Origin: Huiozyma naganishii CBS 8797
Lineage: Eukaryota > Ascomycota > Saccharomycetes > Saccharomycetales > Saccharomycetaceae
Reading direction: 5' to 3'
DNA: 64,000 bases
Assembly (NCBI RefSeq): GCF_000348985.1
Contig: NC_035927.1
Coordinates: 124,001 to 188,000 of the forward strand
The notes below the pieces were generated by a model, which was not told the DNA's origin, searched no databases, and saw nothing but the letters and a program-made list of their open reading frames with translations. Positions 1-64,000 of the stretch are shown here, one piece after another. The translations under genes were made by a program, and so were the position numbers. Each line of letters opens with the position of its first letter. Positions within the stretch are counted from its first letter, which is position 1.

Positions 1-2
1 AG

Positions 3-2051
3 ACTCCGTCTCCTGCCCCAGTACAACCACCTGCACCTCGGTCCAGGTCTTCCAGTGTCTTGGCAACGCCGTCGAACACTGGCATGGTCACGGGACTCCC
101 TGTGATGATACCAACGGTTACGGGCGCAGCCGCCATGGTCCCCGGTATCACAGGTATCCCAGTACAGCCAGACTACTACGCGCAGCAGCAGATGCAATAC
201 GCGAACGAGCAGGCGCGGTTGGAGGAACAACGGCAGCAACAGTTGCGTGAACAGCAGGCACAGCAGCAACAGTTTCAGGCACAGGTGCAGCGCGCGCAGC
301 AGGAAATGATGAACTTGCAGTTGCAACAACAGGCACAGCAGCAGACGGACCTCATTGCGCTGAACAACCAGTACGAACGGGACCAGACGATGCTGCAGCA
401 GTACGATCAGCGTGTCCAACAATTGGAACAGGAGGTCACTACCATGAATGAAAACGCGAAGCAGCAGATCGAAAACAAGGACGAGCAATTGCACTCTTTG
501 GAGGAACAAATGGACGTTTGGCAGAAGAAATACGATTCGCTAGCGAAACTGTACTCGCAATTGCGGCAGGAACACTTGCAATTGTTGCCCAAGTTTAAAA
601 AGTTGCAAATCAAAGTCAATAGCGCACACGAGGCCATCAGGCAGAAGGAGCACCTCGAAACGAAGATCAAGCACAAAGATATCCAGATGGCGGACCTGAT
701 TAAAGATCGCGACCGTTTGCGTCTTGAGAACGACAGACTTCAAGCCAACGGTGGCGGTGCCGCAGGGTCCAGGGAGCAGACACCGAGTGCGGCGCTCACA
801 GAGAACAAACTTAACACAATTATGGACGGGTGTCTGGAGAGCGGTATCGCGACCATCCAGGAGTCAGTTTTCGATTTGGAATCCCCTGCAAACTGGTCTG
901 CTCCAACATCTTCCCCGGCACTTGTCATGACGCTGATAGAGAGCGCGGGAGAGTACGCCACAGAATTTGCAACGAGCTTCAACGATCTGATCGTGGACGG
1001 AATCGTCGACGGGGACCAAGCCTCCGTGATCTCCAATATCAGCGAGTTCTCCATTGCCATGGCATCTCTCATCTCCAATTGCAAAGCGTACTGCACGACT
1101 ACTTTATCCGAAGATATAAACGATACTACCCTTGTCAAAGTTGTGAAGAGTTGCGCTCGTGAGGCACAATACTTTTTTGAAGACCTCATGTCGGATAACC
1201 TGGCATCGCTGAAGGACGATGAGGAACGTACGGATCTCGTAATCAACGCAAACGTGGACATGCAAGGAAAACTGCAGGAGTTGCTCGTCGCATTGGAACC
1301 ACTAATGCAGAAAATGGACAGGCAATCGTCGGAAACGCAGAACGACCCACACGCGCAACTGGTCGCCACGGAGAAAAAGATCGTGAAATCGTCAGCGAAG
1401 TTGCGCGTAAAGGTCAACATTGACGGTGTGCCACAACCGCTGGTTTCGCTATCACTGAGTATTATTGATGCCATCGTGGCCCTCGTAAGGGCGGCTATCG
1501 AATGTCAGAACGAAATATCAGAGACAACGAATGTATCACTTACGCAGTTCTACAAGAAAAACAGTAGGTGGACAGAGGGGCTGATATCGGCTGCAAGGGC
1601 AGTGGGCTCAGCAACCAACATACTAATCTCCACTGCGAGTAACCTGACAGCCCACGATAAGACGGGATCCCCAGAGGAGATTATTGTCGCCTCAAAGGAG
1701 GTTGCCTCATCTACCATCCAGCTCGTAGCTGCTTCGCGTGTCAAAACGTTACCACATTCTAAGGCACAGAGTGGCCTCGAAGAATGCTCCAAGGCAGTCA
1801 CAACTGCATGCAGGATGCTGGTCGCACATGTCATGGAGGGTGCAAATGATGCAGCTCCATCTGATGAGAAACCAATTGAGTTCGACAGTGACCGCGCTGT
1901 TAAGACTGCGGAGATGGAGCAGCAAGTGACCATTCTGAAGTTGGAACAATCGTTGAACAACGCCCGGAAGCGGTTGGGTGAGATCAGGAAACATGCCTAC
2001 TATCTGTACGACAACGACGACGATGATGAAAGTGAGGAGAATGGAGTGTGA
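3..2051 (+). CDS. SLA2: Sla2/End4, actin-binding endocytic adaptor, 5' partial
   Basis: Sla2 is the yeast Hip1R homologue. It links clathrin and PIP2-rich membrane to actin at cortical endocytic sites. The frame is already open at the left edge, so the start and the N-terminal ANTH domain (roughly 290 residues) lie outside the window. The 682 visible residues run in the family order: a Pro/Ser-rich linker, a long Gln-rich coiled coil (about visible residues 55-250), then the C-terminal THATCH (I/LWEQ) actin-binding region. The THATCH end shows VAASRVKT and a final MEQQV...LEQSLNNARKRLGEIRK helix. The tail is acidic (DNDDDDESEEN). Its neighbour ATG2 is also its neighbour in S. cerevisiae. The identity is firm; only the 5' end is missing. 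Confidence 0.96.
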   Translation, partial: TPSPAPVQPPAPRSRSSSVLATPSNTGMVTGLPVMIPTVTGAAAMVPGITGIPVQPDYYAQQQMQYANEQARLEEQRQQQLREQQAQQQQFQAQVQRAQQEMMNLQLQQQAQQQTDLIALNNQYERDQTMLQQYDQRVQQLEQEVTTMNENAKQQIENKDEQLHSLEEQMDVWQKKYDSLAKLYSQLRQEHLQLLPKFKKLQIKVNSAHEAIRQKEHLETKIKHKDIQMADLIKDRDRLRLENDRLQANGGGAAGSREQTPSAALTENKLNTIMDGCLESGIATIQESVFDLESPANWSAPTSSPALVMTLIESAGEYATEFATSFNDLIVDGIVDGDQASVISNISEFSIAMASLISNCKAYCTTTLSEDINDTTLVKVVKSCAREAQYFFEDLMSDNLASLKDDEERTDLVINANVDMQGKLQELLVALEPLMQKMDRQSSETQNDPHAQLVATEKKIVKSSAKLRVKVNIDGVPQPLVSLSLSIIDAIVALVRAAIECQNEISETTNVSLTQFYKKNSRWTEGLISAARAVGSATNILISTASNLTAHDKTGSPEEIIVASKEVASSTIQLVAASRVKTLPHSKAQSGLEECSKAVTTACRMLVAHVMEGANDAAPSDEKPIEFDSDRAVKTAEMEQQVTILKLEQSLNNARKRLGEIRKHAYYLYDNDDDDESEENGV

Positions 2052-3001
2052 TGTGTACGAGTTATGTAAGGTACAGATATACGCGTTACGAAAGATGATG
2101 CTGTATCGATCGAAATATATGGGACTTCCATGAAACTCGGAGTGCAGCGTAGCGGATTTAGGATTTTTTAATGGCTGATCCTAAGGTTTCCTTTCGGAAT
2201 CACATTTCAAATATTCTAATCCAGGGCAAAAAAAGTATAGGAGTATAGGGAACTTTATTGGATGTTAGAACGTGTTACAATATCACTAGACGCATTTTTT
2301 GCTAATAATCAATTCAATGGGACAGTTGGATATATATACAGTTGAAGGAAATAATCATCTTAAAAAAGTCAAACCTTTTAAATTCTCATTTTCTACCACC
2401 AAAAATTAATTCCGAGTAAAAATACGGATAGTTAAGTTAGAAAACTTTGATCAAAATGGCCAAAAGTCCACTAGACACTTTAAATTTCATACATCAGGCA
2501 TATTGAATTAATAGCCTGTTTACCATACTTTCTAAAGATGGAACAGTGGTAAGCAGTTACCAATCCTACTATCAGGTATTTTATCTCGTCATTTTTTTGC
2601 TACAAATTTACAAACCATTTCCAGAACAGCTTCTACTCTGTGATGCCAACCTGTAACTTCCAACAAAAGTTGGGTTATTAGTTTTAAGAACATTATCGCA
2701 AATTAATTAATGTCTGACTATTATATGAAGGACCAGATTAACTTTTAAAAGCTCAAGAAACAATCTTCTTCTGCCTCTCTCGTATTCAAAATTTAAATCA
2801 AAGTTTAACCAAACATTGATACTTTTCAGGATCAAGAGTAACAAGGGCGTACACCCACCTAAACATAGTGTCTTTTTTGTACTGACACACACCAGTTTGT
2901 TATCATCAAAGGGAACTTCAAAAAAAAAAACTAAAAAAAAAAAGAGACTTATGCGATCGCTGTGAACCGTCGTTAAAACAAGGACGCTGAGCCCAAACAG
3001 G
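2052..3001. other. SLA2-ATG2 intergenic region
   Basis: About 950 bases of AT-rich DNA hold the SLA2 3' UTR and the ATG2 promoter. An A-rich tract lies at about 2919-2943, just upstream of ATG2. No tRNA boxes, LTR ends or convincing gene relic were seen. Confidence 0.6.
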
Positions 3002-6000
3002 ATGGGGTTATGGCTACCACAAAGCATACAACGGAAAGTGCTACTACACTTTCTTCAACAAATCTCCATTTTTTCGGATTTAGATACCTCCAATTTAGAC
3101 GTATCACTCGGTTCTAACTCTAAGTTCTCATTTAAGGATATAAATTTACACGTCGATGAGTTGAATCTTCCAAATGCTGAGGTAAAGTCCGGTGCTATTA
3201 CCCAACTAGATTTACAGCTGGCTGTATCTGGTGGTCTTGATGTACTAGGGACTGGGCTTCATTTTGTGGTACAACTCTCACCCGATGGCGGTAATGACGA
3301 CGAAGCCGAAGAAGAGATTATGTTCTCACTTGGTAAAAGTATTCAGAACCTCGCCAGCACGGTGATACAGTTTACAGATGACGAAACCAGAGAGATACTG
3401 TTTAACGATGATGTGGAGGAGAGCAGCAGTGGAAGCAGTGGGACTGAGCAAGACCCCTTACAGCCACCACATGGCGGCCCCGAAAATCAAAAAGTTTCAA
3501 CGTTGACGAGCATGAGAAACCGGGTATTAAACGTCATATTGGGAAAGCTGACTATCGTGTTAAAGAATATTACCTTTACTCTGCTTGATAGTAACGATTG
3601 TGAAAAGTTCGAATTCTTTATAGAGAAAGTAACTGTTTTGACAAGAGAGAACGGCATACGACAGATATCAATGACTAATTTACAACTGCATTCAGTGGAC
3701 ACCAACAATAGCGACGGTGCTTCACACCAAGATGAGTCTGCAGAGGTTGCCATGACAGAAAGTATATATTATTCAAAGGTGGAGGGTACATCTCTCTATC
3801 TGAGTGCAATCGAAACACCCTTGGAGCAGACATTCGAAAACGAAGATTTCAAATTAGAGGGAAAGAATGAAAATAAAAACAAAACGACACTTGTACACAC
3901 CGATTACCTAAGAGTCTCGTTTGAGGGGCTTACTTCGGTAGATAACGTGACCGTATCTAACGTGACAGTTGATATAAACGAAATCAATCTGTATTTACAC
4001 AACGTTACCACAATACGTGATCCGTTGATTTCAGAGATTATTGATTACATTACCGACTTTAAAATAAAAGAACCGCCAGAAATATCAACAGAGCAGGAAT
4101 TATCTGCCACAGCCAAGTCACCTGCCTACCAGCGGTTCCAAAGTGAGCAAAATTTGGAGAAAGAAGGTATCGTTTCTTTTGTTTGCATCAACCTACTCAA
4201 AATCAGCATAGCCAATGAGAATACTTTCATCCTGGGGAATCTTTCCATAAATCAGGAAAATAATATGACATACAAGCTGAGCATCGATTATATGCGATTC
4301 GAGGGGAATCATCTACAGGTAAAAACGAAAGAAAAACCTTTTTTCCAAGGGACATTAACGCCCAAAGAAACTATGTTGGAATTACACTCTCAGATTGATA
4401 TAAAAATTGAAGAAGCTCAGGCTCCCCCCTTTGTAAAATCCGTTAAATCAACCACAGAATTCTTTGATTTCTTAAACTTGCAATTTATTTCAAATTCAAG
4501 AAGGCGACACCCGTTCAAGGGCAAGCACAGAGCTACTTCTAAATTACCCAAACCAATGACCTTCAAAGTCAACAGTATTTCAATCACATTAGAATTACCA
4601 CAGTACAATATATCGGCAGTGTTTGATCCCATGGAATACAGTTCTAAAACTTCGTCACTGCACACAGAAAGATGCTCAATTATAAAGGTCAACAAAGAAA
4701 GGATTGACGAAATATTTACTGCACGCGATATATCTTTTGAGTTGTTAAAGAGGAGAATTGAAATAAAAACATTCAACGAAAATTTGAAAGATTGTAATGT
4801 TCACGCAACGAACATTTTAAATATCAAATCTTTTTCCTGTACCAGCACCTTACTAACGATAGAGACGCTGTTCTCCGATTTAAATTCTTTGTTTTTAGTG
4901 GTCTTTCCTGAGGAGAAATCTGAATTAGAGGAAAAGAGGTTATCTTGCATGAAAAAGAGTGTGAGACTTCTAGCCTCTTCGCATGTGATTTCTAAGCAAC
5001 AGTCGATTGCTTCTTTAGTGGTCAAGGTTGAAATGATTAAAGTGAAATTGAAGGACATACTTGAAAATGATACATTCGGTTCTTTGAAAGTGAGATTATC
5101 TGATGTTTGTATGTCATTGAGCGAATTGGATGGCAGCTTATTAGCATTTGCCAACTTTCTGGAACTAAACCGAATTGCACCCAAACTTAAAGGCAAACAG
5201 ACTATTATTAAACGTATTAAAAACAGTGATAACAGGAAACCGGTTTTTCTACTAACATTGAAGTCTGATGAAAAGATTAAGATAAAACTACGAAGTTTGG
5301 AGTTGCATTATTACGCAAAATGGCTAGATTTACTTCGGGAGGTGAAAGAAGAACAACTGGCTAACACAGTTAACGTCACGACTGATATAAGTTCTCAAAG
5401 TAAGAAAGAGGCCCAAAAGTCATGTGATTTGACATTCATTGATTGCTCTTTGCTACTTCATCCATACCGTCTTAATGCGGGAATTGCAGTAGTTGTGGAT
5501 CATATGGTTGTAGAGATAATAATGGTACCGAAATTAAAAATAAAAGCATTTAGTAAGAGTGCGAGTCTCCTGCTTATTGATGACCTCGTTAGTAAGAGGG
5601 AGAAGGAGAAGTTCTGCTCTCCGAACGTACCGAATTTCTACGGTCAAATAGGTTTTATCACGATTGGTAGATTAAACGCAATCAGGATACGATTTCAGAA
5701 AGAGCAAAACATCTCTGATATTAAAATCAATGTTGATTCCACTGGTCTTTCACTATGTGCCGATTCGCTTTACACCCTTATCCAGGTAGGAATAGATTTG
5801 AAATTTCCTGAATCATTCCCAGATGAAGCCAAATATAAGACGCACTTTGATCACGATGTTAATATATTTGAAAATGTTGATTTCAGTTTTTTCCAAGATT
5901 TGATGAAAGAGGAACCAGACAGCACACATTCTATGAGTCTTGATAATGGTATCAATGTTGTCGAGAGTTTCTTTGACGTAAAACACGATAATAGCAAAAC

Positions 6001-7831
6001 TCCACATTTGGTTGACTTGAATAAATCCGATTACAACTCAAGTAATTCTGAAATTGCTGATGCTGGCGTCTTAGCTATCACAGAAGATTACATTGACACC
6101 AGAAAAGCAATAACAGTTGCTCATAGCCGAAAGCAGGAAGGTGTACTAAGATCTGACCATAATGAACAAGAGCTCTCGATTCTTCTGAATTTAGAAATTG
6201 GAAGAATTGCCATCAAGTTCTTTGATGGCTACGACTGGAAACACACAAGAAGAACAATTTCCAGCACAGTGAATGAAATGGAAATACAGAAGAACTTGAA
6301 AAAAAATGATGGAACTCCGGATCCAATTCCAGAAACCAACATATTTGAATCTATCTTCATAGAACAGAGACCGAACGTCGATCTGAACCGTCAGATAAAT
6401 GCCAATATTCAAGGAATACAAGCAACAGAAGCTGTCAAAAATAAGCTAGATCTGTACCCGTCCAAGAATCACAAAGTGTTAATCAACATATCCGACGTGA
6501 GGATGACAATCAAGAACTACGAAATAGACCAGCCCACAGAGTCCCAATCAGATGGTTCTACAGACGTCACAACGGAGGGAACTTTGGAAGTGTCGCAGTT
6601 TGACGTTGTCGACAACGTTTTAACTTCTTCATGGAACAAGTTTGCTACATTGTTACGACAGGGTAGATGGCCGGTTAATAAACCAATGATCTCTATGAAT
6701 TTCTCTATGGTGAGACCAGTAGATTATTTACCGGCACTTGAATTGAGGCTGGAGACTGACATGGCACCGTTGCGTTTACACGTGGATCAAGACACTTTGG
6801 ATTTCCTCATTAGGTTTTCCAAATTCCGGGACCCTCGTTTTGTGTTGATCGACGAGTACCCAGAGACCATTTTCATCCAGAAATTTGCTATTTCGGAAGT
6901 CAGAATAAAACTGGATTACAAACCTAAAAAAGTGGACTACGTTGGTTTGAAGTCCGGACATGCTACTGAGTTGATGAATTTTTTCACACTGGATGAGTCA
7001 ATGATTACTTTAAAGGGTATCCAGTTATACGGTATCAATGGATTCGATGAATTGGATGTCAATCTGAGAGCGATATGGACTCCCGATATTATCAAAAGAC
7101 AACTCGGCGGTGTGCTGAGTGGGATTACCCCAGTCAAGTCCTTTATCACCTTTGGATCTGGTGTCAAAACGTTTGTCACCGTGCTGATGTCAGATTACCG
7201 ATCTGATGGTCATTTGAAAGATACAATAAAGCAACAGGGCAATATATTTTTAAAAACCTCAACTGGCGAGTTTATCAAACTTGGCGTAAGGGTAGCCTCT
7301 GGTACTCAAAATATCTTAGAATCCGCCGAAAGGTATTTGACAGACGGCGAAAGGGTCCAGCACGACTTCACTGAGCAGGATATCCTGGATCTGAACAACA
7401 TTCTAAATGAGGATCAGTTAGTCGGGAGAGGAAATCCACGTGTGCATGATCGGGACCCGAGTGCCGTCGTTATCGACGCGTCAGGTCTAGACCGGGACGG
7501 CAATCCTGCCAATGGATCCACGGATGCCGCGAAAGTTGTTAGTTTATATTCACAACAACCTCTTGATATCCACCACGGTTTGGAGGATGCGTACCACTCG
7601 CTGGAGAAGCACATTCAAGTTGCGTACAATTCTGTATGGAACCCGAGTGGTAGACGGCTCGATGGTAATGGCACAGCGACTGCAGCTGCAGTGTCTGTTG
7701 CGAGGGTCGCTCCTATCGCTATCATTCGTCCCCTGATTGGCGCCACAGAGGCGATCTCCAAGACTTTACAAGGGGTGGTCAACCAGTTCGATAAGGAGCA
7801 TATAAATGAGGTGAACGATAAGTACAGATGA
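3002..7831 (+). CDS. ATG2: Atg2, bridge-like lipid transfer protein of autophagy
   Basis: Atg2 is a rod-shaped protein that moves phospholipid from ER exit sites to the growing phagophore, working with Atg9 and Atg18. The 1609-residue product is close to the S. cerevisiae length of about 1590. It begins with the typical chorein-type N terminus (MGLWLPQSIQRK, then a FSDLDTSNLDVSLGS stretch), which forms the entrance of the lipid channel. The long middle is poorly conserved and beta-rich. The conserved C-terminal third includes SWNKFATLLRQGRWPVN and TPVKSFITFGSGVKTF around residues 1210-1390. The ATG at 3002 matches the family N terminus. The 3' end faces ZWF1 with only 131 bases between the two stops. 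Confidence 0.95.
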   Translation: MGLWLPQSIQRKVLLHFLQQISIFSDLDTSNLDVSLGSNSKFSFKDINLHVDELNLPNAEVKSGAITQLDLQLAVSGGLDVLGTGLHFVVQLSPDGGNDDEAEEEIMFSLGKSIQNLASTVIQFTDDETREILFNDDVEESSSGSSGTEQDPLQPPHGGPENQKVSTLTSMRNRVLNVILGKLTIVLKNITFTLLDSNDCEKFEFFIEKVTVLTRENGIRQISMTNLQLHSVDTNNSDGASHQDESAEVAMTESIYYSKVEGTSLYLSAIETPLEQTFENEDFKLEGKNENKNKTTLVHTDYLRVSFEGLTSVDNVTVSNVTVDINEINLYLHNVTTIRDPLISEIIDYITDFKIKEPPEISTEQELSATAKSPAYQRFQSEQNLEKEGIVSFVCINLLKISIANENTFILGNLSINQENNMTYKLSIDYMRFEGNHLQVKTKEKPFFQGTLTPKETMLELHSQIDIKIEEAQAPPFVKSVKSTTEFFDFLNLQFISNSRRRHPFKGKHRATSKLPKPMTFKVNSISITLELPQYNISAVFDPMEYSSKTSSLHTERCSIIKVNKERIDEIFTARDISFELLKRRIEIKTFNENLKDCNVHATNILNIKSFSCTSTLLTIETLFSDLNSLFLVVFPEEKSELEEKRLSCMKKSVRLLASSHVISKQQSIASLVVKVEMIKVKLKDILENDTFGSLKVRLSDVCMSLSELDGSLLAFANFLELNRIAPKLKGKQTIIKRIKNSDNRKPVFLLTLKSDEKIKIKLRSLELHYYAKWLDLLREVKEEQLANTVNVTTDISSQSKKEAQKSCDLTFIDCSLLLHPYRLNAGIAVVVDHMVVEIIMVPKLKIKAFSKSASLLLIDDLVSKREKEKFCSPNVPNFYGQIGFITIGRLNAIRIRFQKEQNISDIKINVDSTGLSLCADSLYTLIQVGIDLKFPESFPDEAKYKTHFDHDVNIFENVDFSFFQDLMKEEPDSTHSMSLDNGINVVESFFDVKHDNSKTPHLVDLNKSDYNSSNSEIADAGVLAITEDYIDTRKAITVAHSRKQEGVLRSDHNEQELSILLNLEIGRIAIKFFDGYDWKHTRRTISSTVNEMEIQKNLKKNDGTPDPIPETNIFESIFIEQRPNVDLNRQINANIQGIQATEAVKNKLDLYPSKNHKVLINISDVRMTIKNYEIDQPTESQSDGSTDVTTEGTLEVSQFDVVDNVLTSSWNKFATLLRQGRWPVNKPMISMNFSMVRPVDYLPALELRLETDMAPLRLHVDQDTLDFLIRFSKFRDPRFVLIDEYPETIFIQKFAISEVRIKLDYKPKKVDYVGLKSGHATELMNFFTLDESMITLKGIQLYGINGFDELDVNLRAIWTPDIIKRQLGGVLSGITPVKSFITFGSGVKTFVTVLMSDYRSDGHLKDTIKQQGNIFLKTSTGEFIKLGVRVASGTQNILESAERYLTDGERVQHDFTEQDILDLNNILNEDQLVGRGNPRVHDRDPSAVVIDASGLDRDGNPANGSTDAAKVVSLYSQQPLDIHHGLEDAYHSLEKHIQVAYNSVWNPSGRRLDGNGTATAAAVSVARVAPIAIIRPLIGATEAISKTLQGVVNQFDKEHINEVNDKYR

Positions 7832-7962
7832 ACAAATTTCGCTACCATTTTCCTCTCTTTCATAATTTTAGCTTAAAACCTGTAGCATTTACTTATATAT
7901 ACGTACACAGTAAGGCACATATGTGCGCGGGTCATTATATTTCTTTCTTGTTATTGTTGAAC

Positions 7963-9471
7963 TTACTTTGGAGTGTCGTTTGGCTTGGTAACTGGCCAAG
8001 AGTACTTTCTCTTTTCCAAGTCGATATAGTACTTGTGGTTTGCCAAGTAGTTCATTAGGCCCTTTGGACCTCTGGAGCCGTAAGGGTAGATCTCTGGCTG
8101 TGGAGCGTTTGGACCTTCCAAGTACTCCAAGAGTGGAGTGAACAAGGACCAAGAGACGTCCAATTCGTCGTCTCTGACGAAATTGGAGTGGTCTCCCATT
8201 AGAGCGTCTCTTATCAAGACCTCGTAGGCTTCTGGGATCCAGAAGTTCTGGTACCTCTTTGAGTAAGTCAAGTCCAAGTCTGTGACTTGGGTTTCCTTGG
8301 ACAACCCAGGGACCTTTGCGTTGAACTTGACGTATACGGCCTCGTTTGGTTGGATTCTGATGATCAGTTCGTTGTTTGGGATGTCTGCGAAGACACCTGA
8401 GGCGACGCTCTTGAATTGCATTCTGATTTCGACTTTCCCCTCGTTCAAAGCTTTACCCGCTCTCATGACGACTGGGACACCTTCCCAACGTTCGTTCTGG
8501 ATCTTGAAAGCCATGGACGCGAAAGTGATACACTTGCTTCCTGGTTTAACGGTTTCGTCATCCAAGTAAGCAGGTTTAGTACCGTCCTCTGATTTCCCGT
8601 ACTGGCCGATCAAGATATCGTCGAGGTCAATTGGAGCCATACATTTCAAAACCTTAACTTTTTCGTCTCTGACGGATTCTGGGTCAAAAGAGGCAGGTCT
8701 CTCCATGGTCAACAAAGTCAATACTTGCAACAGATGGTTTTGCATGACGTCTCTGATGATCCCGATGTTGTCGAAGTACCCACCACGGCCCTCAGTCCCG
8801 AATGGTTCCTTGAACGAGATCTGGATACTCTGAACGGACTCTTTGTTCCAAGTAGAGTTCAAGAACGTGTTACCGAACCTCAAAACGAGCAAGTTCTTGA
8901 CAAGCTCTTTGCCCAAGTAGTGGTCGATTCTGAAGATCTCCTCCTCCTTGAACAATGGGGCCAGACTGGCCTGCAAAGCTCTAGCACTGGCCAAGTCGTG
9001 CCCGAATGGCTTCTCAACAATGACCCTCGTCTTCCCCGTCTTTGAGTAAACGAGTTCCTTAATCTTCTGAGCGACACTCAAGAACACAGAGGGTGGCAGC
9101 GCAAAATAGAACAGTCTGTGAGGCTCATCGATCCAGCTTCTTGCCTCGACGGCCTCAATGGCCTTCTTCAACTTCAAGTACCCCTCATCCTTATCGTAAG
9201 CACCGTGCACGTACTCCACCATTTCGAAGAACGCCTCTACTTTCTCAGAAGTCGCATTCTTCAAGTGTGGCACGATCCTGGCCTTCAAATCTTCCTTTGT
9301 CAGTTCAGACCTGGCGTACCCGAAGATCTTGGTGCTTGGGTCCAAGTACCCCTCTCTGAACAGACCGAACAACGCTGGGAAAGTCTTCTTCTTGGCAAGA
9401 TCACCGGAGGCACCGAACACGGTGATGACCGTGTCCTTATCGAATTTTGTAGGGGAAGCAGCGGAGGACAT
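7963..9471 (-). CDS. ZWF1: Glucose-6-phosphate dehydrogenase
   Basis: Zwf1 catalyses the first, NADPH-producing step of the oxidative pentose phosphate pathway in the cytosol. The product is 502 residues, as usual for the family. GASGDLA (20-26) is the NADP-binding fingerprint and RIDHYLGKE (181-189) the glucose-6-phosphate and catalytic site with the active His. EKPFGHDLASA and the C-terminal EIYPYGSRGPKG block are also present. The start at 9471 (MSSAASPTKFDKD) aligns with the family N terminus. The frame stays open upstream through an in-frame ATG at 9564, which would add 31 mostly hydrophobic residues. Because a TATA box sits at 9587-9594, most transcripts should begin below that ATG. Confidence 0.97.
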   Translation of the reverse strand: MSSAASPTKFDKDTVITVFGASGDLAKKKTFPALFGLFREGYLDPSTKIFGYARSELTKEDLKARIVPHLKNATSEKVEAFFEMVEYVHGAYDKDEGYLKLKKAIEAVEARSWIDEPHRLFYFALPPSVFLSVAQKIKELVYSKTGKTRVIVEKPFGHDLASARALQASLAPLFKEEEIFRIDHYLGKELVKNLLVLRFGNTFLNSTWNKESVQSIQISFKEPFGTEGRGGYFDNIGIIRDVMQNHLLQVLTLLTMERPASFDPESVRDEKVKVLKCMAPIDLDDILIGQYGKSEDGTKPAYLDDETVKPGSKCITFASMAFKIQNERWEGVPVVMRAGKALNEGKVEIRMQFKSVASGVFADIPNNELIIRIQPNEAVYVKFNAKVPGLSKETQVTDLDLTYSKRYQNFWIPEAYEVLIRDALMGDHSNFVRDDELDVSWSLFTPLLEYLEGPNAPQPEIYPYGSRGPKGLMNYLANHKYYIDLEKRKYSWPVTKPNDTPK

Positions 9472-9586
9472 TTTGGATAGTTGTACGTTTTCTGTGTGGA
9501 GAGAACGATGCAGAGCGCAATGGCCAAACAGACAGACGAACCAGCAGAACCACAAGTGTACCATAATAGTCTCCTTCCCCAGCAGG

Positions 9587-9594
9587 TTTATATA
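9587..9594 (-). promoter_or_regulatory. TATA box of ZWF1
   Basis: The minus strand reads TATATAAA, an exact yeast TATA consensus, 116-123 bases upstream of the ZWF1 ATG. This is the usual yeast spacing. Confidence 0.6.
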
Positions 9595-9781
9595 ATCATG
9601 CAATCGCAAATTCTTCGAGGAGAGTAAGGAGTTGTCCTCTGAAGGCACCGCGGGCGCTGTTTCCTAAAGGGGTAACACGGCGGGGCCAAGCAAAAAGGGG
9701 TTGTCGTTTTCGACGGCAAAATCTGGATTTTTTAGGGGTCGGTCACGTGCACCCCTATTTTTTGTGGCGGGCGGCGTTAGG

Positions 9782-9789
9782 CGGTGTTA
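9782..9789 (+). promoter_or_regulatory. Possible Stb5 site (CGGTGTTA) upstream of ZWF1
   Basis: CGGTGTTA fits the CGGNS-type motif bound by Stb5, the zinc-cluster regulator of NADPH-generating genes including ZWF1 in S. cerevisiae. It lies about 310 bases upstream of the start. The assignment rests on motif and context only. Confidence 0.4.
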
Positions 9790-9795
9790 TATCTG

Positions 9796-9808
9796 GGTGT
9801 GTGGGTGG
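9796..9808 (+). promoter_or_regulatory. Rap1-type site in a G/T-rich block
   Basis: GGTGTGTGGGTGG differs at the last base from the telomeric Rap1 site GGTGTGTGGGTGT of S. cerevisiae. It sits in a strand-biased G/T-rich stretch between NAR1 and ZWF1. Rap1 activates many glycolytic genes, so a role at ZWF1 is plausible but unproven. Confidence 0.4.
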
Positions 9809-10145
9809 CTAGGGTTTGGTTTTTGGGGCTGGGTTTTTTAGGGTTTGCCTGGGTGGCGTCTGCTCAGAAGTGATTCATCACTCGCACTTTCATCGGCCAG
9901 AGAGTGCCTTGTATCGTTGTATATATCATGTGGCGAATTGGATTTAGACTCCCAGACCCAGAATGTTTGTGTTCTACACATCATTGTCTACAAACGTTAT
10001 GCTATTATATACACAGACTATATCATCACCTCTACAATCCGTAGAATTCCGCATGCACGAATTTTCCAATCGGCACACCACGTGATATGTCGTTTTTATG
10101 GTGGAATCTCTGCGGGGTTCGCACCATTTCTACCCAGTGTCCCCC

Positions 10146-11570
10146 TCACCACGTATTCCCAACGGTAACAAGGTCTCGTTGCTGCTGCTGCTGCTGCGGG
10201 TCCAGTTGCAAGAACTCGTAGTGCAGCGGAGGGGTAGCGGGTACAGCGAGCCGCGAGTCCAATGGGTCCACGCTGGAAAGCTCCGCATGGTAGCGCCGCT
10301 CAAACTGCGCAGTGAGTTCCTCACGTTGCCGGCGGCTTTGCGCATCGTTCACTAGTCCACCACCGTTGATAGCACCGCCTGGAGAGGCGTTCACCTCGAT
10401 GAAGTCTGTCTCGTAGGGCCTGGCAAAGCTGCTGCTGCTGCTGCTAGGCGAGGTGGTGATTGCATTCACACGCCGCTTACGTAGCGATTGAACTCTTCTC
10501 TGCGGATGCGGGTGGGCACGCTGCGAAAGATGCCGCACCATGTTCTGGATGTTACGGAAACCTGAAAGCTCAGTAGCAGAGGCCAGCGTGGCCCCACCAG
10601 CGTGTGGGTCTGTGACCAATCGGAATTCGCGGATGTACTTGTTACGGCCCGGGAGTTCCAAAATACATGAGCCCGGGTATAGCTGCTGTTGCGCTCGTAT
10701 GTACTGGTACGCGTACCCTCCGGAACTGTTCCCCTCGTTGGAACTCCAACTGATCTCCGCAGAGAGTGTGGGCGGGCATGCAGCAGTGTACAGTGACGTC
10801 TCTTGCGTGCGGAATTGCACGAAGTCTGTGTCCGTCTCAGCAAACAGACTTAGAAGTTCGCGTGGTGTGATCACACAGTCTACCTCGGCCTCACATTCCG
10901 TGCGTGATGCTTCCAGTTTTTTGTCAAACACAGCCTGGATCGTTAAATGGTACAGTTCAGGCCCCGTGGCGGCTTTCAAGAGATGTCCCGTCGTTTGCTG
11001 CGGCGATTTCACGTTCACAAGCAGAGGTACAAGCTCGTTCTTTGTCTTCTCAGTGTATATCGTGAAACCAGGGTCAATAGCGGATAGGCAGGGGGCTGCC
11101 CCCTCCTGTTGTGCCTTCCATTGCCGTACCGCTTCGATGGTCCGGTGTAAAGAGATTATCCGGCCGTACTCGATCCCGACCACGTACTGAGCACCGAACC
11201 GCTGCTGGAATACATTGATGAGGCACAGGTCAAACTCCTGAACTGTCATCCCGTAGTGCGTCGCCAGTGAGACCCTGCACTGCGGTGCAATGCTCACCGC
11301 GAGTGGGCGCGAGGTGTCCCTCTTCAGGAACACGTCGTGACTCTGCCTCTGCAACATGATCTCCTCGCTCGATGTGATGCACCCAGAACACGCCAAACAA
11401 TCGGACAGAGTGATACTCACTTTAGAAACGGCCTCGCTCTCCTTCTCAACGACGTACTCCCCATTAGGGTCCACCCCAGAGGGCTCGTGCGTCACCTCTG
11501 TCGTCTTAGTGCATGCAAGCTCAGGGCTGATAAAATCGTTCAAGTCCTCCTCAGACAGAAGCGTCGACAT
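10146..11570 (-). CDS. NAR1: Nar1-like iron-sulfur assembly protein lacking the second cluster's cysteines
   Basis: Nar1 is the [FeFe]-hydrogenase-like protein of cytosolic iron-sulfur assembly (CIA). It passes clusters towards the Cia1-Cia2-Met18 targeting complex. The family binds one [4Fe-4S] at the N terminus and another in the hydrogenase fold. This 474-residue protein keeps the N-terminal ligands C20, C58, C61 and C64. It also keeps fold markers such as VSIAPQCR (92-99), NVKSPQQ (186-192), SSGGYA and GFRNIQNMVRHL. The four usual ligands of the second cluster are all replaced: the SxCPGF position is D167 in SAIDPGF, the MPCFDKKLEA position is V214 in QAVFDKK, and the ACPGGCINGGG positions are S396 and A400. 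A Ser run (about 376-381) and a Gln run (about 459-465) interrupt the C-terminal part, and the chain ends in Trp. The frame is intact, so it may be a specialised duplicate or a radically altered sole copy. Confidence 0.9.
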   Translation of the reverse strand: MSTLLSEEDLNDFISPELACTKTTEVTHEPSGVDPNGEYVVEKESEAVSKVSITLSDCLACSGCITSSEEIMLQRQSHDVFLKRDTSRPLAVSIAPQCRVSLATHYGMTVQEFDLCLINVFQQRFGAQYVVGIEYGRIISLHRTIEAVRQWKAQQEGAAPCLSAIDPGFTIYTEKTKNELVPLLVNVKSPQQTTGHLLKAATGPELYHLTIQAVFDKKLEASRTECEAEVDCVITPRELLSLFAETDTDFVQFRTQETSLYTAACPPTLSAEISWSSNEGNSSGGYAYQYIRAQQQLYPGSCILELPGRNKYIREFRLVTDPHAGGATLASATELSGFRNIQNMVRHLSQRAHPHPQRRVQSLRKRRVNAITTSPSSSSSSFARPYETDFIEVNASPGGAINGGGLVNDAQSRRQREELTAQFERRYHAELSSVDPLDSRLAVPATPPLHYEFLQLDPQQQQQQRDLVTVGNTW

Positions 11571-11772
11571 CCTTCACCGAGCTTCCCGTCGAGCAGAAGA
11601 ACGATCAAGCAAGCGACACCCATATTATTGCAGCCGCACAATATATACAGTGCACTTCGCTTAGTTAATCGAAGCCATCTCGACGTCGTCTTTTCTTTTT
11701 CTGTCACATTTAGTAATCAATTCAATGGACCCTCGATATAGCAGCAACAGTAGTGTTGTCCCATAGGAAACG

Positions 11773-13167
11773 ATGGTACCGTTCTGGAGACACATTGCCC
11801 GCTCACAGTCTAGAACAATGTCGTCTCTCAATGTAGCTGCTCTATCGAAATGGAATTCAGCGTTGGGCAACGACCCAACGCACAACCTCGCGAGTACCGT
11901 CCTCAAGAACTACAACGCGGACGATGCACTGCTCGACAAAACCCGTCTTACGCAGCAGGACAACCGCGTGTTCAACACAAAGATCTCTGCGGATACGGCG
12001 CCCGTGACAAACCAGCGTGCCTCCGGGCGGTGCTGGCTGTTTGCCGCAACGAACGAGCTGCGAATCCCCGTCATGAAGCAACTGAACTTGAAGGAGTTCG
12101 AACTGTCACAGGCGTACCTGTTCTTTTACGACAAGCTCGAGAAGGCCAATTACTTTTTGGACCAGGTCGTCCAATCTAGGGATGAACCCGTCGAGTCCAG
12201 GCTCGTGCAGTACCTGTTGACCTCCCCCACGGAGGACGGTGGACAGTATTCGATGTTCCTCAACATTGTGAAGAAGTACGGCCTGATTCCAAAGGACTTG
12301 TACGGTGACCAAGCGTTCTCAACAACTGCATCTAGAAAGTGGAACGCACTGTTGACAACCAAGTTGAGAGAGTTTGCGCAGCAATTGAGACAGTGCGATG
12401 TTGCGGATCTGCCCCAGATGAGAGAGCAGATGCAAAAGGATATCTTCAAGTTGATCACTTTGTTCATGGATTTACCCCCAGTCGGGCCTAACAACACTTT
12501 CAAATGGGAGTACCAGGACAAGGACAAAAACACACACTCCATCGAATGCACCCCTCTGCAATTTGCCACAGATTACTGTCAGTTGAGCCTACAACCACCA
12601 CCTGTCTCGCTAATCAACGACCCAAGACACCCCTACGGTGAACTGATCAAGATTGACAAGTTAGGTAACGTTATCGGCGGCGACGACGTCCTGTACTTGA
12701 ACGTCGACAACGAAACGCTTTCGAAGCTTGTTGCCAAGCGTCTGTCCAAGGATAAACCCGTGTTCTTTGGCTCACACACCCCAAAGTACATGGATAAGAA
12801 GTTCGGGGTCATGGATGTTCAATTGTGGAACTACAAGGCAGTCGGATACAATTTGACCCAATCGAAGGCGGACCGGATCAAGTACGGTGAGTCGTTGATG
12901 ACTCACGCAATGCTGATCACGGGGTGTCACGTCCCGGAGGGCGAACAGGTCCCAGTGCGGTACCGCGTCGAAAACTCATGGGGGAAGGACTCCGGTAAGG
13001 ACGGCTTGTACGTCATGACGCAAGAGTACTTCGAGGAATACTGTTTCCAAATCGTGGTTGATTTCGAAGATCTTCCTCAAGAACTCGCGGATATCTACAA
13101 GAGCGACAAAGCCGCTAACCCTATAGTCCTACCTATCTGGGACCCAATGGGTGCTCTAGCCGAGTAG
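11773..13167 (+). CDS. LAP3: Bleomycin hydrolase, cysteine aminopeptidase
   Basis: Lap3 (Blh1, Gal6) is a papain-type homohexameric cysteine peptidase of the C1B family. It trims peptides, detoxifies homocysteine thiolactone and bleomycin, and acts in the cytosol with possible mitochondrial forms. The product is 464 residues. The catalytic triad is visible: C87 in [13 protein letters not shown]378 in [11 protein letters not shown] and N401 in [13 protein letters not shown]. The C terminus [10 protein letters not shown] matches the arm that plugs the active site and autoprocesses. There are two in-frame starts, 11773 (with a basic, possibly mitochondrial leader) and 11818 ([12 protein letters not shown]), as in S. 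cerevisiae. It is divergent from NAR1 with about 200 bases between them. No CGG-N11-CCG Gal4 site was seen there. Confidence 0.97.
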
Positions 13168-13640
13168 TGTGATGCAGAAATGCGAGACACAAGGTATAAG
13201 AAAGACATCAATAATCTGTACATATAGATATATAAAAACTACTAAAGCGCTATACTCTTGTTATCTGTTCAACACACTCTCAGTTCATGGTACACGCTTC
13301 TTAACGTACAGCAACTCGTCTCTGACCTGTAATAGAAGAAACGTGCAAAAGAAGTGAAAAATAATATTGTAGTGTTTCAGATGGATTTACAAGACGCATT
13401 GGCTATTTTGGCAGTGAGATTGACACACATTCCACATTCCTGGGACTCGATAAACCACGACAGTACTTCCGTACTCACTGCATCTATACCCATCTCTTTT
13501 TATCGCTTTCCTTCTTTCTCTTTCTGTACAGGAAGGTACCTTTATTTTCTTTTTGCGTACTTGTCCTCTACGACGTCGTTCACTAATATCGAGGACAGAA
13601 GACTTCAGAGACTGACCAAGGTCAGATACATACATAAGGC
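13168..13640. other. LAP3-KEX2 intergenic region
   Basis: About 470 bases carry the LAP3 3' UTR and the KEX2 promoter. T/C-rich tracts lie near 13495-13555. Short open frames here are in a different frame from KEX2 and resemble nothing known. No RNA gene was seen. Confidence 0.55.
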
Positions 13641-16121
13641 ATGTGGCTTAATCGATTACTGGTTTGTTGCTGGTTGGCCCTTCTCAGCGTCCCTGGGTGG
13701 GCTCTCGACGAAAGTTCTGCTGGTCTAGAGGGAACAGAAACACAACTGTTTGTGATAGAGTCCGTAAAAAGCGTTGACGAGTTGCTCAGCGCTCATCCAC
13801 AATGGAAGTTTGAGAGGGATGTCAGCGGACTGCAGAATCACTACGTGTTTTCACAAGACATGGACGGATCGTTGCAGAAACGTTCCGATTATTCTGACAG
13901 TCCGGACGTTCTGTATTTTGAAAACTTGGTCAAATCTGAATACCTTTTCAAGAGAAGTCCGCTGCCGATAGCTTTACCAGTACCGGTACCAGCGCCACCC
14001 TACGACTCTAGCATGATCCCGCTGAAGGAGGCAGAGGAGAAACTGGAGATTAACGATCCAAATTTCGAAAAACAGTGGCATCTGATCAACGCCAACTACC
14101 CAGGGAATGACGTTAACGTGAAAGACGTGTGGTATGGCAATGTCACAGGGAGCGGTGTTGTAGTGGCCATTGTGGACGACGGGGTCGATTACGAAAACCC
14201 TGATATTGCAGATAATTTCTGCGCAGAAGGGTCCTGGGATTTCAACGATAATACCACGTTGCCCAAACCAAGACTTGCCGACGATTATCACGGAACGCGA
14301 TGCGCCGGTGAGATTGCCGCCTCCAAGAATAATGGATTCTGTGGTATTGGGGTTGCCTATAACTCAAAGGTCTCAGGTCTACGGATACTTTCGGGACCAC
14401 TGACACCGGAAGACGAGGCCGCCTCGTTGATGTATGCGCTTGATGTCAACGATATCTTTTCATGTTCTTGGGGCCCTCAAGACGACGGAAGACATTTGCA
14501 AGGACCTTCGGAACTTGTCCGGAAAGCATTGATCAAGGGTGTCACAGAGGGTAGACAAAAGAAGGGATCCGTATATGTGTTTGCCAGCGGTAACGGGGGT
14601 CATTTCGGCGATAATTGCAACTACGACGGCTACACAAACTCCATATACTCGATCACAATTGGTGCCATTGATCACAAGGGATTACACCCTCCTTACTCGG
14701 AAAGTTGCTCTGCTGTTATGGCTGTCACTTACTCTTCCGGATCAGGCGAGTTCATTCATTCCACAGATATAAACGATCAATGTAGTGATAGACATGGTGG
14801 GACCTCAGCTGCAGCACCCTTGGCAGCTGGTATATATGCGCTCTTACTCGAGGCAAATCCTGAGTTGACGTGGAGAGACGTCCAGTACTTGTCCATATTG
14901 TCGAGCAAAGAGATTACCAATCCTGATGCATTTCCACAGAGTGGTGCTATGGGGAGAAAATACTCACACACCTATGGGTACGGCAGGATTGATGCTTCAG
15001 AATTGGTTACCATGGCAAAAAGTTGGAAAAATGTAAAACCGCAGGCTTGGTACTTTTCAGAATTGGAAAATGTGAGTGGCATGACGAATAGAACCGATAA
15101 TGAATTGAAATCCACAATATCTGTAACAGAAGACAATTTAAAGGATTCAAATCTTGAAAGGGTGGAACACGTCACCATAACAGTTGATATCGAAGCAGAT
15201 ATCAGAGGCCCAATCACAGTAGATTTAGTTTCTCCGTCTGGAATAGTATCCTATCTTGGGGTTGAACGGAATTTCGACCAGTCACCAGATGGGTTCAGAA
15301 GCTGGACTTTCATGTCGGTTGCTCATTGGGGTGAAACCGGTATTGGTGAATGGAAGCTATCTGTCAAAACCAAACGCGATGGTAACACCGTGAAACTGAA
15401 CACCTGGAAACTAAAATTGTTTGGCGAGTCCATTGATCCGTCAAAGGCAGTACCATACGAGTACAATATGGGGAAGGATCCAGACGAGGTGCCCAAGCCA
15501 ATCGCGATTTCTCAGTTGGGGAGTAATACGGCAACAGCAACGTCTCAAACCGCCGAAAACACTGCAGTTGTCACCACAACCACTACATCTCCCTCTTCAT
15601 CAGTATCCGAAGCGGAGCATAGTAAAGTTAACAAATTACCTTCCCCTCGACAGGCAATGCATTACTTCATATCGCTGTTTGTGGTCGCTATCCTTCTTTT
15701 CCTAGTTTACTTCTTCATCTTTGTTAAATCCAGAAGGAGAATCAGAAGGTCTAGAGCGGAAGCGTACGAATTTGATATTATAGATACGGACTCGGACTAC
15801 GATTCCACTATGGACAGCCGGTTATCTTCTAATATGGCGAGTAGTGGAATGCAAGAAAACACTGAAATTGATGACTTTGACTTTGACTTGTCAGACGAGG
15901 ATAACCTAGTAACACCAGCGGATCATTCAGCCGAGACCCCCCAGATAGATTATGTTTTGAATGATTCTTCCCCGACTGAAACGAAGAAAACTGTATCCGG
16001 TGAAGTCAAAGGTAGAGAGGGGAACTCAGGTGATGAAGGGCAAACCTCTAAGGAAGCTGAAAACCCTTTTTTTTCCCCAGACGATCCAACTGACACTAAA
16101 CAAACTCATGATGAGAACTGA
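13641..16121 (+). CDS. KEX2: Kexin, late-Golgi prohormone-processing serine protease
   Basis: Kex2 cuts after Lys-Arg and Arg-Arg in secretory proteins such as pro-alpha-factor. It is a type I membrane protein of the trans-Golgi. The product is 826 residues. It has a signal peptide (MWLNRLLVCCWLALLSVPGWA) and a prodomain ending at K104-R105, followed by the Pro-rich mature N terminus. The subtilisin-type catalytic residues are D179 (AIVDDG), H217 (DYHGTR), oxyanion N318 (ASGNGG) and S389 (GGTSAAAP). Then come the P-domain (about 470-610), a Ser/Thr-rich stalk, one membrane segment at about 675-695, and a cytosolic tail carrying a Tyr-based YEFDIID motif, probably for Golgi retention. All essential residues are intact. 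Confidence 0.97.
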   Translation: MWLNRLLVCCWLALLSVPGWALDESSAGLEGTETQLFVIESVKSVDELLSAHPQWKFERDVSGLQNHYVFSQDMDGSLQKRSDYSDSPDVLYFENLVKSEYLFKRSPLPIALPVPVPAPPYDSSMIPLKEAEEKLEINDPNFEKQWHLINANYPGNDVNVKDVWYGNVTGSGVVVAIVDDGVDYENPDIADNFCAEGSWDFNDNTTLPKPRLADDYHGTRCAGEIAASKNNGFCGIGVAYNSKVSGLRILSGPLTPEDEAASLMYALDVNDIFSCSWGPQDDGRHLQGPSELVRKALIKGVTEGRQKKGSVYVFASGNGGHFGDNCNYDGYTNSIYSITIGAIDHKGLHPPYSESCSAVMAVTYSSGSGEFIHSTDINDQCSDRHGGTSAAAPLAAGIYALLLEANPELTWRDVQYLSILSSKEITNPDAFPQSGAMGRKYSHTYGYGRIDASELVTMAKSWKNVKPQAWYFSELENVSGMTNRTDNELKSTISVTEDNLKDSNLERVEHVTITVDIEADIRGPITVDLVSPSGIVSYLGVERNFDQSPDGFRSWTFMSVAHWGETGIGEWKLSVKTKRDGNTVKLNTWKLKLFGESIDPSKAVPYEYNMGKDPDEVPKPIAISQLGSNTATATSQTAENTAVVTTTTTSPSSSVSEAEHSKVNKLPSPRQAMHYFISLFVVAILLFLVYFFIFVKSRRRIRRSRAEAYEFDIIDTDSDYDSTMDSRLSSNMASSGMQENTEIDDFDFDLSDEDNLVTPADHSAETPQIDYVLNDSSPTETKKTVSGEVKGREGNSGDEGQTSKEAENPFFSPDDPTDTKQTHDEN

Positions 16122-16386
16122 TCATCACAACAGTGTTAGGAAATCATCATACTTCTCGAGAGAATTTCTCCGTCCCATGTTAATAGATTATATATCCCCG
16201 GTAACTTAACAGTAACGTAAATCACATCGAACAAAAAAAATGACAATAATTATAATTAAAGGTGCAAAAGAGCGGAAATATCGATTTGTTGCTTTCGAGA
16301 TAGCAGGAAACCACACACGGTAGATACGTTCTGAGGTTCATCCGTGTTGACTTTGCTATTTGCGTAAAATCGTTTCCAAACTAGAG

Positions 16387-17703
16387 ATGTTTCTGCCTTT
16401 TCTGATTCTTTTATCCACTGTACCCCTATGTATTCAAGCAATGGACATGTCGTCCGGAGCTGAGGACGACACTGTGTATACGAGACCCGACATTAGAGAT
16501 GCAGTTCCAAGGACTTTCCACTGGATTGCTACCGTTGCCATGTTATTTCTGTTACCTTGTTTGACTGCCGCGTTTGCGTTTGCGGGAAGACTGCGCGGGT
16601 CCCTTTTCTTACATGCGATTTCCGGAGTTTACGCTATCATGGAAGTGCTGATACTAAGTTTTGCTGATAATGATGGTGTCGAGAATAGAACGTCAAAAGG
16701 GACTGGTGTTAGCTTATTACTACTGATCTGGTCAAATCTTTTGATTGGAATTGTGGCAAGACGTCATTTGTTCTCAAAGATCTCAGACACGTCAACTCCA
16801 ATCACAAATTTTACTCTTTTAACGAAGATTCACGCTACTATGTCCTTTCTGATTCCAATTGCAGGGTTTATTAAAGTGTGTCTGGCTCCGGTTTCAATGT
16901 TTGGCTTTTGCCGGGATTCCCATACCGGACAATGCATTGCGCATGGTATCATGGGGACCAGCTTCATTTTTTATGGTTTGATTTATTGTATCGTGCTGGT
17001 AATACCTCGCTTTCGGCAGTCCGAATCAAGGGTTTCTCAAGATCACATCGACAGCTGGATTATGTGTTTGTATGGGATTGTTAACACATTCACAGAGCAT
17101 AGATGGGGCAGGGAAGAGTGGTTTATGCACGATTACCAACACACTGCAATGGGGATTATATGGTGGTGTGGAGGAATTCTTGGGATATATCTGTCCCGAA
17201 ACGGGCGCAGAACCTTTGTACCAAGTTTGATCATCATGTTTACCGGCTGGGCTATGACCCAGCACCACCAACACTTAGAAATCAGCACCAAAGTTCATCT
17301 TCTATTTGGGTTGATTCTGACAGTTGGCGGTGCTTTGAGGATCGTTGAAATTACATTTCTATTAAAGGATGGAAGATGTGCATCTTCCGGAGAGATTCTT
17401 TCCTTCCAATATTTAGCGCCGTTCTGTTTGATTTGTGCTGGAACGTTATTCATGTCTGCCAATGAGCAGCAACTAGTATTGGTACTACGGCTGGGTGCAG
17501 AACAGAGCGCATATATCATGATTATAGTTTCAGGCGCTTTCCTTCTAACATTTTGGTTCCTGTTTAGTTTGGACTTTTATCTCCTCCTAGTTAAAAGGAG
17601 GCAGTCATCCGTCGGCTTTTTGGACAAATATTTGAATACAGAGAACGAAGTGCATGAGCCTACTACAGAACCTGAATTTGAAATGGATTCTCAGTCTGGT
17701 TAA
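16387..17703 (+). CDS. YTP1: Ytp1-like multi-spanning membrane protein
   Basis: This is an orthologue of S. cerevisiae YTP1 (YNL237W) by position and topology. The function of Ytp1 is poorly known; it has loose similarity to mitochondrial electron-transport membrane proteins. The first ATG of the frame is at 16387 and gives 438 residues, starting with a cleavable-looking signal sequence (MFLPFLILLSTVPLCIQA). Multiple hydrophobic segments follow, and many His residues sit in loops (for example TEHRWGREEW, DYQHTAMG, QHHQHLE). The C-terminal tail is hydrophilic and acidic. The His-rich loops could bind metal or heme, but that is inference. Confidence 0.9.
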   Translation: MFLPFLILLSTVPLCIQAMDMSSGAEDDTVYTRPDIRDAVPRTFHWIATVAMLFLLPCLTAAFAFAGRLRGSLFLHAISGVYAIMEVLILSFADNDGVENRTSKGTGVSLLLLIWSNLLIGIVARRHLFSKISDTSTPITNFTLLTKIHATMSFLIPIAGFIKVCLAPVSMFGFCRDSHTGQCIAHGIMGTSFIFYGLIYCIVLVIPRFRQSESRVSQDHIDSWIMCLYGIVNTFTEHRWGREEWFMHDYQHTAMGIIWWCGGILGIYLSRNGRRTFVPSLIIMFTGWAMTQHHQHLEISTKVHLLFGLILTVGGALRIVEITFLLKDGRCASSGEILSFQYLAPFCLICAGTLFMSANEQQLVLVLRLGAEQSAYIMIIVSGAFLLTFWFLFSLDFYLLLVKRRQSSVGFLDKYLNTENEVHEPTTEPEFEMDSQSG

Positions 17704-18085
17704 AATAATCCACTCTACTTCCTTAATACAAAACCATATTTTGTGATTCCGCCAAAAAGTGGCGTTCAGCGTGTTGTTCTTGTTATCATTAAATTATTAT
17801 TCTTACTATGCTATTTTAAATAAGAGAAAGCGAAAAAACAAAGAGGTCCTTTGACAGTGGTTTCTGGTCCGCCCTGAATACTCAACTCATTATGAGGCCA
17901 ATCTCTCACCTTTGTTCTTGATCTCACTTTTTTCTATGCGAATACTGTTTTACTGGAATTTGAAAATGAAAAAAAGCTGTCGCCGGCATTAAAAGTGAAG
18001 GAAGAACGAACCCAAAGCAATATAGCTGTTGCCAAAAGGAAGTACAGGTTACCAGACCAATTGCACACCAGACGGAGGAGAAATC
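17704..18085. other. YTP1-SIN4 intergenic region
   Basis: About 380 bases hold the YTP1 3' end and the SIN4 promoter. Nothing recognisable was seen beyond AT-rich tracts. Confidence 0.5.
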
Positions 18086-21037
18086 ATGAGCTCTACCCTT
18101 CAGAATAAGACCTCGTGGTCCAAAAACGGAATCATTGCCTATGGTGACTTTGAATCCCCGGAAAGTAACCTCTGTATAACTTTTCTGGAGACAATCAATG
18201 GTGTCAATTGGAGGCTGCATCCACCGCAGCGATATGTCATATACCCTCAACTGCACGAGACGAGTGCGGTACCAGAAACCGCGACCGCCTCATCACCAAG
18301 TACGCTGGGCGCTGGAACGTCAACTGTTAGTAATGCAAGCTCAAAATCTTCAGCTTCCTTTTTCTACAACATTTCTTCGGTACACTGGAATAACTGGTTC
18401 AGTCTCCCGGGTGACATGCTTGCCGTCTGTGATGAACTTGGGAATATGACAATGCTAATTTCTGGGCAAGGACCTGAAGGCATCTCAACGTACGATAAGT
18501 TGACGATGCTTTTCCAAGACAACATATACAAAATACACAACCACGTCATGCCATTGAGTCCAATCACCAAAATAAACAAGAACCTTGAGAGGAAGAAGAC
18601 CAAGAAACAATATCACACCACGATCTTAGATTTTCATTGGATTAGTTCGTCGAAGAATATTATTGTTTCCCAATTCTGTGCGTTAGACACAACTATCAAC
18701 ACATATAGGAACAAAGCGCAGCAAATCCCCCCATTTGGTGTGTTCCATCCACCTTTCATGAAATACGCTTGCGTTGCTGTCCGTAGAAATGGACAAATTG
18801 ATTTTTGGTATCAGTTCTCAAACTCAAAGGATCATAAAAAGATTACATTGCAGCTGGCGATGTCTCACACCCAAAGGTTCAAGGAACTGGATTGGTTACG
18901 CTTTGCCAATATTACACCGATGGACAAAGGCCATTGTATGTTGGTTACTACTTATTCTCAATTGACACACACTCTTTCTTTTTACAAATTAAACGTTTCC
19001 TGGAATGCTAACGCGGCAAAATCTGCAGTGCTGAGTGATCCGACACTTAAAATCCAGCATATTCTAACGACTTCTATTAATAATGTAGATGAAAGAGGAA
19101 ACGTCTTGGAGCTAACAAATCTACATGTAGTGTCTAAATCTTCTTCATCAGAGAAAGATCACCATCCTGAAGTAATTTTAGTGTATCATGTTGTCGGCAC
19201 AGGTGAGTCACTTATGAAACGAATCCGATTAATGCATACTTACTTGGCCCCAGATTATCTCTCGATTTTGAAACCAGACTATTGGGAACAGCAACAGAAA
19301 CAAGTGAACGGGAGGGGCAATGATCAGAGCGTAAACCCCAAAGCACCACTGAAAACCAACCGGTATAACATAAGATACTACTCCGATATGATACTTAATG
19401 GGAAAATAAGTTTTTTGTCTTCAGAAGTATTAGATGGTTTTGTGACACTATATTTTGAAAATGGAGATATACAAGTTTTCAATTCGAGTGATTGGGAATT
19501 GGAAACCAAAAGACTTGTTAATCAAGTAAAGGAAGGTAAATTCACTAATATAATCACATCTGTGATAAGTACAGGATTGAATTTCCCAAAACTACCATCT
19601 TTGATTGCCGTCGAATGGATAAATGTATCACCAACGATGTCTGGTGTGATCTTAAAAAAACACGGCGTCGCGACACCGGAATTTCATAGTATCAGTAGAG
19701 ACGATGTTTCGGATCCACAGAACGACGTGGTGGATGCAACCGCATTTGCATTTGCATTTGTAGGGAGCATCCACAGACAACTTTCCACCGAGGACCTTTC
19801 GGTTGCCTTCAAGACCCATATATTGAAGCTAGCCACAAATGACGAGAAGCGGGCTGCAGGTTTTATTATGGCTCTTATGAAGAGCATTTATCCGTTTTTC
19901 AACGTTTCGTTAGGTGCTCCGAGAGAATTGATGGAGAAGATGGTTTCTTCGAGACCGATTCAAAAGATAATGTTGCTCCAGATGGAATTAGGAAATGGCC
20001 TTAAGGAGGAGCAGGATATTGCAGAGATGGCAAGGATTGTTCTCTTTTTGAAAAATGTGCTCTTTTCATTCAACGGAGTAGCGAGGAATATTCAATTTGC
20101 CATTGAGCAAATGAATAACGGCAACGGTGCAGGGCAGATGAACTCTGGGAAGTTATTTCAAACAGCTTTTTCGAAGCAGGACCTGATTCACTCTCTCATA
20201 CCAATTGCTAAATGGTTTGTTAAGTTTGTTGCCTACCTGATGCAAGAGGTATTGCTTCTGATAAACTCTAGCAGTTACAAATCCAGTTCTCTTGTGTTTG
20301 GTGTCTTTGGTTCAAAAATGTGCAGGCAGCTAATCCTTTCCATTTTGACAGAAATTAAGAAAGTTGTCCACGTAATTAGTAAATTCCCAGAAACTGTCTA
20401 TCCAATTTTGAACGAATCCTCGAACTATCTGAAGGTAGTGTTGAAAGAGTCACCAGTGGACTTTGAGAAATTCGAGACATTTTTGATCAATGTCAATAAC
20501 AAGCTGACCGCCGTTGGAGAGGACCAAACCCCAGAATACAAGGAGAATATTATAAACCGAGAACATTCGCTACTGGTGAAGGCAGAGATACCAGAAAAAT
20601 TCGCAAACATAAGCGCATTCCTCGTGGCTTACTCCAAGAACACTCTGCTCTCGAACTCGAACGCAGCAAGCATCTATTTCACGGATACATCAGGGCTACG
20701 TATCTCCCAGAATGAATTTTTCGTGCCAGAGGTAAACCGCCTGCTACAGCCCATTGAGGAAGGTCTTGTACTGAACTCTGAGCAACTTTCAGATAAGTTC
20801 AAGAACTCACTAGCCTTCAGCCAGCCAATTTACGACGGCATTACGTACGACAAGTTCAGCGAAATGGAATTGAATGACGGGAAGATGAAGCGTTGCAGCA
20901 GATGCGGATGTCTCACCCGCGCAGGCTACCCAATTTCACACGACAAGACGATAATACCAACCAGCTACCAAACAAAGAGATGGCCCGCCATGTACACCCG
21001 GTTCTGTATCTGCTCTGGGCTACTCTACGAGGTATAG
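18086..21037 (+). CDS. SIN4: Mediator tail subunit Sin4/Med16
   Basis: Sin4 (Med16) belongs to the Mediator tail module with Med2, Med3, Med5 and Med15. It relays activator and repressor signals to RNA polymerase II. The product is 983 residues from the first ATG at 18086; S. cerevisiae Sin4 is about 974. The N-terminal half has the beta-propeller-like start (SWSKNGIIAYGD, then VNWRLHPPQRYVIYP) and an alpha-helical C-terminal half follows. The last 50 residues hold four conserved-looking cysteines (C937, C940, C974, C976) in CSRCG and CICSG pairs, suggestive of a small zinc-binding end. It lies between YTP1 and the globin-like gene, as in S. cerevisiae. Confidence 0.94.
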   Translation: MSSTLQNKTSWSKNGIIAYGDFESPESNLCITFLETINGVNWRLHPPQRYVIYPQLHETSAVPETATASSPSTLGAGTSTVSNASSKSSASFFYNISSVHWNNWFSLPGDMLAVCDELGNMTMLISGQGPEGISTYDKLTMLFQDNIYKIHNHVMPLSPITKINKNLERKKTKKQYHTTILDFHWISSSKNIIVSQFCALDTTINTYRNKAQQIPPFGVFHPPFMKYACVAVRRNGQIDFWYQFSNSKDHKKITLQLAMSHTQRFKELDWLRFANITPMDKGHCMLVTTYSQLTHTLSFYKLNVSWNANAAKSAVLSDPTLKIQHILTTSINNVDERGNVLELTNLHVVSKSSSSEKDHHPEVILVYHVVGTGESLMKRIRLMHTYLAPDYLSILKPDYWEQQQKQVNGRGNDQSVNPKAPLKTNRYNIRYYSDMILNGKISFLSSEVLDGFVTLYFENGDIQVFNSSDWELETKRLVNQVKEGKFTNIITSVISTGLNFPKLPSLIAVEWINVSPTMSGVILKKHGVATPEFHSISRDDVSDPQNDVVDATAFAFAFVGSIHRQLSTEDLSVAFKTHILKLATNDEKRAAGFIMALMKSIYPFFNVSLGAPRELMEKMVSSRPIQKIMLLQMELGNGLKEEQDIAEMARIVLFLKNVLFSFNGVARNIQFAIEQMNNGNGAGQMNSGKLFQTAFSKQDLIHSLIPIAKWFVKFVAYLMQEVLLLINSSSYKSSSLVFGVFGSKMCRQLILSILTEIKKVVHVISKFPETVYPILNESSNYLKVVLKESPVDFEKFETFLINVNNKLTAVGEDQTPEYKENIINREHSLLVKAEIPEKFANISAFLVAYSKNTLLSNSNAASIYFTDTSGLRISQNEFFVPEVNRLLQPIEEGLVLNSEQLSDKFKNSLAFSQPIYDGITYDKFSEMELNDGKMKRCSRCGCLTRAGYPISHDKTIIPTSYQTKRWPAMYTRFCICSGLLYEV

Positions 21038-21605
21038 GGACCCCAATATGGTGCCAAACTCGAAAAAAAAGGGGGAGGATAGAGCCGTGCAGAAAGGCAG
21101 GCATACCGTCGTACACTTCATCAAGCGATGCAAATGACGGCCTCGTGTAACAATAGACCTCCTATGTTTCTCTGCCCTTCCTACCGCAGCTCGAACCGTC
21201 CTCGAGCGGCGTTTCTGAGTATGTGACGAAGCCAAGAAATTTCCTAAAGCGGAAAATGCCAGATATACCAGCTCCACAACTTTTGTAGGGCTCTTTCTCT
21301 GAGTTTTTCCGAAAAAAGACAGAAAAAAAAGAAAAAAAAAGAAACATTTCCGTGGAAGAAGACGATCCAAACGTCTTTCCTACCGTCAGCACGATATATA
21401 TATATGTAGGTACGGTAGCTGAACCCTGGGAGAGCACATTCTACGAACAGTAAGAACACTATACGTAATTGTAACCGACTAAACCATATTTTTCTTAGTT
21501 TGCGGGTGCCCATTTTATTTCTTTTACCAACTGGAATATAAGCATATTCCATTTATTTATTGTTATCTAGTTGAAGAAGGAAGCAACAAGCAACAGGCAA
21601 TAGTA
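21038..21605. other. SIN4-YNL234W intergenic region
   Basis: About 570 bases include an A-rich tract at about 21312-21343 and a short TATATATATATG run near 21396. No RNA gene or relic was recognised. Confidence 0.5.
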
Positions 21606-22862
21606 ATGACCGCAGACGCTGCACGTAGCTTTCTAGATGTCCCCGAAAAAAAAGTATCAGTTCTTGAGAAACTGAAGCAGACCAATTATTCTATGCATGA
21701 TTACGAAACAAATGATACCACGGACAGCGCGGACTCGGACACTAAAATACCGTGCACTGGCGTAGAAATATCCAAGGAGCCTGAGACTGCTATGTTGGGA
21801 AGTATAAGCCAGCTGGAACTGGAATTATCTCCCGATGAAAGACAGCTGGTCAAGGAATCGTGGTCCATGATACTAAATGACGACCTGTTGACGGAAAATC
21901 TGTCGCATTTCTATAAGAAGTTGAAGAGGAATACCAAATTCGGGGTAAGCTCGAGCACCCCCATGAACGCTCGATTTGCAAAAACGGATTGCGATTCGAA
22001 GGAGACAAAGTCTGAGTTTAAAATCAAGATGGATGTCAAAAAGGACTCGGAAGTGGAAAGATGCGTTTTCTGCACTCAGTTCTACGAAAATTTAATCACC
22101 TTCGATAAAAATATTGAGCTAATTTTCCCCTCGATAAGGCACCAGGCGGTGTCGTTTTCAAGATTGGTAAACAGGGCCGTCAACAGTATAGATCACATTC
22201 ATGACTTGGACGAAGAGCTGAGTGGTATTGGGAAAAGACACGCCCGCATACTCGGGATCAGCACAGAAAACTTCAAAGTCATGGGCTCCGCATTCTTGTA
22301 TACTCTACAGGAGAGGTTCGGTACAATGTTCACTTTGGAGTTGGAGCGTTGTTGGGCTACTTTCTACTTTTACTTGGCCAACAGTCTGTTGATTTTCGGT
22401 TCGGATCCTGTCCTGCTCACTAAAGGTATGCTTAAAGAGGGTGGGGCCAAACAACTCAGCAAACCCGTTCCATACAATATACGGTCTGCGCAATGCACTG
22501 TCAGCAACATGTCAGATACCTCGGATGACGATGATTCCGAATCTATAATGTTGCCTGTGCCCATCCTCGTGACTGATATGGAGAGCACACCATCGTCTAT
22601 CCATACAAGGGACGATGGCAAGACGAGGAAAACCAAGTCTACATATTCCCATAAAACCGACAAGTCCAGAAGCTCGAGAAACACACTAGCAGAGAACTCA
22701 CACAAGAAAGCGGCCTGTGCTGTTGAACGAGAGCAAAGGCATCATTATCCATTAAGAGAAACTCATAGCAAGACTTCGGATTACACTAACGACATGGAGA
22801 CAGTCAACTCCCGACAACGTCTTGCCGCGAAACTCAACAAGAAGGACTGCACAATCATGTAA
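21606..22862 (+). CDS. YNL234W: Globin-like heme protein with C-terminal CaaX box
   Basis: This is an orthologue of S. cerevisiae YNL234W, a globin-fold heme-binding protein linked to stress and starvation responses. The 418 residues start with an acidic region. The globin core begins near residue 77 (LSPDERQLVKESW) and is interrupted by a polar insert of about 50 residues. It resumes at RCVFCTQFYENLITF and continues to LERCWATFYFYLANSLLIFG. H212 in GIGKRHARILGIS is the likely proximal heme ligand. A long polar tail ends in CTIM, which fits a CaaX prenylation signal; a terminal Met favours farnesylation. If so, this would be a membrane-tethered globin. I do not know whether the S. cerevisiae protein shares this end. 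Confidence 0.92.
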   Translation: MTADAARSFLDVPEKKVSVLEKLKQTNYSMHDYETNDTTDSADSDTKIPCTGVEISKEPETAMLGSISQLELELSPDERQLVKESWSMILNDDLLTENLSHFYKKLKRNTKFGVSSSTPMNARFAKTDCDSKETKSEFKIKMDVKKDSEVERCVFCTQFYENLITFDKNIELIFPSIRHQAVSFSRLVNRAVNSIDHIHDLDEELSGIGKRHARILGISTENFKVMGSAFLYTLQERFGTMFTLELERCWATFYFYLANSLLIFGSDPVLLTKGMLKEGGAKQLSKPVPYNIRSAQCTVSNMSDTSDDDDSESIMLPVPILVTDMESTPSSIHTRDDGKTRKTKSTYSHKTDKSRSSRNTLAENSHKKAACAVEREQRHHYPLRETHSKTSDYTNDMETVNSRQRLAAKLNKKDCTIM

Positions 22863-22936
22863 TCGTATTGGAATACGCAGATATGTATATATAGATGGAT
22901 AGAACTATACCGCATCTCACATAAGCCAGCAAAGGT

Positions 22937-22942
22937 ACGCGT
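22937..22942 (+). promoter_or_regulatory. MCB-like ACGCGT box upstream of BNI4
   Basis: ACGCGT is the core of the Mbp1-Swi6 (MBF) binding box of G1/S genes. It lies about 255 bases upstream of BNI4 and 14 bases from the Mcm1-like palindrome. A single copy is weak evidence. Confidence 0.3.
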
Positions 22943-22955
22943 TCTGAGACGCGCC

Positions 22956-22975
22956 TTTTTCCCAATTGGGAAAAA
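22956..22975 (+). promoter_or_regulatory. Mcm1/ECB-like 20-bp palindrome upstream of BNI4
   Basis: A perfect 20-base palindrome has arms TTTTTCCCAA and TTGGGAAAAA. Its core differs at one position from the early-cell-cycle box TTTCCCNNTNAGGAAA, which is bound by Mcm1 with Yox1 and Yhp1. It lies about 220-240 bases upstream of BNI4, a G1 bud-neck protein. Confidence 0.5.
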
Positions 22976-23195
22976 ATGCCATTAAATCGCCAATTTGAAC
23001 TTGCAACGAAATTTCACAACTTTACAGTAAAAGTCCTTGGGCAACCAAAATTAGTTTATAACTGTCTGGCCAGCTCTAGTGTCGAAGTTTACTCGTCGCA
23101 TTTCCCTGTGAATTATTGAGCTTACACTTGGTATTCTGAATTTGTGCATACTAAATTGAGTGTGAAACTATTCGACTAAACCTGGGACGGCAAGT

Positions 23196-25967
23196 ATGAC
23201 AGAAAATGACATGATACCAGAAGGATACGGATCCTCCCAGCTGTTAAATTCATCGTTCTACTCTTCGAATTCGGGAAACGCGTTGGATCATTCACGGAAC
23301 TTTCGAAACTCGTTGGTGCTTGATGAATTCTCTGAACAAAATCTACATCGGTACTTGGAAGAGGAAGAGGGCGATATCACCTCGGGCACTACACATTCAC
23401 AAAGGTCCAACCAGAACGATAATTATGACTGGAGTTACAAACTTTCACCCCAAAAACGGATTGAACGTCCAACAGAGGTCAGAACGGTCAATATGACGGC
23501 TTCTCCTTCGTTGAGTGCATTGGTAGAATTGCTAAACGAAAAGTCCAAAACTGCAGAGCAAAGAATGAAGTCACAACTAATCACGGAAGTGCCGATCATT
23601 GAAGAGGATGAGAAGGAGGAGGAGGTGTTGAAAGAAAGAAATGAAGTAAACATGGATTTTGAGGAGAAGGAATCAGCCTCAAAACCTGTTTTCCAGAACA
23701 GTTCTCCTAATCTGATTGATATTGATGGTGAGGAAAATAACTTTGTTACAAACTTAAATCCATTCAGATCGTTTGAGGAACCTGATTTTATGACAACACC
23801 CAAAGTTCAGCAGAAACCCCAATTGAGTGAAAAGTTTGTCCCCACCGATTCTTTGATAACAGAAGAGGAGGAAGAATATGTAGGTGAAGAAAACCACGAA
23901 ACTGAAGGTTACAACGACAACATAGGTGGATCACCTGTGGATGCAGTTTCTATGAGCAACATCAATGTTCAAAGTGCGGAAGATAGTGATATTCAAGAGA
24001 AAATTCAAAATAAGCCAAATTTTCAGCCAGACTCTGTAAATGAAGATGCAGCGATGTTGCACGAAGAACACGTTTCAAAAACTCAAGAACCCTCCATTAA
24101 CATACCAAAGAAAACTTTTGCAACAAGGAAATATAAGAAACCTGTACGGAAACTAGATTCTGCATCTACTGATACAAAGGAAAAAAAGAGGTCTAGTTTC
24201 TTTTCGTTCTTCAAGAAAAAATCGGCCAAAGATCCTAAGACAGAATCAAGTCTGCTACCTCCAAAACGAAGTAAGGCGACACAATCTCGACCAAGGAGCT
24301 ATTCGCTCGGAACCAAGAGCCAACTAACCGCACTGCCAAACTCAAGGTCAATATCTGAAAATGTGCAAACTCAACCTTCGGCAAGAAACAACAAGTTTTC
24401 AAGCTCTCTGAGTCTGTTTGGGGACGTTCATGAAGAAGACGGCGAAATAGATCATGGTACCATCCAAAATTTACATGCCCCACAAGAACAGAACAAAAAG
24501 TCTGTTGGTCAAGATGCTGATACTAACGACACGGTATCCCCGCCAAAAAGGTTAGATCCTTTGGAATCCAATATTACTTTAGACAACTATAAGAGCAATC
24601 CAAGTGCTGCCCCAAATGAGGAAAGTATGCCCTTCAGTCCAATTGATAGCGGGAACATTGAGCAGTCTGCTTCAGGGGCAAAGGATAGGTTTACCACTTC
24701 GACAGACCTTGCACCTAACGATCTTTTACCGATGCCCCCTAAAATATCACCGGCGCTGAAAGACACGTCAAGTTACGATGAGAGACGCGACTCGGGTGAA
24801 GTTTACTTTCCTAAATCACTAAATGAAGATGAAATCGACTGTATTATACAACTAGAAAGAAACAGATCTCTGAAATCTGTCAATCAGAAAATATCGACTG
24901 ACACACTTTCTGTTAAAGCGCAAAGCGAGGGGATGACCGTTGAGGAAGCCTCCGATGTTGTTTTGGCAAACCCAGATCTCTCAAAGAGCCCCAGTAATAG
25001 TATTCTAAAGAATACAGGAAGGTTTGAAAACCTTGATCCCATGTCGAATGGATTATCAAGTCTGAAATCTTTCGACGGAAAAATGGATCAACTAAGCTTA
25101 GACACGGATAGATCTACTGAAGAAAAATTGACGAAATTGGCTGGCGAACGAGATATCACGCTGATAATCCAACCGAGTAACTCGTTTGAAGGGGACAGAG
25201 ACGCATATTCGACGAATCACCAAAATAAGAAAGTTAAGAATACAGGACAACATGATGGCATGGTATCAGATAGCAAGCCAATTGCTGAGGTCGATCCAGA
25301 GTTAATGACTGACATCATGGAGTTTGCTAATATCATCAATTTTGGGGATGAAATCAATTTCGATTTAGACATAAACGAGCCCTCCGATACTTTTGCATAT
25401 GATAAGGTAAGAACACTCGATAGTCCTGTTCTTAAACCACCTCAAATGTCACATGCGAGTAATCACGATATAAGACTGACCTTCCACTCACCAACAGAGG
25501 AGACGCCAGTTGAGAAAAAGGATACCGTAAATGAACAATTTATAAATGACGATTTTGAAAACGAAGAATTCAACGACGAGGACATATACGAGTCATTGAA
25601 AATCAAGAAACCACAGAAACCTGAAAGTCAGATATCTTCACCTCATATGGAAGAGTACATTTCCCATAGTTACCATGCCGGAACTTCGACGGACAGACCT
25701 ATCTCAATGTCGTTCAAGGGCCTTACCTCTTCAATGAACCACACTGAGAGCTCAGAAAATTTGAGCAACAATCAGCGGGTCAATTTCTCTTCCAAGATTA
25801 TACTTTACGATACCTATAGCGGGATAGATTACGATAGGAGGCCGGATATCAGCACATGTAACCAGCTAACTCCACAGCTTGCTCAGATGATCAAATCCGA
25901 ATTGAATGATTTGAAGGCATCGATGGAGGTCCATCAGGACTCTAGATGCTACACTCAATTCTTTTGA
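23196..25967 (+). CDS. BNI4: Bni4, bud-neck scaffold for chitin synthase III and PP1
   Basis: Bni4 targets the phosphatase Glc7 to the bud neck and links the Chs3-Chs4 chitin synthase to septins, so that a chitin ring forms in G1. The product is 923 residues, against about 890 in S. cerevisiae. Most of it is low-complexity, acidic and Ser-rich, with a basic patch around KKRSSFFSFFKKK. The C-terminal block is conserved: the PP1-docking RVxF motif is R861-V-N-F864, followed by SSKIILYDTYSGIDYDRRPD and a helix ending in SRCYTQFF. The start at 23196 is the first ATG of the frame. Confidence 0.94.
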   Translation: MTENDMIPEGYGSSQLLNSSFYSSNSGNALDHSRNFRNSLVLDEFSEQNLHRYLEEEEGDITSGTTHSQRSNQNDNYDWSYKLSPQKRIERPTEVRTVNMTASPSLSALVELLNEKSKTAEQRMKSQLITEVPIIEEDEKEEEVLKERNEVNMDFEEKESASKPVFQNSSPNLIDIDGEENNFVTNLNPFRSFEEPDFMTTPKVQQKPQLSEKFVPTDSLITEEEEEYVGEENHETEGYNDNIGGSPVDAVSMSNINVQSAEDSDIQEKIQNKPNFQPDSVNEDAAMLHEEHVSKTQEPSINIPKKTFATRKYKKPVRKLDSASTDTKEKKRSSFFSFFKKKSAKDPKTESSLLPPKRSKATQSRPRSYSLGTKSQLTALPNSRSISENVQTQPSARNNKFSSSLSLFGDVHEEDGEIDHGTIQNLHAPQEQNKKSVGQDADTNDTVSPPKRLDPLESNITLDNYKSNPSAAPNEESMPFSPIDSGNIEQSASGAKDRFTTSTDLAPNDLLPMPPKISPALKDTSSYDERRDSGEVYFPKSLNEDEIDCIIQLERNRSLKSVNQKISTDTLSVKAQSEGMTVEEASDVVLANPDLSKSPSNSILKNTGRFENLDPMSNGLSSLKSFDGKMDQLSLDTDRSTEEKLTKLAGERDITLIIQPSNSFEGDRDAYSTNHQNKKVKNTGQHDGMVSDSKPIAEVDPELMTDIMEFANIINFGDEINFDLDINEPSDTFAYDKVRTLDSPVLKPPQMSHASNHDIRLTFHSPTEETPVEKKDTVNEQFINDDFENEEFNDEDIYESLKIKKPQKPESQISSPHMEEYISHSYHAGTSTDRPISMSFKGLTSSMNHTESSENLSNNQRVNFSSKIILYDTYSGIDYDRRPDISTCNQLTPQLAQMIKSELNDLKASMEVHQDSRCYTQFF

Positions 25968-26126
25968 TCTTTACGCAACTTTGTCTATAGAATATGTGAC
26001 ACTTTAAAATTCTTGAAACTTTTTCTATTCTTTGATAAAAAAATTTTATATGGCACAAGAAGATTCAAAGCTCATCACTTTGAAACATTCATAGACAGCG
26101 CCGCATTCACACTGAATCAGGCCGCA

Positions 26127-26873
26127 ATGTCACTGGAGCTTCCTCAACGAACAATTCCTGGTCAACCAATATGTCCTGTATATACACCTACTGAACCGAA
26201 AATAACGAAATACACTGCTGGTCCTGGAACCAAGCTAATTCATGAGGACTCCTGTAACTTGGACGTCATTGTAAGCACGCGAGTGGGGGATGTTACAGTA
26301 ACTGAACTTCCTGGACAGGACAATGAGGACATGCGTCTTGTCGAGATACGTGTGGGTAATACGAATAAAGGCGATGGGATCGAGCTTTTACCGAAGGAAG
26401 GTGATATTGTTTTATGTCGAGTAATACGGTTATCCCTACAAAGAGCCAATGTTGAGATAATTGGGTTTCAAAATAAGACCATTCCCATTGATGGCGGTAC
26501 AGGCTCCAATGGGAACGCAATAGTCGGTGTCAATGGTGGTTCTGGTGGTGCAACATTTTCCATGTCCCAAAGTTCTTCCGATTTAGGTGAGACTTTTAGA
26601 GGTATTGTAAGATCTCAGGATGTGCGGGCAGTGGATAGGGACAAAGTGAAGATGATAGAGTGTTTTAAGCCAGGTGATATTATAAAGGCCCAGGTACTCT
26701 CCCTTGGTGATGGGAACAATTATTATTTGACAACCGCGAGAAATGATCTCGGAGTAGTGTTCGCCAGATCGGACAACGGTGCTGGCGGTTTGATGTACGC
26801 TACCGACTGGCAAACGATGGTCGCCCCGATCACGGGAGCGGTGGAGAAGCGGAAATGTGCTAAACCATTTTAA
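26127..26873 (+). CDS. CSL4: Exosome cap subunit Csl4
   Basis: Csl4 is one of the three S1/KH cap proteins of the RNA exosome and acts in nuclear and cytoplasmic 3'-5' RNA decay. The start at 26127 ([13 protein letters not shown]) gives 248 residues; the longer frame begins at a TTG and is ignored. An N-terminal domain ([10 protein letters not shown], then [12 protein letters not shown]) is followed by the S1 domain ([24 protein letters not shown]). The very conserved [18 protein letters not shown] and C-terminal EKRKCAKPF come last. It is about 40 residues shorter than S. cerevisiae Csl4, apparently because the acidic insert before the S1 domain is reduced. Confidence 0.96.
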
Positions 26874-27055
26874 TATTAAATGTGCATTGATATATGTGTA
26901 TTATTGTTTAAGCCAAGTGTAGTTTGCATGCGACGTAATTGTTACTATCGTGGAAGATTTCATTGACGAGAAACAAAATGTATACATATATGTACCTATA
27001 CATACATATCCTTAACTGTTTCAGTATCCTGTTCTATGTAATGTGTGTTCAGCCT

Positions 27056-28198
<1,143 letters not shown>

Positions 28199-28271
28199 CT
28201 ATCGGATCGAATCTACAACTAACGAACGAACGCCAAATTGAACCAGTCTCCCTCTCCCTCACAGTGCACCG

Positions 28272-28279
28272 TCCACGGG
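28272..28279 (-). promoter_or_regulatory. Pdr1/Pdr3-like element, 7 of 8 match
   Basis: The minus strand reads CCCGTGGA, one base off the PDRE TCCGTGGA, about 160 bases upstream of the PDR16 start. PDR16 is a classic Pdr1 target in S. cerevisiae. Confidence 0.4.
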
Positions 28280-28365
28280 TTTGTTTTATATCGCACACCA
28301 AATCGCCAAAATTTTTTCACTGCGTTGGTCATCGTATACTGGAATTACCGGATGCGGAACGCGCA

Positions 28366-29616
28366 TCACATTCCACGGAACGGCCGGTGCCTCTCACCGA
28401 GGTAGTTCTTGAGCGACCGGACCCGCCTGGCGGTGGCTTGCTGCGGTACCTCTGGAGTGTTGCTGGGATGCACTGGGTGCGGTTTCTGTTCCAGTCGCGT
28501 TGGCCCCGAGGTTGTAGCTGTTCTCGGGCCAAAGATCTGCGACTGTTTCCGTTTGGCCTCCAGCGGGGGTTTGCGACAGGGTGTGTCTCTGTTCCTGCTG
28601 AGTTCTTCCGGAGTCGTCGTACCAGCGGTACCCGCCTTTACGTTTGAGTCCTGAGTGTGTCTTGTAATTGCACCGTGGTGCTCGGTCTTTTTTGCAAGGA
28701 CCAAGGGCCTTTTCGGTTTCTTCGTAGTGAGGAATATGTTCTGCGAGTCGTCCTGGCGTTTCCTTGTCGATCGCGGTATCGGTTCTGGTGCTGGCCGGCC
28801 TCTCGGTGGGTCTATTGTGCTTGTGTTTGTAGCTATGGTGGAATTCTGGGGCTTCTTGCCCACCGGTGGAATGCTTGGAACAACATTCGGCAGATCACGG
28901 GAGACTGCCCTTATCTTCGCAGGATCAAGCTTTCGACCTGCCATACCGCCAAACGCCACCCGCTCGACGTTTCTACGTACCACCGTTTTCGGTTTCGAGA
29001 CTCCGAATTGCGACTGTAACTTCACGGAGGAGGGACCTTTCCGGGTCTTGTTCTTGATATTGTTGATGTAGAAACTCTCGTTGACTGCCACGGTCGACTT
29101 TAGTTCTCTCTCCTTCTTTGCCATTTGCACTTGAATCCTTAGCCTTTCAACTACCTGTTCCTGTTTCCGCTTCTCATCCTGCTGGTATTTGAAGTAAAGC
29201 ATTCTATAGGGCACGTTATACTTCCCCAAAGTGGCGTCTCTCACAAGCCATCTCTTTAACAGGATGCGGTACACTCTGTATTCATCCAATTGTGAACCAT
29301 CATTCAGATCTACCCCAAAATCAAGCAGCACATTCGTATAGTACTCTTTGATGCTATCCTTAGAGGTAACGTACTGGTCATGGACATTAGTCGGGAAATC
29401 TTGCTTCAAAAATTCAAGCCAAAACTCCGTATCCGCCTCACGGTCAAGCACATACAGAGGGTTACTCCTCTCATAACGAGTCATCTGACCCACTCCAATG
29501 TTGATCCTCTTCAGAGAGTCCTTTATTAGCCTGAGCGGGACGTTTTCAACAGATACCAATCCATCCTTGTTTTTGACAATACTTCGCGTACAAAGTTCCT
29601 TTAACGACGGGATCAT
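28366..29616 (-). CDS. ELA1: Elongin A homologue Ela1
   Basis: Ela1 is the F-box/BC-box partner of Elc1. Together with Cul3 they ubiquitinate stalled RNA polymerase II. The start at 29616 (MIPSLKELCTRSIVKN) matches the family N terminus and its Elongin C-binding SLxxxC motif, giving 416 residues. Further in-frame ATGs at 29709 and 29706 would add about 30 residues without clear homology. The Elongin A domain continues through VPLRLIKDSLKRINIGVGQMTRYERSNP and RDATLGKYNVPYRMLYFKYQQDEKRK. The C-terminal half is basic and low-complexity. The last codons overlap a PDRE of PDR16. Confidence 0.92.
   Translation of the reverse strand: MIPSLKELCTRSIVKNKDGLVSVENVPLRLIKDSLKRINIGVGQMTRYERSNPLYVLDREADTEFWLEFLKQDFPTNVHDQYVTSKDSIKEYYTNVLLDFGVDLNDGSQLDEYRVYRILLKRWLVRDATLGKYNVPYRMLYFKYQQDEKRKQEQVVERLRIQVQMAKKERELKSTVAVNESFYINNIKNKTRKGPSSVKLQSQFGVSKPKTVVRRNVERVAFGGMAGRKLDPAKIRAVSRDLPNVVPSIPPVGKKPQNSTIATNTSTIDPPRGRPAPEPIPRSTRKRQDDSQNIFLTTKKPKRPLVLAKKTEHHGAITRHTQDSNVKAGTAGTTTPEELSRNRDTPCRKPPLEAKRKQSQIFGPRTATTSGPTRLEQKPHPVHPSNTPEVPQQATARRVRSLKNYLGERHRPFRGM
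28372..28379 (-). promoter_or_regulatory. Pdr1/Pdr3 response element, exact match
   Basis: The minus strand reads TCCGTGGA, an exact PDRE, about 258 bases upstream of PDR16. It overlaps the last codons of ELA1, which end at 28366. Confidence 0.5.
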
Positions 29617-29916
29617 ATCTTCCCAAAAAGGTGCATTCGACAGTGTGTCTGGTAATACTGGTTTACACACAAAATGGAGTGCTTTTGAGCATCCAACACT
29701 ACACATCATCCCTCCCCGGTACACTGTAAAGTATAATATCTAAAAATTTCAACTTTTAAACAGGACACAAAGGAAAACTTATTACAATGGGAAAGGTGCC
29801 AGTACTACATGAATATACATCACTGATGATATGCAGGTATATACAAATATATACCAAATAGTACTTATGTACCATATTATATTGGTGCAGGAAATTTTCT
29901 GTCGCACGTCTTGTTC

Positions 29917-30909
29917 TTACTCCCCGCGCAATGCTTTGATGACGCCAGGTCTTCTCATCATCTGCTTGGTGCACTTGTACACCTCAGGGAACTCTGCCTT
30001 TATATTTATACCGATTCTGTCGACCACGTTATTCCAGGGAACAAATGCCAGGTCTGCTATGGTTAGTTTATCCCCGACTAGCCATACAGGGTAGTCGAAG
30101 AATCTGCTCTGGGACAATGGGGTGGTGCCGGCGGAGTACGACGCAGAGTTCTCCGAGTCCAGGTCCATGATCAACGCCTCCCTCTTCTGGGCCAAGGTCA
30201 TCTCAACAACACCGTACACCCTTCTCACCTCCTCCACGTATCTTTCAATGGCGCTGTCGACTCTCTGGGTGTGGAAGTATTTGAAATGTAGAGCTTGTCC
30301 GATCATCGGTGCATGGCCGGAGCTTTGAAAGAACAGCCAGGCGTTGATTTGCGATTGTTCCGTTAAATCGTCCGACCAGAGTACCGGCGAGCCGGTCTCT
30401 TTGTAATATTTCTGTACTAGGTGGATCATAATAGCACCGGATTCCCAAAGTGCGAAATTATCTAGACCGTGGTCAATCAACGCTGGTACTCTAGCGTTTG
30501 GGTTTAGCGAGACAAACTCCGGGGCCCTGTGCTCTCCCTTGTTGAAGTCAAGAAATATAGTCTGGTACGGAACTTTCAACTCGCTCAGCACGATCGCTAC
30601 TTTAAATCCATTGGGGGCTGATCTATGAGAGAATAACGTATAACCTTCTAGTGGCAAATTCTGGAAGAAATTCGTGATCCTGGAGTAGTCTAACTCTTGC
30701 TCTTGGTGCTGATGTTGCGGTTGTTGTTGCCCCTGTAGCCCGGGGTCCTGGACAGCCGTCTGTGAGTCGATGAACTTATCACCCAGCACGATATTTCTTT
30801 GGTCGGAAGCAGTGTTGTTGCTATTTATGTGAACCTGTCGTAAGGCACTTGACAGGTTCGACACCTGTCCGCTCTGATTGCCCATCATATTGTGGCCGTT
30901 CGAGTTCAT
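29917..30909 (-). CDS. URE2: Ure2, nitrogen catabolite repression regulator
   Basis: Ure2 holds the GATA factors Gln3 and Gat1 in the cytoplasm under rich nitrogen. It has a glutathione-S-transferase fold with peroxidase activity, and its N terminus forms the [URE3] prion in S. cerevisiae. The product is 330 residues from the ATG at 30909. The N terminus keeps the conserved segment GQVSNLSSALRQVHI (14-28). The prion-like part is short and poor in Asn (9 in the first 72 residues), with a Gln/His run at 61-71. The GST-like domain (from about 75; FFQNLPLEGYTLFSHRSAPNGFKVAIVLSEL) and the C-terminal end RPGVIKALRGE are almost identical to the family. Confidence 0.97.
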   Translation of the reverse strand: MNSNGHNMMGNQSGQVSNLSSALRQVHINSNNTASDQRNIVLGDKFIDSQTAVQDPGLQGQQQPQHQHQEQELDYSRITNFFQNLPLEGYTLFSHRSAPNGFKVAIVLSELKVPYQTIFLDFNKGEHRAPEFVSLNPNARVPALIDHGLDNFALWESGAIMIHLVQKYYKETGSPVLWSDDLTEQSQINAWLFFQSSGHAPMIGQALHFKYFHTQRVDSAIERYVEEVRRVYGVVEMTLAQKREALIMDLDSENSASYSAGTTPLSQSRFFDYPVWLVGDKLTIADLAFVPWNNVVDRIGINIKAEFPEVYKCTKQMMRRPGVIKALRGE

Positions 30910-31141
30910 AGTGGTATGTGTGTGGATCCCGTGCGACGCTACCAAGCTGTTACGAAGAGCTCCGGTTTCAGCAGTCAAATACGTTGTGACCTTTAACTCT
31001 TCGAAAATCGAATATTTGAAAAATTTCTACTTAAATTTATGTCTAAGTCGCTGTACGCGCAACAACTGATGGTATTAGTAATAAGCTATATGGGGTATGA
31101 AGTTGTAATGGCTTGCAGAGATGACGAGTGGTGGCCCCCCC

Positions 31142-33022
31142 TCACGTCTTGTTTTTTCTTTTGTTCTTCTTCTTGGACGCCTTGCCCGGGGGTGCCGCGT
31201 GCCCGAGCGCGGTGATATGGGCGAAAAGTTCATTCCTGCTGACGAAGGAAGCGTTACAAACACTGCAGCTTTGCTGCGTCGCAGTGTTTGCGGGCTCGGA
31301 ACCAGCTTTCTCCTTCGTTTTCTTCCCGTTCTTACCCCCGTTATTTTGTTTTTTGGTGTTCTTGGCGTTTTTCCTTTTGGCTTTGGACCCTGTTCTCCAA
31401 TCGTCGTCGGAATCACTGTCTAGAGTGAACCCGTCCTCCGTCAGTCCCAAACTTTCTAGCGAAGCCAATAATCGGGCCAGCTCGTCTGGTTCTCGGTTCT
31501 CGATGTCGGACACAGATGCTGAGCTGACATCCGAATCACCTTCAGTTGAATATTTCGTGGTTTTCGCTCCAGTAGTTTCTGATCCGGTCACATTGTCAAC
31601 TGGATCGACCATTTCAGTTATTCCATCCATTACATCGGGCAGAGAATTATGTTCTTGATCATCCTCGTCTTCGCTACTGGACGCTTGTTCGGCTAATTGC
31701 CGTTCTATCTCAGCTAATTGCTCATTCAGGTCATCGAGGCTTATGCAATTGTCCTTGGGTATGTCACCATTGGTTGTCTGTTCTTTTGACGGCGTTTCGT
31801 CAGCAGAATCGTAATCATCCAAATCAGACAGTGCATCTAACCCCAACGTCATGTTATCTTTTTGCATTTCACGTTTCAAGAGGGCCAAGTTCTTCCTGTG
31901 TAGTTTCGTATTTTGGTGGTTGTCCAGTTGTTTCACTGATTTAAATATCTTATCGCAGATAACACATTCATAGACAAGGATTTCATCCTCATTCGTAGAA
32001 TTCGGTAGCACGGTGGATTTTAAATGCTCATCTTCCTCTTTACCTAAACTGGACTCTTGAAACTCCTTCTCCAACTCATCCCAATTCGGTTCATCCGCCA
32101 TCTGCCAACTCTGCCATTCGAAATCGGTTTGTGTATTACTTGGGGTATGGCCACTGGCACGCTGTTTTTTATCATTACCATTTTTAGCCGCTTCCTTCTG
32201 CATTTTTCTTTCATTCTCTTGTCTTTGTGCCCCTGCCTTCATTCGCTTGTCTAACTTCTTCACGAAAGATACGAATCTTTTCACTGTCTTGTTGTACTCG
32301 CCTCTAGCAGCGTTTCTCGACTTCTCGTTTCTTTTATTTACCTCTCTCTTCGTTCTCCTATCGTACGTCGACATGTACATATACTCGTCCTTCCACGTAA
32401 AGCTCTTCAGCGTACTAAATGAGGACCATTTCTTGTAAAACTCCTTCAAGTACTCGTAGTCCGTTTGGGAGTGGCCAAATGCCGGAAACATGTAGTACGT
32501 CTCTGCAAGTCTATTCGTGACGGCGGCCATGTATCCATTTGTATTGATGATATGCTCGAAAACGTCGTCTTTAAACTTGTCACAACCATCCAATCGTAAC
32601 CTACGCGCCCAGTAGACCTCATCCATCGCCAACTTCGCGAAGATTTTCCCGATAATCTGGTACACCCCCGAGGGACTGTTACCAAAATTCGTGTACAGAG
32701 AGCTGTTGAAAAACATCAGTAACTCATCGCTTGTGACCCCCGTGATGGATGAATCCAAATGTGATTCATCGTCCGCGTCATCCAGATTAACGGAATCGTT
32801 CAGAATTTGTTCCTTATGGTCGTCATACCACGCTCTCTCCTGTGGGTCTGCCAAGACTTCGTACGCGGCCCTCACGGACGCGAAAATCGCTGTCGTCTCC
32901 TCAACATTATCTGGGTTCTTATCCGGGTGGAACTGCAGCGCCTTTCTGCGGTACGCCTTCTTCAACTCAACATCTGTGGCATTCGTCTCCACCCCAAGTA
33001 GTTCATAGTAGCAAGTCTTCAT
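31142..33022 (-). CDS. JJJ1: Jjj1, J-domain cofactor of 60S ribosome maturation
   Basis: Jjj1 stimulates Ssa1 ATPase, with Rei1, to release the export factor Arx1 from cytoplasmic pre-60S particles. The product is 626 residues. The J-domain is at 1-70 with its HPD motif at H32-P33-D34. A charged helical region follows, then a C2H2 zinc finger (C353, C356, HxxxxxH at about 369-375), an acidic stretch, and a second C2H2 finger near the end (C586, C589, H602, H608). The C-terminal tail is very Lys-rich. The start [12 protein letters not shown] is the family N terminus. Confidence 0.96.
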
Positions 33023-33305
33023 CGCGCTGAGAGAACGTCTAAACCTTCTCCAAACGACAGATCAACAAAAAAGCGAGAAAAGAAAAGTAAACTGAAGCAA
33101 AACAATCCTACTTGGGTATCTTGACGCTTGCCAACTGCTTTGATGTGTGGTATGCCGGACTAAAACGACATCAACAAAGTCTTGTCCCACATTCTGCCCA
33201 TCCATCGGAATCAAACGCTCATTAAATAATCAAAAAAAAGGTCCCACTTCGAGAAAATTTTCTTTCGGTTTCTGCAAAATTTAAGGGCCCGCAGCAGCAG
33301 CAGCG

Positions 33306-34928
33306 TTACTCGCTATCACATTCTCCATTGTCCTCCAAGGACAAGGCCAACAGGGTCCGCAACCCCTGCATTGTTTGCTCCAAGGGTCTAAGCGCGTCTG
33401 TCATGCACCCCGTAGTTTCGTACACTTCAACGGCCCTCTCTGTGAACGAGAGCACATCCAATTCCTGGTTTGCGAAAACTTGGAGTGTCCAGTAGGCAAA
33501 TTTCATGAGTATAACTTGTTGCTCGATAGCGACATTCAATCTAGGGAGGTTCACCAATAGTGTGCTTGGAGGGACCTCCAGCTCTAGTGACGCCCTCTTG
33601 ACGATATTTTGTAGCTCGGTCAGGGTGTACTGTTCCACGGAATCGATAGCAAGTTCGTCGTACTTCTCTTTGGTCATATGTACGTGTTTCAAAGAAGCGT
33701 ATCGTATCTTGTTTGCAGCGTCACCAACCACTCTGTTTAATTGATGCGTCAGGTCGTGGTTTGCAATTTTTAAGTCGGAAATTTCCCTCTGTAGGCCAGT
33801 CTCTGTGTCGAAGAGGTTCTCGTATTTCCTCAGCTTGTCGTCTATTTTGTCAATTATCTCCTCGTTCATCTTGTGGAGGTCCTCTGGCGGTACAGTAACG
33901 TTCTTGTCAAAATGTTCAGACAGTGAGTCAAATCGTTCAGTTATTGTCCTCTGGATGTTTTCATTAAGTCTGTGGAAACTCTCTAACTTGGCAGTAAAAT
34001 CATATATTGCTATCTGATCGGCATCCGTAAAGAACCGATGCACTTTAGGGTATTCCTCCGTGAAGAAAGAATCGATCTTTGGACGTTGCGAGTTGTACGA
34101 CTTCAATATTATGTTGCCAACTTTGCAATCAAAGAGAGTAACGCCTTCAATGTAATCCAAAATCTTCATTCGGGCGTTGCTCTTTGAAATTTTTTCGTTT
34201 TTGGTTCGTATTTCACTGCGAGCTTCGTTCAGCTCAGTCTCCAGTTTTATATTGTTCTCTTGAGACTGTTTTAAATTCATTTCAGCCATATCCAGTTTGG
34301 ATTGCACTAAGACGTTCTTTTCCATATATGCCAGTTCCATTTCCCTAACCGCCTTATTCTTCGATTCAAGAGCAGTTTGCTCGTTTTCCGTTATTTGTTG
34401 CTTCAAGGAATCTAGTTCCTTATCCCTTTCACATAGCAACGTCTTATATTCAGCTATCTCCCTCTCGCGTTCCTCCAATGACTTTTGAAGGATGTTCTTA
34501 TCTTCCTTAAGCAAATTCATTGAAGCGTTCATCCTTGCCATGAGCTCGTCCAGTTTCGTCTTCATCCCAGGATCAACCGAACTGATATCATCGGTCGCGC
34601 ACGTCGAGCCTGGTCCATGTTCTGCGTGCAGGTGGTTGCCCAGTGATCCTGTACGGTTTGTGTATGATGGACGTTGGTCCCTTGTTGGCGTGCTTTGAAC
34701 GGGTTCAAAATTTTTATCACTATTGTATGACGAGAAGGCTGGATCCCCATAGTTAGGCGCAGAATTCGCCTTCAAAGGGACAGAATCCGGTACCGCATGG
34801 GTTCCAGGATATTTACCCGTGGCAGACTGCACTTGCGGGTAGTGGTTGTTCATATTCTCGTCATTCCGATCGTGTAGTTGAGCATTCTTCAAAGCCTGCA
34901 CTTTCCCAGCGTTCTCAATACTAAACAT
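33306..34928 (-). CDS. CNM67: Cnm67-like spindle pole body outer plaque protein
   Basis: Cnm67 is the long coiled-coil spacer between the central and outer plaques of the spindle pole body, joining Spc42 to Nud1 and Spc72. The product is 540 residues from the first ATG at 34928. A low-complexity N terminus is followed by a long coiled coil (about residues 115-265, heptad-rich LEEREREIAEYKTLL). A second helical part and a compact C-terminal domain follow (from about 400; HVHMTKEKYDELAIDSVEQY). Its duplicate in S. cerevisiae is ADY3. By position this is the CNM67 copy, but ADY3-like roles cannot be excluded from sequence alone. Confidence 0.88.
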   Translation of the reverse strand: MFSIENAGKVQALKNAQLHDRNDENMNNHYPQVQSATGKYPGTHAVPDSVPLKANSAPNYGDPAFSSYNSDKNFEPVQSTPTRDQRPSYTNRTGSLGNHLHAEHGPGSTCATDDISSVDPGMKTKLDELMARMNASMNLLKEDKNILQKSLEEREREIAEYKTLLCERDKELDSLKQQITENEQTALESKNKAVREMELAYMEKNVLVQSKLDMAEMNLKQSQENNIKLETELNEARSEIRTKNEKISKSNARMKILDYIEGVTLFDCKVGNIILKSYNSQRPKIDSFFTEEYPKVHRFFTDADQIAIYDFTAKLESFHRLNENIQRTITERFDSLSEHFDKNVTVPPEDLHKMNEEIIDKIDDKLRKYENLFDTETGLQREISDLKIANHDLTHQLNRVVGDAANKIRYASLKHVHMTKEKYDELAIDSVEQYTLTELQNIVKRASLELEVPPSTLLVNLPRLNVAIEQQVILMKFAYWTLQVFANQELDVLSFTERAVEVYETTGCMTDALRPLEQTMQGLRTLLALSLEDNGECDSE

Positions 34929-35215
34929 ACCGGTGTGTACCAAAACTCAATCGCCAGAAACACTTCAATTGCACACACGTACGATGAATAGATCACCTTA
35001 CAAGAACGTCTACCCTACTATAGAACAACGCACCACGTTCTAAAGCAGTTCGTGGCTTGTTTACTTCGAAACAAAACACCAACTGGAAATAATGTGGAAA
35101 TATATATATTATCAATAGAAGACGGCGCTTATCGGTGGCTGTTGATGTATATATATGTAAGCAGTATCTACTATACCACGTTCCTCCCCCCCAATGGCGA
35201 GCCCTTGAGAGGAGA

Positions 35216-37594
35216 CTAGTGTCTACGTCGACGGTTCCCACGTGAGTGGGTGTGCCCTCTTGGTTTGCCGCTCTCGTCACCAGTGCTCTGTTCACGTTTC
35301 TGGTGCCCAACACCTTTCTTCGTCTTCTTGACCACGGCCATTATTGGCTCACTAATACCTTTATTCCCCTCCACCCCTAAGGTTTCACCTACACTCCACC
35401 CGAGCTTTTCCAACATCCGTCTGCCGACGTTGTCTTTGCCGATTTCCGGTGCTGTCTCTCCGACTACTTCACCTTCCTTCACATGAAATTTGGCTTTCGG
35501 ACCAACTCTCTCCCTGATAACTCTCCTCTCTTGGTCTTTGAATTCCTCGTTGTTCGTGATGCGCGAGACATCGATACGCATAAACACGGGTCTTTGTCTG
35601 AGCAGTTGCTGGATCAGATTGTAATTAGGCTGCCGCCTGTACGTTTGCTTGACTTTCTGAACCACCACATGTTGCCCTTTGCCATTACCAGACTTGTTTG
35701 TCTTCATGTTATAATGCGTGGCAAACTTCATGATAGTTTTATTACCATGAGGATCCAACGGTGGGAACGACATCGAATCCTTCTCCTTCCGCATGAAGTT
35801 CTCAAACTCATCCATCATATTCTGAATGTGAAAGCCATATGGGTACTTTTCAAACAGGTCATCTGAATTCTCCCTCTCCTTTGAAATAAAATCTTCCTTG
35901 CCCCTTCGGCGTTTCGCCTTGTCGCTGTTCCGCTTGAACAGTTTGTCCTGTAAGGTCTCGATAGTTTCACTTTCCAATTGCAAGGCTTCATCGACAAGAA
36001 ATTTTTTCTTCTTGCCCTTCCCCATTGTGGGAAGTGCTCTAGTTTCAAACTCTTGGTTCCTTGTATCGCTGTATTTCATCGAATACGATACCAGATCATC
36101 GATCCCCTCCAAGACATCATCGGGTAAAATATTGTTGTTGTCGGCCATTTCATTGTCAGGTTCTTCAAACTCCTCTTCAGAGCTTGAAAATCTTACATCT
36201 GAAAGAGTGGGCTCTGGAGTCTCCTCTTTGGGTATCAACAGATTTTCCAGGTATTTGAAATAGCTTTGTAACCTCGTTTCTGGTAATCCAATCTCATTTA
36301 ACAGAAAATCAGAAAAGGAATCCTGGTCTATCCAGTGCGACTCATAGTCGCCAAAAAATTGAAAGTTTTTGACAAAGTATGCATTCTCCTGATAACCTAA
36401 TCTCAGGTTAGTAACAGAAATATCAGACGTGTTAACTTGGTAATCCTCCTCAATAAAGCCAAATTCGGGTGCCTCATCGTCTTGTAAATGTTCTGATGGT
36501 TTATTTTCTTTTTCCGAAGAGTAGTTCTCGTGAGACTCCGAGTCGGATGGAGATACCGCCGGCTCTATATCTATGTCCTTGTGATTGTCAAACATGCTAT
36601 CGTCAATTTCTACATTGTCTAAGCAATCGTCACTGTCGTCCTCATCCTCGTCCTCGTTTTCATCGATACTGATATTTTTCATAACGTTAGAGATGTAACT
36701 ACTGAAAGGATGTGCCCTGTGGGTTGGTTGTTTCATTATCACTTCCCTGCTGTCACCATTGTCAGTTCTCTCAAGGTCTAGTTCTGTTTTACCAATAGTT
36801 ATCGAAGGATTGAACTCAATGGCAGATGCTCGGCTCCCAGACTCTTTCTCCTCCACGCGGACACTTCGGATATCTTTCTGCTGCAGCTCGTCACCAGATT
36901 CATCAACAAAAAATAAAATATCGTCATCTTTTCCAAGATTAGACTTAGCTTCGTCAGCTAATCCCTCTATGCTTCTATGATTGGTGTCACTTTCGATAGC
37001 AGCTTCATCAGACGACTCTTCAAAATTTTCGTATTCATCCTCACGAGGAGGTGCAGAGTTCGACTTTGTCCTGTCTTCAGTACTCTCTTCTGCTGTTTCT
37101 TTGTCACTGTTTTGTGGACTGGGCAAGCTTTGGTTATGGGATTTTGCCACCGTAGCATTATTCTTGGCGATGAGTTTCTCTATAAGATCATGCGAGGGAT
37201 CATAAAGCTCTTTGCTCTTCACAAAGACCATTTTCTTGTTAGAGTCTGAATCCCTATCTGGACCGCCTGACCGTGCCCCAGGACGAGAGCCTCCCATCCG
37301 CAACGACTTCTCCTTGAGTCTCCCACCGTCCCCAAAGTAGTACCGTTCCACAGCCCGCGGGGACATATACGACCTTCTTCCTCTGTTGTGCAGTACTATG
37401 TCTGAACGTTCACCCATAGACGGTATATCGTCGTCAGACATGGCTCCAAGGGAAGAATTCAGCCACACATCCTCAGCAGATGAGCCCATGGGTCTCCCGT
37501 CACCGGCTCCTCTCCGCCTCCCGCCGCGCTGTAGTCTGCCGCGTGACCTGCCATTCCCTCGAGCATTATTGTAGTGCTTGTGCCGCTTCGCCAT
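35216..37594 (-). CDS. SQS1: Sqs1/Pfa1, G-patch activator of Prp43
   Basis: Sqs1 stimulates the DEAH helicase Prp43 in 20S-to-18S rRNA maturation and in spliceosome disassembly. The product is 792 residues; S. cerevisiae Sqs1 is about 767. The N terminus is Arg/Gly-rich (MAKRHKHYNNARGNGRSRGR) and an acidic middle follows. An R3H-like domain lies at about 595-640 (FMRKEKDSMSFPPLDPHGNK). The G-patch is at about 718-762 (GRRMLEKLGWSVGETLG, then NKGISEPI). It ends in a basic tail (RGNRRRRH). Confidence 0.94.
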   Translation of the reverse strand: MAKRHKHYNNARGNGRSRGRLQRGGRRRGAGDGRPMGSSAEDVWLNSSLGAMSDDDIPSMGERSDIVLHNRGRRSYMSPRAVERYYFGDGGRLKEKSLRMGGSRPGARSGGPDRDSDSNKKMVFVKSKELYDPSHDLIEKLIAKNNATVAKSHNQSLPSPQNSDKETAEESTEDRTKSNSAPPREDEYENFEESSDEAAIESDTNHRSIEGLADEAKSNLGKDDDILFFVDESGDELQQKDIRSVRVEEKESGSRASAIEFNPSITIGKTELDLERTDNGDSREVIMKQPTHRAHPFSSYISNVMKNISIDENEDEDEDDSDDCLDNVEIDDSMFDNHKDIDIEPAVSPSDSESHENYSSEKENKPSEHLQDDEAPEFGFIEEDYQVNTSDISVTNLRLGYQENAYFVKNFQFFGDYESHWIDQDSFSDFLLNEIGLPETRLQSYFKYLENLLIPKEETPEPTLSDVRFSSSEEEFEEPDNEMADNNNILPDDVLEGIDDLVSYSMKYSDTRNQEFETRALPTMGKGKKKKFLVDEALQLESETIETLQDKLFKRNSDKAKRRRGKEDFISKERENSDDLFEKYPYGFHIQNMMDEFENFMRKEKDSMSFPPLDPHGNKTIMKFATHYNMKTNKSGNGKGQHVVVQKVKQTYRRQPNYNLIQQLLRQRPVFMRIDVSRITNNEEFKDQERRVIRERVGPKAKFHVKEGEVVGETAPEIGKDNVGRRMLEKLGWSVGETLGVEGNKGISEPIMAVVKKTKKGVGHQKREQSTGDESGKPRGHTHSRGNRRRRH

Positions 37595-37878
37595 TATCGT
37601 ATTCTTTACCTTGTATCAGTATTCCGATAGCTTGTGGCGATGTTGGTGGTTGTTATTAACAGTGGCACATTAATTCCAAATTATTGAATATAAGTTAAAA
37701 TTGCGAGAGATTGTGACACACACCTTAAAAGTAGGCAATTAAGAGGATATCTAACCAACGCAAAGCATTTTTGTTACCTCCGGCGGTGTTCTAGGTCTGG
37801 AATATTTATCTGCAACTTCCCTTGTTGTCCTCACTCTTTTGGTGTGTTCTGTTCACTGAATCAAAATCCCTATTGCCA

Positions 37879-39225
37879 ATGGACTTCATACAGAGATTAT
37901 CTCAACAGTTACGCGAGGGAGGTTCGCAGCTGATCGCTCCCGGTACAGAGTGTGTTGTGTTGGGCCGGATTTATAGAATGGATGATGAGAATGAGAAGAT
38001 GCAGTTCTACCGGGATGTGTGCACAAGATTGAATTTCACGTATAGGACAAAGTTTGTGCCGATATCGCGGTCCCCTGATGGTCCATCGCCTATCAGTTTC
38101 CAGCTCATGATCAGGGATGGTCCCCTGAGTGTTATTGAAAATGCACTATTGCACCCTGACTGTTTCAACACTGATATTGGGTGGGGGTGTATGATACGAA
38201 CAGGGCAAAGTCTTTTGGGGAACGCATTGCAAAGACTCCGGCACGGCCGAGAGTTCAGAGTGACAGAGTCGACGCATGATGATGACATAATACAGTGGTT
38301 CAAGGATACTCCAGATGCACCGTTCTCTTTGCATAATTTTGTCAAGAAGGGGGTCGAACTGGCCGATATGAAACCGGGCCAGTGGTTTGGGCCTGCCGCT
38401 ACATCCAGGAGTATACAGTCGTTGATCTGCAATTTCCCACAATGTGGCATTGACCATTGCATAGTGTCTGTGTCCTCGGCAGATATATACAAGCAGGACG
38501 TCGAGGACATGTTTGATGCGGATCCAGACAGCAACCTGTTGATTCTTTTCGGTGTCAAATTGGGGGTCAGCGCTGTGAACGCGAGTTATTGGGAAGATAT
38601 CCGTCGCTTGCTGAATTCAAAATTCTCCGTGGGTATTGCCGGTGGGAGACCATCCTCTTCGTTGTACTTTTTTGGGTATCAGAACCAGGAACTGTTGTAT
38701 TTCGATCCTCACACCCCTCAACCATCGTTGATAGACGATGCCGCCTTCAATACGTGTCACAGCATTGAGTTCGGTAAGCTAGAGCTTAGGGATATGGACC
38801 CCTCGATGCTCATCGGCATCATGATAGAGGGTGAGCGCGACTGGGAAAACTGGGCCCGGTTCACCGAAACCTCGAAAATATTCAACATCTTGGAGGAAAG
38901 GTCCGAGGACTGCATCAACGTCGACGTCGATATAGACGGTGATGAAAATGACGAGAACATAGGGGGCGAAGTTTCCGGGGGTCCCGACGGTCCCCTACAC
39001 GGCTCCGTTATAGAAGCGGACTACGTTGATATATCGTCGCTGGCACTGAAACCAGAAACGTCAAACATCGATAACGAATACCAAGAGATCAAATGCAAGC
39101 GTCAAAAGATAATGGTCATGTCCCACGACGGCTGCCCTCATCCAGACGAATCGAGGGACGGTATGACTGTTGAGGCCGAGCGCGTGCTAGTAGCAAGTGA
39201 AACAGTGCCCGTGCACGATTCCTGA
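37879..39225 (+). CDS. ATG4: Atg4, cysteine protease processing Atg8
   Basis: Atg4 trims the C terminus of Atg8 and later removes Atg8 from phosphatidylethanolamine during autophagy. The product is 448 residues from the ATG at 37879; the longer frame starts at a TTG. The catalytic Cys is C104 in GWGCMIRTGQSLLGNAL, and the D276-P-H278 dyad lies in YFDPHTPQPS. IAGGRPSSSLYFFGYQ is the conserved regulatory loop region. The C-terminal tail is acidic and poorly conserved. It forms a divergent pair with SQS1. Confidence 0.96.
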   Translation: MDFIQRLSQQLREGGSQLIAPGTECVVLGRIYRMDDENEKMQFYRDVCTRLNFTYRTKFVPISRSPDGPSPISFQLMIRDGPLSVIENALLHPDCFNTDIGWGCMIRTGQSLLGNALQRLRHGREFRVTESTHDDDIIQWFKDTPDAPFSLHNFVKKGVELADMKPGQWFGPAATSRSIQSLICNFPQCGIDHCIVSVSSADIYKQDVEDMFDADPDSNLLILFGVKLGVSAVNASYWEDIRRLLNSKFSVGIAGGRPSSSLYFFGYQNQELLYFDPHTPQPSLIDDAAFNTCHSIEFGKLELRDMDPSMLIGIMIEGERDWENWARFTETSKIFNILEERSEDCINVDVDIDGDENDENIGGEVSGGPDGPLHGSVIEADYVDISSLALKPETSNIDNEYQEIKCKRQKIMVMSHDGCPHPDESRDGMTVEAERVLVASETVPVHDS

Positions 39226-39528
39226 GCCACTCCCCAAACATCCAACAGTTACATACATCGCACCGTTGTTACCATACAAGCAGTGTTTAAATATTCTTGG
39301 ATTTCGAAAAAACCACAAAATATTTTTTTTTGGAAAAGTGAAAAATTTCGACGTTGAACAAGCGGTAATTGAACTGTTCAATGGTGTCTTGAACGCGGCT
39401 GTCTGGAGGCCTACGGTGCAATCGATTTATCTTGGTACAGCTTGTGGAAGGTACATCGTCAATTCTTTGGTTTCTCACTCTCTCTTTCTTTTTTTCTCTT
39501 TTCTCTCTTTGTTACCGTTCCCACCCCA
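39226..39528. other. ATG4-SSU72 intergenic region
   Basis: About 300 bases, with a T/C-rich tract at 39476-39510 just upstream of SSU72. This is a typical yeast initiation region. Nothing else was seen. Confidence 0.5.
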
Positions 39529-40158
39529 ATGCCGTCACATAATTCCAGCTTGAAGTTCTGTACAGTGTGCGCTTCGAATAACAATAGGTCCATGGAATCG
39601 CATAAAGTATTGCAGGAGGCAGGTTACAGCGTGAAATCGTACGGTACCGGTTCTGCGGTGAGATTGCCCGGTCTGTCGATAGACAAGCCGAATGTGTATT
39701 CATTCGGCACCCCTTATAACGACATATATAACGATCTGTTGTCGCAGTCTGCAGATAGGTACAAGTCGAACGGGTTGTTGGGGATGCTGGACCGTAACAG
39801 GAAACTTAAGAAGGCGCCCGAGAAGTGGCAGAATAACAGCGGGAACGTGTTTGATTTCGTGTTCACTTGCGAGGAAAGATGCTTTGACGCAGTGTGCGAG
39901 GATCTCATGGGGAGAGGGGGGCACTTGAATAAACTGGTACATGTCATAAATATAGACATCAAGGATGACAACGAGAATGCTAAGATTGGTGCAAAGGCTA
40001 TTTTAAAGCTCGCTGATATGCTCAACCAGAGCGTGGATGAGTGCAACAGGGACAACTCCAGCGCCGTGCCCTTTGAGGATAGCATCATTGGGATCCTCAC
40101 CGAATGGCAACAACAGTTCCCAACGTTACCGTGTCTTTATTCACCTGCATTTTACTGA
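39529..40158 (+). CDS. SSU72: Ssu72, RNA polymerase II CTD phosphatase
   Basis: Ssu72 is a CPF subunit that removes Ser5 and Ser7 phosphates from the polymerase II C-terminal domain. It acts in 3'-end formation and in termination of snoRNAs. The product is 209 residues from the ATG at 39529. The low-molecular-weight phosphatase signature CX5R is C14-ASNNN-R20, followed by [21 protein letters not shown] is the other conserved block. Its 3' end faces the 3' end of the U1 snRNA gene, about 190 bases away. Confidence 0.97.
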
Positions 40159-40322
40159 ACAGTTGATCACCCGTACCTCCCCGTCCATACGTAACTTCAC
40201 CCATGCGTGTGATCTACAGATACCTAATTTATAAATATAAATATCTACGAGTGCGTGCCACTATCTATTTTCATTCGTAAACATATCGTCTGATGGCTGT
40301 TTGTCAAATGAAAGATAATAAA

Positions 40323-40339
40323 CCACTCAGAAAGAGTGG
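40323..40339 (-). terminator. Small hairpin just past the U1 3' end
   Basis: CCACTC and GAGTGG form a perfect 6-bp stem around a 5-base loop, about 10 bases downstream of the predicted U1 3' end. It may help 3' processing. Its loop is not the AGNN tetraloop expected for Rnt1. Confidence 0.3.
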
Positions 40340-40349
40340 AATGAAAAGG

Positions 40350-41173
40350 AATAAATCAAAAATTATAAGATCCACCCGTTCCTATCAGGATTGAACGAGG
40401 AATTTCCCATCCAAAGAGAATCCACAATTAAAAATTTATGGAACTAATGGACTGTTCTCCGACTCAATGACTTCAGCACAACACCCAACGGCAATTCCAC
40501 AAATAAATGTAAAATAACCACCGAACACTGCGCCAAAAATCCGCAACAGAAGAAAACAACAAAGCCATGGCGACAAACAAAGCAGCGACTTTAGAACCTC
40601 CTGGATCCATCATAAGACGGACCCGGATCAGTCAAGAATGCCTCGTAAATCAAGACTTCGCCGTATCCTCAGTCGTGAAAAATCATTTATAAAGCAGAAT
40701 CGAAGAAGTCTTCCACAAAAAAAGAACAATCCCAACTCCCCTAGCACCGATTTGTGATCGGTGCCATACTTCTCCAGGCAGAAGGGAAAAAGGGTTTTCA
40801 ATAAGCTGCCAAGATCCATAAACACTCCGGAAAAAAATAGAGAGGGCATTCGAAAATACTCTCCCAAACTCCTTACCAGAACGAATCGGTTCCTGACAGA
40901 ATTAGAGAAAACAAGGGAACGAAACGTCAGCAAGAACACCTTCCGCTAATATTTGTATGGGTAGTAGACTGGGGAGCTTACATCAATTGATGTGTAGAGA
41001 AAAAAAGAAGAGAAAGAAACTGGAATCAAACAACTGGCAAAAATTGCCAAATGCAAAGAAAACAGGTCATTCTCCCTCTTTCCCTACCTAAATGCCTAGC
41101 ATCCCCCTGCAGTTGGAAGACATACTTGGCCAAGTGGACTTCTTGATCTCCACTGGCATCTTAAGGTAAGTAT
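40350..41173 (-). ncRNA. SNR19: U1 spliceosomal snRNA, enlarged
   Basis: The minus strand from 41173 begins ATACTTACCTTAAG, the yeast U1 5' end that pairs with 5' splice sites. Stem-loop I follows: arms near GCCAGTGGA and TCCACTTGGC close the loop GATCAAGAAG, the U1-70K (Snp1) site. Further in, the conserved core CTTCTGCCTGGAGAAG and a hairpin GGCACCGAT...ATCGGTGC followed by TAGGGGAG match S. cerevisiae U1. The RNA ends near 40350 with GGAACGGGTGGATCTTATAA and the Sm-type ATTTTTGAT. The 5' end is exact; the 3' end is accurate to a few bases. The length is about 825 nt, against 568 in S. cerevisiae. Position between SSU72 and POP1 is conserved. Open frames over this span are not genes. Confidence 0.94.
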
Positions 41174-41267
41174 GGAGATTTAAAACAAGAATTCAAGAAA
41201 TAACCAAAACTTTTGACGTAAAAAACTGTCACTTGGAGAATGGAAGCCTTTGCGCGAGACGCTTCGC

Positions 41268-41275
41268 CTTTTATA
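41268..41275 (-). promoter_or_regulatory. TATA box of the U1 snRNA gene
   Basis: The minus strand reads TATAAAAG about 95-102 bases upstream of the U1 5' end at 41173. This fits a polymerase II yeast snRNA promoter. Confidence 0.55.
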
Positions 41276-41402
41276 CTGAAAAAAAAATATTCACTATTGG
41301 CGTTATTACTATACCTTGTACAAATTTGTTGCGTTATATCATTTCAGACGGCGGAAGAGAAAGTGCTCATAGAGGGCAGTAAGGTGTTCAAGCCCGTGCA
41401 GT

Positions 41403-44014
41403 TCACAGCTTTATCTTGGTGCATTTGGCCAGTCTGTATATGTTGGTACCGACGTTACGCAGCAATACGTATTGTGGCAGTGTGTCCGTAATTACAGTGG
41501 TGACAAACCCGTTACCCACGCCTTTCCCCTCTCCGAAGTGATAAGTACCGGATGTAATGTACCCAATGAGATCGCTGATCTGTGGTAGTGGCACTTCTGT
41601 GTCGTTATCTAACCTACCATCACTCTTGTAGACACCCTTAGCAACCTTCATCCAGTATTCCGTATCGGTCTCCGGGATGCGGTAGATTCTTGCATTGTCT
41701 TTCGGATGGCCTCTTCTCACTAAATGACACACTATGGGAGTGACTGGAATCGGTTTCTCTGAAATCTCGGAGATAGTAGTGATGCTATAATTTTTGATCG
41801 GGTCAATATTTTTCGATAACTCGATAGAGGGTCCTTGTGTGGTACTGTTTATCTCGAATTTGTTTGCCACAATATCTTTGTAGACTTCTAGTACGTCATT
41901 GAAGTAGTTCACCATCCTTCCTTTACAGTCGTCAAATTGAGTTGTCTTATTCGGACATATCATTGGCAGTGTGCCCTCATTCGATTGTTTCAAGTAAACC
42001 ACACCGTTATTTATGATTTGTAACAATTTCCAGTCACAGCTGAAATAGTCGCCAATCTCGCCGCTTATCGCAGGAAGCTCTGACAAATGGATGTCCTCAA
42101 GCTTTGCAAAATTGATTCTTTTACCTAAGGGTTTCTTAACCCACTTATTTTTCCGTGCCTGCCTTTTGTAAACAGCATTCTCCATCTCACCCTCGTGAGT
42201 AAATGGATAATCGTCAGGGAAGTACAATTTCCCAGATTCGTATGCTAGCTGCTGCGTCTGTCTTAGTCCTGAATGATACACTCTGGAGATCCTGTTCAGC
42301 TGATACCAAAAGGGCAAATGCCAAAACCAAGGTAACAGGACCACCCAGTCTTCATTCTTCGGTCTCCTCATAATCAGCAACGGAATTGTAGGATCCTGGT
42401 CTTTGTCAAATGGGACGGCTGTTTTGGGTTGCTCCTTTGTCAACAATTGTCGACGTCTACGTGCCAACTGTTTTAAGGTATTTTGGTTTTTATACGATGT
42501 TTCTCTGCCCTCCACAGTGGTTAACTTGGATAAAACAGAATTGAATTCGTCTTGCGGAAACTTATTTTGAAGCGCCAGAATTTCATCTACAGTGAGTGGC
42601 TTGTTGCATTTCTGAGAGTTTATCATTTTTGGTGAAGCTAAGTGTCGTGGATCGATGGCCTCAAAGGCAAACATACATTTAGATGGTAATACAGTTTCAT
42701 CCGTTATTTTGCGAATTTTCATGAACTGCTCAAATGATTGAGAAGTGGCGTGGCTTCTTACAACGCTGGATAATGCAGTAAGAGCTTTGGCACCTCGAAT
42801 CGTTATACTGGCGATAGAGTAACGGCAGTCTTCGATCGACAACTTGCTAGTATAACTCTGGATAAGTTTATTGAATACGATGGGGTACAAAGCTGGGTGA
42901 AGTCTGAGTAAAATACTGTTCCCACTTAACCATAGCATGTCACAGGGACCTATCACTATATTTTTATCTTCTGAGTCCCAATCATGCATCAATCCTTCGA
43001 ATAGGTTTTTGGACTTGAAGAACTTGTTCAAAAGACCCCTCCCTTTCGTCATTGCTTTGACTAGATTTTTGAGGTTGGATCCGCTCGGGTCCAAATCCCT
43101 TATTGTCATTGTGCCAATAAAAGAAGTGTCCATGCACAATGCACCGTCAGATGTGGCGTGTTTACCACCAATATTGTGGGTCAGCTTAAAGCATTTCTGT
43201 GTGGGGGACCATGGAATGCTAAACCCCCATCTTTTCATCATGTGTGATCTTTTTGCGTTCCATATGTGAGTCGGTAGCCAAGTAAACGTTCGTTGCCTTT
43301 TACAATATTTTATACGACCCTTTGGGATGGGAGCAAGAGCATTAATCCCAGTATTATCATAATTGCCTAGACTGTTATTGACTGTCTTCACATCAGGGCC
43401 GTTATTCCTGGCTTCTTTTATCAACTTCTGAAGGGACTTGATACGCTGCCGTAAATTGTACTTGGAAGCCACTGCCTCATTAGGCAAGGCAAGTTTCATA
43501 GATGTGGATTTGCTTGCCAATCTGAGAAGTTTTACGGCCATTTTTGCCTTGTATAATTTTGCTGGAGTAAGTCCATTGTGCTTCTTGAGCTTATTCGAAG
43601 TTGTGCTTCCCTTCTTGACTGTTTGAATCTGTTCATTTTTTTGCATTTCCCGCAACGCCCTATTCCTCATTCGCTTGGGAATTCGTTTGACGTTGTGAGA
43701 TGCTGTTCTCCTACGTAGTTTTCTGGGCAAAGCCTGAAACACCCTGGTGGCACTGGCAGTTTTAGAACTCTGCATTGCAAATTGCAATTGCTTAATCTCA
43801 AATTGGCGTGAATTGATAAATTGATCTACCCTAATCATTCCTCCAGACGCTGTAAGATCTCCTGTGCTCTCTGTTTTGTTGGCGCGGATGCAACCAACGC
43901 CTCGGTTCGGATAGTTCTTGCATTGCGAACTTTCTGCCTCCTAAACAACTGGTTCTTGTTCAAGATTTTCTTCCCACCATTATTACTGGAATTGGGTTTC
44001 TTTGGTGGAGCCAT
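41403..44014 (-). CDS. POP1: Pop1, RNase P and RNase MRP subunit, one-base frameshift
   Basis: Pop1 is the largest protein of nuclear RNase P (tRNA 5' maturation) and RNase MRP (pre-rRNA cleavage). The coding region falls in two frames. The first, from the ATG at 44014, encodes MAPPKKPN, then GGKKILNKNQLFRRQKVRNAR, and stops at 43835. The second starts in frame at 43838 and runs to 41403 (811 residues), with RVDQFINSRQF, ALPRKLRRRTASHNVKRIPKR, LPTHIWNAKRSHMMKRWG, and the POPLD and C-terminal regions. The second frame is also open upstream and reads conserved-looking Pop1 sequence (TESTGDLTASGG). The break therefore maps to the A run (T run on the plus strand) at 43874-43877, where one base is missing. 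The gene is otherwise complete at about 870 residues. Confidence 0.93.
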
Positions 44015-44176
44015 TGCTACACTATAGAGATGAGTAAGGAGAGACTGCTCTTTCAATTAAATAATATAGATCATTACCTTTACGTACTGGCATCGCACAC
44101 TAATTGTTGAATTTTTTTTGTTTTTCAGTGTCAGCGAAATGAACGTGAAATAGCACGTGAATAATTACAGAACGTT

Positions 44177-44202
44177 ATGACATGGAAAGCTTTCCATGTT
44201 AT
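44177..44202. repeat. 26-bp near-perfect palindrome between POP1 and ALG9
   Basis: Two 13-base arms meet without a spacer. The central 20 bases (44180-44199, ACATGGAAAG then CTTTCCATGT) are a perfect inverted repeat, and one mismatch occurs in the outer part. It lies in the 234-base gap where S. cerevisiae carries ADE12. It could be a terminator hairpin for ALG9 or a dimeric factor site for POP1. Confidence 0.6.
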
Positions 44203-44248
44203 GTTAGTGTAAGGTACATATCATGTGTGCCGTGGCTTGCCACATGCA

Positions 44249-45937
44249 TCATAAATTAATATTGGTAGCTTCTGCTTCTACTTCCGGCGTAATCTTTTGG
44301 AATAAACAGTAGTCCAAGTACTCTATACCATAAACACGGACGAACTGTTCTCCAAGATATTTCTGAGCAATGTCAGCAAGGCACACTGGAATGTAAAACG
44401 CTCTCCCCAGTATTTTCGAGCGGTCTGTATCGATGAATTTTTGACAGTAGATAGATTTCCAATCATCGCTATTTGGAGAAAACACGTCAGCTTCAGGATC
44501 TATGTTTTGAGATACGTCAACAAAATAGTCACATTGCTCAATATCGATAATCTTTCCCTCGTCAAATTGGTTCTTATTGTTCATTCCCTTTGGTAGGGCT
44601 CTGATATTGTCTAATAGCTTTCCCGATTCGGAGAAGTCGCCCGGTAGAAGACCATCAAATCCAGATTTAACAAATCCTAATCTATGCTTATCAGGTAGAA
44701 AGAAAGAGTTTGGGAATCTGTACCATTCACGGCCAGTACAAACCTGTACAATTTCTGCTCCATCCGAATCCAATTTTGAAATTTGTTTGTACACAGAAAA
44801 TGGGGCAGAGTAATTAGTGACCAACGCTATGGTTCTTGAGATAGACTGTAGAAGCACCAACGCAATTACTGCAAATTGCAACACTCTTTTGATACATTTG
44901 TTGAAATTGAAAGCGGAATAAAATTTGTAGAATCCAACAGATGCAGTTAATGTAATCAACCCATAGATAGGATATAAAAACCTTTCTTCCTTGTGAGGTT
45001 GTGCCGTGAAGACGCATATCCACAGTAACAAACTAGTATTCAGTGGCCACAACCTTCTATGAAACAAACCGATCACACTGAAAAATAGAACCGGTAGGGG
45101 AAAGTTCAATAAGAGGTTAAGAAGGTAGTAGTACCATGGTTCGACACCAAATATGTTTGGTCCGGATTTTTCATCCGCATTCAAAACATTGTACGTCAAG
45201 ATATTCCAGGACACAGGTGCAAACTTTCCGTAGAATATCGAGTCGATAACGATAACAACCGAACCTAATAGAAGAAACACCAAAGAGCAGTCAAACGATG
45301 TTCTCAAAGAGGAGATAATCCGGTGAGTAAATAAATAATGGAAACACAATGGCACACTCAAAACCATAACAAACGGCCAACCCAAAACACTAGCAATGAA
45401 ATTAAACGCCAAGCTAGAGACAAAACTTGAGATAGAGTTAGTTGACAGATATCTTAAGGTGTACTTCGCTGTGTTTAAGTATAAAATCATAGCAATGGCA
45501 GATGGTAGTAATTCCACAGATGCATGGAAATAACCTGGGGTGAAGATTTGGAAAAGCAACCAAGTATTGGCAATCTTCAAAGAAAGAGTGCCCTCAATTT
45601 CTCTAAACAGTTTCCATTCTAATAGCGCAGAGAACGACCCTAGTGCCGTTCTAACAATATAGAAATTCCAGTATTTGTCTGTTTGCAAAACTGAGAGTTT
45701 CTGCAATGGATATAAGAGCAAATTGAAGGGCAGGAGCAAAGACCACGATCTAATGGAGTACTCTGGGGAGTACTCCCAAGTCTGTTTACCAAAATTTCTG
45801 AGCAGTAAATTCAGTGGTTCCCAGTAGTTGAACGTCTCGTCACAGTCAGAAATAATGGAATACAACGGTTGGACATAAAGACGACTAGTCAACAAGAGCA
45901 CGACTAATAGCGCGCTGATCCAGTGACCCTTTTGCAT
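44249..45937 (-). CDS. ALG9: Alg9, ER alpha-1,2-mannosyltransferase
   Basis: Alg9 adds mannoses from dolichol-phosphate-mannose to the lipid-linked oligosaccharide on the lumenal side of the ER. The start at 45937 (MQKGHWISALLVVLLLTSR) gives 562 residues and matches the family. An upstream in-frame ATG at 46075 would add 46 residues that would bury the signal-anchor. The GT22 signature SDCDETFNYWEPLNLL holds the catalytic acidic residues. PGYFHASVELLPSA, GPNIFGVEPWYYYLLNLLLN and QPHKEERFLYPIYGLI are conserved lumenal or membrane blocks. About ten hydrophobic segments are visible. Confidence 0.95.
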   Translation of the reverse strand: MQKGHWISALLVVLLLTSRLYVQPLYSIISDCDETFNYWEPLNLLLRNFGKQTWEYSPEYSIRSWSLLLPFNLLLYPLQKLSVLQTDKYWNFYIVRTALGSFSALLEWKLFREIEGTLSLKIANTWLLFQIFTPGYFHASVELLPSAIAMILYLNTAKYTLRYLSTNSISSFVSSLAFNFIASVLGWPFVMVLSVPLCFHYLFTHRIISSLRTSFDCSLVFLLLGSVVIVIDSIFYGKFAPVSWNILTYNVLNADEKSGPNIFGVEPWYYYLLNLLLNFPLPVLFFSVIGLFHRRLWPLNTSLLLWICVFTAQPHKEERFLYPIYGLITLTASVGFYKFYSAFNFNKCIKRVLQFAVIALVLLQSISRTIALVTNYSAPFSVYKQISKLDSDGAEIVQVCTGREWYRFPNSFFLPDKHRLGFVKSGFDGLLPGDFSESGKLLDNIRALPKGMNNKNQFDEGKIIDIEQCDYFVDVSQNIDPEADVFSPNSDDWKSIYCQKFIDTDRSKILGRAFYIPVCLADIAQKYLGEQFVRVYGIEYLDYCLFQKITPEVEAEATNINL

Positions 45938-46492
45938 TGTCGCTATACCTTGAATAGATGATGTATGTATGAGGTCTGTGTCGATGTATCCCTTTTGTGA
46001 ACGTAATTCTTGCAGTACGTATCTATTTGCAGTTTCTTGACTTCGGAAAATATTCATGACTTTCGAGAGCTGCATAAACGATTACATCATGCAACGAGTG
46101 TATAGATCAGATGCGAAGCACTGTGTGGTGCGGTACTACGTATGGCACTTAAGAATGTAACAAGATAACGGTTCTCTTGCAAAGCACCTTGTGTATTAAT
46201 TTGGTTTTGCGAGGAGGGTCGGGTGAGGGAGGGAGAGTATTTTATTGAGACGGTGTTTCTTACGTATTAACCCCGAACACAACTTACAAGCCAAAAAGAA
46301 AGTAGAACGCGTCATGTAGTCAATGAATAACTGTATGCGCATGCTGGTCTCGGACCCGGTTTCGTGTGACTAGTTTGCATCCAAATCATCATATAATTAC
46401 GTACAACGCGTTAAAAAGAACGCTATATTAAATGATGCATTAACATCATCTCATCTCAACAAGACAGACCCTTCAACCAAGCCATATCTGTG
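45938..46492. other. Divergent ALG9-MGS1 promoter region
   Basis: About 555 bases, partly covered by the possible ALG9 N-terminal extension (45938-46075). ACGCGT boxes lie at 46307-46312 and 46406-46411, upstream of MGS1. Nothing else was recognised. Confidence 0.5.
46307..46411 (+). promoter_or_regulatory. Two MCB-like ACGCGT boxes upstream of MGS1
   Basis: ACGCGT occurs at 46307-46312 and 46406-46411, about 180 and 82 bases before the MGS1 ATG. Paired MBF boxes are typical of S-phase DNA replication genes. The same hexamer also appears upstream of BNI4 and SSB2, which lowers its weight. Confidence 0.3.
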
Positions 46493-48262
46493 ATGCAGAA
46501 AGGTAAACAGAACGCGAAGATCACCAAGATAGAACAGCAGGTGTCATGTCCCGTTTGTAAGAAACAGGTACCGTATTCGAGGATTAATGCACATGTCGAT
46601 ATACACATGCATAGATCGTCACTCAAATCTGGGTTAGCTGATAGTGCTGGTTCTCGAAACGATAAGACTTCCATCACAGACATTTTGAGCGGCAGTCAGC
46701 CACCGATGAAGAGAAGGAAACCAGACTCCAGCCAGTCAGTTATTAAATTAGACGATGATGGGGAAGAGGAGCAGGACGAGGGGCAAAGTTTGGCGACCAC
46801 TGGAGCTATTTCCCTTGTTAAAATCGAGGATTCCGACGTGCAAAAGCCAAAGGATAAGGTACGAGTTGATAACAATGATACGAACAGCCTTCGATATTTA
46901 CAAAGGATTAGCAGTTTGCCCCTCTCCGAGAAACTGCGTCCCAAAACGCTGCAAGATTATGTAGGTCAGCAACATATCCTGTCCTCTACCACTGGTACTC
47001 TTTACAAATACATCCAATTGGACCAAATACCTTCTATGATTCTGTGGGGCCCACCTGGTGTGGGTAAAACGTCTTTGGCACGTCTTCTTACAAAATCCGT
47101 TGATGGGAAGTATTTGATGATTGAAACAAGCGCTACGAAATCCAATACGCAAGAACTCAAGGCCGTGTTTGAAAAGGCCAAGGCGGAGTACCGTTTGACG
47201 AAAAGAAGAGTCATTCTCTTCATTGATGAGATTCACAGATTCAACAAACCGCAACAGGACCTGTTGCTGCCGCACGTAGAGAACGGTGATATAGTTTTGA
47301 TCGGCGCAACCACAGAAAATCCAAGTTTCCAATTGAACAATGCGTTGATAAGTCGATGCCATGTATTTGTGCTTGAGAAGCTTAGCTCTTCGGAGTTGGG
47401 ACTTGTACTGAATAGAGCTATAGCGTTGTTGAATAAACTCCGGACGTTTATATGGCATTGCTCTCGACCTTTGAAATTGGCAAAGGACGCCATAGAATAC
47501 ATTGAAGATGTGTGCATCGGAGATACGAGGCGGGCGCTGAACCTCTTGGAGATGGTAGAGATCTCCTCTAGAAGGAGCAAAAAGGGCGATGACGAGGATT
47601 TCACGTTGTCAACAGAAGAGGTCCGCAACATTATAAAGAACAACAGCAGCAACGGACTAAACAGCTACTACGATCCGAAGGGCGATAATCATTACGATAC
47701 GATCTCGGCGTTCCACAAGTCTGTGAGGGGCAGTGACGAAAATGCAGCCCTGTACTATCTCGGCCGGATGCTAAAAGGTGGTGAGGATCCGCTGTACATT
47801 GCGCGACGGATGATTCGCATTGCAAGCGAGGACATCGGAATTCGTGATAACACAATGCTGCCTCTGGCGATTGCTGCGCACGACGCGGTGATGAAAGTTG
47901 GGTTACCGGAGGCTGACATGGCTCTCGTGCAGTGTTGTGTCTCGTTGGCCAGGGCGCCGAAGTCTGTAGAGATTTACAGGGCGTGGAACAAGCTGAAGAG
48001 CATGCTCGACGAAAACAAGTACTCCATGTGCAGCAGCGAGATCCCAATGCATATTCGTAACGCACCAACAAAACTGATGGAGGATATTGGGTATTCAAAG
48101 GGGTACAAGTACAACCCTGACTACAAAGACGGTAAAGTAGCGCAGATGTATTTCCCACAAGAGATTCTAGACCAATGCGAGGACAAGACCACTCTGAAGT
48201 TTCTCACGGGTAAGCATCTCGGGTCGAAGATGGACCCGGATCTGGAGCTGCAGGACAAATGA
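46493..48262 (+). CDS. MGS1: Mgs1, WRNIP1/RarA-type replication AAA+ ATPase
   Basis: Mgs1 maintains genome stability at stalled forks and binds ubiquitinated PCNA. The product is 589 residues from the ATG at 46493. The N-terminal UBZ zinc finger has C19, C22, H34 and H38 (SCPVCKKQVPYSRINAHVDIH). The AAA+ domain has Walker A GPPGVGKT (186-193), Walker B with D245-E246 (LFIDEIHRFNKPQQD) and sensor 1 GATTENPSF. The C-terminal MgsA-type helical domain includes DHYDTISAFHKSVRGSD-like sequence, ARRMIRIASEDIG and KGYKYNPDY. Confidence 0.97.
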   Translation: MQKGKQNAKITKIEQQVSCPVCKKQVPYSRINAHVDIHMHRSSLKSGLADSAGSRNDKTSITDILSGSQPPMKRRKPDSSQSVIKLDDDGEEEQDEGQSLATTGAISLVKIEDSDVQKPKDKVRVDNNDTNSLRYLQRISSLPLSEKLRPKTLQDYVGQQHILSSTTGTLYKYIQLDQIPSMILWGPPGVGKTSLARLLTKSVDGKYLMIETSATKSNTQELKAVFEKAKAEYRLTKRRVILFIDEIHRFNKPQQDLLLPHVENGDIVLIGATTENPSFQLNNALISRCHVFVLEKLSSSELGLVLNRAIALLNKLRTFIWHCSRPLKLAKDAIEYIEDVCIGDTRRALNLLEMVEISSRRSKKGDDEDFTLSTEEVRNIIKNNSSNGLNSYYDPKGDNHYDTISAFHKSVRGSDENAALYYLGRMLKGGEDPLYIARRMIRIASEDIGIRDNTMLPLAIAAHDAVMKVGLPEADMALVQCCVSLARAPKSVEIYRAWNKLKSMLDENKYSMCSSEIPMHIRNAPTKLMEDIGYSKGYKYNPDYKDGKVAQMYFPQEILDQCEDKTTLKFLTGKHLGSKMDPDLELQDK

Positions 48263-48565
48263 TACAGTGGCATCAGGGCATACGTTTCCTTTCACGTTGC
48301 ATTCCTGTTCTTGGAAATCACGGCATCAGCTCATTGTTTCGGGAACAATGAGGGAAAATGGTGAAAAGATGGCTTCTCGAATAGAACGGTTTTATATAAG
48401 CGAGTGTATCTGAGTACTTTATAGACATCGCACTATTGGGAGATGTTACAATCTGTGTAATCGCTTAGAGTAGCTGTCAGTTGTCGTATCTTTACCCTGT
48501 TTGTGTGTCAGGGTCGACAAATATTTGTGCTTTGCTCGTTGGTATTAAGTAACTGCGGGGTGAAT
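48263..48565. other. MGS1-PPN2 intergenic region
   Basis: About 300 bases including a TATATAAG-like motif near 48394. No gene was seen. Confidence 0.45.
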
Positions 48566-49531
48566 ATGAATTGGGGGTACCGGATGAGCATCGCGGTTGT
48601 TGCGTTGGTGAGTGTCTTTGTGGTTGTGTTCTACACGGTGTTACCACCAGGTGCTAATGCTGTATCTCCATTGCCTGTGATACGTATTATTTCATCTGTA
48701 CAGCGCCTGACAGACCCTCGAGAAAAGCTGCTGTTTGTTGGTGACGTCCACGGCAGGTACGATGCATTGTTGCAACTGATCGACACCCAGTATGGTGGCA
48801 TAGATGCTGTGGACGAGCACACAAAGATTGTTCTGCTGGGGGACTTCTTGATGAAGGGCCCACAATCCAAAGAGGTCGCAGACTACATACTCTCCCACAA
48901 AGACAAGATTGCGTGTCTTCTGGGCAACACTGAAATCACCGTGTTGCTATCTGCTGTGAATCCTTTCTACCGGTTCCGCATGCGGAACCCGCTCGTGTTC
49001 TCGCACAACAAGACCGTCTCAAGTGCCATGCGGGACAGCGCACACGAACTGATCTTCGAACCTAAGGGGAAACACCGCGCTATGGTATCCGAGCTCGGGT
49101 ACCCACGGTTGTCCCGTCTTGCAGAACACTGTACGATCGCTGCAAAGTTCGACCTTACACTGACTGGCTCGACTCTGTACGGTGTGCATGCGGGGATGAT
49201 CCCTGGCGACTTTTCCGATGATGAGCACGCCCTATCAAGCGTAGCATCTCTCGTGAACATGAAGTACGTCAACGGCAAGAACAAGACGCAAACGGCACGG
49301 AAACAGAGCTCCCTACCGCACGCGAAGAGGTGGTACAAATTGTGGGAGGGCACGCGGTCCCCCGTCACGGTGCTCTACGGGCACGACGCAAGCCGCGGAC
49401 TCAACCTGCGCAAGCACACCAAGGGACTCGACTCTGGGTGTGCCCGTGGCGGGCAATTGAGTGCTCTAGAGTACTCCTACAACACTGGAGACCACGAGTA
49501 CACGGCCCAACTGCTACAGGTCCACTGCTGA
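48566..49531 (+). CDS. PPN2: Ppn2, vacuolar endopolyphosphatase of the PPP metallophosphatase fold
   Basis: Ppn2 (YNL217W in S. cerevisiae) is a zinc-dependent endopolyphosphatase delivered to the vacuole lumen. The product is 321 residues from the ATG at 48566; a second ATG at 48584 is also possible. The N-terminal membrane anchor is MSIAVVALVSVFVVVFYTVL. The metallophosphatase motifs are all present: GDVHGR (59-64), LLGDFLMKGPQS, LLGNTE, YGVHAG and YGHDASRGLN. The end of the protein has SALEY, as usual in the family. Confidence 0.93.
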   Translation: MNWGYRMSIAVVALVSVFVVVFYTVLPPGANAVSPLPVIRIISSVQRLTDPREKLLFVGDVHGRYDALLQLIDTQYGGIDAVDEHTKIVLLGDFLMKGPQSKEVADYILSHKDKIACLLGNTEITVLLSAVNPFYRFRMRNPLVFSHNKTVSSAMRDSAHELIFEPKGKHRAMVSELGYPRLSRLAEHCTIAAKFDLTLTGSTLYGVHAGMIPGDFSDDEHALSSVASLVNMKYVNGKNKTQTARKQSSLPHAKRWYKLWEGTRSPVTVLYGHDASRGLNLRKHTKGLDSGCARGGQLSALEYSYNTGDHEYTAQLLQVHC

Positions 49532-49908
49532 TATCCTTCATCATAGTGGTACCATATCACGTGCTCTTTACTTCTTCGGGTAACACTTTACCGAGTCGGG
49601 TAAAATTGCAAAACATTTCTGTTGAAAACTTTTCGTTTCTGAAACAACAGAACACCCAGAGGTTTGATGTTTACGAGGGACTCATGAGGGAGTTGGAAAG
49701 CTCTGGGTTTGTGTGTTGTGTGCCAGGCCGGAGATATTTTGCGAAGTTAGTTGTCGCGTTTCTGAGATTGGGTAACCTTGTGTAAAGAGAGGCATCGCGC
49801 AGAGTGTTTTGCTATAGAAGGTAAGATACAGAATTCAGAAATTTATAAACAGGGGCTTGGGTGTTTTGCCAATTGAGATTGTATACCACGGAGAGTTGAA
49901 TATTGAAG
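49532..49908. other. RAP1 promoter region
   Basis: This 377-base region contains a CACGTG box at 49558-49563 and two Reb1 sites. An open stretch from about 49558 to 49785 shows no homology. Confidence 0.55.
49577..49603 (-). promoter_or_regulatory. Two Reb1 sites upstream of RAP1
   Basis: CGGGTAA occurs at 49577-49583 and 49597-49603; on the minus strand each reads TTACCCG, the Reb1 core. They are 20 bases apart, about 306-332 bases before the RAP1 ATG. The S. cerevisiae RAP1 promoter also depends on a Reb1 site. Confidence 0.6.
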
Positions 49909-52167
49909 ATGTCCCAACAGGTGGAAGATTTTGACACTGCGCCTGAACAGTTTGTTGACGCGCTGGATAACGAGGCTGCTAGTGATCCCGTGGGGAGTAG
50001 TCCCCCAACTGGTACTGTGCCACGTTCGGGTGCGAATAATGCCAGGAACCACGCTAAAGGTACTGCTGCTGCTGCTGAGGACAAAACAAAAAACAAGTTT
50101 TGGACCGGTATGAGATTTTTCATCAATAGGGAAGATACCGCACACGATAACGTGAACGACGCTGACCGTCTGGCCGCACTGGTGACCACGTACGGTGGTG
50201 AATTGATCGATGAGGTGCCCGATAGTACCGACCAGGACGGTAAAGCACTGGTCATTTCACCTTACAACTACACCAATCGGATAACAGTGACCCCGACATA
50301 CTTGAAGGCGTGTGCGAAGAGCAACACTTTGCTCAGTTACAATAGGTACATCGTGCCCTTCGACGAGTACGGGTCCGCAATTGACACGCAGTTGCGGGAC
50401 TCGGCAGCAGCGGAGGAAAAGGAACAAGGTCCAGGGAGTAGAGGGACACCCAAAGAGGATTCGGACGGCGGTCTGTTTCCAAATTTCAACGATACAGATA
50501 ACGAAGACGATAACTCGGATGAAAGCGACAGAGCGCGGCAATTGAAACTGCTGCAAGAGCACGCCTCAGAGTATATCCCTGGTGCTCAGTCTGCTGAAGC
50601 TACCGCTGGTGGTCGTGCAAACTCTGGGGTGGCCGCAGAAGAAGGGAAGAAGGGAGGCGCAAAATCTGAGAACAAAACCAGATCTGTTCCAAGAAGAGCT
50701 AACATGGCAAACCCACAGGCGCACGCGCATAACAAGGCCTCGTTCACAGAAGACGAGGACGAGTTTATTTTGGATGTAGTGCGCAAAAACCCAACAAGAC
50801 GTACTACACATACACTGTACGATGAAATATCACACTACGTCCCCAACCACACTGGTAACTCGATAAGACACAGGTTCCGTGTCTACTTGTCCAAACGACT
50901 GGATTTTGTCTACGAGGTGGACAAATACGGGAAGTTGTTGAGAGACGAGCGTGGTAACCTGATCAAGACAAAAGTGTTGCCCCCAGCTATCAAGAAAAAA
51001 TTTGTAGCCGAGGAGGATTACGACTTGGCTATTGCCGTGAAACAGCAGTTCTATCGTGATCTGTATCAGATAGACCCGATTAGTGGTGCCTCGCTGATAT
51101 CATCGAAGGACACACCAACTGCCATCGCGAAAAGGTCTATGACAATGGACCCTAACTATGTGCCTGGGCAGGAGCCCACTTTTGAGACTTACCGTGTTAA
51201 TGGTCGCCGAGGCCCAATAGCAAGAGAGTTTTTCAAGAATTTCTCAAAGGAACATCCAAGCCATACAGAAAACGCGTGGAGGGACAGATTCAGGAAGTTT
51301 CTGCTTCAGTACGGCGTTGACACGTACATATCTTACTACGAGGAGCAGAAGGCGCAGAATTCGGAGCCAGAGCCGATGAAAAACATGACCAATAGGCCGA
51401 AAAGGCCTGGTGTCCCAACTCCTGGGAATTACAACTCCTCGGTAAAGAAGGCGAGAAACTACGGCGCTGTCTCGTACCAGCAATTGGACCAATCAGGTGC
51501 AGACGAGGGCAACGCTGCCACTGCAGCTGATGCAACTACTCCAGGAACCGAAAATGCTACCAAACAGGTTAACGCTGTTCCAGAAAGTTTGTTCTTGGAC
51601 GAGGAAACCTTGAAGTACGTGACCAACCTACAGCACGACTTGTCCAAGCTTGATAGTAACATGCCATTCGAGTACCCACCTGATATTGCAGAATCTATCC
51701 GTATGGACTTTAGCAACGAGGAGGAGGCTTACGACACTATAGATCCAGACCTCATCCCATTCCCACCTAAGATTGCCACTGCAGATCTCTTCCTTCCTAA
51801 ATTTTTTGAGTTGGGTAGTGTCCGTGAGTTCATGCAGAAAGTGGACGACATTATCTCGAGAGATTATGAGCCCACCCAGGCTGAGAAACTGGTGCAGAGT
51901 CTTTGTGACGAAGCGGGTATCCGGAAGACTTTCAGCACCTCGGTGCTTACTTACTTGAGTGGTGATTTGATGCTCATCCCCAGGTACTTTTTGACCATGT
52001 TCAAGAACAACTCGAACCCACCACAAGATGTCCCCGGTATATGGACGCGTGAGGACGATCTCGGGTTGCGTTCTGGAAATGAGGAGACCCTCAAAGAATT
52101 GATCAGGAAGCACGGGACCGGGAGGATTGAAATGAGGAGAAAATTCATCGAAAAGGATTTGATTTAG
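49909..52167 (+). CDS. RAP1: Rap1, telomere and promoter-binding general regulatory factor
   Basis: Rap1 activates ribosomal protein and glycolytic genes, silences mating loci and coats telomeric repeats. The product is 752 residues from the ATG at 49909; the TTG two codons earlier is not used. It has an N-terminal BRCT domain (about 60-150; FWTGMRFFINREDTAHD) and an acidic linker. Two Myb-type DNA-binding domains follow, from about 276 (KASFTEDEDEFILDVVRKNP) and from about 365 (KKKFVAEEDYDLAIAVKQQF), nearly identical to S. cerevisiae. The Rap1 C-terminal (RCT) domain lies at about 590-750 (FDSL-type helices ending HGTGRIEMRRKFIEKDLI) and recruits Rif and Sir proteins. Confidence 0.98.
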   Translation: MSQQVEDFDTAPEQFVDALDNEAASDPVGSSPPTGTVPRSGANNARNHAKGTAAAAEDKTKNKFWTGMRFFINREDTAHDNVNDADRLAALVTTYGGELIDEVPDSTDQDGKALVISPYNYTNRITVTPTYLKACAKSNTLLSYNRYIVPFDEYGSAIDTQLRDSAAAEEKEQGPGSRGTPKEDSDGGLFPNFNDTDNEDDNSDESDRARQLKLLQEHASEYIPGAQSAEATAGGRANSGVAAEEGKKGGAKSENKTRSVPRRANMANPQAHAHNKASFTEDEDEFILDVVRKNPTRRTTHTLYDEISHYVPNHTGNSIRHRFRVYLSKRLDFVYEVDKYGKLLRDERGNLIKTKVLPPAIKKKFVAEEDYDLAIAVKQQFYRDLYQIDPISGASLISSKDTPTAIAKRSMTMDPNYVPGQEPTFETYRVNGRRGPIAREFFKNFSKEHPSHTENAWRDRFRKFLLQYGVDTYISYYEEQKAQNSEPEPMKNMTNRPKRPGVPTPGNYNSSVKKARNYGAVSYQQLDQSGADEGNAATAADATTPGTENATKQVNAVPESLFLDEETLKYVTNLQHDLSKLDSNMPFEYPPDIAESIRMDFSNEEEAYDTIDPDLIPFPPKIATADLFLPKFFELGSVREFMQKVDDIISRDYEPTQAEKLVQSLCDEAGIRKTFSTSVLTYLSGDLMLIPRYFLTMFKNNSNPPQDVPGIWTREDDLGLRSGNEETLKELIRKHGTGRIEMRRKFIEKDLI

Positions 52168-53056
52168 TATTATATTGTTGTTTTTGTTTGTGTCGTTTGC
52201 TAATTCATTTTTGTTTGAGGAGTAGTAATTTCAAACAAATGGATTTCGTGTATTATGTATACAATAATATATATTTGTAACAGTTACCATACTTTGTGTT
52301 TCCCTTTGTTACTCTTGACCTGTTGAAAGCAATGGGGTACTCACGCCTGAACTGTAAAAGGTGAATAATAATATATATATATAAACTGATAGATACAGAC
52401 AGTGCGAGGAAATGTATTTTACTCTAATTCTCCCGATCTTATTACTGAAAGTATAGTTTTAGCACAAAGGTTTCTTTTCGGAGTACCGTTTGAAAAATTG
52501 TTTCCTAGGAATAAACGTAGGCTAGAATCCTGTACGATAATAGTTGCAAGTTCCTCAACAACAGATGTCCCAGCCGCTGTTACCGGTACCGTTTATTTCG
52601 CACAGAGAACAATGGAGCGCAAAGACAATTGAGATTTGTAAACAGTGATGCATCCTCATGCGTATAGGAGGCTGGGATGGGAAATTTTAGACGTTCGTAT
52701 TTCCAAAACTTGAAGGTAAATCCTTTGAAAAATAGTGCTGGATCCAGCTCGAAAAATCGCGACATTGCACACAACGACTGTGCCAATCCCTTCCTGGCCC
52801 ATTACTGCTGTCGCAGGCTCGTTCCGTGGAGCGTACCCTCGCATATATATATATATACATATGCGGGTATATGTACGCGTGTGGGTAGTCATACTTGTGT
52901 GTATATATGTATCTAGGTGTCCGTGCATATTATAATTAGTGGCACGGTTGATAACAGTTCTGGGCGGCGGAAGCCAGGTTTGAATAGCTTTTTCCCCAAT
53001 CCACTACTTGTTGCTTTGGTCGCCTGTTTCGAGCCTCCTCAGTAAACCGTTTGCAA
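52168..53056. other. RAP1-MFG1 intergenic region
   Basis: About 890 bases without a gene. It has AT dinucleotide runs at about 52370-52384 and 52843-52857. In S. cerevisiae IES2 follows RAP1 directly; no IES2-like relic was recognised here. Confidence 0.55.
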
Positions 53057-53983
53057 ATGGATGCGTTGAATGAGGATACGATAGAGGGGAAACAGGCGAA
53101 AAAGAATGGAAATCCAGAGGTCTATCCAAGTATGCCACAGGAATCGGGCAATGCGGCCAATATGTCGCCAGAAATGAAAGCGTTCTATGCCAACATGGCC
53201 AAAATGAAATTATATGACATCATCGATGTGTTCCAAACATCCACAATTGACAACGCCACATGGACTCATTGGCAGACGTTCTTGAAGGACATGTTTGTCG
53301 TTGATGCGTTTTTAATTATAGTTTCAAAAGTAACCCCGGTGCCGAAACGTTACAACTTACTGTCGTACCTTTTGAGCATACTTTGTAGTACAATCCAAAA
53401 GCACGGTGTAATAAAAATTAGCATAATAGTGTACGGTCTGATCACTGAAACGTTGAACTCAAACTCTATATACTTCAACTGTCCCGGTTGTAGATTGAAG
53501 CTTTTGTATGCGGATGGCAGTTACATGCGGTACTTTTCACATTTCAATGGGACTCTAGATTTCCAGTTCAAGATTACTTGGGTTAATATTGCCATCTCTA
53601 ACTTCAAACTTGGATTGGAATGGGGTGCTTTGGAAAACCTGTTGCATAAGAAGAATAATTCAAACGAACTGCTCAAAAAATTGGAGAACCCAGAAGTAGC
53701 CCAGTTGGATGGACAAGACTCCAAAAATTCAATGCTTGTAAATAGAGATGCATTGCTGTTCTTAAAGTCACGTTTCGATGCGTTTCAGAATATCTCCTCA
53801 TTGGGAATCGATAACAATATAGTTCGTTCCATTCAGTTGAACGAAGTTATGTCAAACTTGAAATACTTGAAGATGTTTCAAAGGGAAAACAATATTGTCA
53901 GTCCTGTGGAGGCGATGCAAAAGTTTGTTCAGAAGTATCGCCAAAAGGAAAACACCGAACACAATAATAATAATGAACGTTGA
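53057..53983 (+). CDS. MFG1: LIM-domain-binding (LDB/SEUSS-type) protein, probable Mfg1
   Basis: Mfg1 works with Flo8 and Mss11 to switch on FLO11 and filamentous growth in S. cerevisiae. The product is 308 residues from the ATG at 53057, shorter than the S. cerevisiae protein. The core looks like an LDB domain: MKLYDIIDVFQ...WTHWQTFLKDMF near residues 50-80, and RYFSHFNGTLDFQFKITWVN...LEWGALENLL near 155-205. Two cysteines (CPGCRLK) sit between these parts. Identity rests on this fold pattern and on synteny: MFG1 neighbours OST4 near SSB1 in S. cerevisiae, and OST4 and SSB2 are both downstream here. It takes the place where IES2 sits in S. cerevisiae, but does not resemble it. Confidence 0.65.
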   Translation: MDALNEDTIEGKQAKKNGNPEVYPSMPQESGNAANMSPEMKAFYANMAKMKLYDIIDVFQTSTIDNATWTHWQTFLKDMFVVDAFLIIVSKVTPVPKRYNLLSYLLSILCSTIQKHGVIKISIIVYGLITETLNSNSIYFNCPGCRLKLLYADGSYMRYFSHFNGTLDFQFKITWVNIAISNFKLGLEWGALENLLHKKNNSNELLKKLENPEVAQLDGQDSKNSMLVNRDALLFLKSRFDAFQNISSLGIDNNIVRSIQLNEVMSNLKYLKMFQRENNIVSPVEAMQKFVQKYRQKENTEHNNNNER

Positions 53984-54226
53984 ATCTTTAGGCTCTTATC
54001 CAGCATATGACGGTAAGCACAATATGATATAACTATTATAGATGTAGCAGATGGCTTTGTCGTTTACGGTACCAACTTTTGTATGTTCTTTTATTGTTGT
54101 ACTTTTTGTTATGTATAAAGATGACAGAGAAACTACTGTCAATTACTTCTTGAAAAAAATGGACAGTGCCAGGTGTAAAGGACGTCCCCTGTTCGAGAAG
54201 AACAGAACACAACGCATTCAGCACAC

Positions 54227-54856
54227 ATGCAAGGGATAGGTACAATGTGGCCAGATGCTAGTCGCATTGTCAAGACCAGTGCAAGCAGGGATCCGCTGGT
54301 CGGACTCATAACAAAACTGTGCTACAACGCTGGAATGGTGTCATCGGTATTGTACCTGCTGCTCATTGCCATAATACAACCTTGTATTTCGCGACAGATC
54401 GACCAAAGGCGGGAGCTGAACGTTACTGCACTACTGAGACTGAGGAGAGCAGTATCTTATCTGTGTAGCAAACTCAAAACTACTAACGTTTCGGTTTTTG
54501 GATTTAACGACAACGGGGCCACGGTAGAAAGATGTACACAAACCTCGTCTACTTCTGACAGCGAGCAGAATCTTGGTGGTGACATGTTTGAAGCGAGTCT
54601 CAGTGAGGCAGTGAAGAAGGACTACTGGAATTTGGCCAACATGAAATTGAAGCACATCAGTTTTGATGTAAGTCAGTATAATGCAAGAATGGGGGAACGT
54701 TCCCCACCAAGGGAACAACTTCAATTTGAGATCAAGTCTGTAAAAAACCAGGTATCCCTTTGTGACGAATCCAAAGAGATTAAGAAGAAAACAGATCGCA
54801 TCACTGATAATATCAGAGAAATTAAGGGCTGGTTCGTCAATGGTAAGATATCGTAA
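54227..54856 (+). CDS. PEX17: Pex17, peroxisomal docking complex subunit
   Basis: Pex17 joins Pex13 and Pex14 at the peroxisomal membrane to dock the import receptors Pex5 and Pex7. The product is 209 residues (S. cerevisiae 199). One membrane segment lies at about 35-54 (AGMVSSVLYLLLIAIIQPCI), followed by LLRLRRAVSYLCSKL and coiled coils. The C-terminal IREIKGWFVNGKI is the clearest family match. A second ATG at 54245 would give 203 residues. Divergence is high, as usual for this protein, but order after RAP1 supports it. Confidence 0.9.
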   Translation: MQGIGTMWPDASRIVKTSASRDPLVGLITKLCYNAGMVSSVLYLLLIAIIQPCISRQIDQRRELNVTALLRLRRAVSYLCSKLKTTNVSVFGFNDNGATVERCTQTSSTSDSEQNLGGDMFEASLSEAVKKDYWNLANMKLKHISFDVSQYNARMGERSPPREQLQFEIKSVKNQVSLCDESKEIKKKTDRITDNIREIKGWFVNGKIS

Positions 54857-55019
54857 ACGAAAATGATTATATGCTATGATTATGCAGTTGACCATTTCTC
54901 CAAACTAGGCGGATGGAAATCTGTGTGCAGTATATGTAAAGGCTGTTTCGTATATTTACAAGTAATACAGCGGATGTACAGGGACGATTGTTATGCCAAT
55001 GGTGACAGATATCGCATGC

Positions 55020-55727
55020 TTACCTATGACGTTTTCTGATCAATCGTGACAAGAGGTTCAGTTTCGAGTTAGAAGTCTTATCTTGTTTGCTCTCGCTTGT
55101 TGTTTCCCCACGTTTTGAATGATGCTGCTGTTTGTGGCCCTTTGCCCGTGTCTTCCCTTTTTTTACGTAGTCTGTAATAGAAGCGTCCCTATTGAATTTT
55201 AACATTACAACAGGTCTCTGTCTTATACCCAGATCCTGTTCCTTCCCCCTCTGTGAGTCTAATTTCTTCCAATCTGGGCTCCCGTATAATTTCTTGATTT
55301 TTTCGCCTCTTTTCTTCCATCGAGCATCGAGGTCAGAGACTTCATCACCGATAGGAGTCCATTTACTCTTAAGAATCCTCCTGATTGCCTCTGGTGACAC
55401 TTTAAACTGAGCGCCCAGCTCAGAAGCAGTCATATCAGGGAACTGTGATTTAAGCAGTCGTACACTGTTTAATTCAGTTCGTGACAGTTTTTTGGAAGGG
55501 TTCCATTGGGCACCGTTAAACTTTTTCTGTAGCGCCAACTTTTGTCTTTGCCAGTCAGGAATATCCGAAGCAAGTTCCTCTAGCTTTTCCAGCGCTCCGT
55601 CCCGCCTTGACCTGTCATTCGCACACTTATCGACGAATTTCAGAGCTTGCTTTATGGACGGTACGTTATCGCGCAGCCAGGTACTGCAATGGAACTGCCT
55701 CACGGGAACCCGCCATAGGAACTTCAT
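55020..55727 (-). CDS. RRG9: Rrg9, mitochondrial protein required for respiratory growth
   Basis: Rrg9 is a small mitochondrial protein needed to keep mitochondrial DNA; its exact biochemistry is unclear. The product is 235 residues from the ATG at 55727, which is the first ATG of the frame. The N terminus looks like a presequence (MKFLWRVPVRQFHCSTWLR). The conserved core runs from IPDWQRQKLALQKKFNGAQW through LLKSQFPDMTASELGAQFKV and SPEAIRRILKSKW to RWKKRGEKIKKLY, a helix-turn-helix-like Rrg9/neugrin pattern. The basic C-terminal tail is variable. Confidence 0.93.
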   Translation of the reverse strand: MKFLWRVPVRQFHCSTWLRDNVPSIKQALKFVDKCANDRSRRDGALEKLEELASDIPDWQRQKLALQKKFNGAQWNPSKKLSRTELNSVRLLKSQFPDMTASELGAQFKVSPEAIRRILKSKWTPIGDEVSDLDARWKKRGEKIKKLYGSPDWKKLDSQRGKEQDLGIRQRPVVMLKFNRDASITDYVKKGKTRAKGHKQQHHSKRGETTSESKQDKTSNSKLNLLSRLIRKRHR

Positions 55728-56071
55728 TCCACAGCTAGCAGAACACTGTTGCTCGTATTTTCCCCACCCAGAAAGAAGTAAAAAGCACACCTGGTACACA
55801 CAACCCAGCACTCAAGTGAAGATCACATCAGCTGTGAATTGACACTGAACAATATTCTTCACGTTCAGCATCGAACTGTAAAAAATAAATGTCACCAACC
55901 ACGAAACCCTTTATTGAAAGACGATGTTTCAAAGGACAAGACCCTGTCAGCTTCGCAACTTCGCACCGTTGTCCTCTTTCCTGCAGAGGGTGTCCATTAG
56001 GAAGGGGAGATAGTACCGTTAGGATATAATACCTGTAGCAACACGTTGTTGGATACAGGGTAGATCGTAAG
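55728..56071. other. Divergent RRG9-VID27 promoter region
   Basis: About 344 bases between divergent genes. Nothing specific was recognised. Confidence 0.45.
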
Positions 56072-58468
56072 ATGAATATTTTGAAGAAGTTTATGGATTC
56101 AGGGAAGAAGGAGTCCGTGCTGTGCTTTTTACCATCGGGCGAGTTCGACTTGTTGAGGGGTGAACAGTCTCCCAAGTCCTCGTTGGAGTGCATCCATAAC
56201 GATGCGGCGTTGCTTATTTGGTCGAGGGGACGTCTGCAGTACGATTTGGTTGTGAGGAAAGCGATCGATGAGGCTGAAGCCGGCAATGATGTCGGTGACA
56301 ACAGTGACTTTTCGGATGATGCAATCAGCATTCTTTCGGTCCAGTCAAAGAAGAAGGAGGAGGACTCGATTTTCCATCTATCGCCCAAGCTGAACATTAA
56401 AAAGACGTGGAGCAAAAATGGGGAAGCTGCCCTCACCTGGAACAATCTTGCCGGGGACGAGCCTGACGAGAAGGTACAGTTCGTGTTATCTAATGAGATC
56501 CCATTGAAGGATATGGATAATTTCTTACAAGTGCTGTACAGTTGTCTATTTGAAGTTTTGAACCAGAAGCCCGCAAAGTTGGCTACCGACAATGAGATAA
56601 AGGATATTGAGCTTCTGGTAAACACCATGACAGATGATGGTACGGAGGAGCTTTCAAATAAACTACAGAATTTGTTTGTTGTTGACGACAGTGCCGAAGA
56701 GGATGATGAAGATGACAGTAATGATAATTTCGTGGATGCCAAGGAAAACGCAGTAAAGTCTAAGAAAGCAAAAAAACCATTCGGAAGGGAGCAAAACATC
56801 CCTCAGGGGAAACAACTGTGTTTAATAGAGGCAGACTTGCACTTATTTGACCCAATACAAGAATTATTCATACTTCAGGAACAACCAATCAATGTATCAC
56901 TTATTGAGACGGGTAAGTATCAGTATTGGCTGTCCATGGAGGGGAAGGAAATTAGACTTGGGACCAATGTGAGCCCCAATGTCAACCCTACACTGGACGA
57001 CAACAAGCTGGGTTTTATATTCAACTACACATTTGAAAATATCACGCTTTCCTACATGCTGAAGTTTCTCTCTGTGAGTGAGTACAAGTCTTTTAAGATG
57101 GAATGGACCAGCTGTCTTTGGATGTTTTTGAATAGAGAACCATGGGAGAAAGTATCTGAGATGGAAAGACAGTACATCGTCAATGCTGAGTCTACAAACC
57201 TGATAAAAGATCTTGATGAGATACTAGGTTTTGGCGATGACGCTCGTCGCGAATCTGCTGAAGATGAAGATACAGAAAGCAGCGAGGAGGAGGAGGAAGA
57301 AAAAGGTCATAAAAAGAGATCCGTCCTAATCTCTTCGGAAAGCTTTGGTGAGACACCGTCCTCCAAATCAAGCTCAGGTAACAAATCTTTGACCGTTTCG
57401 TACCGAAACAACAGATCATACATTTTAAGAGGCGACAAAATTGGTGTATTCAAGACAGTTGACGATGACGATGATTCCGGACTAGAATTTGTGTCTGTTA
57501 TTAAAAACGTTTCCAATGCCGATGGGAAGAAGATTGATCCAAAGAATCCAATGATGTACATGGAAGATAGATCCATTATTCTTTCAGACGACAAGAACCT
57601 TAACAGGTTGTATAAGTTGGATATTGAAAGAGGGAAAGTTATCGAAGAATGGGGTACTGGTGATAAGAACGTAGTCCAGTACGGGCCATCAAAGAAATAC
57701 GATCAACTGACCGCGGAACAAACGGTCTTAGGTATTTCAGATAAGGCTCTGTTCAAGATCGACCCTAGAATAAACGATGAGAACAAAATCGTACAGGACC
57801 AGTCTAAGGAATACGCCTCCAGGAATAAGTTTAGCTCTGTAGGCACCACAGAGGGCGGGTACATTGCCGTTGGTTCTGAAAAGGGTGATATCAGACTTTA
57901 CGACAGATTTGGAATTAGAGCTAAAACTTCTATTCCATCTTTGGGCCAACCAATTAGGCATATTTGCACCTCGGGTGATGGTAGATGGTTATTGGCAACG
58001 TGTGACTCCTCGCTGCTACTTATGGACTTGACTGTTAAAACGGGGAAAAACGCTGGTAACATTGGGTTCTTGAAATCTTTCCCTTCGACTGAAAATGTCA
58101 AAACGTACATCCTGAAAATCAGTCCCGAGCATGCCAGCTACATGGTCACTTACACCAAGAAACCAATCAAATTTTCGAAGGCATATTTCAATGCAGGTGT
58201 TGGCCAAGTGGAGCAAACAATTGTCACCTCCACTGGTCCATTCGCAATTTCGTGGTCATTGGATAAAATCCTGTCCGGTAGTGCAAAGCCATATACGGTG
58301 AACCGTTACCGTAGTGACGTTGTAGAGGATAATTTTGAATATGGTACCGACAAGAAGATTATTGTGGCGTTGAAGGACGACGTATCTTTGTCAAAGATAA
58401 AATCCTTTAAAAACCCAAGCAAAATGGTTTTGATGCCGGAGAACAATATCAACGATTTTTACGAGTAG
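56072..58468 (+). CDS. VID27: Vid27-family cytoplasmic protein
   Basis: Vid27 is a conserved fungal and plant protein named for vacuole import and degradation of fructose bisphosphatase; its mechanism is unknown. The product is 798 residues (S. cerevisiae 782). It has an N-terminal Vid27 domain (MNILKKFMDSGKKE), a PH-like middle (about 300-350; WTSCLWMFLNREPWEKV) and an acidic linker. A C-terminal WD40-like propeller follows (about 440-770; LGISDKALFKIDPRI, GGYIAVGSEKGDIRLYDRFG, ALPGLGQPI-type turn). Convergent with MRX7, 117 bases apart. Confidence 0.95.
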   Translation: MNILKKFMDSGKKESVLCFLPSGEFDLLRGEQSPKSSLECIHNDAALLIWSRGRLQYDLVVRKAIDEAEAGNDVGDNSDFSDDAISILSVQSKKKEEDSIFHLSPKLNIKKTWSKNGEAALTWNNLAGDEPDEKVQFVLSNEIPLKDMDNFLQVLYSCLFEVLNQKPAKLATDNEIKDIELLVNTMTDDGTEELSNKLQNLFVVDDSAEEDDEDDSNDNFVDAKENAVKSKKAKKPFGREQNIPQGKQLCLIEADLHLFDPIQELFILQEQPINVSLIETGKYQYWLSMEGKEIRLGTNVSPNVNPTLDDNKLGFIFNYTFENITLSYMLKFLSVSEYKSFKMEWTSCLWMFLNREPWEKVSEMERQYIVNAESTNLIKDLDEILGFGDDARRESAEDEDTESSEEEEEEKGHKKRSVLISSESFGETPSSKSSSGNKSLTVSYRNNRSYILRGDKIGVFKTVDDDDDSGLEFVSVIKNVSNADGKKIDPKNPMMYMEDRSIILSDDKNLNRLYKLDIERGKVIEEWGTGDKNVVQYGPSKKYDQLTAEQTVLGISDKALFKIDPRINDENKIVQDQSKEYASRNKFSSVGTTEGGYIAVGSEKGDIRLYDRFGIRAKTSIPSLGQPIRHICTSGDGRWLLATCDSSLLLMDLTVKTGKNAGNIGFLKSFPSTENVKTYILKISPEHASYMVTYTKKPIKFSKAYFNAGVGQVEQTIVTSTGPFAISWSLDKILSGSAKPYTVNRYRSDVVEDNFEYGTDKKIIVALKDDVSLSKIKSFKNPSKMVLMPENNINDFYE

Positions 58469-58585
58469 TATAGGAGAGATTTTTGCGTCTTCCTCAGGAC
58501 TGTACTTTAGACAATGTGTGTAATATTATATAAACAGCGTATTAAGTAGAATAAAACTTCTTTTCTACAAGAACAACCGGTGTGT

Positions 58586-58858
58586 CTATTTACCTTTAAA
58601 CCGGTTAGCATTAAACCTTCTGGGGAACCCGAAAGTAGCTCTGATTTCATCCCAATATAGATATCGAAATGCCTTAAATTTATGCCACGAAGTTGGCCTA
58701 TAAAGAAGGTCGGACTCTTGCTTTTCGAACTCCATGGTGGCATTATCCCTAATGCCATTAACTCTTCTGTATATCCTTCTAACAAACCGATGAAAGGCAG
58801 GGCTATCCAATAACTTAAAATACAACCATTCCTGTAATGTTCTGGGAGCCCGTCTCAT
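58586..58858 (-). CDS. MRX7: Mrx7, small mitochondrial protein
   Basis: Mrx7 (YNL211C in S. cerevisiae) co-purifies with mitochondrial ribosomes in MIOREX complexes; its role is unknown. The start at 58858 gives 90 residues against 89 in S. cerevisiae; an in-frame ATG at 58891 would add 11. The conserved pattern is RTLQEWLYFKLLDSPAFHRFV near the N terminus and RPTSWHKFKAFRYLYWDEIR near the C terminus. It is basic with many aromatic residues. Confidence 0.88.
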   Translation of the reverse strand: MRRAPRTLQEWLYFKLLDSPAFHRFVRRIYRRVNGIRDNATMEFEKQESDLLYRPTSWHKFKAFRYLYWDEIRATFGFPRRFNANRFKGK

Positions 58859-59211
58859 ACAATTATAGTACAACTGGACTGTAATACACACTATTTGGTG
58901 GATTCCTTTCTCAATTTTAACACTGTCCCAGGCATTAAAACTGGAAACTGACTACACACTGAACAAAAAATTATAAAAAAAAAAGAGCAAAAAGAAGAAA
59001 CACGATACTGCGGACGGTGGTATCATAGAGGGTTCTCGGAAAAGAGGGTGTATTTCTTTGTCTAGGTGGTGAGTAAGCTAACGGTAGATTATACTCAACA
59101 GGAAGTGGCGTATTAAGATTGTCAGAAGAAATTGACAGCATTGTACATCTTTTTTTGGGTGGGATTTAACAGCACTTACAGAAAGGAGCACGCAGAAAGT
59201 CACTGGCCAAT
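58859..59211. other. Divergent MRX7-OST4 promoter region
   Basis: About 353 bases with a short A run near 58976-58984. Nothing further was recognised. Confidence 0.45.
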
Positions 59212-59322
59212 ATGATTAACGACGCCCAACTGAACTCGCTGGTCATTTTCTCAGGACTTGTCATGGTTACGCTGATTGTGATATATCATGCCATTGGTTC
59301 GACGTTCGATAAATTGAAGTAA
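59212..59322 (+). CDS. OST4: Ost4, 36-residue oligosaccharyltransferase subunit
   Basis: Ost4 is a mini-protein of the ER oligosaccharyltransferase that fastens Ost3 or Ost6 to the catalytic subunit Stt3. The frame encodes exactly 36 residues, the same length as in S. cerevisiae. MINDAQLNSLVIFSGLVMVT is the start, with one membrane helix followed by LIVIYHAIGST; the QLNSL and TLIVIYHA segments are the family signature. It lies in no larger open frame and is easily missed by length cut-offs. In S. cerevisiae it lies on chromosome IV next to MFG1, not in the YNL region. Confidence 0.95.
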   Translation: MINDAQLNSLVIFSGLVMVTLIVIYHAIGSTFDKLK

Positions 59323-60200
59323 AAAGGGTGAGACAGATATCTTGCAGCAATTTTGCCTCGCATTGGACATATAATACGGCTCTTATATATGTTTTCTATA
59401 GTGATACATTGATAGTTTGTAAAGTTTTACGTTTTAACGTTACATGGAGTAGGCCTTCTAGGGTTGTACGGAATCCTTATGCATGCTTTTATTGATTATT
59501 TTATAGTTTGAACATTCTCGTTTTTAATAAAAGGTAAAAATTAACAAGATAACGCTTCATCCAATACAAAAATATGAAAGAAACGGTATCCCAAGTCCGA
59601 TCATACGAGCCATTGCGAACTTGATTGCGTATACAACACACAGTTGAAGGGTATGTATACTTATTCCATGTTGTCAAACTACTCAAGATTTTTTGGGAAA
59701 TACCGGTATCTTTACCGGAGCGATGAATGCAAAGAAAGGTGTAAAATTAAGTCTGTAAACAGGTATATAGGGATCAACAGTTTCAGTTAACAGAAGGATT
59801 GTATTTTATTACACAAATACTTTACTACAGACATCCCTAACCCTCACCATAAAACCAACGCATTTGTGTTGGGGAAGAAGTGAATGATAAATTACATATT
59901 ATTATAGACGCAAAACCATAGCTGGGTCGAGAAAATTCGCCTGCAAACAACGGTGACCCAAGTACACTCTCCACCAGGACAAACTAACTGGAGAGCTTGT
60001 AAAACTACCAAAGTATCACTTCTTAACGTTCTGGTAACAGCATTTTCCACTATACAGCCGGTTTTCCTTTTCTTTAAAAACTTAGCCGCTGAAACTGAAA
60101 GGGAATCACTTTAACGCGTTCAAGAATAAAAGTGGAAAGTACTGTGTCATCTACAAGACTGTGGACCAAGTCAGTTAAGAGAACTGGTCAGCCACATGCA
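59323..60200. other. OST4-MER1 intergenic region
   Basis: About 880 AT-rich bases hold the OST4 3' UTR and the MER1 promoter. A URS1-like box lies at 60083-60092. In the chromosome IV context BRE4 and PTP1 would follow OST4; no relic of either was recognised. Confidence 0.5.
60083..60092 (+). promoter_or_regulatory. URS1-like meiotic control box upstream of MER1
   Basis: TAGCCGCTGA differs by one base from the URS1 core TAGCCGCCGA, bound by Ume6. It lies 109 bases before the MER1 ATG. Ume6 represses early meiotic genes in vegetative cells and activates them with Ime1. Confidence 0.5.
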
Positions 60201-61121
60201 ATGAATCCTTTACAGCCGCTGAATACAAACGTTTTTGATTGCGCCAATCGTGAACAGACGCCCCTCATAAAGAAACAAGATGCTCACACCAAACAGGTAA
60301 CGAAAGAGAGCATTCTCAACGTATTGGAACATTTGCAGTTGAGAGAAGCGACAGTACTACAAAATCTTGAAAGTGCTGGCACAATAAGCCCGAAAAGAGT
60401 CTGTTTTCTTATCAATGGCTGGAAGCTCAAGGAATACATCTCACAGTACTATTGGTTCTACAAATTGATGTATCGGATCGAAAGAACTGGGTACATGGAA
60501 TATGAGGTAACTTGTCTCCATACTGATCTCTTATTAGGGTTGATTACCGAGTGTGGGTTTCTAACGCTGAAGTTACAGAACCCTGTCCGCGAATCAGATT
60601 TTGCAACTCGGTCGACCAGTTACATTTCCACAGACGGCTACTCTTTAGTGTTGCTCAACAATGCACGTCGAGTGCTTATCGACGATTTCAGGAAGCACAT
60701 GCATATGATACTGTGGTGTGGGAAGAACGGGCACTACAAGAGACCAAACACAATCACCACCACTCCGCCAAATATTGTTATCCCTCCGATAACAGTTAAA
60801 TGCGGCATCGACCGTTCGGACCGGTTGATGCCACTGGAATACCGACGGCTCGTCAGCAGCATTGAGACCGTCGAACTACAACTAACTAAGCCCAGCGTGA
60901 CCTACCTGATAGGCCCGCAGGGACAGCGGATCGAGGAGATCAGGGCCGCTTCGGGCGCCACGATTAAAGTGTGCCCGCTGGCCCATCGGCTGTCAAATGC
61001 CCAGCTGTCCCAAAGCACCCACAACAAGCAGCAGGTCAGCATCACAGGCACACACTTCAACGTCACAAAAGCCGTCACAATGATCGAGCTCGAACTGCTA
61101 GCCTCATCCCGCCCGGTCTAG
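60201..61121 (+). CDS. MER1: Mer1-like meiotic splicing activator with KH domain
   Basis: Mer1 is made in meiosis and promotes splicing of pre-mRNAs such as MER2, MER3 and AMA1, working with the U1 snRNP. The longest frame starts at a GTG; the first ATG is at 60201 and gives 306 residues (S. cerevisiae about 270). The C terminus holds a KH RNA-binding domain (about 230-300) with the GxxG loop in VTYLIGPQGQRIEEIRAASG. The N-terminal half (NGWKLKEYISQYYWFYKLMYR) is poorly conserved and should contact the U1 snRNP. The order MRX7-MER1-SSB2 is conserved. Confidence 0.9.
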   Translation: MNPLQPLNTNVFDCANREQTPLIKKQDAHTKQVTKESILNVLEHLQLREATVLQNLESAGTISPKRVCFLINGWKLKEYISQYYWFYKLMYRIERTGYMEYEVTCLHTDLLLGLITECGFLTLKLQNPVRESDFATRSTSYISTDGYSLVLLNNARRVLIDDFRKHMHMILWCGKNGHYKRPNTITTTPPNIVIPPITVKCGIDRSDRLMPLEYRRLVSSIETVELQLTKPSVTYLIGPQGQRIEEIRAASGATIKVCPLAHRLSNAQLSQSTHNKQQVSITGTHFNVTKAVTMIELELLASSRPV

Positions 61122-61449
61122 TCATCGCCCACTAAGAGTGTGCATGCACATCACGTGACTACAAAACAGACGCGTTACCGTAAAAGGTAAAAACCAAGAA
61201 AAAAGTAAACGGTTTTTGGAATATCTATTTCGAACGTAATTTCTACGGAACCGACGAACTTAAAAAAATTTTCTAGTGTAATTTTTTCTTTTTTTTCTTT
61301 CTTGCTTCCTTTCTTTGTTTTATAAAGACATCATCGCTGTTGGAAACTTTGACCAGTGGAATTCCTTTTGATTCTTACTCCATTTACTTCTGTTGCTTCC
61401 TTTTAAGAACCACGTCCAGACTACAACTCCACAACTACCAAAATTAAAA
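61122..61449. promoter_or_regulatory. SSB2 promoter and leader
   Basis: This 328-base region contains the palindrome TCACGTGA at 61151-61158 (Cbf1-type). A T-rich tract lies at about 61281-61313, and a TATAAA at 61321-61326, about 125 bases before the ATG. The tract is typical of strongly expressed genes. Confidence 0.5.
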
Positions 61450-63291
61450 ATGGCTGAAGGTGTTTTCCAAGGTGCTATCGGTATCGATTTGGGTACAACA
61501 TACTCTTGTGTTGCTACCTACGAATCCTCTGTTGAAATTATTGCCAACGAGCAAGGTAACAGAGTCACCCCATCTTTCGTTGCCTTCACCCCAGAGGAGA
61601 GATTGATCGGTGATGCCGCCAAGAACCAAGCCGCTTTGAACCCAAAGAACACTGTCTTTGATGCCAAGCGTTTGATCGGTAGAGCCTTCGACGACGAGTC
61701 TGTCCAATCCGACATGAAGACCTGGCCATTCAAGGTCATCAACGTTGACGGTAACCCAGTTATCGAAGTTGAGTACTTGGGTGAAACCAAGACTTTCTCC
61801 CCACAGGAAGTCTCCGCCATGGTTTTGGGTAAGATGAAGGAGATTGCCGAAGCCAAGATTGGTAAGAAGGTCGAAAAGGCTGTCATCACTGTCCCAGCTT
61901 ACTTTAACGACGCCCAGAGACAAGCTACCAAGGATGCTGGTGCCATTTCTGGTTTGAACGTTTTGAGAATTATCAACGAACCTACCGCCGCTGCTATTGC
62001 CTACGGTTTGGGTGCTGGTAAGTCCGACAAGGAAAGACACGTCATGATTTTCGATTTGGGTGGTGGTACTTTCGATGTCTCTCTATTGCATATTGCTGGT
62101 GGTGTTTACACTGTTAAGTCCACCTCCGGTAACACCCATTTGGGTGGTCAAGATTTCGACACCAACTTGTTGGAGCACTTCAAGACCGAATTCAAGAAGA
62201 AGACTGGTTCCGACATTTCCGGTGACGCCAGAGCTTTGAGAAGATTGAGAACCGCCGCCGAAAGAGCGAAGAGAACTTTGTCTTCTGTCACTCAAACCAC
62301 CGTTGAGGTCGACTCTTTGTTCGATGGTGAAGACTTTGAATCTTCTTTGACTAGAGCCAGATTCGAAGACTTGAACGCTGCTTTGTTCAAATCTACTTTG
62401 GAACCGGTTGAACAAGTCTTGAAGGACGCTAAGATTTCCAAGTCTCAAATTGACGAGGTTGTCTTGGTCGGTGGTTCCACCAGAATTCCAAAGGTCCAAA
62501 AGCTATTGTCTGACTTCTTCGACGGTAAGCAATTGGAAAAATCCATTAACCCAGATGAAGCCGTTGCTTACGGTGCCGCCGTTCAAGGTGCTATCTTGAC
62601 TGGTCAATCCACTTCCGACGAAACCAAGGACTTGTTGTTGCTAGATGTTGCTCCATTGTCCCTAGGTGTTGGTATGCAAGGTGACATCTTCGGTATTGTT
62701 GTGCCAAGAAACACCACTGTTCCAACCATCAAGAGAAGAACTTTCACCACCGTCGGTGACAACCAAACCACTGTCACTTTCCCAGTTTACCAAGGTGAGC
62801 GTGTCAACTGTAAAGAGAACACTTTGCTTGGTGAGTTCGACTTGAAGAACATCCCAATGATGCCAGCTGGTGAACCAGTCTTGGAAGCAATCTTCGAAGT
62901 CGATGCCAACGGTATCTTGAAGGTCACTGCTGTCGAAAAGTCCACTGGTAAGTCCGCCAACATTACCATCTCCAACGCTGTTGGTAGATTGTCCTCTGAC
63001 GAAATAGAGAAGATGGTCAACCAAGCTGAAGAGTTCAAGGCCGCTGACGAAGCCTTCGCCAAGAAGCACGAAGCCAGACAAAGATTGGAATCCTACGTTT
63101 CCTCCATCGAGCAAAACGTCACTGACCCAGTCCTATCTGCCAAGATGAAGAGAGGTGCCAAGAGCAAGATCGAAGCCGCTTTGTCCGATGCCATGGCTGC
63201 TTTGAGTGTCGAAGACGCCTCCACCGACGATTTGAGAAAGGCTGAAGTCGGCTTGAAGAGAGTTGTGACCAAGGCCATGGCCACCCGTTAA
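61450..63291 (+). CDS. SSB2: Ssb, ribosome-associated Hsp70
   Basis: Ssb is the fungal Hsp70 that binds nascent chains at the ribosome exit with the RAC co-chaperone (Zuo1-Ssz1). The start at 61450 ([20 protein letters not shown]) gives 613 residues, exactly the S. cerevisiae length. ATPase motifs include [27 protein letters not shown] and [11 protein letters not shown]. The substrate domain and helical lid follow. The sequence uses highly biased preferred yeast codons (AAG, GGT, TTG, GAC), as expected for very high expression. SSB1 and SSB2 are genome-duplication copies in S. cerevisiae, and position identifies this as the YNL209W copy. Confidence 0.98.
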
Positions 63292-63554
63292 GTTTAAAAA
63301 TTCCTCGTTACCACATTATGATTAAAATATTACATTTTTTTATTATCATGTCAACACGAATCGTTTAAACTTTGTTCATATTAAAAATAAGTTAGGAATT
63401 TTCGAAAGTTATGATAGATTCTCTCTGCCGGTGAAGAACTCGCGAAGGCGTGTCTTAGTTTTATAGCTTTTATGTATCTTAGATTAATCACATTGCAAAA
63501 ATACAATGTAGCAGTACCATGTCTCAGATTTCAAGCTTGTTTCAATCGACCTTA

Positions 63555-63827
63555 CTAAGAGACTGGAATCTCTACAAAGACCAGAACGTAATTTGTCTCC
63601 GTAGTACAGTCGATAGAACTGGACACAGCGTAACCCCCCAGTAGTTTCTTCTTTGCAGCAGGATTCTCCGGCTCGTATTTCGCGGTCGTTCTAATTATAA
63701 CGCCGCTCTTGGTCCTTCTTCGCCTCGAGGATAACGTGGCTTGACTTTCGAGGACTGTAAAAGATGTGGGTGTAAAGTGGACACGGGTTATGGATCGGAA
63801 AGGGGGAAGGGGCTGTGGGCAGGGCAT
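63555..63827 (-). CDS. Hypothetical 90-residue open frame
   Basis: This ATG-started frame on the minus strand encodes 90 residues with a basic middle (SSRRRRTKSG) and a beta-like end (TNYVLVFVEIPVS). I recognise no family. It lies between SSB2 and YNL208W, covering the likely YNL208W promoter, so it may be chance. Confidence 0.18.
   Translation of the reverse strand: MPCPQPLPPFRSITRVHFTPTSFTVLESQATLSSRRRRTKSGVIIRTTAKYEPENPAAKKKLLGGYAVSSSIDCTTETNYVLVFVEIPVS
63801..63812 (+). promoter_or_regulatory. Pair of STRE-like AGGGG elements
   Basis: Two AGGGG cores lie 7 bases apart upstream of the YNL208W homologue. They are candidate Msn2/Msn4 sites; the motif is short and can occur by chance. Confidence 0.3.
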
Positions 63828-63916
63828 GTCTTGTATTTAAGATGTAGAGGTCGGTGTGTACACTTTCTTGAGATGTAGCTTAGAGGCTCCGTTAGACACT
63901 GAGCAAAGCGTTTACA

Positions 63917-64000
63917 ATGTCTGCACAAGATTTCTATAATGAGGGGTCTGATGACCGCGGGTTTGGGAACAACCAATCTTACAACCGCAACAACGAGGAG
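63917..64000 (+). CDS. YNL208W: YNL208W homologue, 3' cut by window end
   Basis: The first 28 codons (MSAQDFYNEGSDDRGFGNNQ and on) are visible. The polar, Asn/Gly-rich start resembles S. cerevisiae YNL208W, an aggregation-prone Gln/Asn/Gly-rich protein of unclear, possibly mitochondrial or DNA-repair-linked role. The position after SSB2 is the same. The rest lies outside the window. Confidence 0.75.
   Translation, partial: MSAQDFYNEGSDDRGFGNNQSYNRNNEE

Follow-up and report, generated by a model that had tools for sequence, protein, structure and literature searches.

Nar1 is an essential protein in Saccharomyces cerevisiae. The canonical form, known as Nar1, CIAO3 or IOP1 and encoded in S. 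cerevisiae by YNL240C, combines four N-terminal cysteines with a hydrogenase-like domain, in which four further cysteines bind a C-terminal cluster, and a C-terminal tryptophan. According to one source, one of the clusters is seemingly permanent and one is transferred (PMC3721309). The role of the protein in cluster trafficking is called unclear in a 2025 paper (PMC12621388), and its basis poorly defined in a 2026 preprint, in which the N-terminal cysteines lie next to Cia2 as acceptor (PMC12991071). The animal paralogue NARF, or IOP2, is Nar1-like but encoded by a second gene, and is reported in that preprint to have all eight cysteines (PMC12991071).

The protein described here, from the yeast Huiozyma naganishii, previously Kazachstania naganishii, shares with canonical Nar1 the N-terminal four cysteines, the hydrogenase-like domain and the C-terminal tryptophan, but lacks every cysteine of the C-terminal cluster, and Met212 and Pro213 are also replaced. 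Compared with the [FeFe]-hydrogenases (CpI, HydA1 and HydABC), it has their catalytic-domain fold but neither the [4Fe-4S]H cysteines nor the bridging cysteine for the 2Fe centre. Unlike NARF, it is the product of the one gene of its type found in the genome.

This gene lies in a 64-kb stretch of chromosome, termed the window, in the order ZWF1-NAR1-LAP3-KEX2 (Table 1), which is also that of YNL241-YNL238 on S. cerevisiae chromosome XIV; homologue records of the NAR1 and LAP3 products carry the labels YNL240C and YNL239W, respectively. Orthology is indicated by this gene order, by the phylogenetic tree and by full-length similarity (49% to S. cerevisiae). The match to PF02906 (Fe_hyd_lg_C) scores 113.3 bits, against a cut-off of 22.1, and spans residues 90-404. 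A run of six glutamine codons is also present in NAR1, at window positions 10179-10196. Searching all six frames of the whole genome (10,845,821 bases in 13 contigs) with PF02906 returned this locus as the sole match, and no second canonical NAR1 was found in these 10.85 Mb; the earlier note's alternative that one had been kept after genome duplication is therefore not supported. Judged by its descent, the locus is a NAR1 orthologue, yet its predicted product is not a canonical two-cluster Nar1.

Table 1. Features of the NAR1 locus, in window coordinates
Feature	Position	Strand	Details
ZWF1 orthologue (glucose-6-phosphate dehydrogenase)	7963..9564	-	ORF and profile match; syntenic neighbour
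NAR1 orthologue	10146..11570	-	Open ORF of 474 codons; PF02906 E 1.9e-32; homologues annotated NAR1 / YNL240C
LAP3 orthologue (bleomycin hydrolase)	11773..13167	+	Syntenic neighbour; used as rate control
KEX2-type proprotein convertase	13641..16121	+	ORF and profile match; syntenic neighbour
C20 codon TGC, N-terminal cluster ligand, kept	11511..11513	-	
C58 TGT, C61 TGT, C64 TGC (CLACSGC), N-terminal ligands, kept	11379..11399	-	
D166 GAC, first C-terminal ligand position (S. cerevisiae C177)	11073..11075	-	Precedes model helix 167-176
Q212 and A213 instead of Met-Pro ahead of second ligand	10932..10937	-	
V214 GTG, second C-terminal ligand position (S. cerevisiae C231)	10929..10931	-	
Six-Ser run, low-confidence loop ahead of third ligand block	10428..10445	-	pLDDT about 53, residues 371-380
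N394 instead of Met, two residues ahead of third ligand	10389..10391	-	
S396 TCT, third C-terminal ligand position (S. cerevisiae C412)	10383..10385	-	
A400 GCT, fourth C-terminal ligand position (S. cerevisiae C416, proposed [2Fe-2S] anchor)	10371..10373	-	
W474 codon, C-terminal Trp, targeting-complex recognition end, kept	10149..10151	-	

The loss itself, first claimed in the earlier note, is real: the codons confirm non-cysteine residues at all four C-terminal positions, cysteines at C20, C58, C61 and C64 (TGC, TGT, TGT and TGC) and a frame open over 474 codons. The residues named previously were correct for V214, S396 and A400; the aspartate is D166, as residue 167 is the proline of DPGF. 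It had also been argued that misalignment was not responsible, which holds among Nar1 homologues, where the ligand columns are unambiguous, with cysteine in all four in 149 of the 172 near-complete rows listed and the cysteines of S. cerevisiae Nar1 (P0014) falling in the same columns (its residues 20, 59, 62, 65, 177, 231, 412 and 416). In phmmer comparisons with hydrogenases, a single significant segment pairs D166 and V214 with the ligand cysteines of SCCP and VMPC; S396 and A400 stand opposite EVMAC.GGC only in a weak second segment (9.8 bits to 8a6t and 3.7 to CpI). From these hydrogenase comparisons and the homologue columns together, misalignment was rejected. Conversion of cysteine codons to those at D166, V214, S396 and A400 needs at least 2, 3, 1 and 2 base changes, eight in all, making base-calling error very unlikely. 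That the locus represents a paralogue, a pseudogene or an assembly error is scarcely credible, given these changes, the unbroken frame, the expected gene order, the single match in the genome and the presence of intermediates in independent records; nothing was found in its favour.

The intermediates were found on alignment across Kazachstania and relatives, a check that had been proposed at the outset. Pooling the best 120 matches from each of two protein searches yielded 177 distinct homologues, from which P0067, P0068, P0075, P0077 and P0103 were dropped for gaps, leaving the 172 near-complete rows; two of the dropped sequences show S396. Among the near-complete rows listed, the C-terminal site is intact in 149 and lacks at least one ligand in 23. 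Writing the N-terminal and then the C-terminal columns, 148 of the 177 listed rows are CCCC/CCCC, ten are CCCC/CCSC, six CCCC/DCAC and three CCCC/CCCS, while CCCC/DVSA (the window), CCCC/DCSC, CCCC/CLSC (K. africana) and CCCC/DSAA (P0042) each occur in a single listed row; no listed row has exactly three losses. The same site is thus eroding in the Nar1 of Nakaseomyces, Naumovozyma, Maudiozyma, Arxiozyma and Kazachstania (CCCS, CCSC, DCAC, DCSC and CLSC), but each of these relatives still has at least two ligands and at most three, P0042 being the only listed protein besides that of the window to have been emptied. The C-terminal tryptophan is the final residue in 173 of the 177 listed homologues. 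One near-complete row, P0156 from Drechslerella dactyloides, has threonine in the C20 column, the only such row of the 172 listed, which may be a gene-model error.

On a tree of 88 rows, built with the four ligand columns masked, all 23 losing rows fall within one post-WGD clade of 29 rows (98/80), the remaining six being Saccharomyces, all intact. At least two changes are required between intact and non-intact sites, and at least 4, 3, 3 and 3 changes at positions 166, 214, 396 and 400. One loss is that of the Nakaseomyces group (C416S in S. cerevisiae numbering; three rows, one of them named), and the other is C412S in Naumovozyma together with Kazachstania in the wide sense, after which further ligands were lost. 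The site was emptied fully twice, in the window (DVSA) and in P0042 (DSAA). The latter is sister to the DCAC protein of Maudiozyma humilis (100/100). The window sequence lies inside a nine-row group (100/99), the other members of which retain two or three ligands, on a long branch (0.9) whose placement within that group is not settled; P0079 and P0092 also have long branches. As read from this tree and alignment, the loss is real, stepwise, repeated and orderly, in a single-copy protein. This departs from the account given in the earlier note, in which all four ligands had gone together and, by implication, in one step in one species: relatives show stepwise loss, with erosion across a subclade and the site emptied at least twice.

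The losses are accompanied by changes around the site. Position 394 is methionine in 141 of the 149 intact listed rows, the eight others being the six Saccharomyces rows, P0079 and P0129, and is asparagine or serine in all 25 losing rows when two truncated ones are counted; the asparagine of the window is shared with S. cerevisiae Nar1. Similarly, position 72 is leucine in 148 of 149 intact listed rows and methionine in 22 of 23 losing rows, as well as in P0079. Both substitutions therefore look, from their distribution, to be probably older than the ligand losses, with Leu72 apparently regained in Saccharomyces and P0060, judging from the tree. The Met-Pro pair preceding the second ligand is also highly conserved in intact listed rows (Met212 in 148/149, Pro213 in 149/149), and positions 212 and 394 may correspond to two methionines lining the H-cluster in CpI. 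Further changes in the 23 listed losing rows are D312N or D312Y (20 rows), P213A (15) and G404S or G404N (10). P0079, on its very long branch, has all eight cysteines together with M72, Q212, N394 and N404 as found in losing rows, and is possibly an intermediate state.

Whether the ligands were lost through general decay was assessed at conserved positions. Of 104 positions conserved in at least 85% of all 172 rows (the four ligands and 100 others), ten are changed in the window: the ligands, P23T, L72M, P178N, M212Q, P213A and D312Y. The probability of finding all four ligands among ten changes, with 6 of the 100 other positions changed, is 4.6e-5. With 81 positions conserved in 95% of intact rows, a set in which the ligand columns are invariant by construction, the window has changed all the ligands and 4 of the 77 others (P = 4.2e-5). 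Across the 100 non-ligand positions, 4 to 13 changes are found in the 23 losing rows and 0 to 8 in the 50 intact rows among P0001-P0074; the six of the window fall within the intact range, and the 13 of P0042 outside it. This excess in losing rows is modest and partly adjoins the cluster site, and some relaxation is possible in them, above all in P0042.

The rate of NAR1 was also compared with that of the neighbouring LAP3. Among 24 matched species, the NAR1/LAP3 ratio of the window's end branch is 2.9, ranking ninth; intact rows span 0.83 to 12.33, and the ratio over all branches combined is approximately 2.3. The value for the window is ordinary, and therefore the emptied site has brought no visible gene-wide acceleration. 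Gene-wide decay is accordingly not supported, though losing rows are somewhat more changed. Vanderwaltozyma polyspora (P0092) has the highest ratio of the 24 pairs, 12.3, and keeps all eight cysteines. The proposal of selection on the fold rather than decay consequently stands in part: the intact frame, the ordinary ratio and a confident hydrogenase-fold model agree with it, but conserved positions have changed somewhat more in losing rows (4-13 versus 0-8; 6 in the window).

The structure model is confident and has the hydrogenase catalytic-domain fold. It should be borne in mind that the models were folded without cofactor, on alignments dominated by intact homologues, such that stability of the apo form cannot be proven from them. 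Asp166 sits directly ahead of a helix in both models. This residue bears on the idea that the C-terminal site continues to bind a cluster or metal, through Asp166, Ser396, C98, C161, C232, C265, C302 or small thiols. Aspartate can ligate iron and is the only residue to have replaced the cysteine at 166, accounting for 9 of the 9 listed rows changed there; as a rough yardstick, BLOSUM62-implied frequencies give aspartate a 0.038 share of cysteine replacements. However, aspartate is favoured for capping at the start of a helix without any metal, and of the four positions only the aspartate and serine could ligate, as valine and alanine cannot. Of the candidate thiols, C232 is kept in all 23 losing listed rows; C98 is cysteine in 21 of 23 losing versus 29 of 149 intact listed rows, but its presence in intact rows means that it is not a replacement accompanying the loss. 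C265 is cysteine in 6 of 23 losing versus 2 of 149 intact listed rows, and C161 is cysteine in the window and in none of the 149 intact listed rows. Relocation of the ligands to C161, C265 and C302 was nonetheless rejected, as the two emptied proteins disagree at these positions (Trp, Ser and Arg, respectively, in P0042). Overall, retention of a metal at this site appears unlikely.

Several components of the pathway in which Nar1 acts were found in the genome, namely Cfd1, Nbp35, Dre2 and Met18. By inspection, the cysteine motifs expected of three of them are present: CPNC and the four N-terminal cysteines in Nbp35, CPYC in Cfd1 and eight cysteines in Dre2. The CPNC of Nbp35 also aligns with that of the Cfd1 of known structure. 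A whole-genome search with PF01883 at E 0.001 gave no match for Cia2; a looser search found a Cia2-like ORF with the expected THCS motif in a THCSLATLIG block (E 0.0016, 22.1 bits, under the Pfam cut-off of 23.5). With these components in place, the alternative that this lineage runs its CIA pathway with no C-terminal cluster on Nar1 becomes the better of the two originally offered.

Some client proteins in the same genome lack ligands of their own. In Pri2 (L006, G000:C1:1125755-1126588, minus strand), alignment to the yeast protein places serine (TCC) at C336 and asparagine (AAC) at C474, with C417 and C434 kept (both TGT), and the C-terminal domain has no further cysteine to substitute for the two missing [4Fe-4S] ligands. 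In S. cerevisiae Pri2, mutating C336, C417 and C474 two at a time gives temperature sensitivity at 37 C in all three combinations, including the C336 and C474 pair, and C434A alone is severe (PMC4348247). Dna2 (L015, G000:C5:111199-111840, minus strand) has serine in the fourth ligand column and keeps the other three cysteines. Of three HhH-GPD matches, one endonuclease III-like protein (L016, G000:C4:872613-873056, minus strand) aligns cysteine at one of four cluster positions, a state that may be ordinary, since Ntg1 of S. cerevisiae likewise is not known to carry the cluster. These proteins are what would be expected if Nar1 carries less, owing either to a smaller number of clients that need clusters or to a different route by which clusters arrive at the targeting complex. 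Against this, Rad3 and Pol3 keep their cysteines when aligned column by column with solved homologues, as do Chl1, Rev3 and Rli1 by inspection, and the N-terminal site of Nar1 is untouched, leaving such a reduction rather unlikely. Another reading, in which Nar1 has ceased to be a carrier, serves the targeting complex purely as an adaptor and does not deliver its N-terminal cluster either, is consistent with the kept fold and C-terminal tryptophan, both needed by an adaptor; the four N-terminal ligands, for which an adaptor has no need, are however unchanged in all 23 losing listed rows, and it is very hard to reconcile with them.

The locus is thus probably the only NAR1 of this yeast, its product having lost the C-terminal hydrogenase-type [4Fe-4S] site and working as a one-cluster carrier, as we infer from the observed absence of all C-terminal ligands, the retention of all N-terminal ligands and of the C-terminal tryptophan, and the ordinary gene-wide rate. 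In this mechanism, Cfd1-Nbp35 would load the N-terminal cluster, and Nar1 would dock on the Cia1-Cia2-Met18 targeting complex via a basic face and its C-terminal tryptophan, handing the cluster to Cia2. The C-terminal domain would persist as a scaffold without cofactor, with residues compatible with the fold in place of the former ligands: aspartate as a helix N-cap, valine or leucine as packing, and serine or alanine in tight turns. The changes in the pocket (Met394 to asparagine or serine, Leu72 to methionine) probably preceded the first ligand loss and would have made it tolerable.

Counting against a one-cluster reading, mutagenesis by Urzica et al. in 2009 reportedly found that both motifs matter in S. 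cerevisiae Nar1. Moreover, S. cerevisiae Nar1 made in E. coli is purified with a [4Fe-4S] cluster, presumably C-terminal, and a second can be added by reconstitution (PMC12621388), which argues for some role of the C-terminal site in S. cerevisiae. Loss of one ligand often leaves a cluster bound, as another source states, citing Urzica 2009 (PMC4523923), and so relatives with one loss may still hold theirs.

Within the literature searched, which took in a minority of subscription papers, no published statement of this loss was found. Homologues of this kind are easily missed: a 2026 preprint, in surveying Nar1 C-terminal tripeptides, discarded any sequence without the full set of eight cysteines (PMC12991071). 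Relatives with one or two losses offer a natural graded series for experiments in S. cerevisiae. The loss also bears on the proposal, made in the 2025 paper, that Cys416 anchors a [2Fe-2S] cluster (PMC12621388), as this residue is alanine in the window and serine in the Nakaseomyces group.

Because the C-terminal site has been emptied twice while the other was kept, these comparisons suggest that the C-terminal cluster may not be needed for CIA in living yeasts, and that the N-terminal cluster would be the cargo. More tentatively, with the balance somewhat against it, the lineage may be running its essential cytosolic Fe-S machinery on a one-cluster Nar1 while shedding ligands in nuclear clients (two of four in Pri2 and one of four in Dna2). 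If so, the C-terminal cluster of Nar1, the [2Fe-2S] partner proposed to be anchored by Cys416 and a primase cluster with its full set of ligands would all be dispensable, and the N-terminal cluster of Nar1 alone would be what gets delivered.
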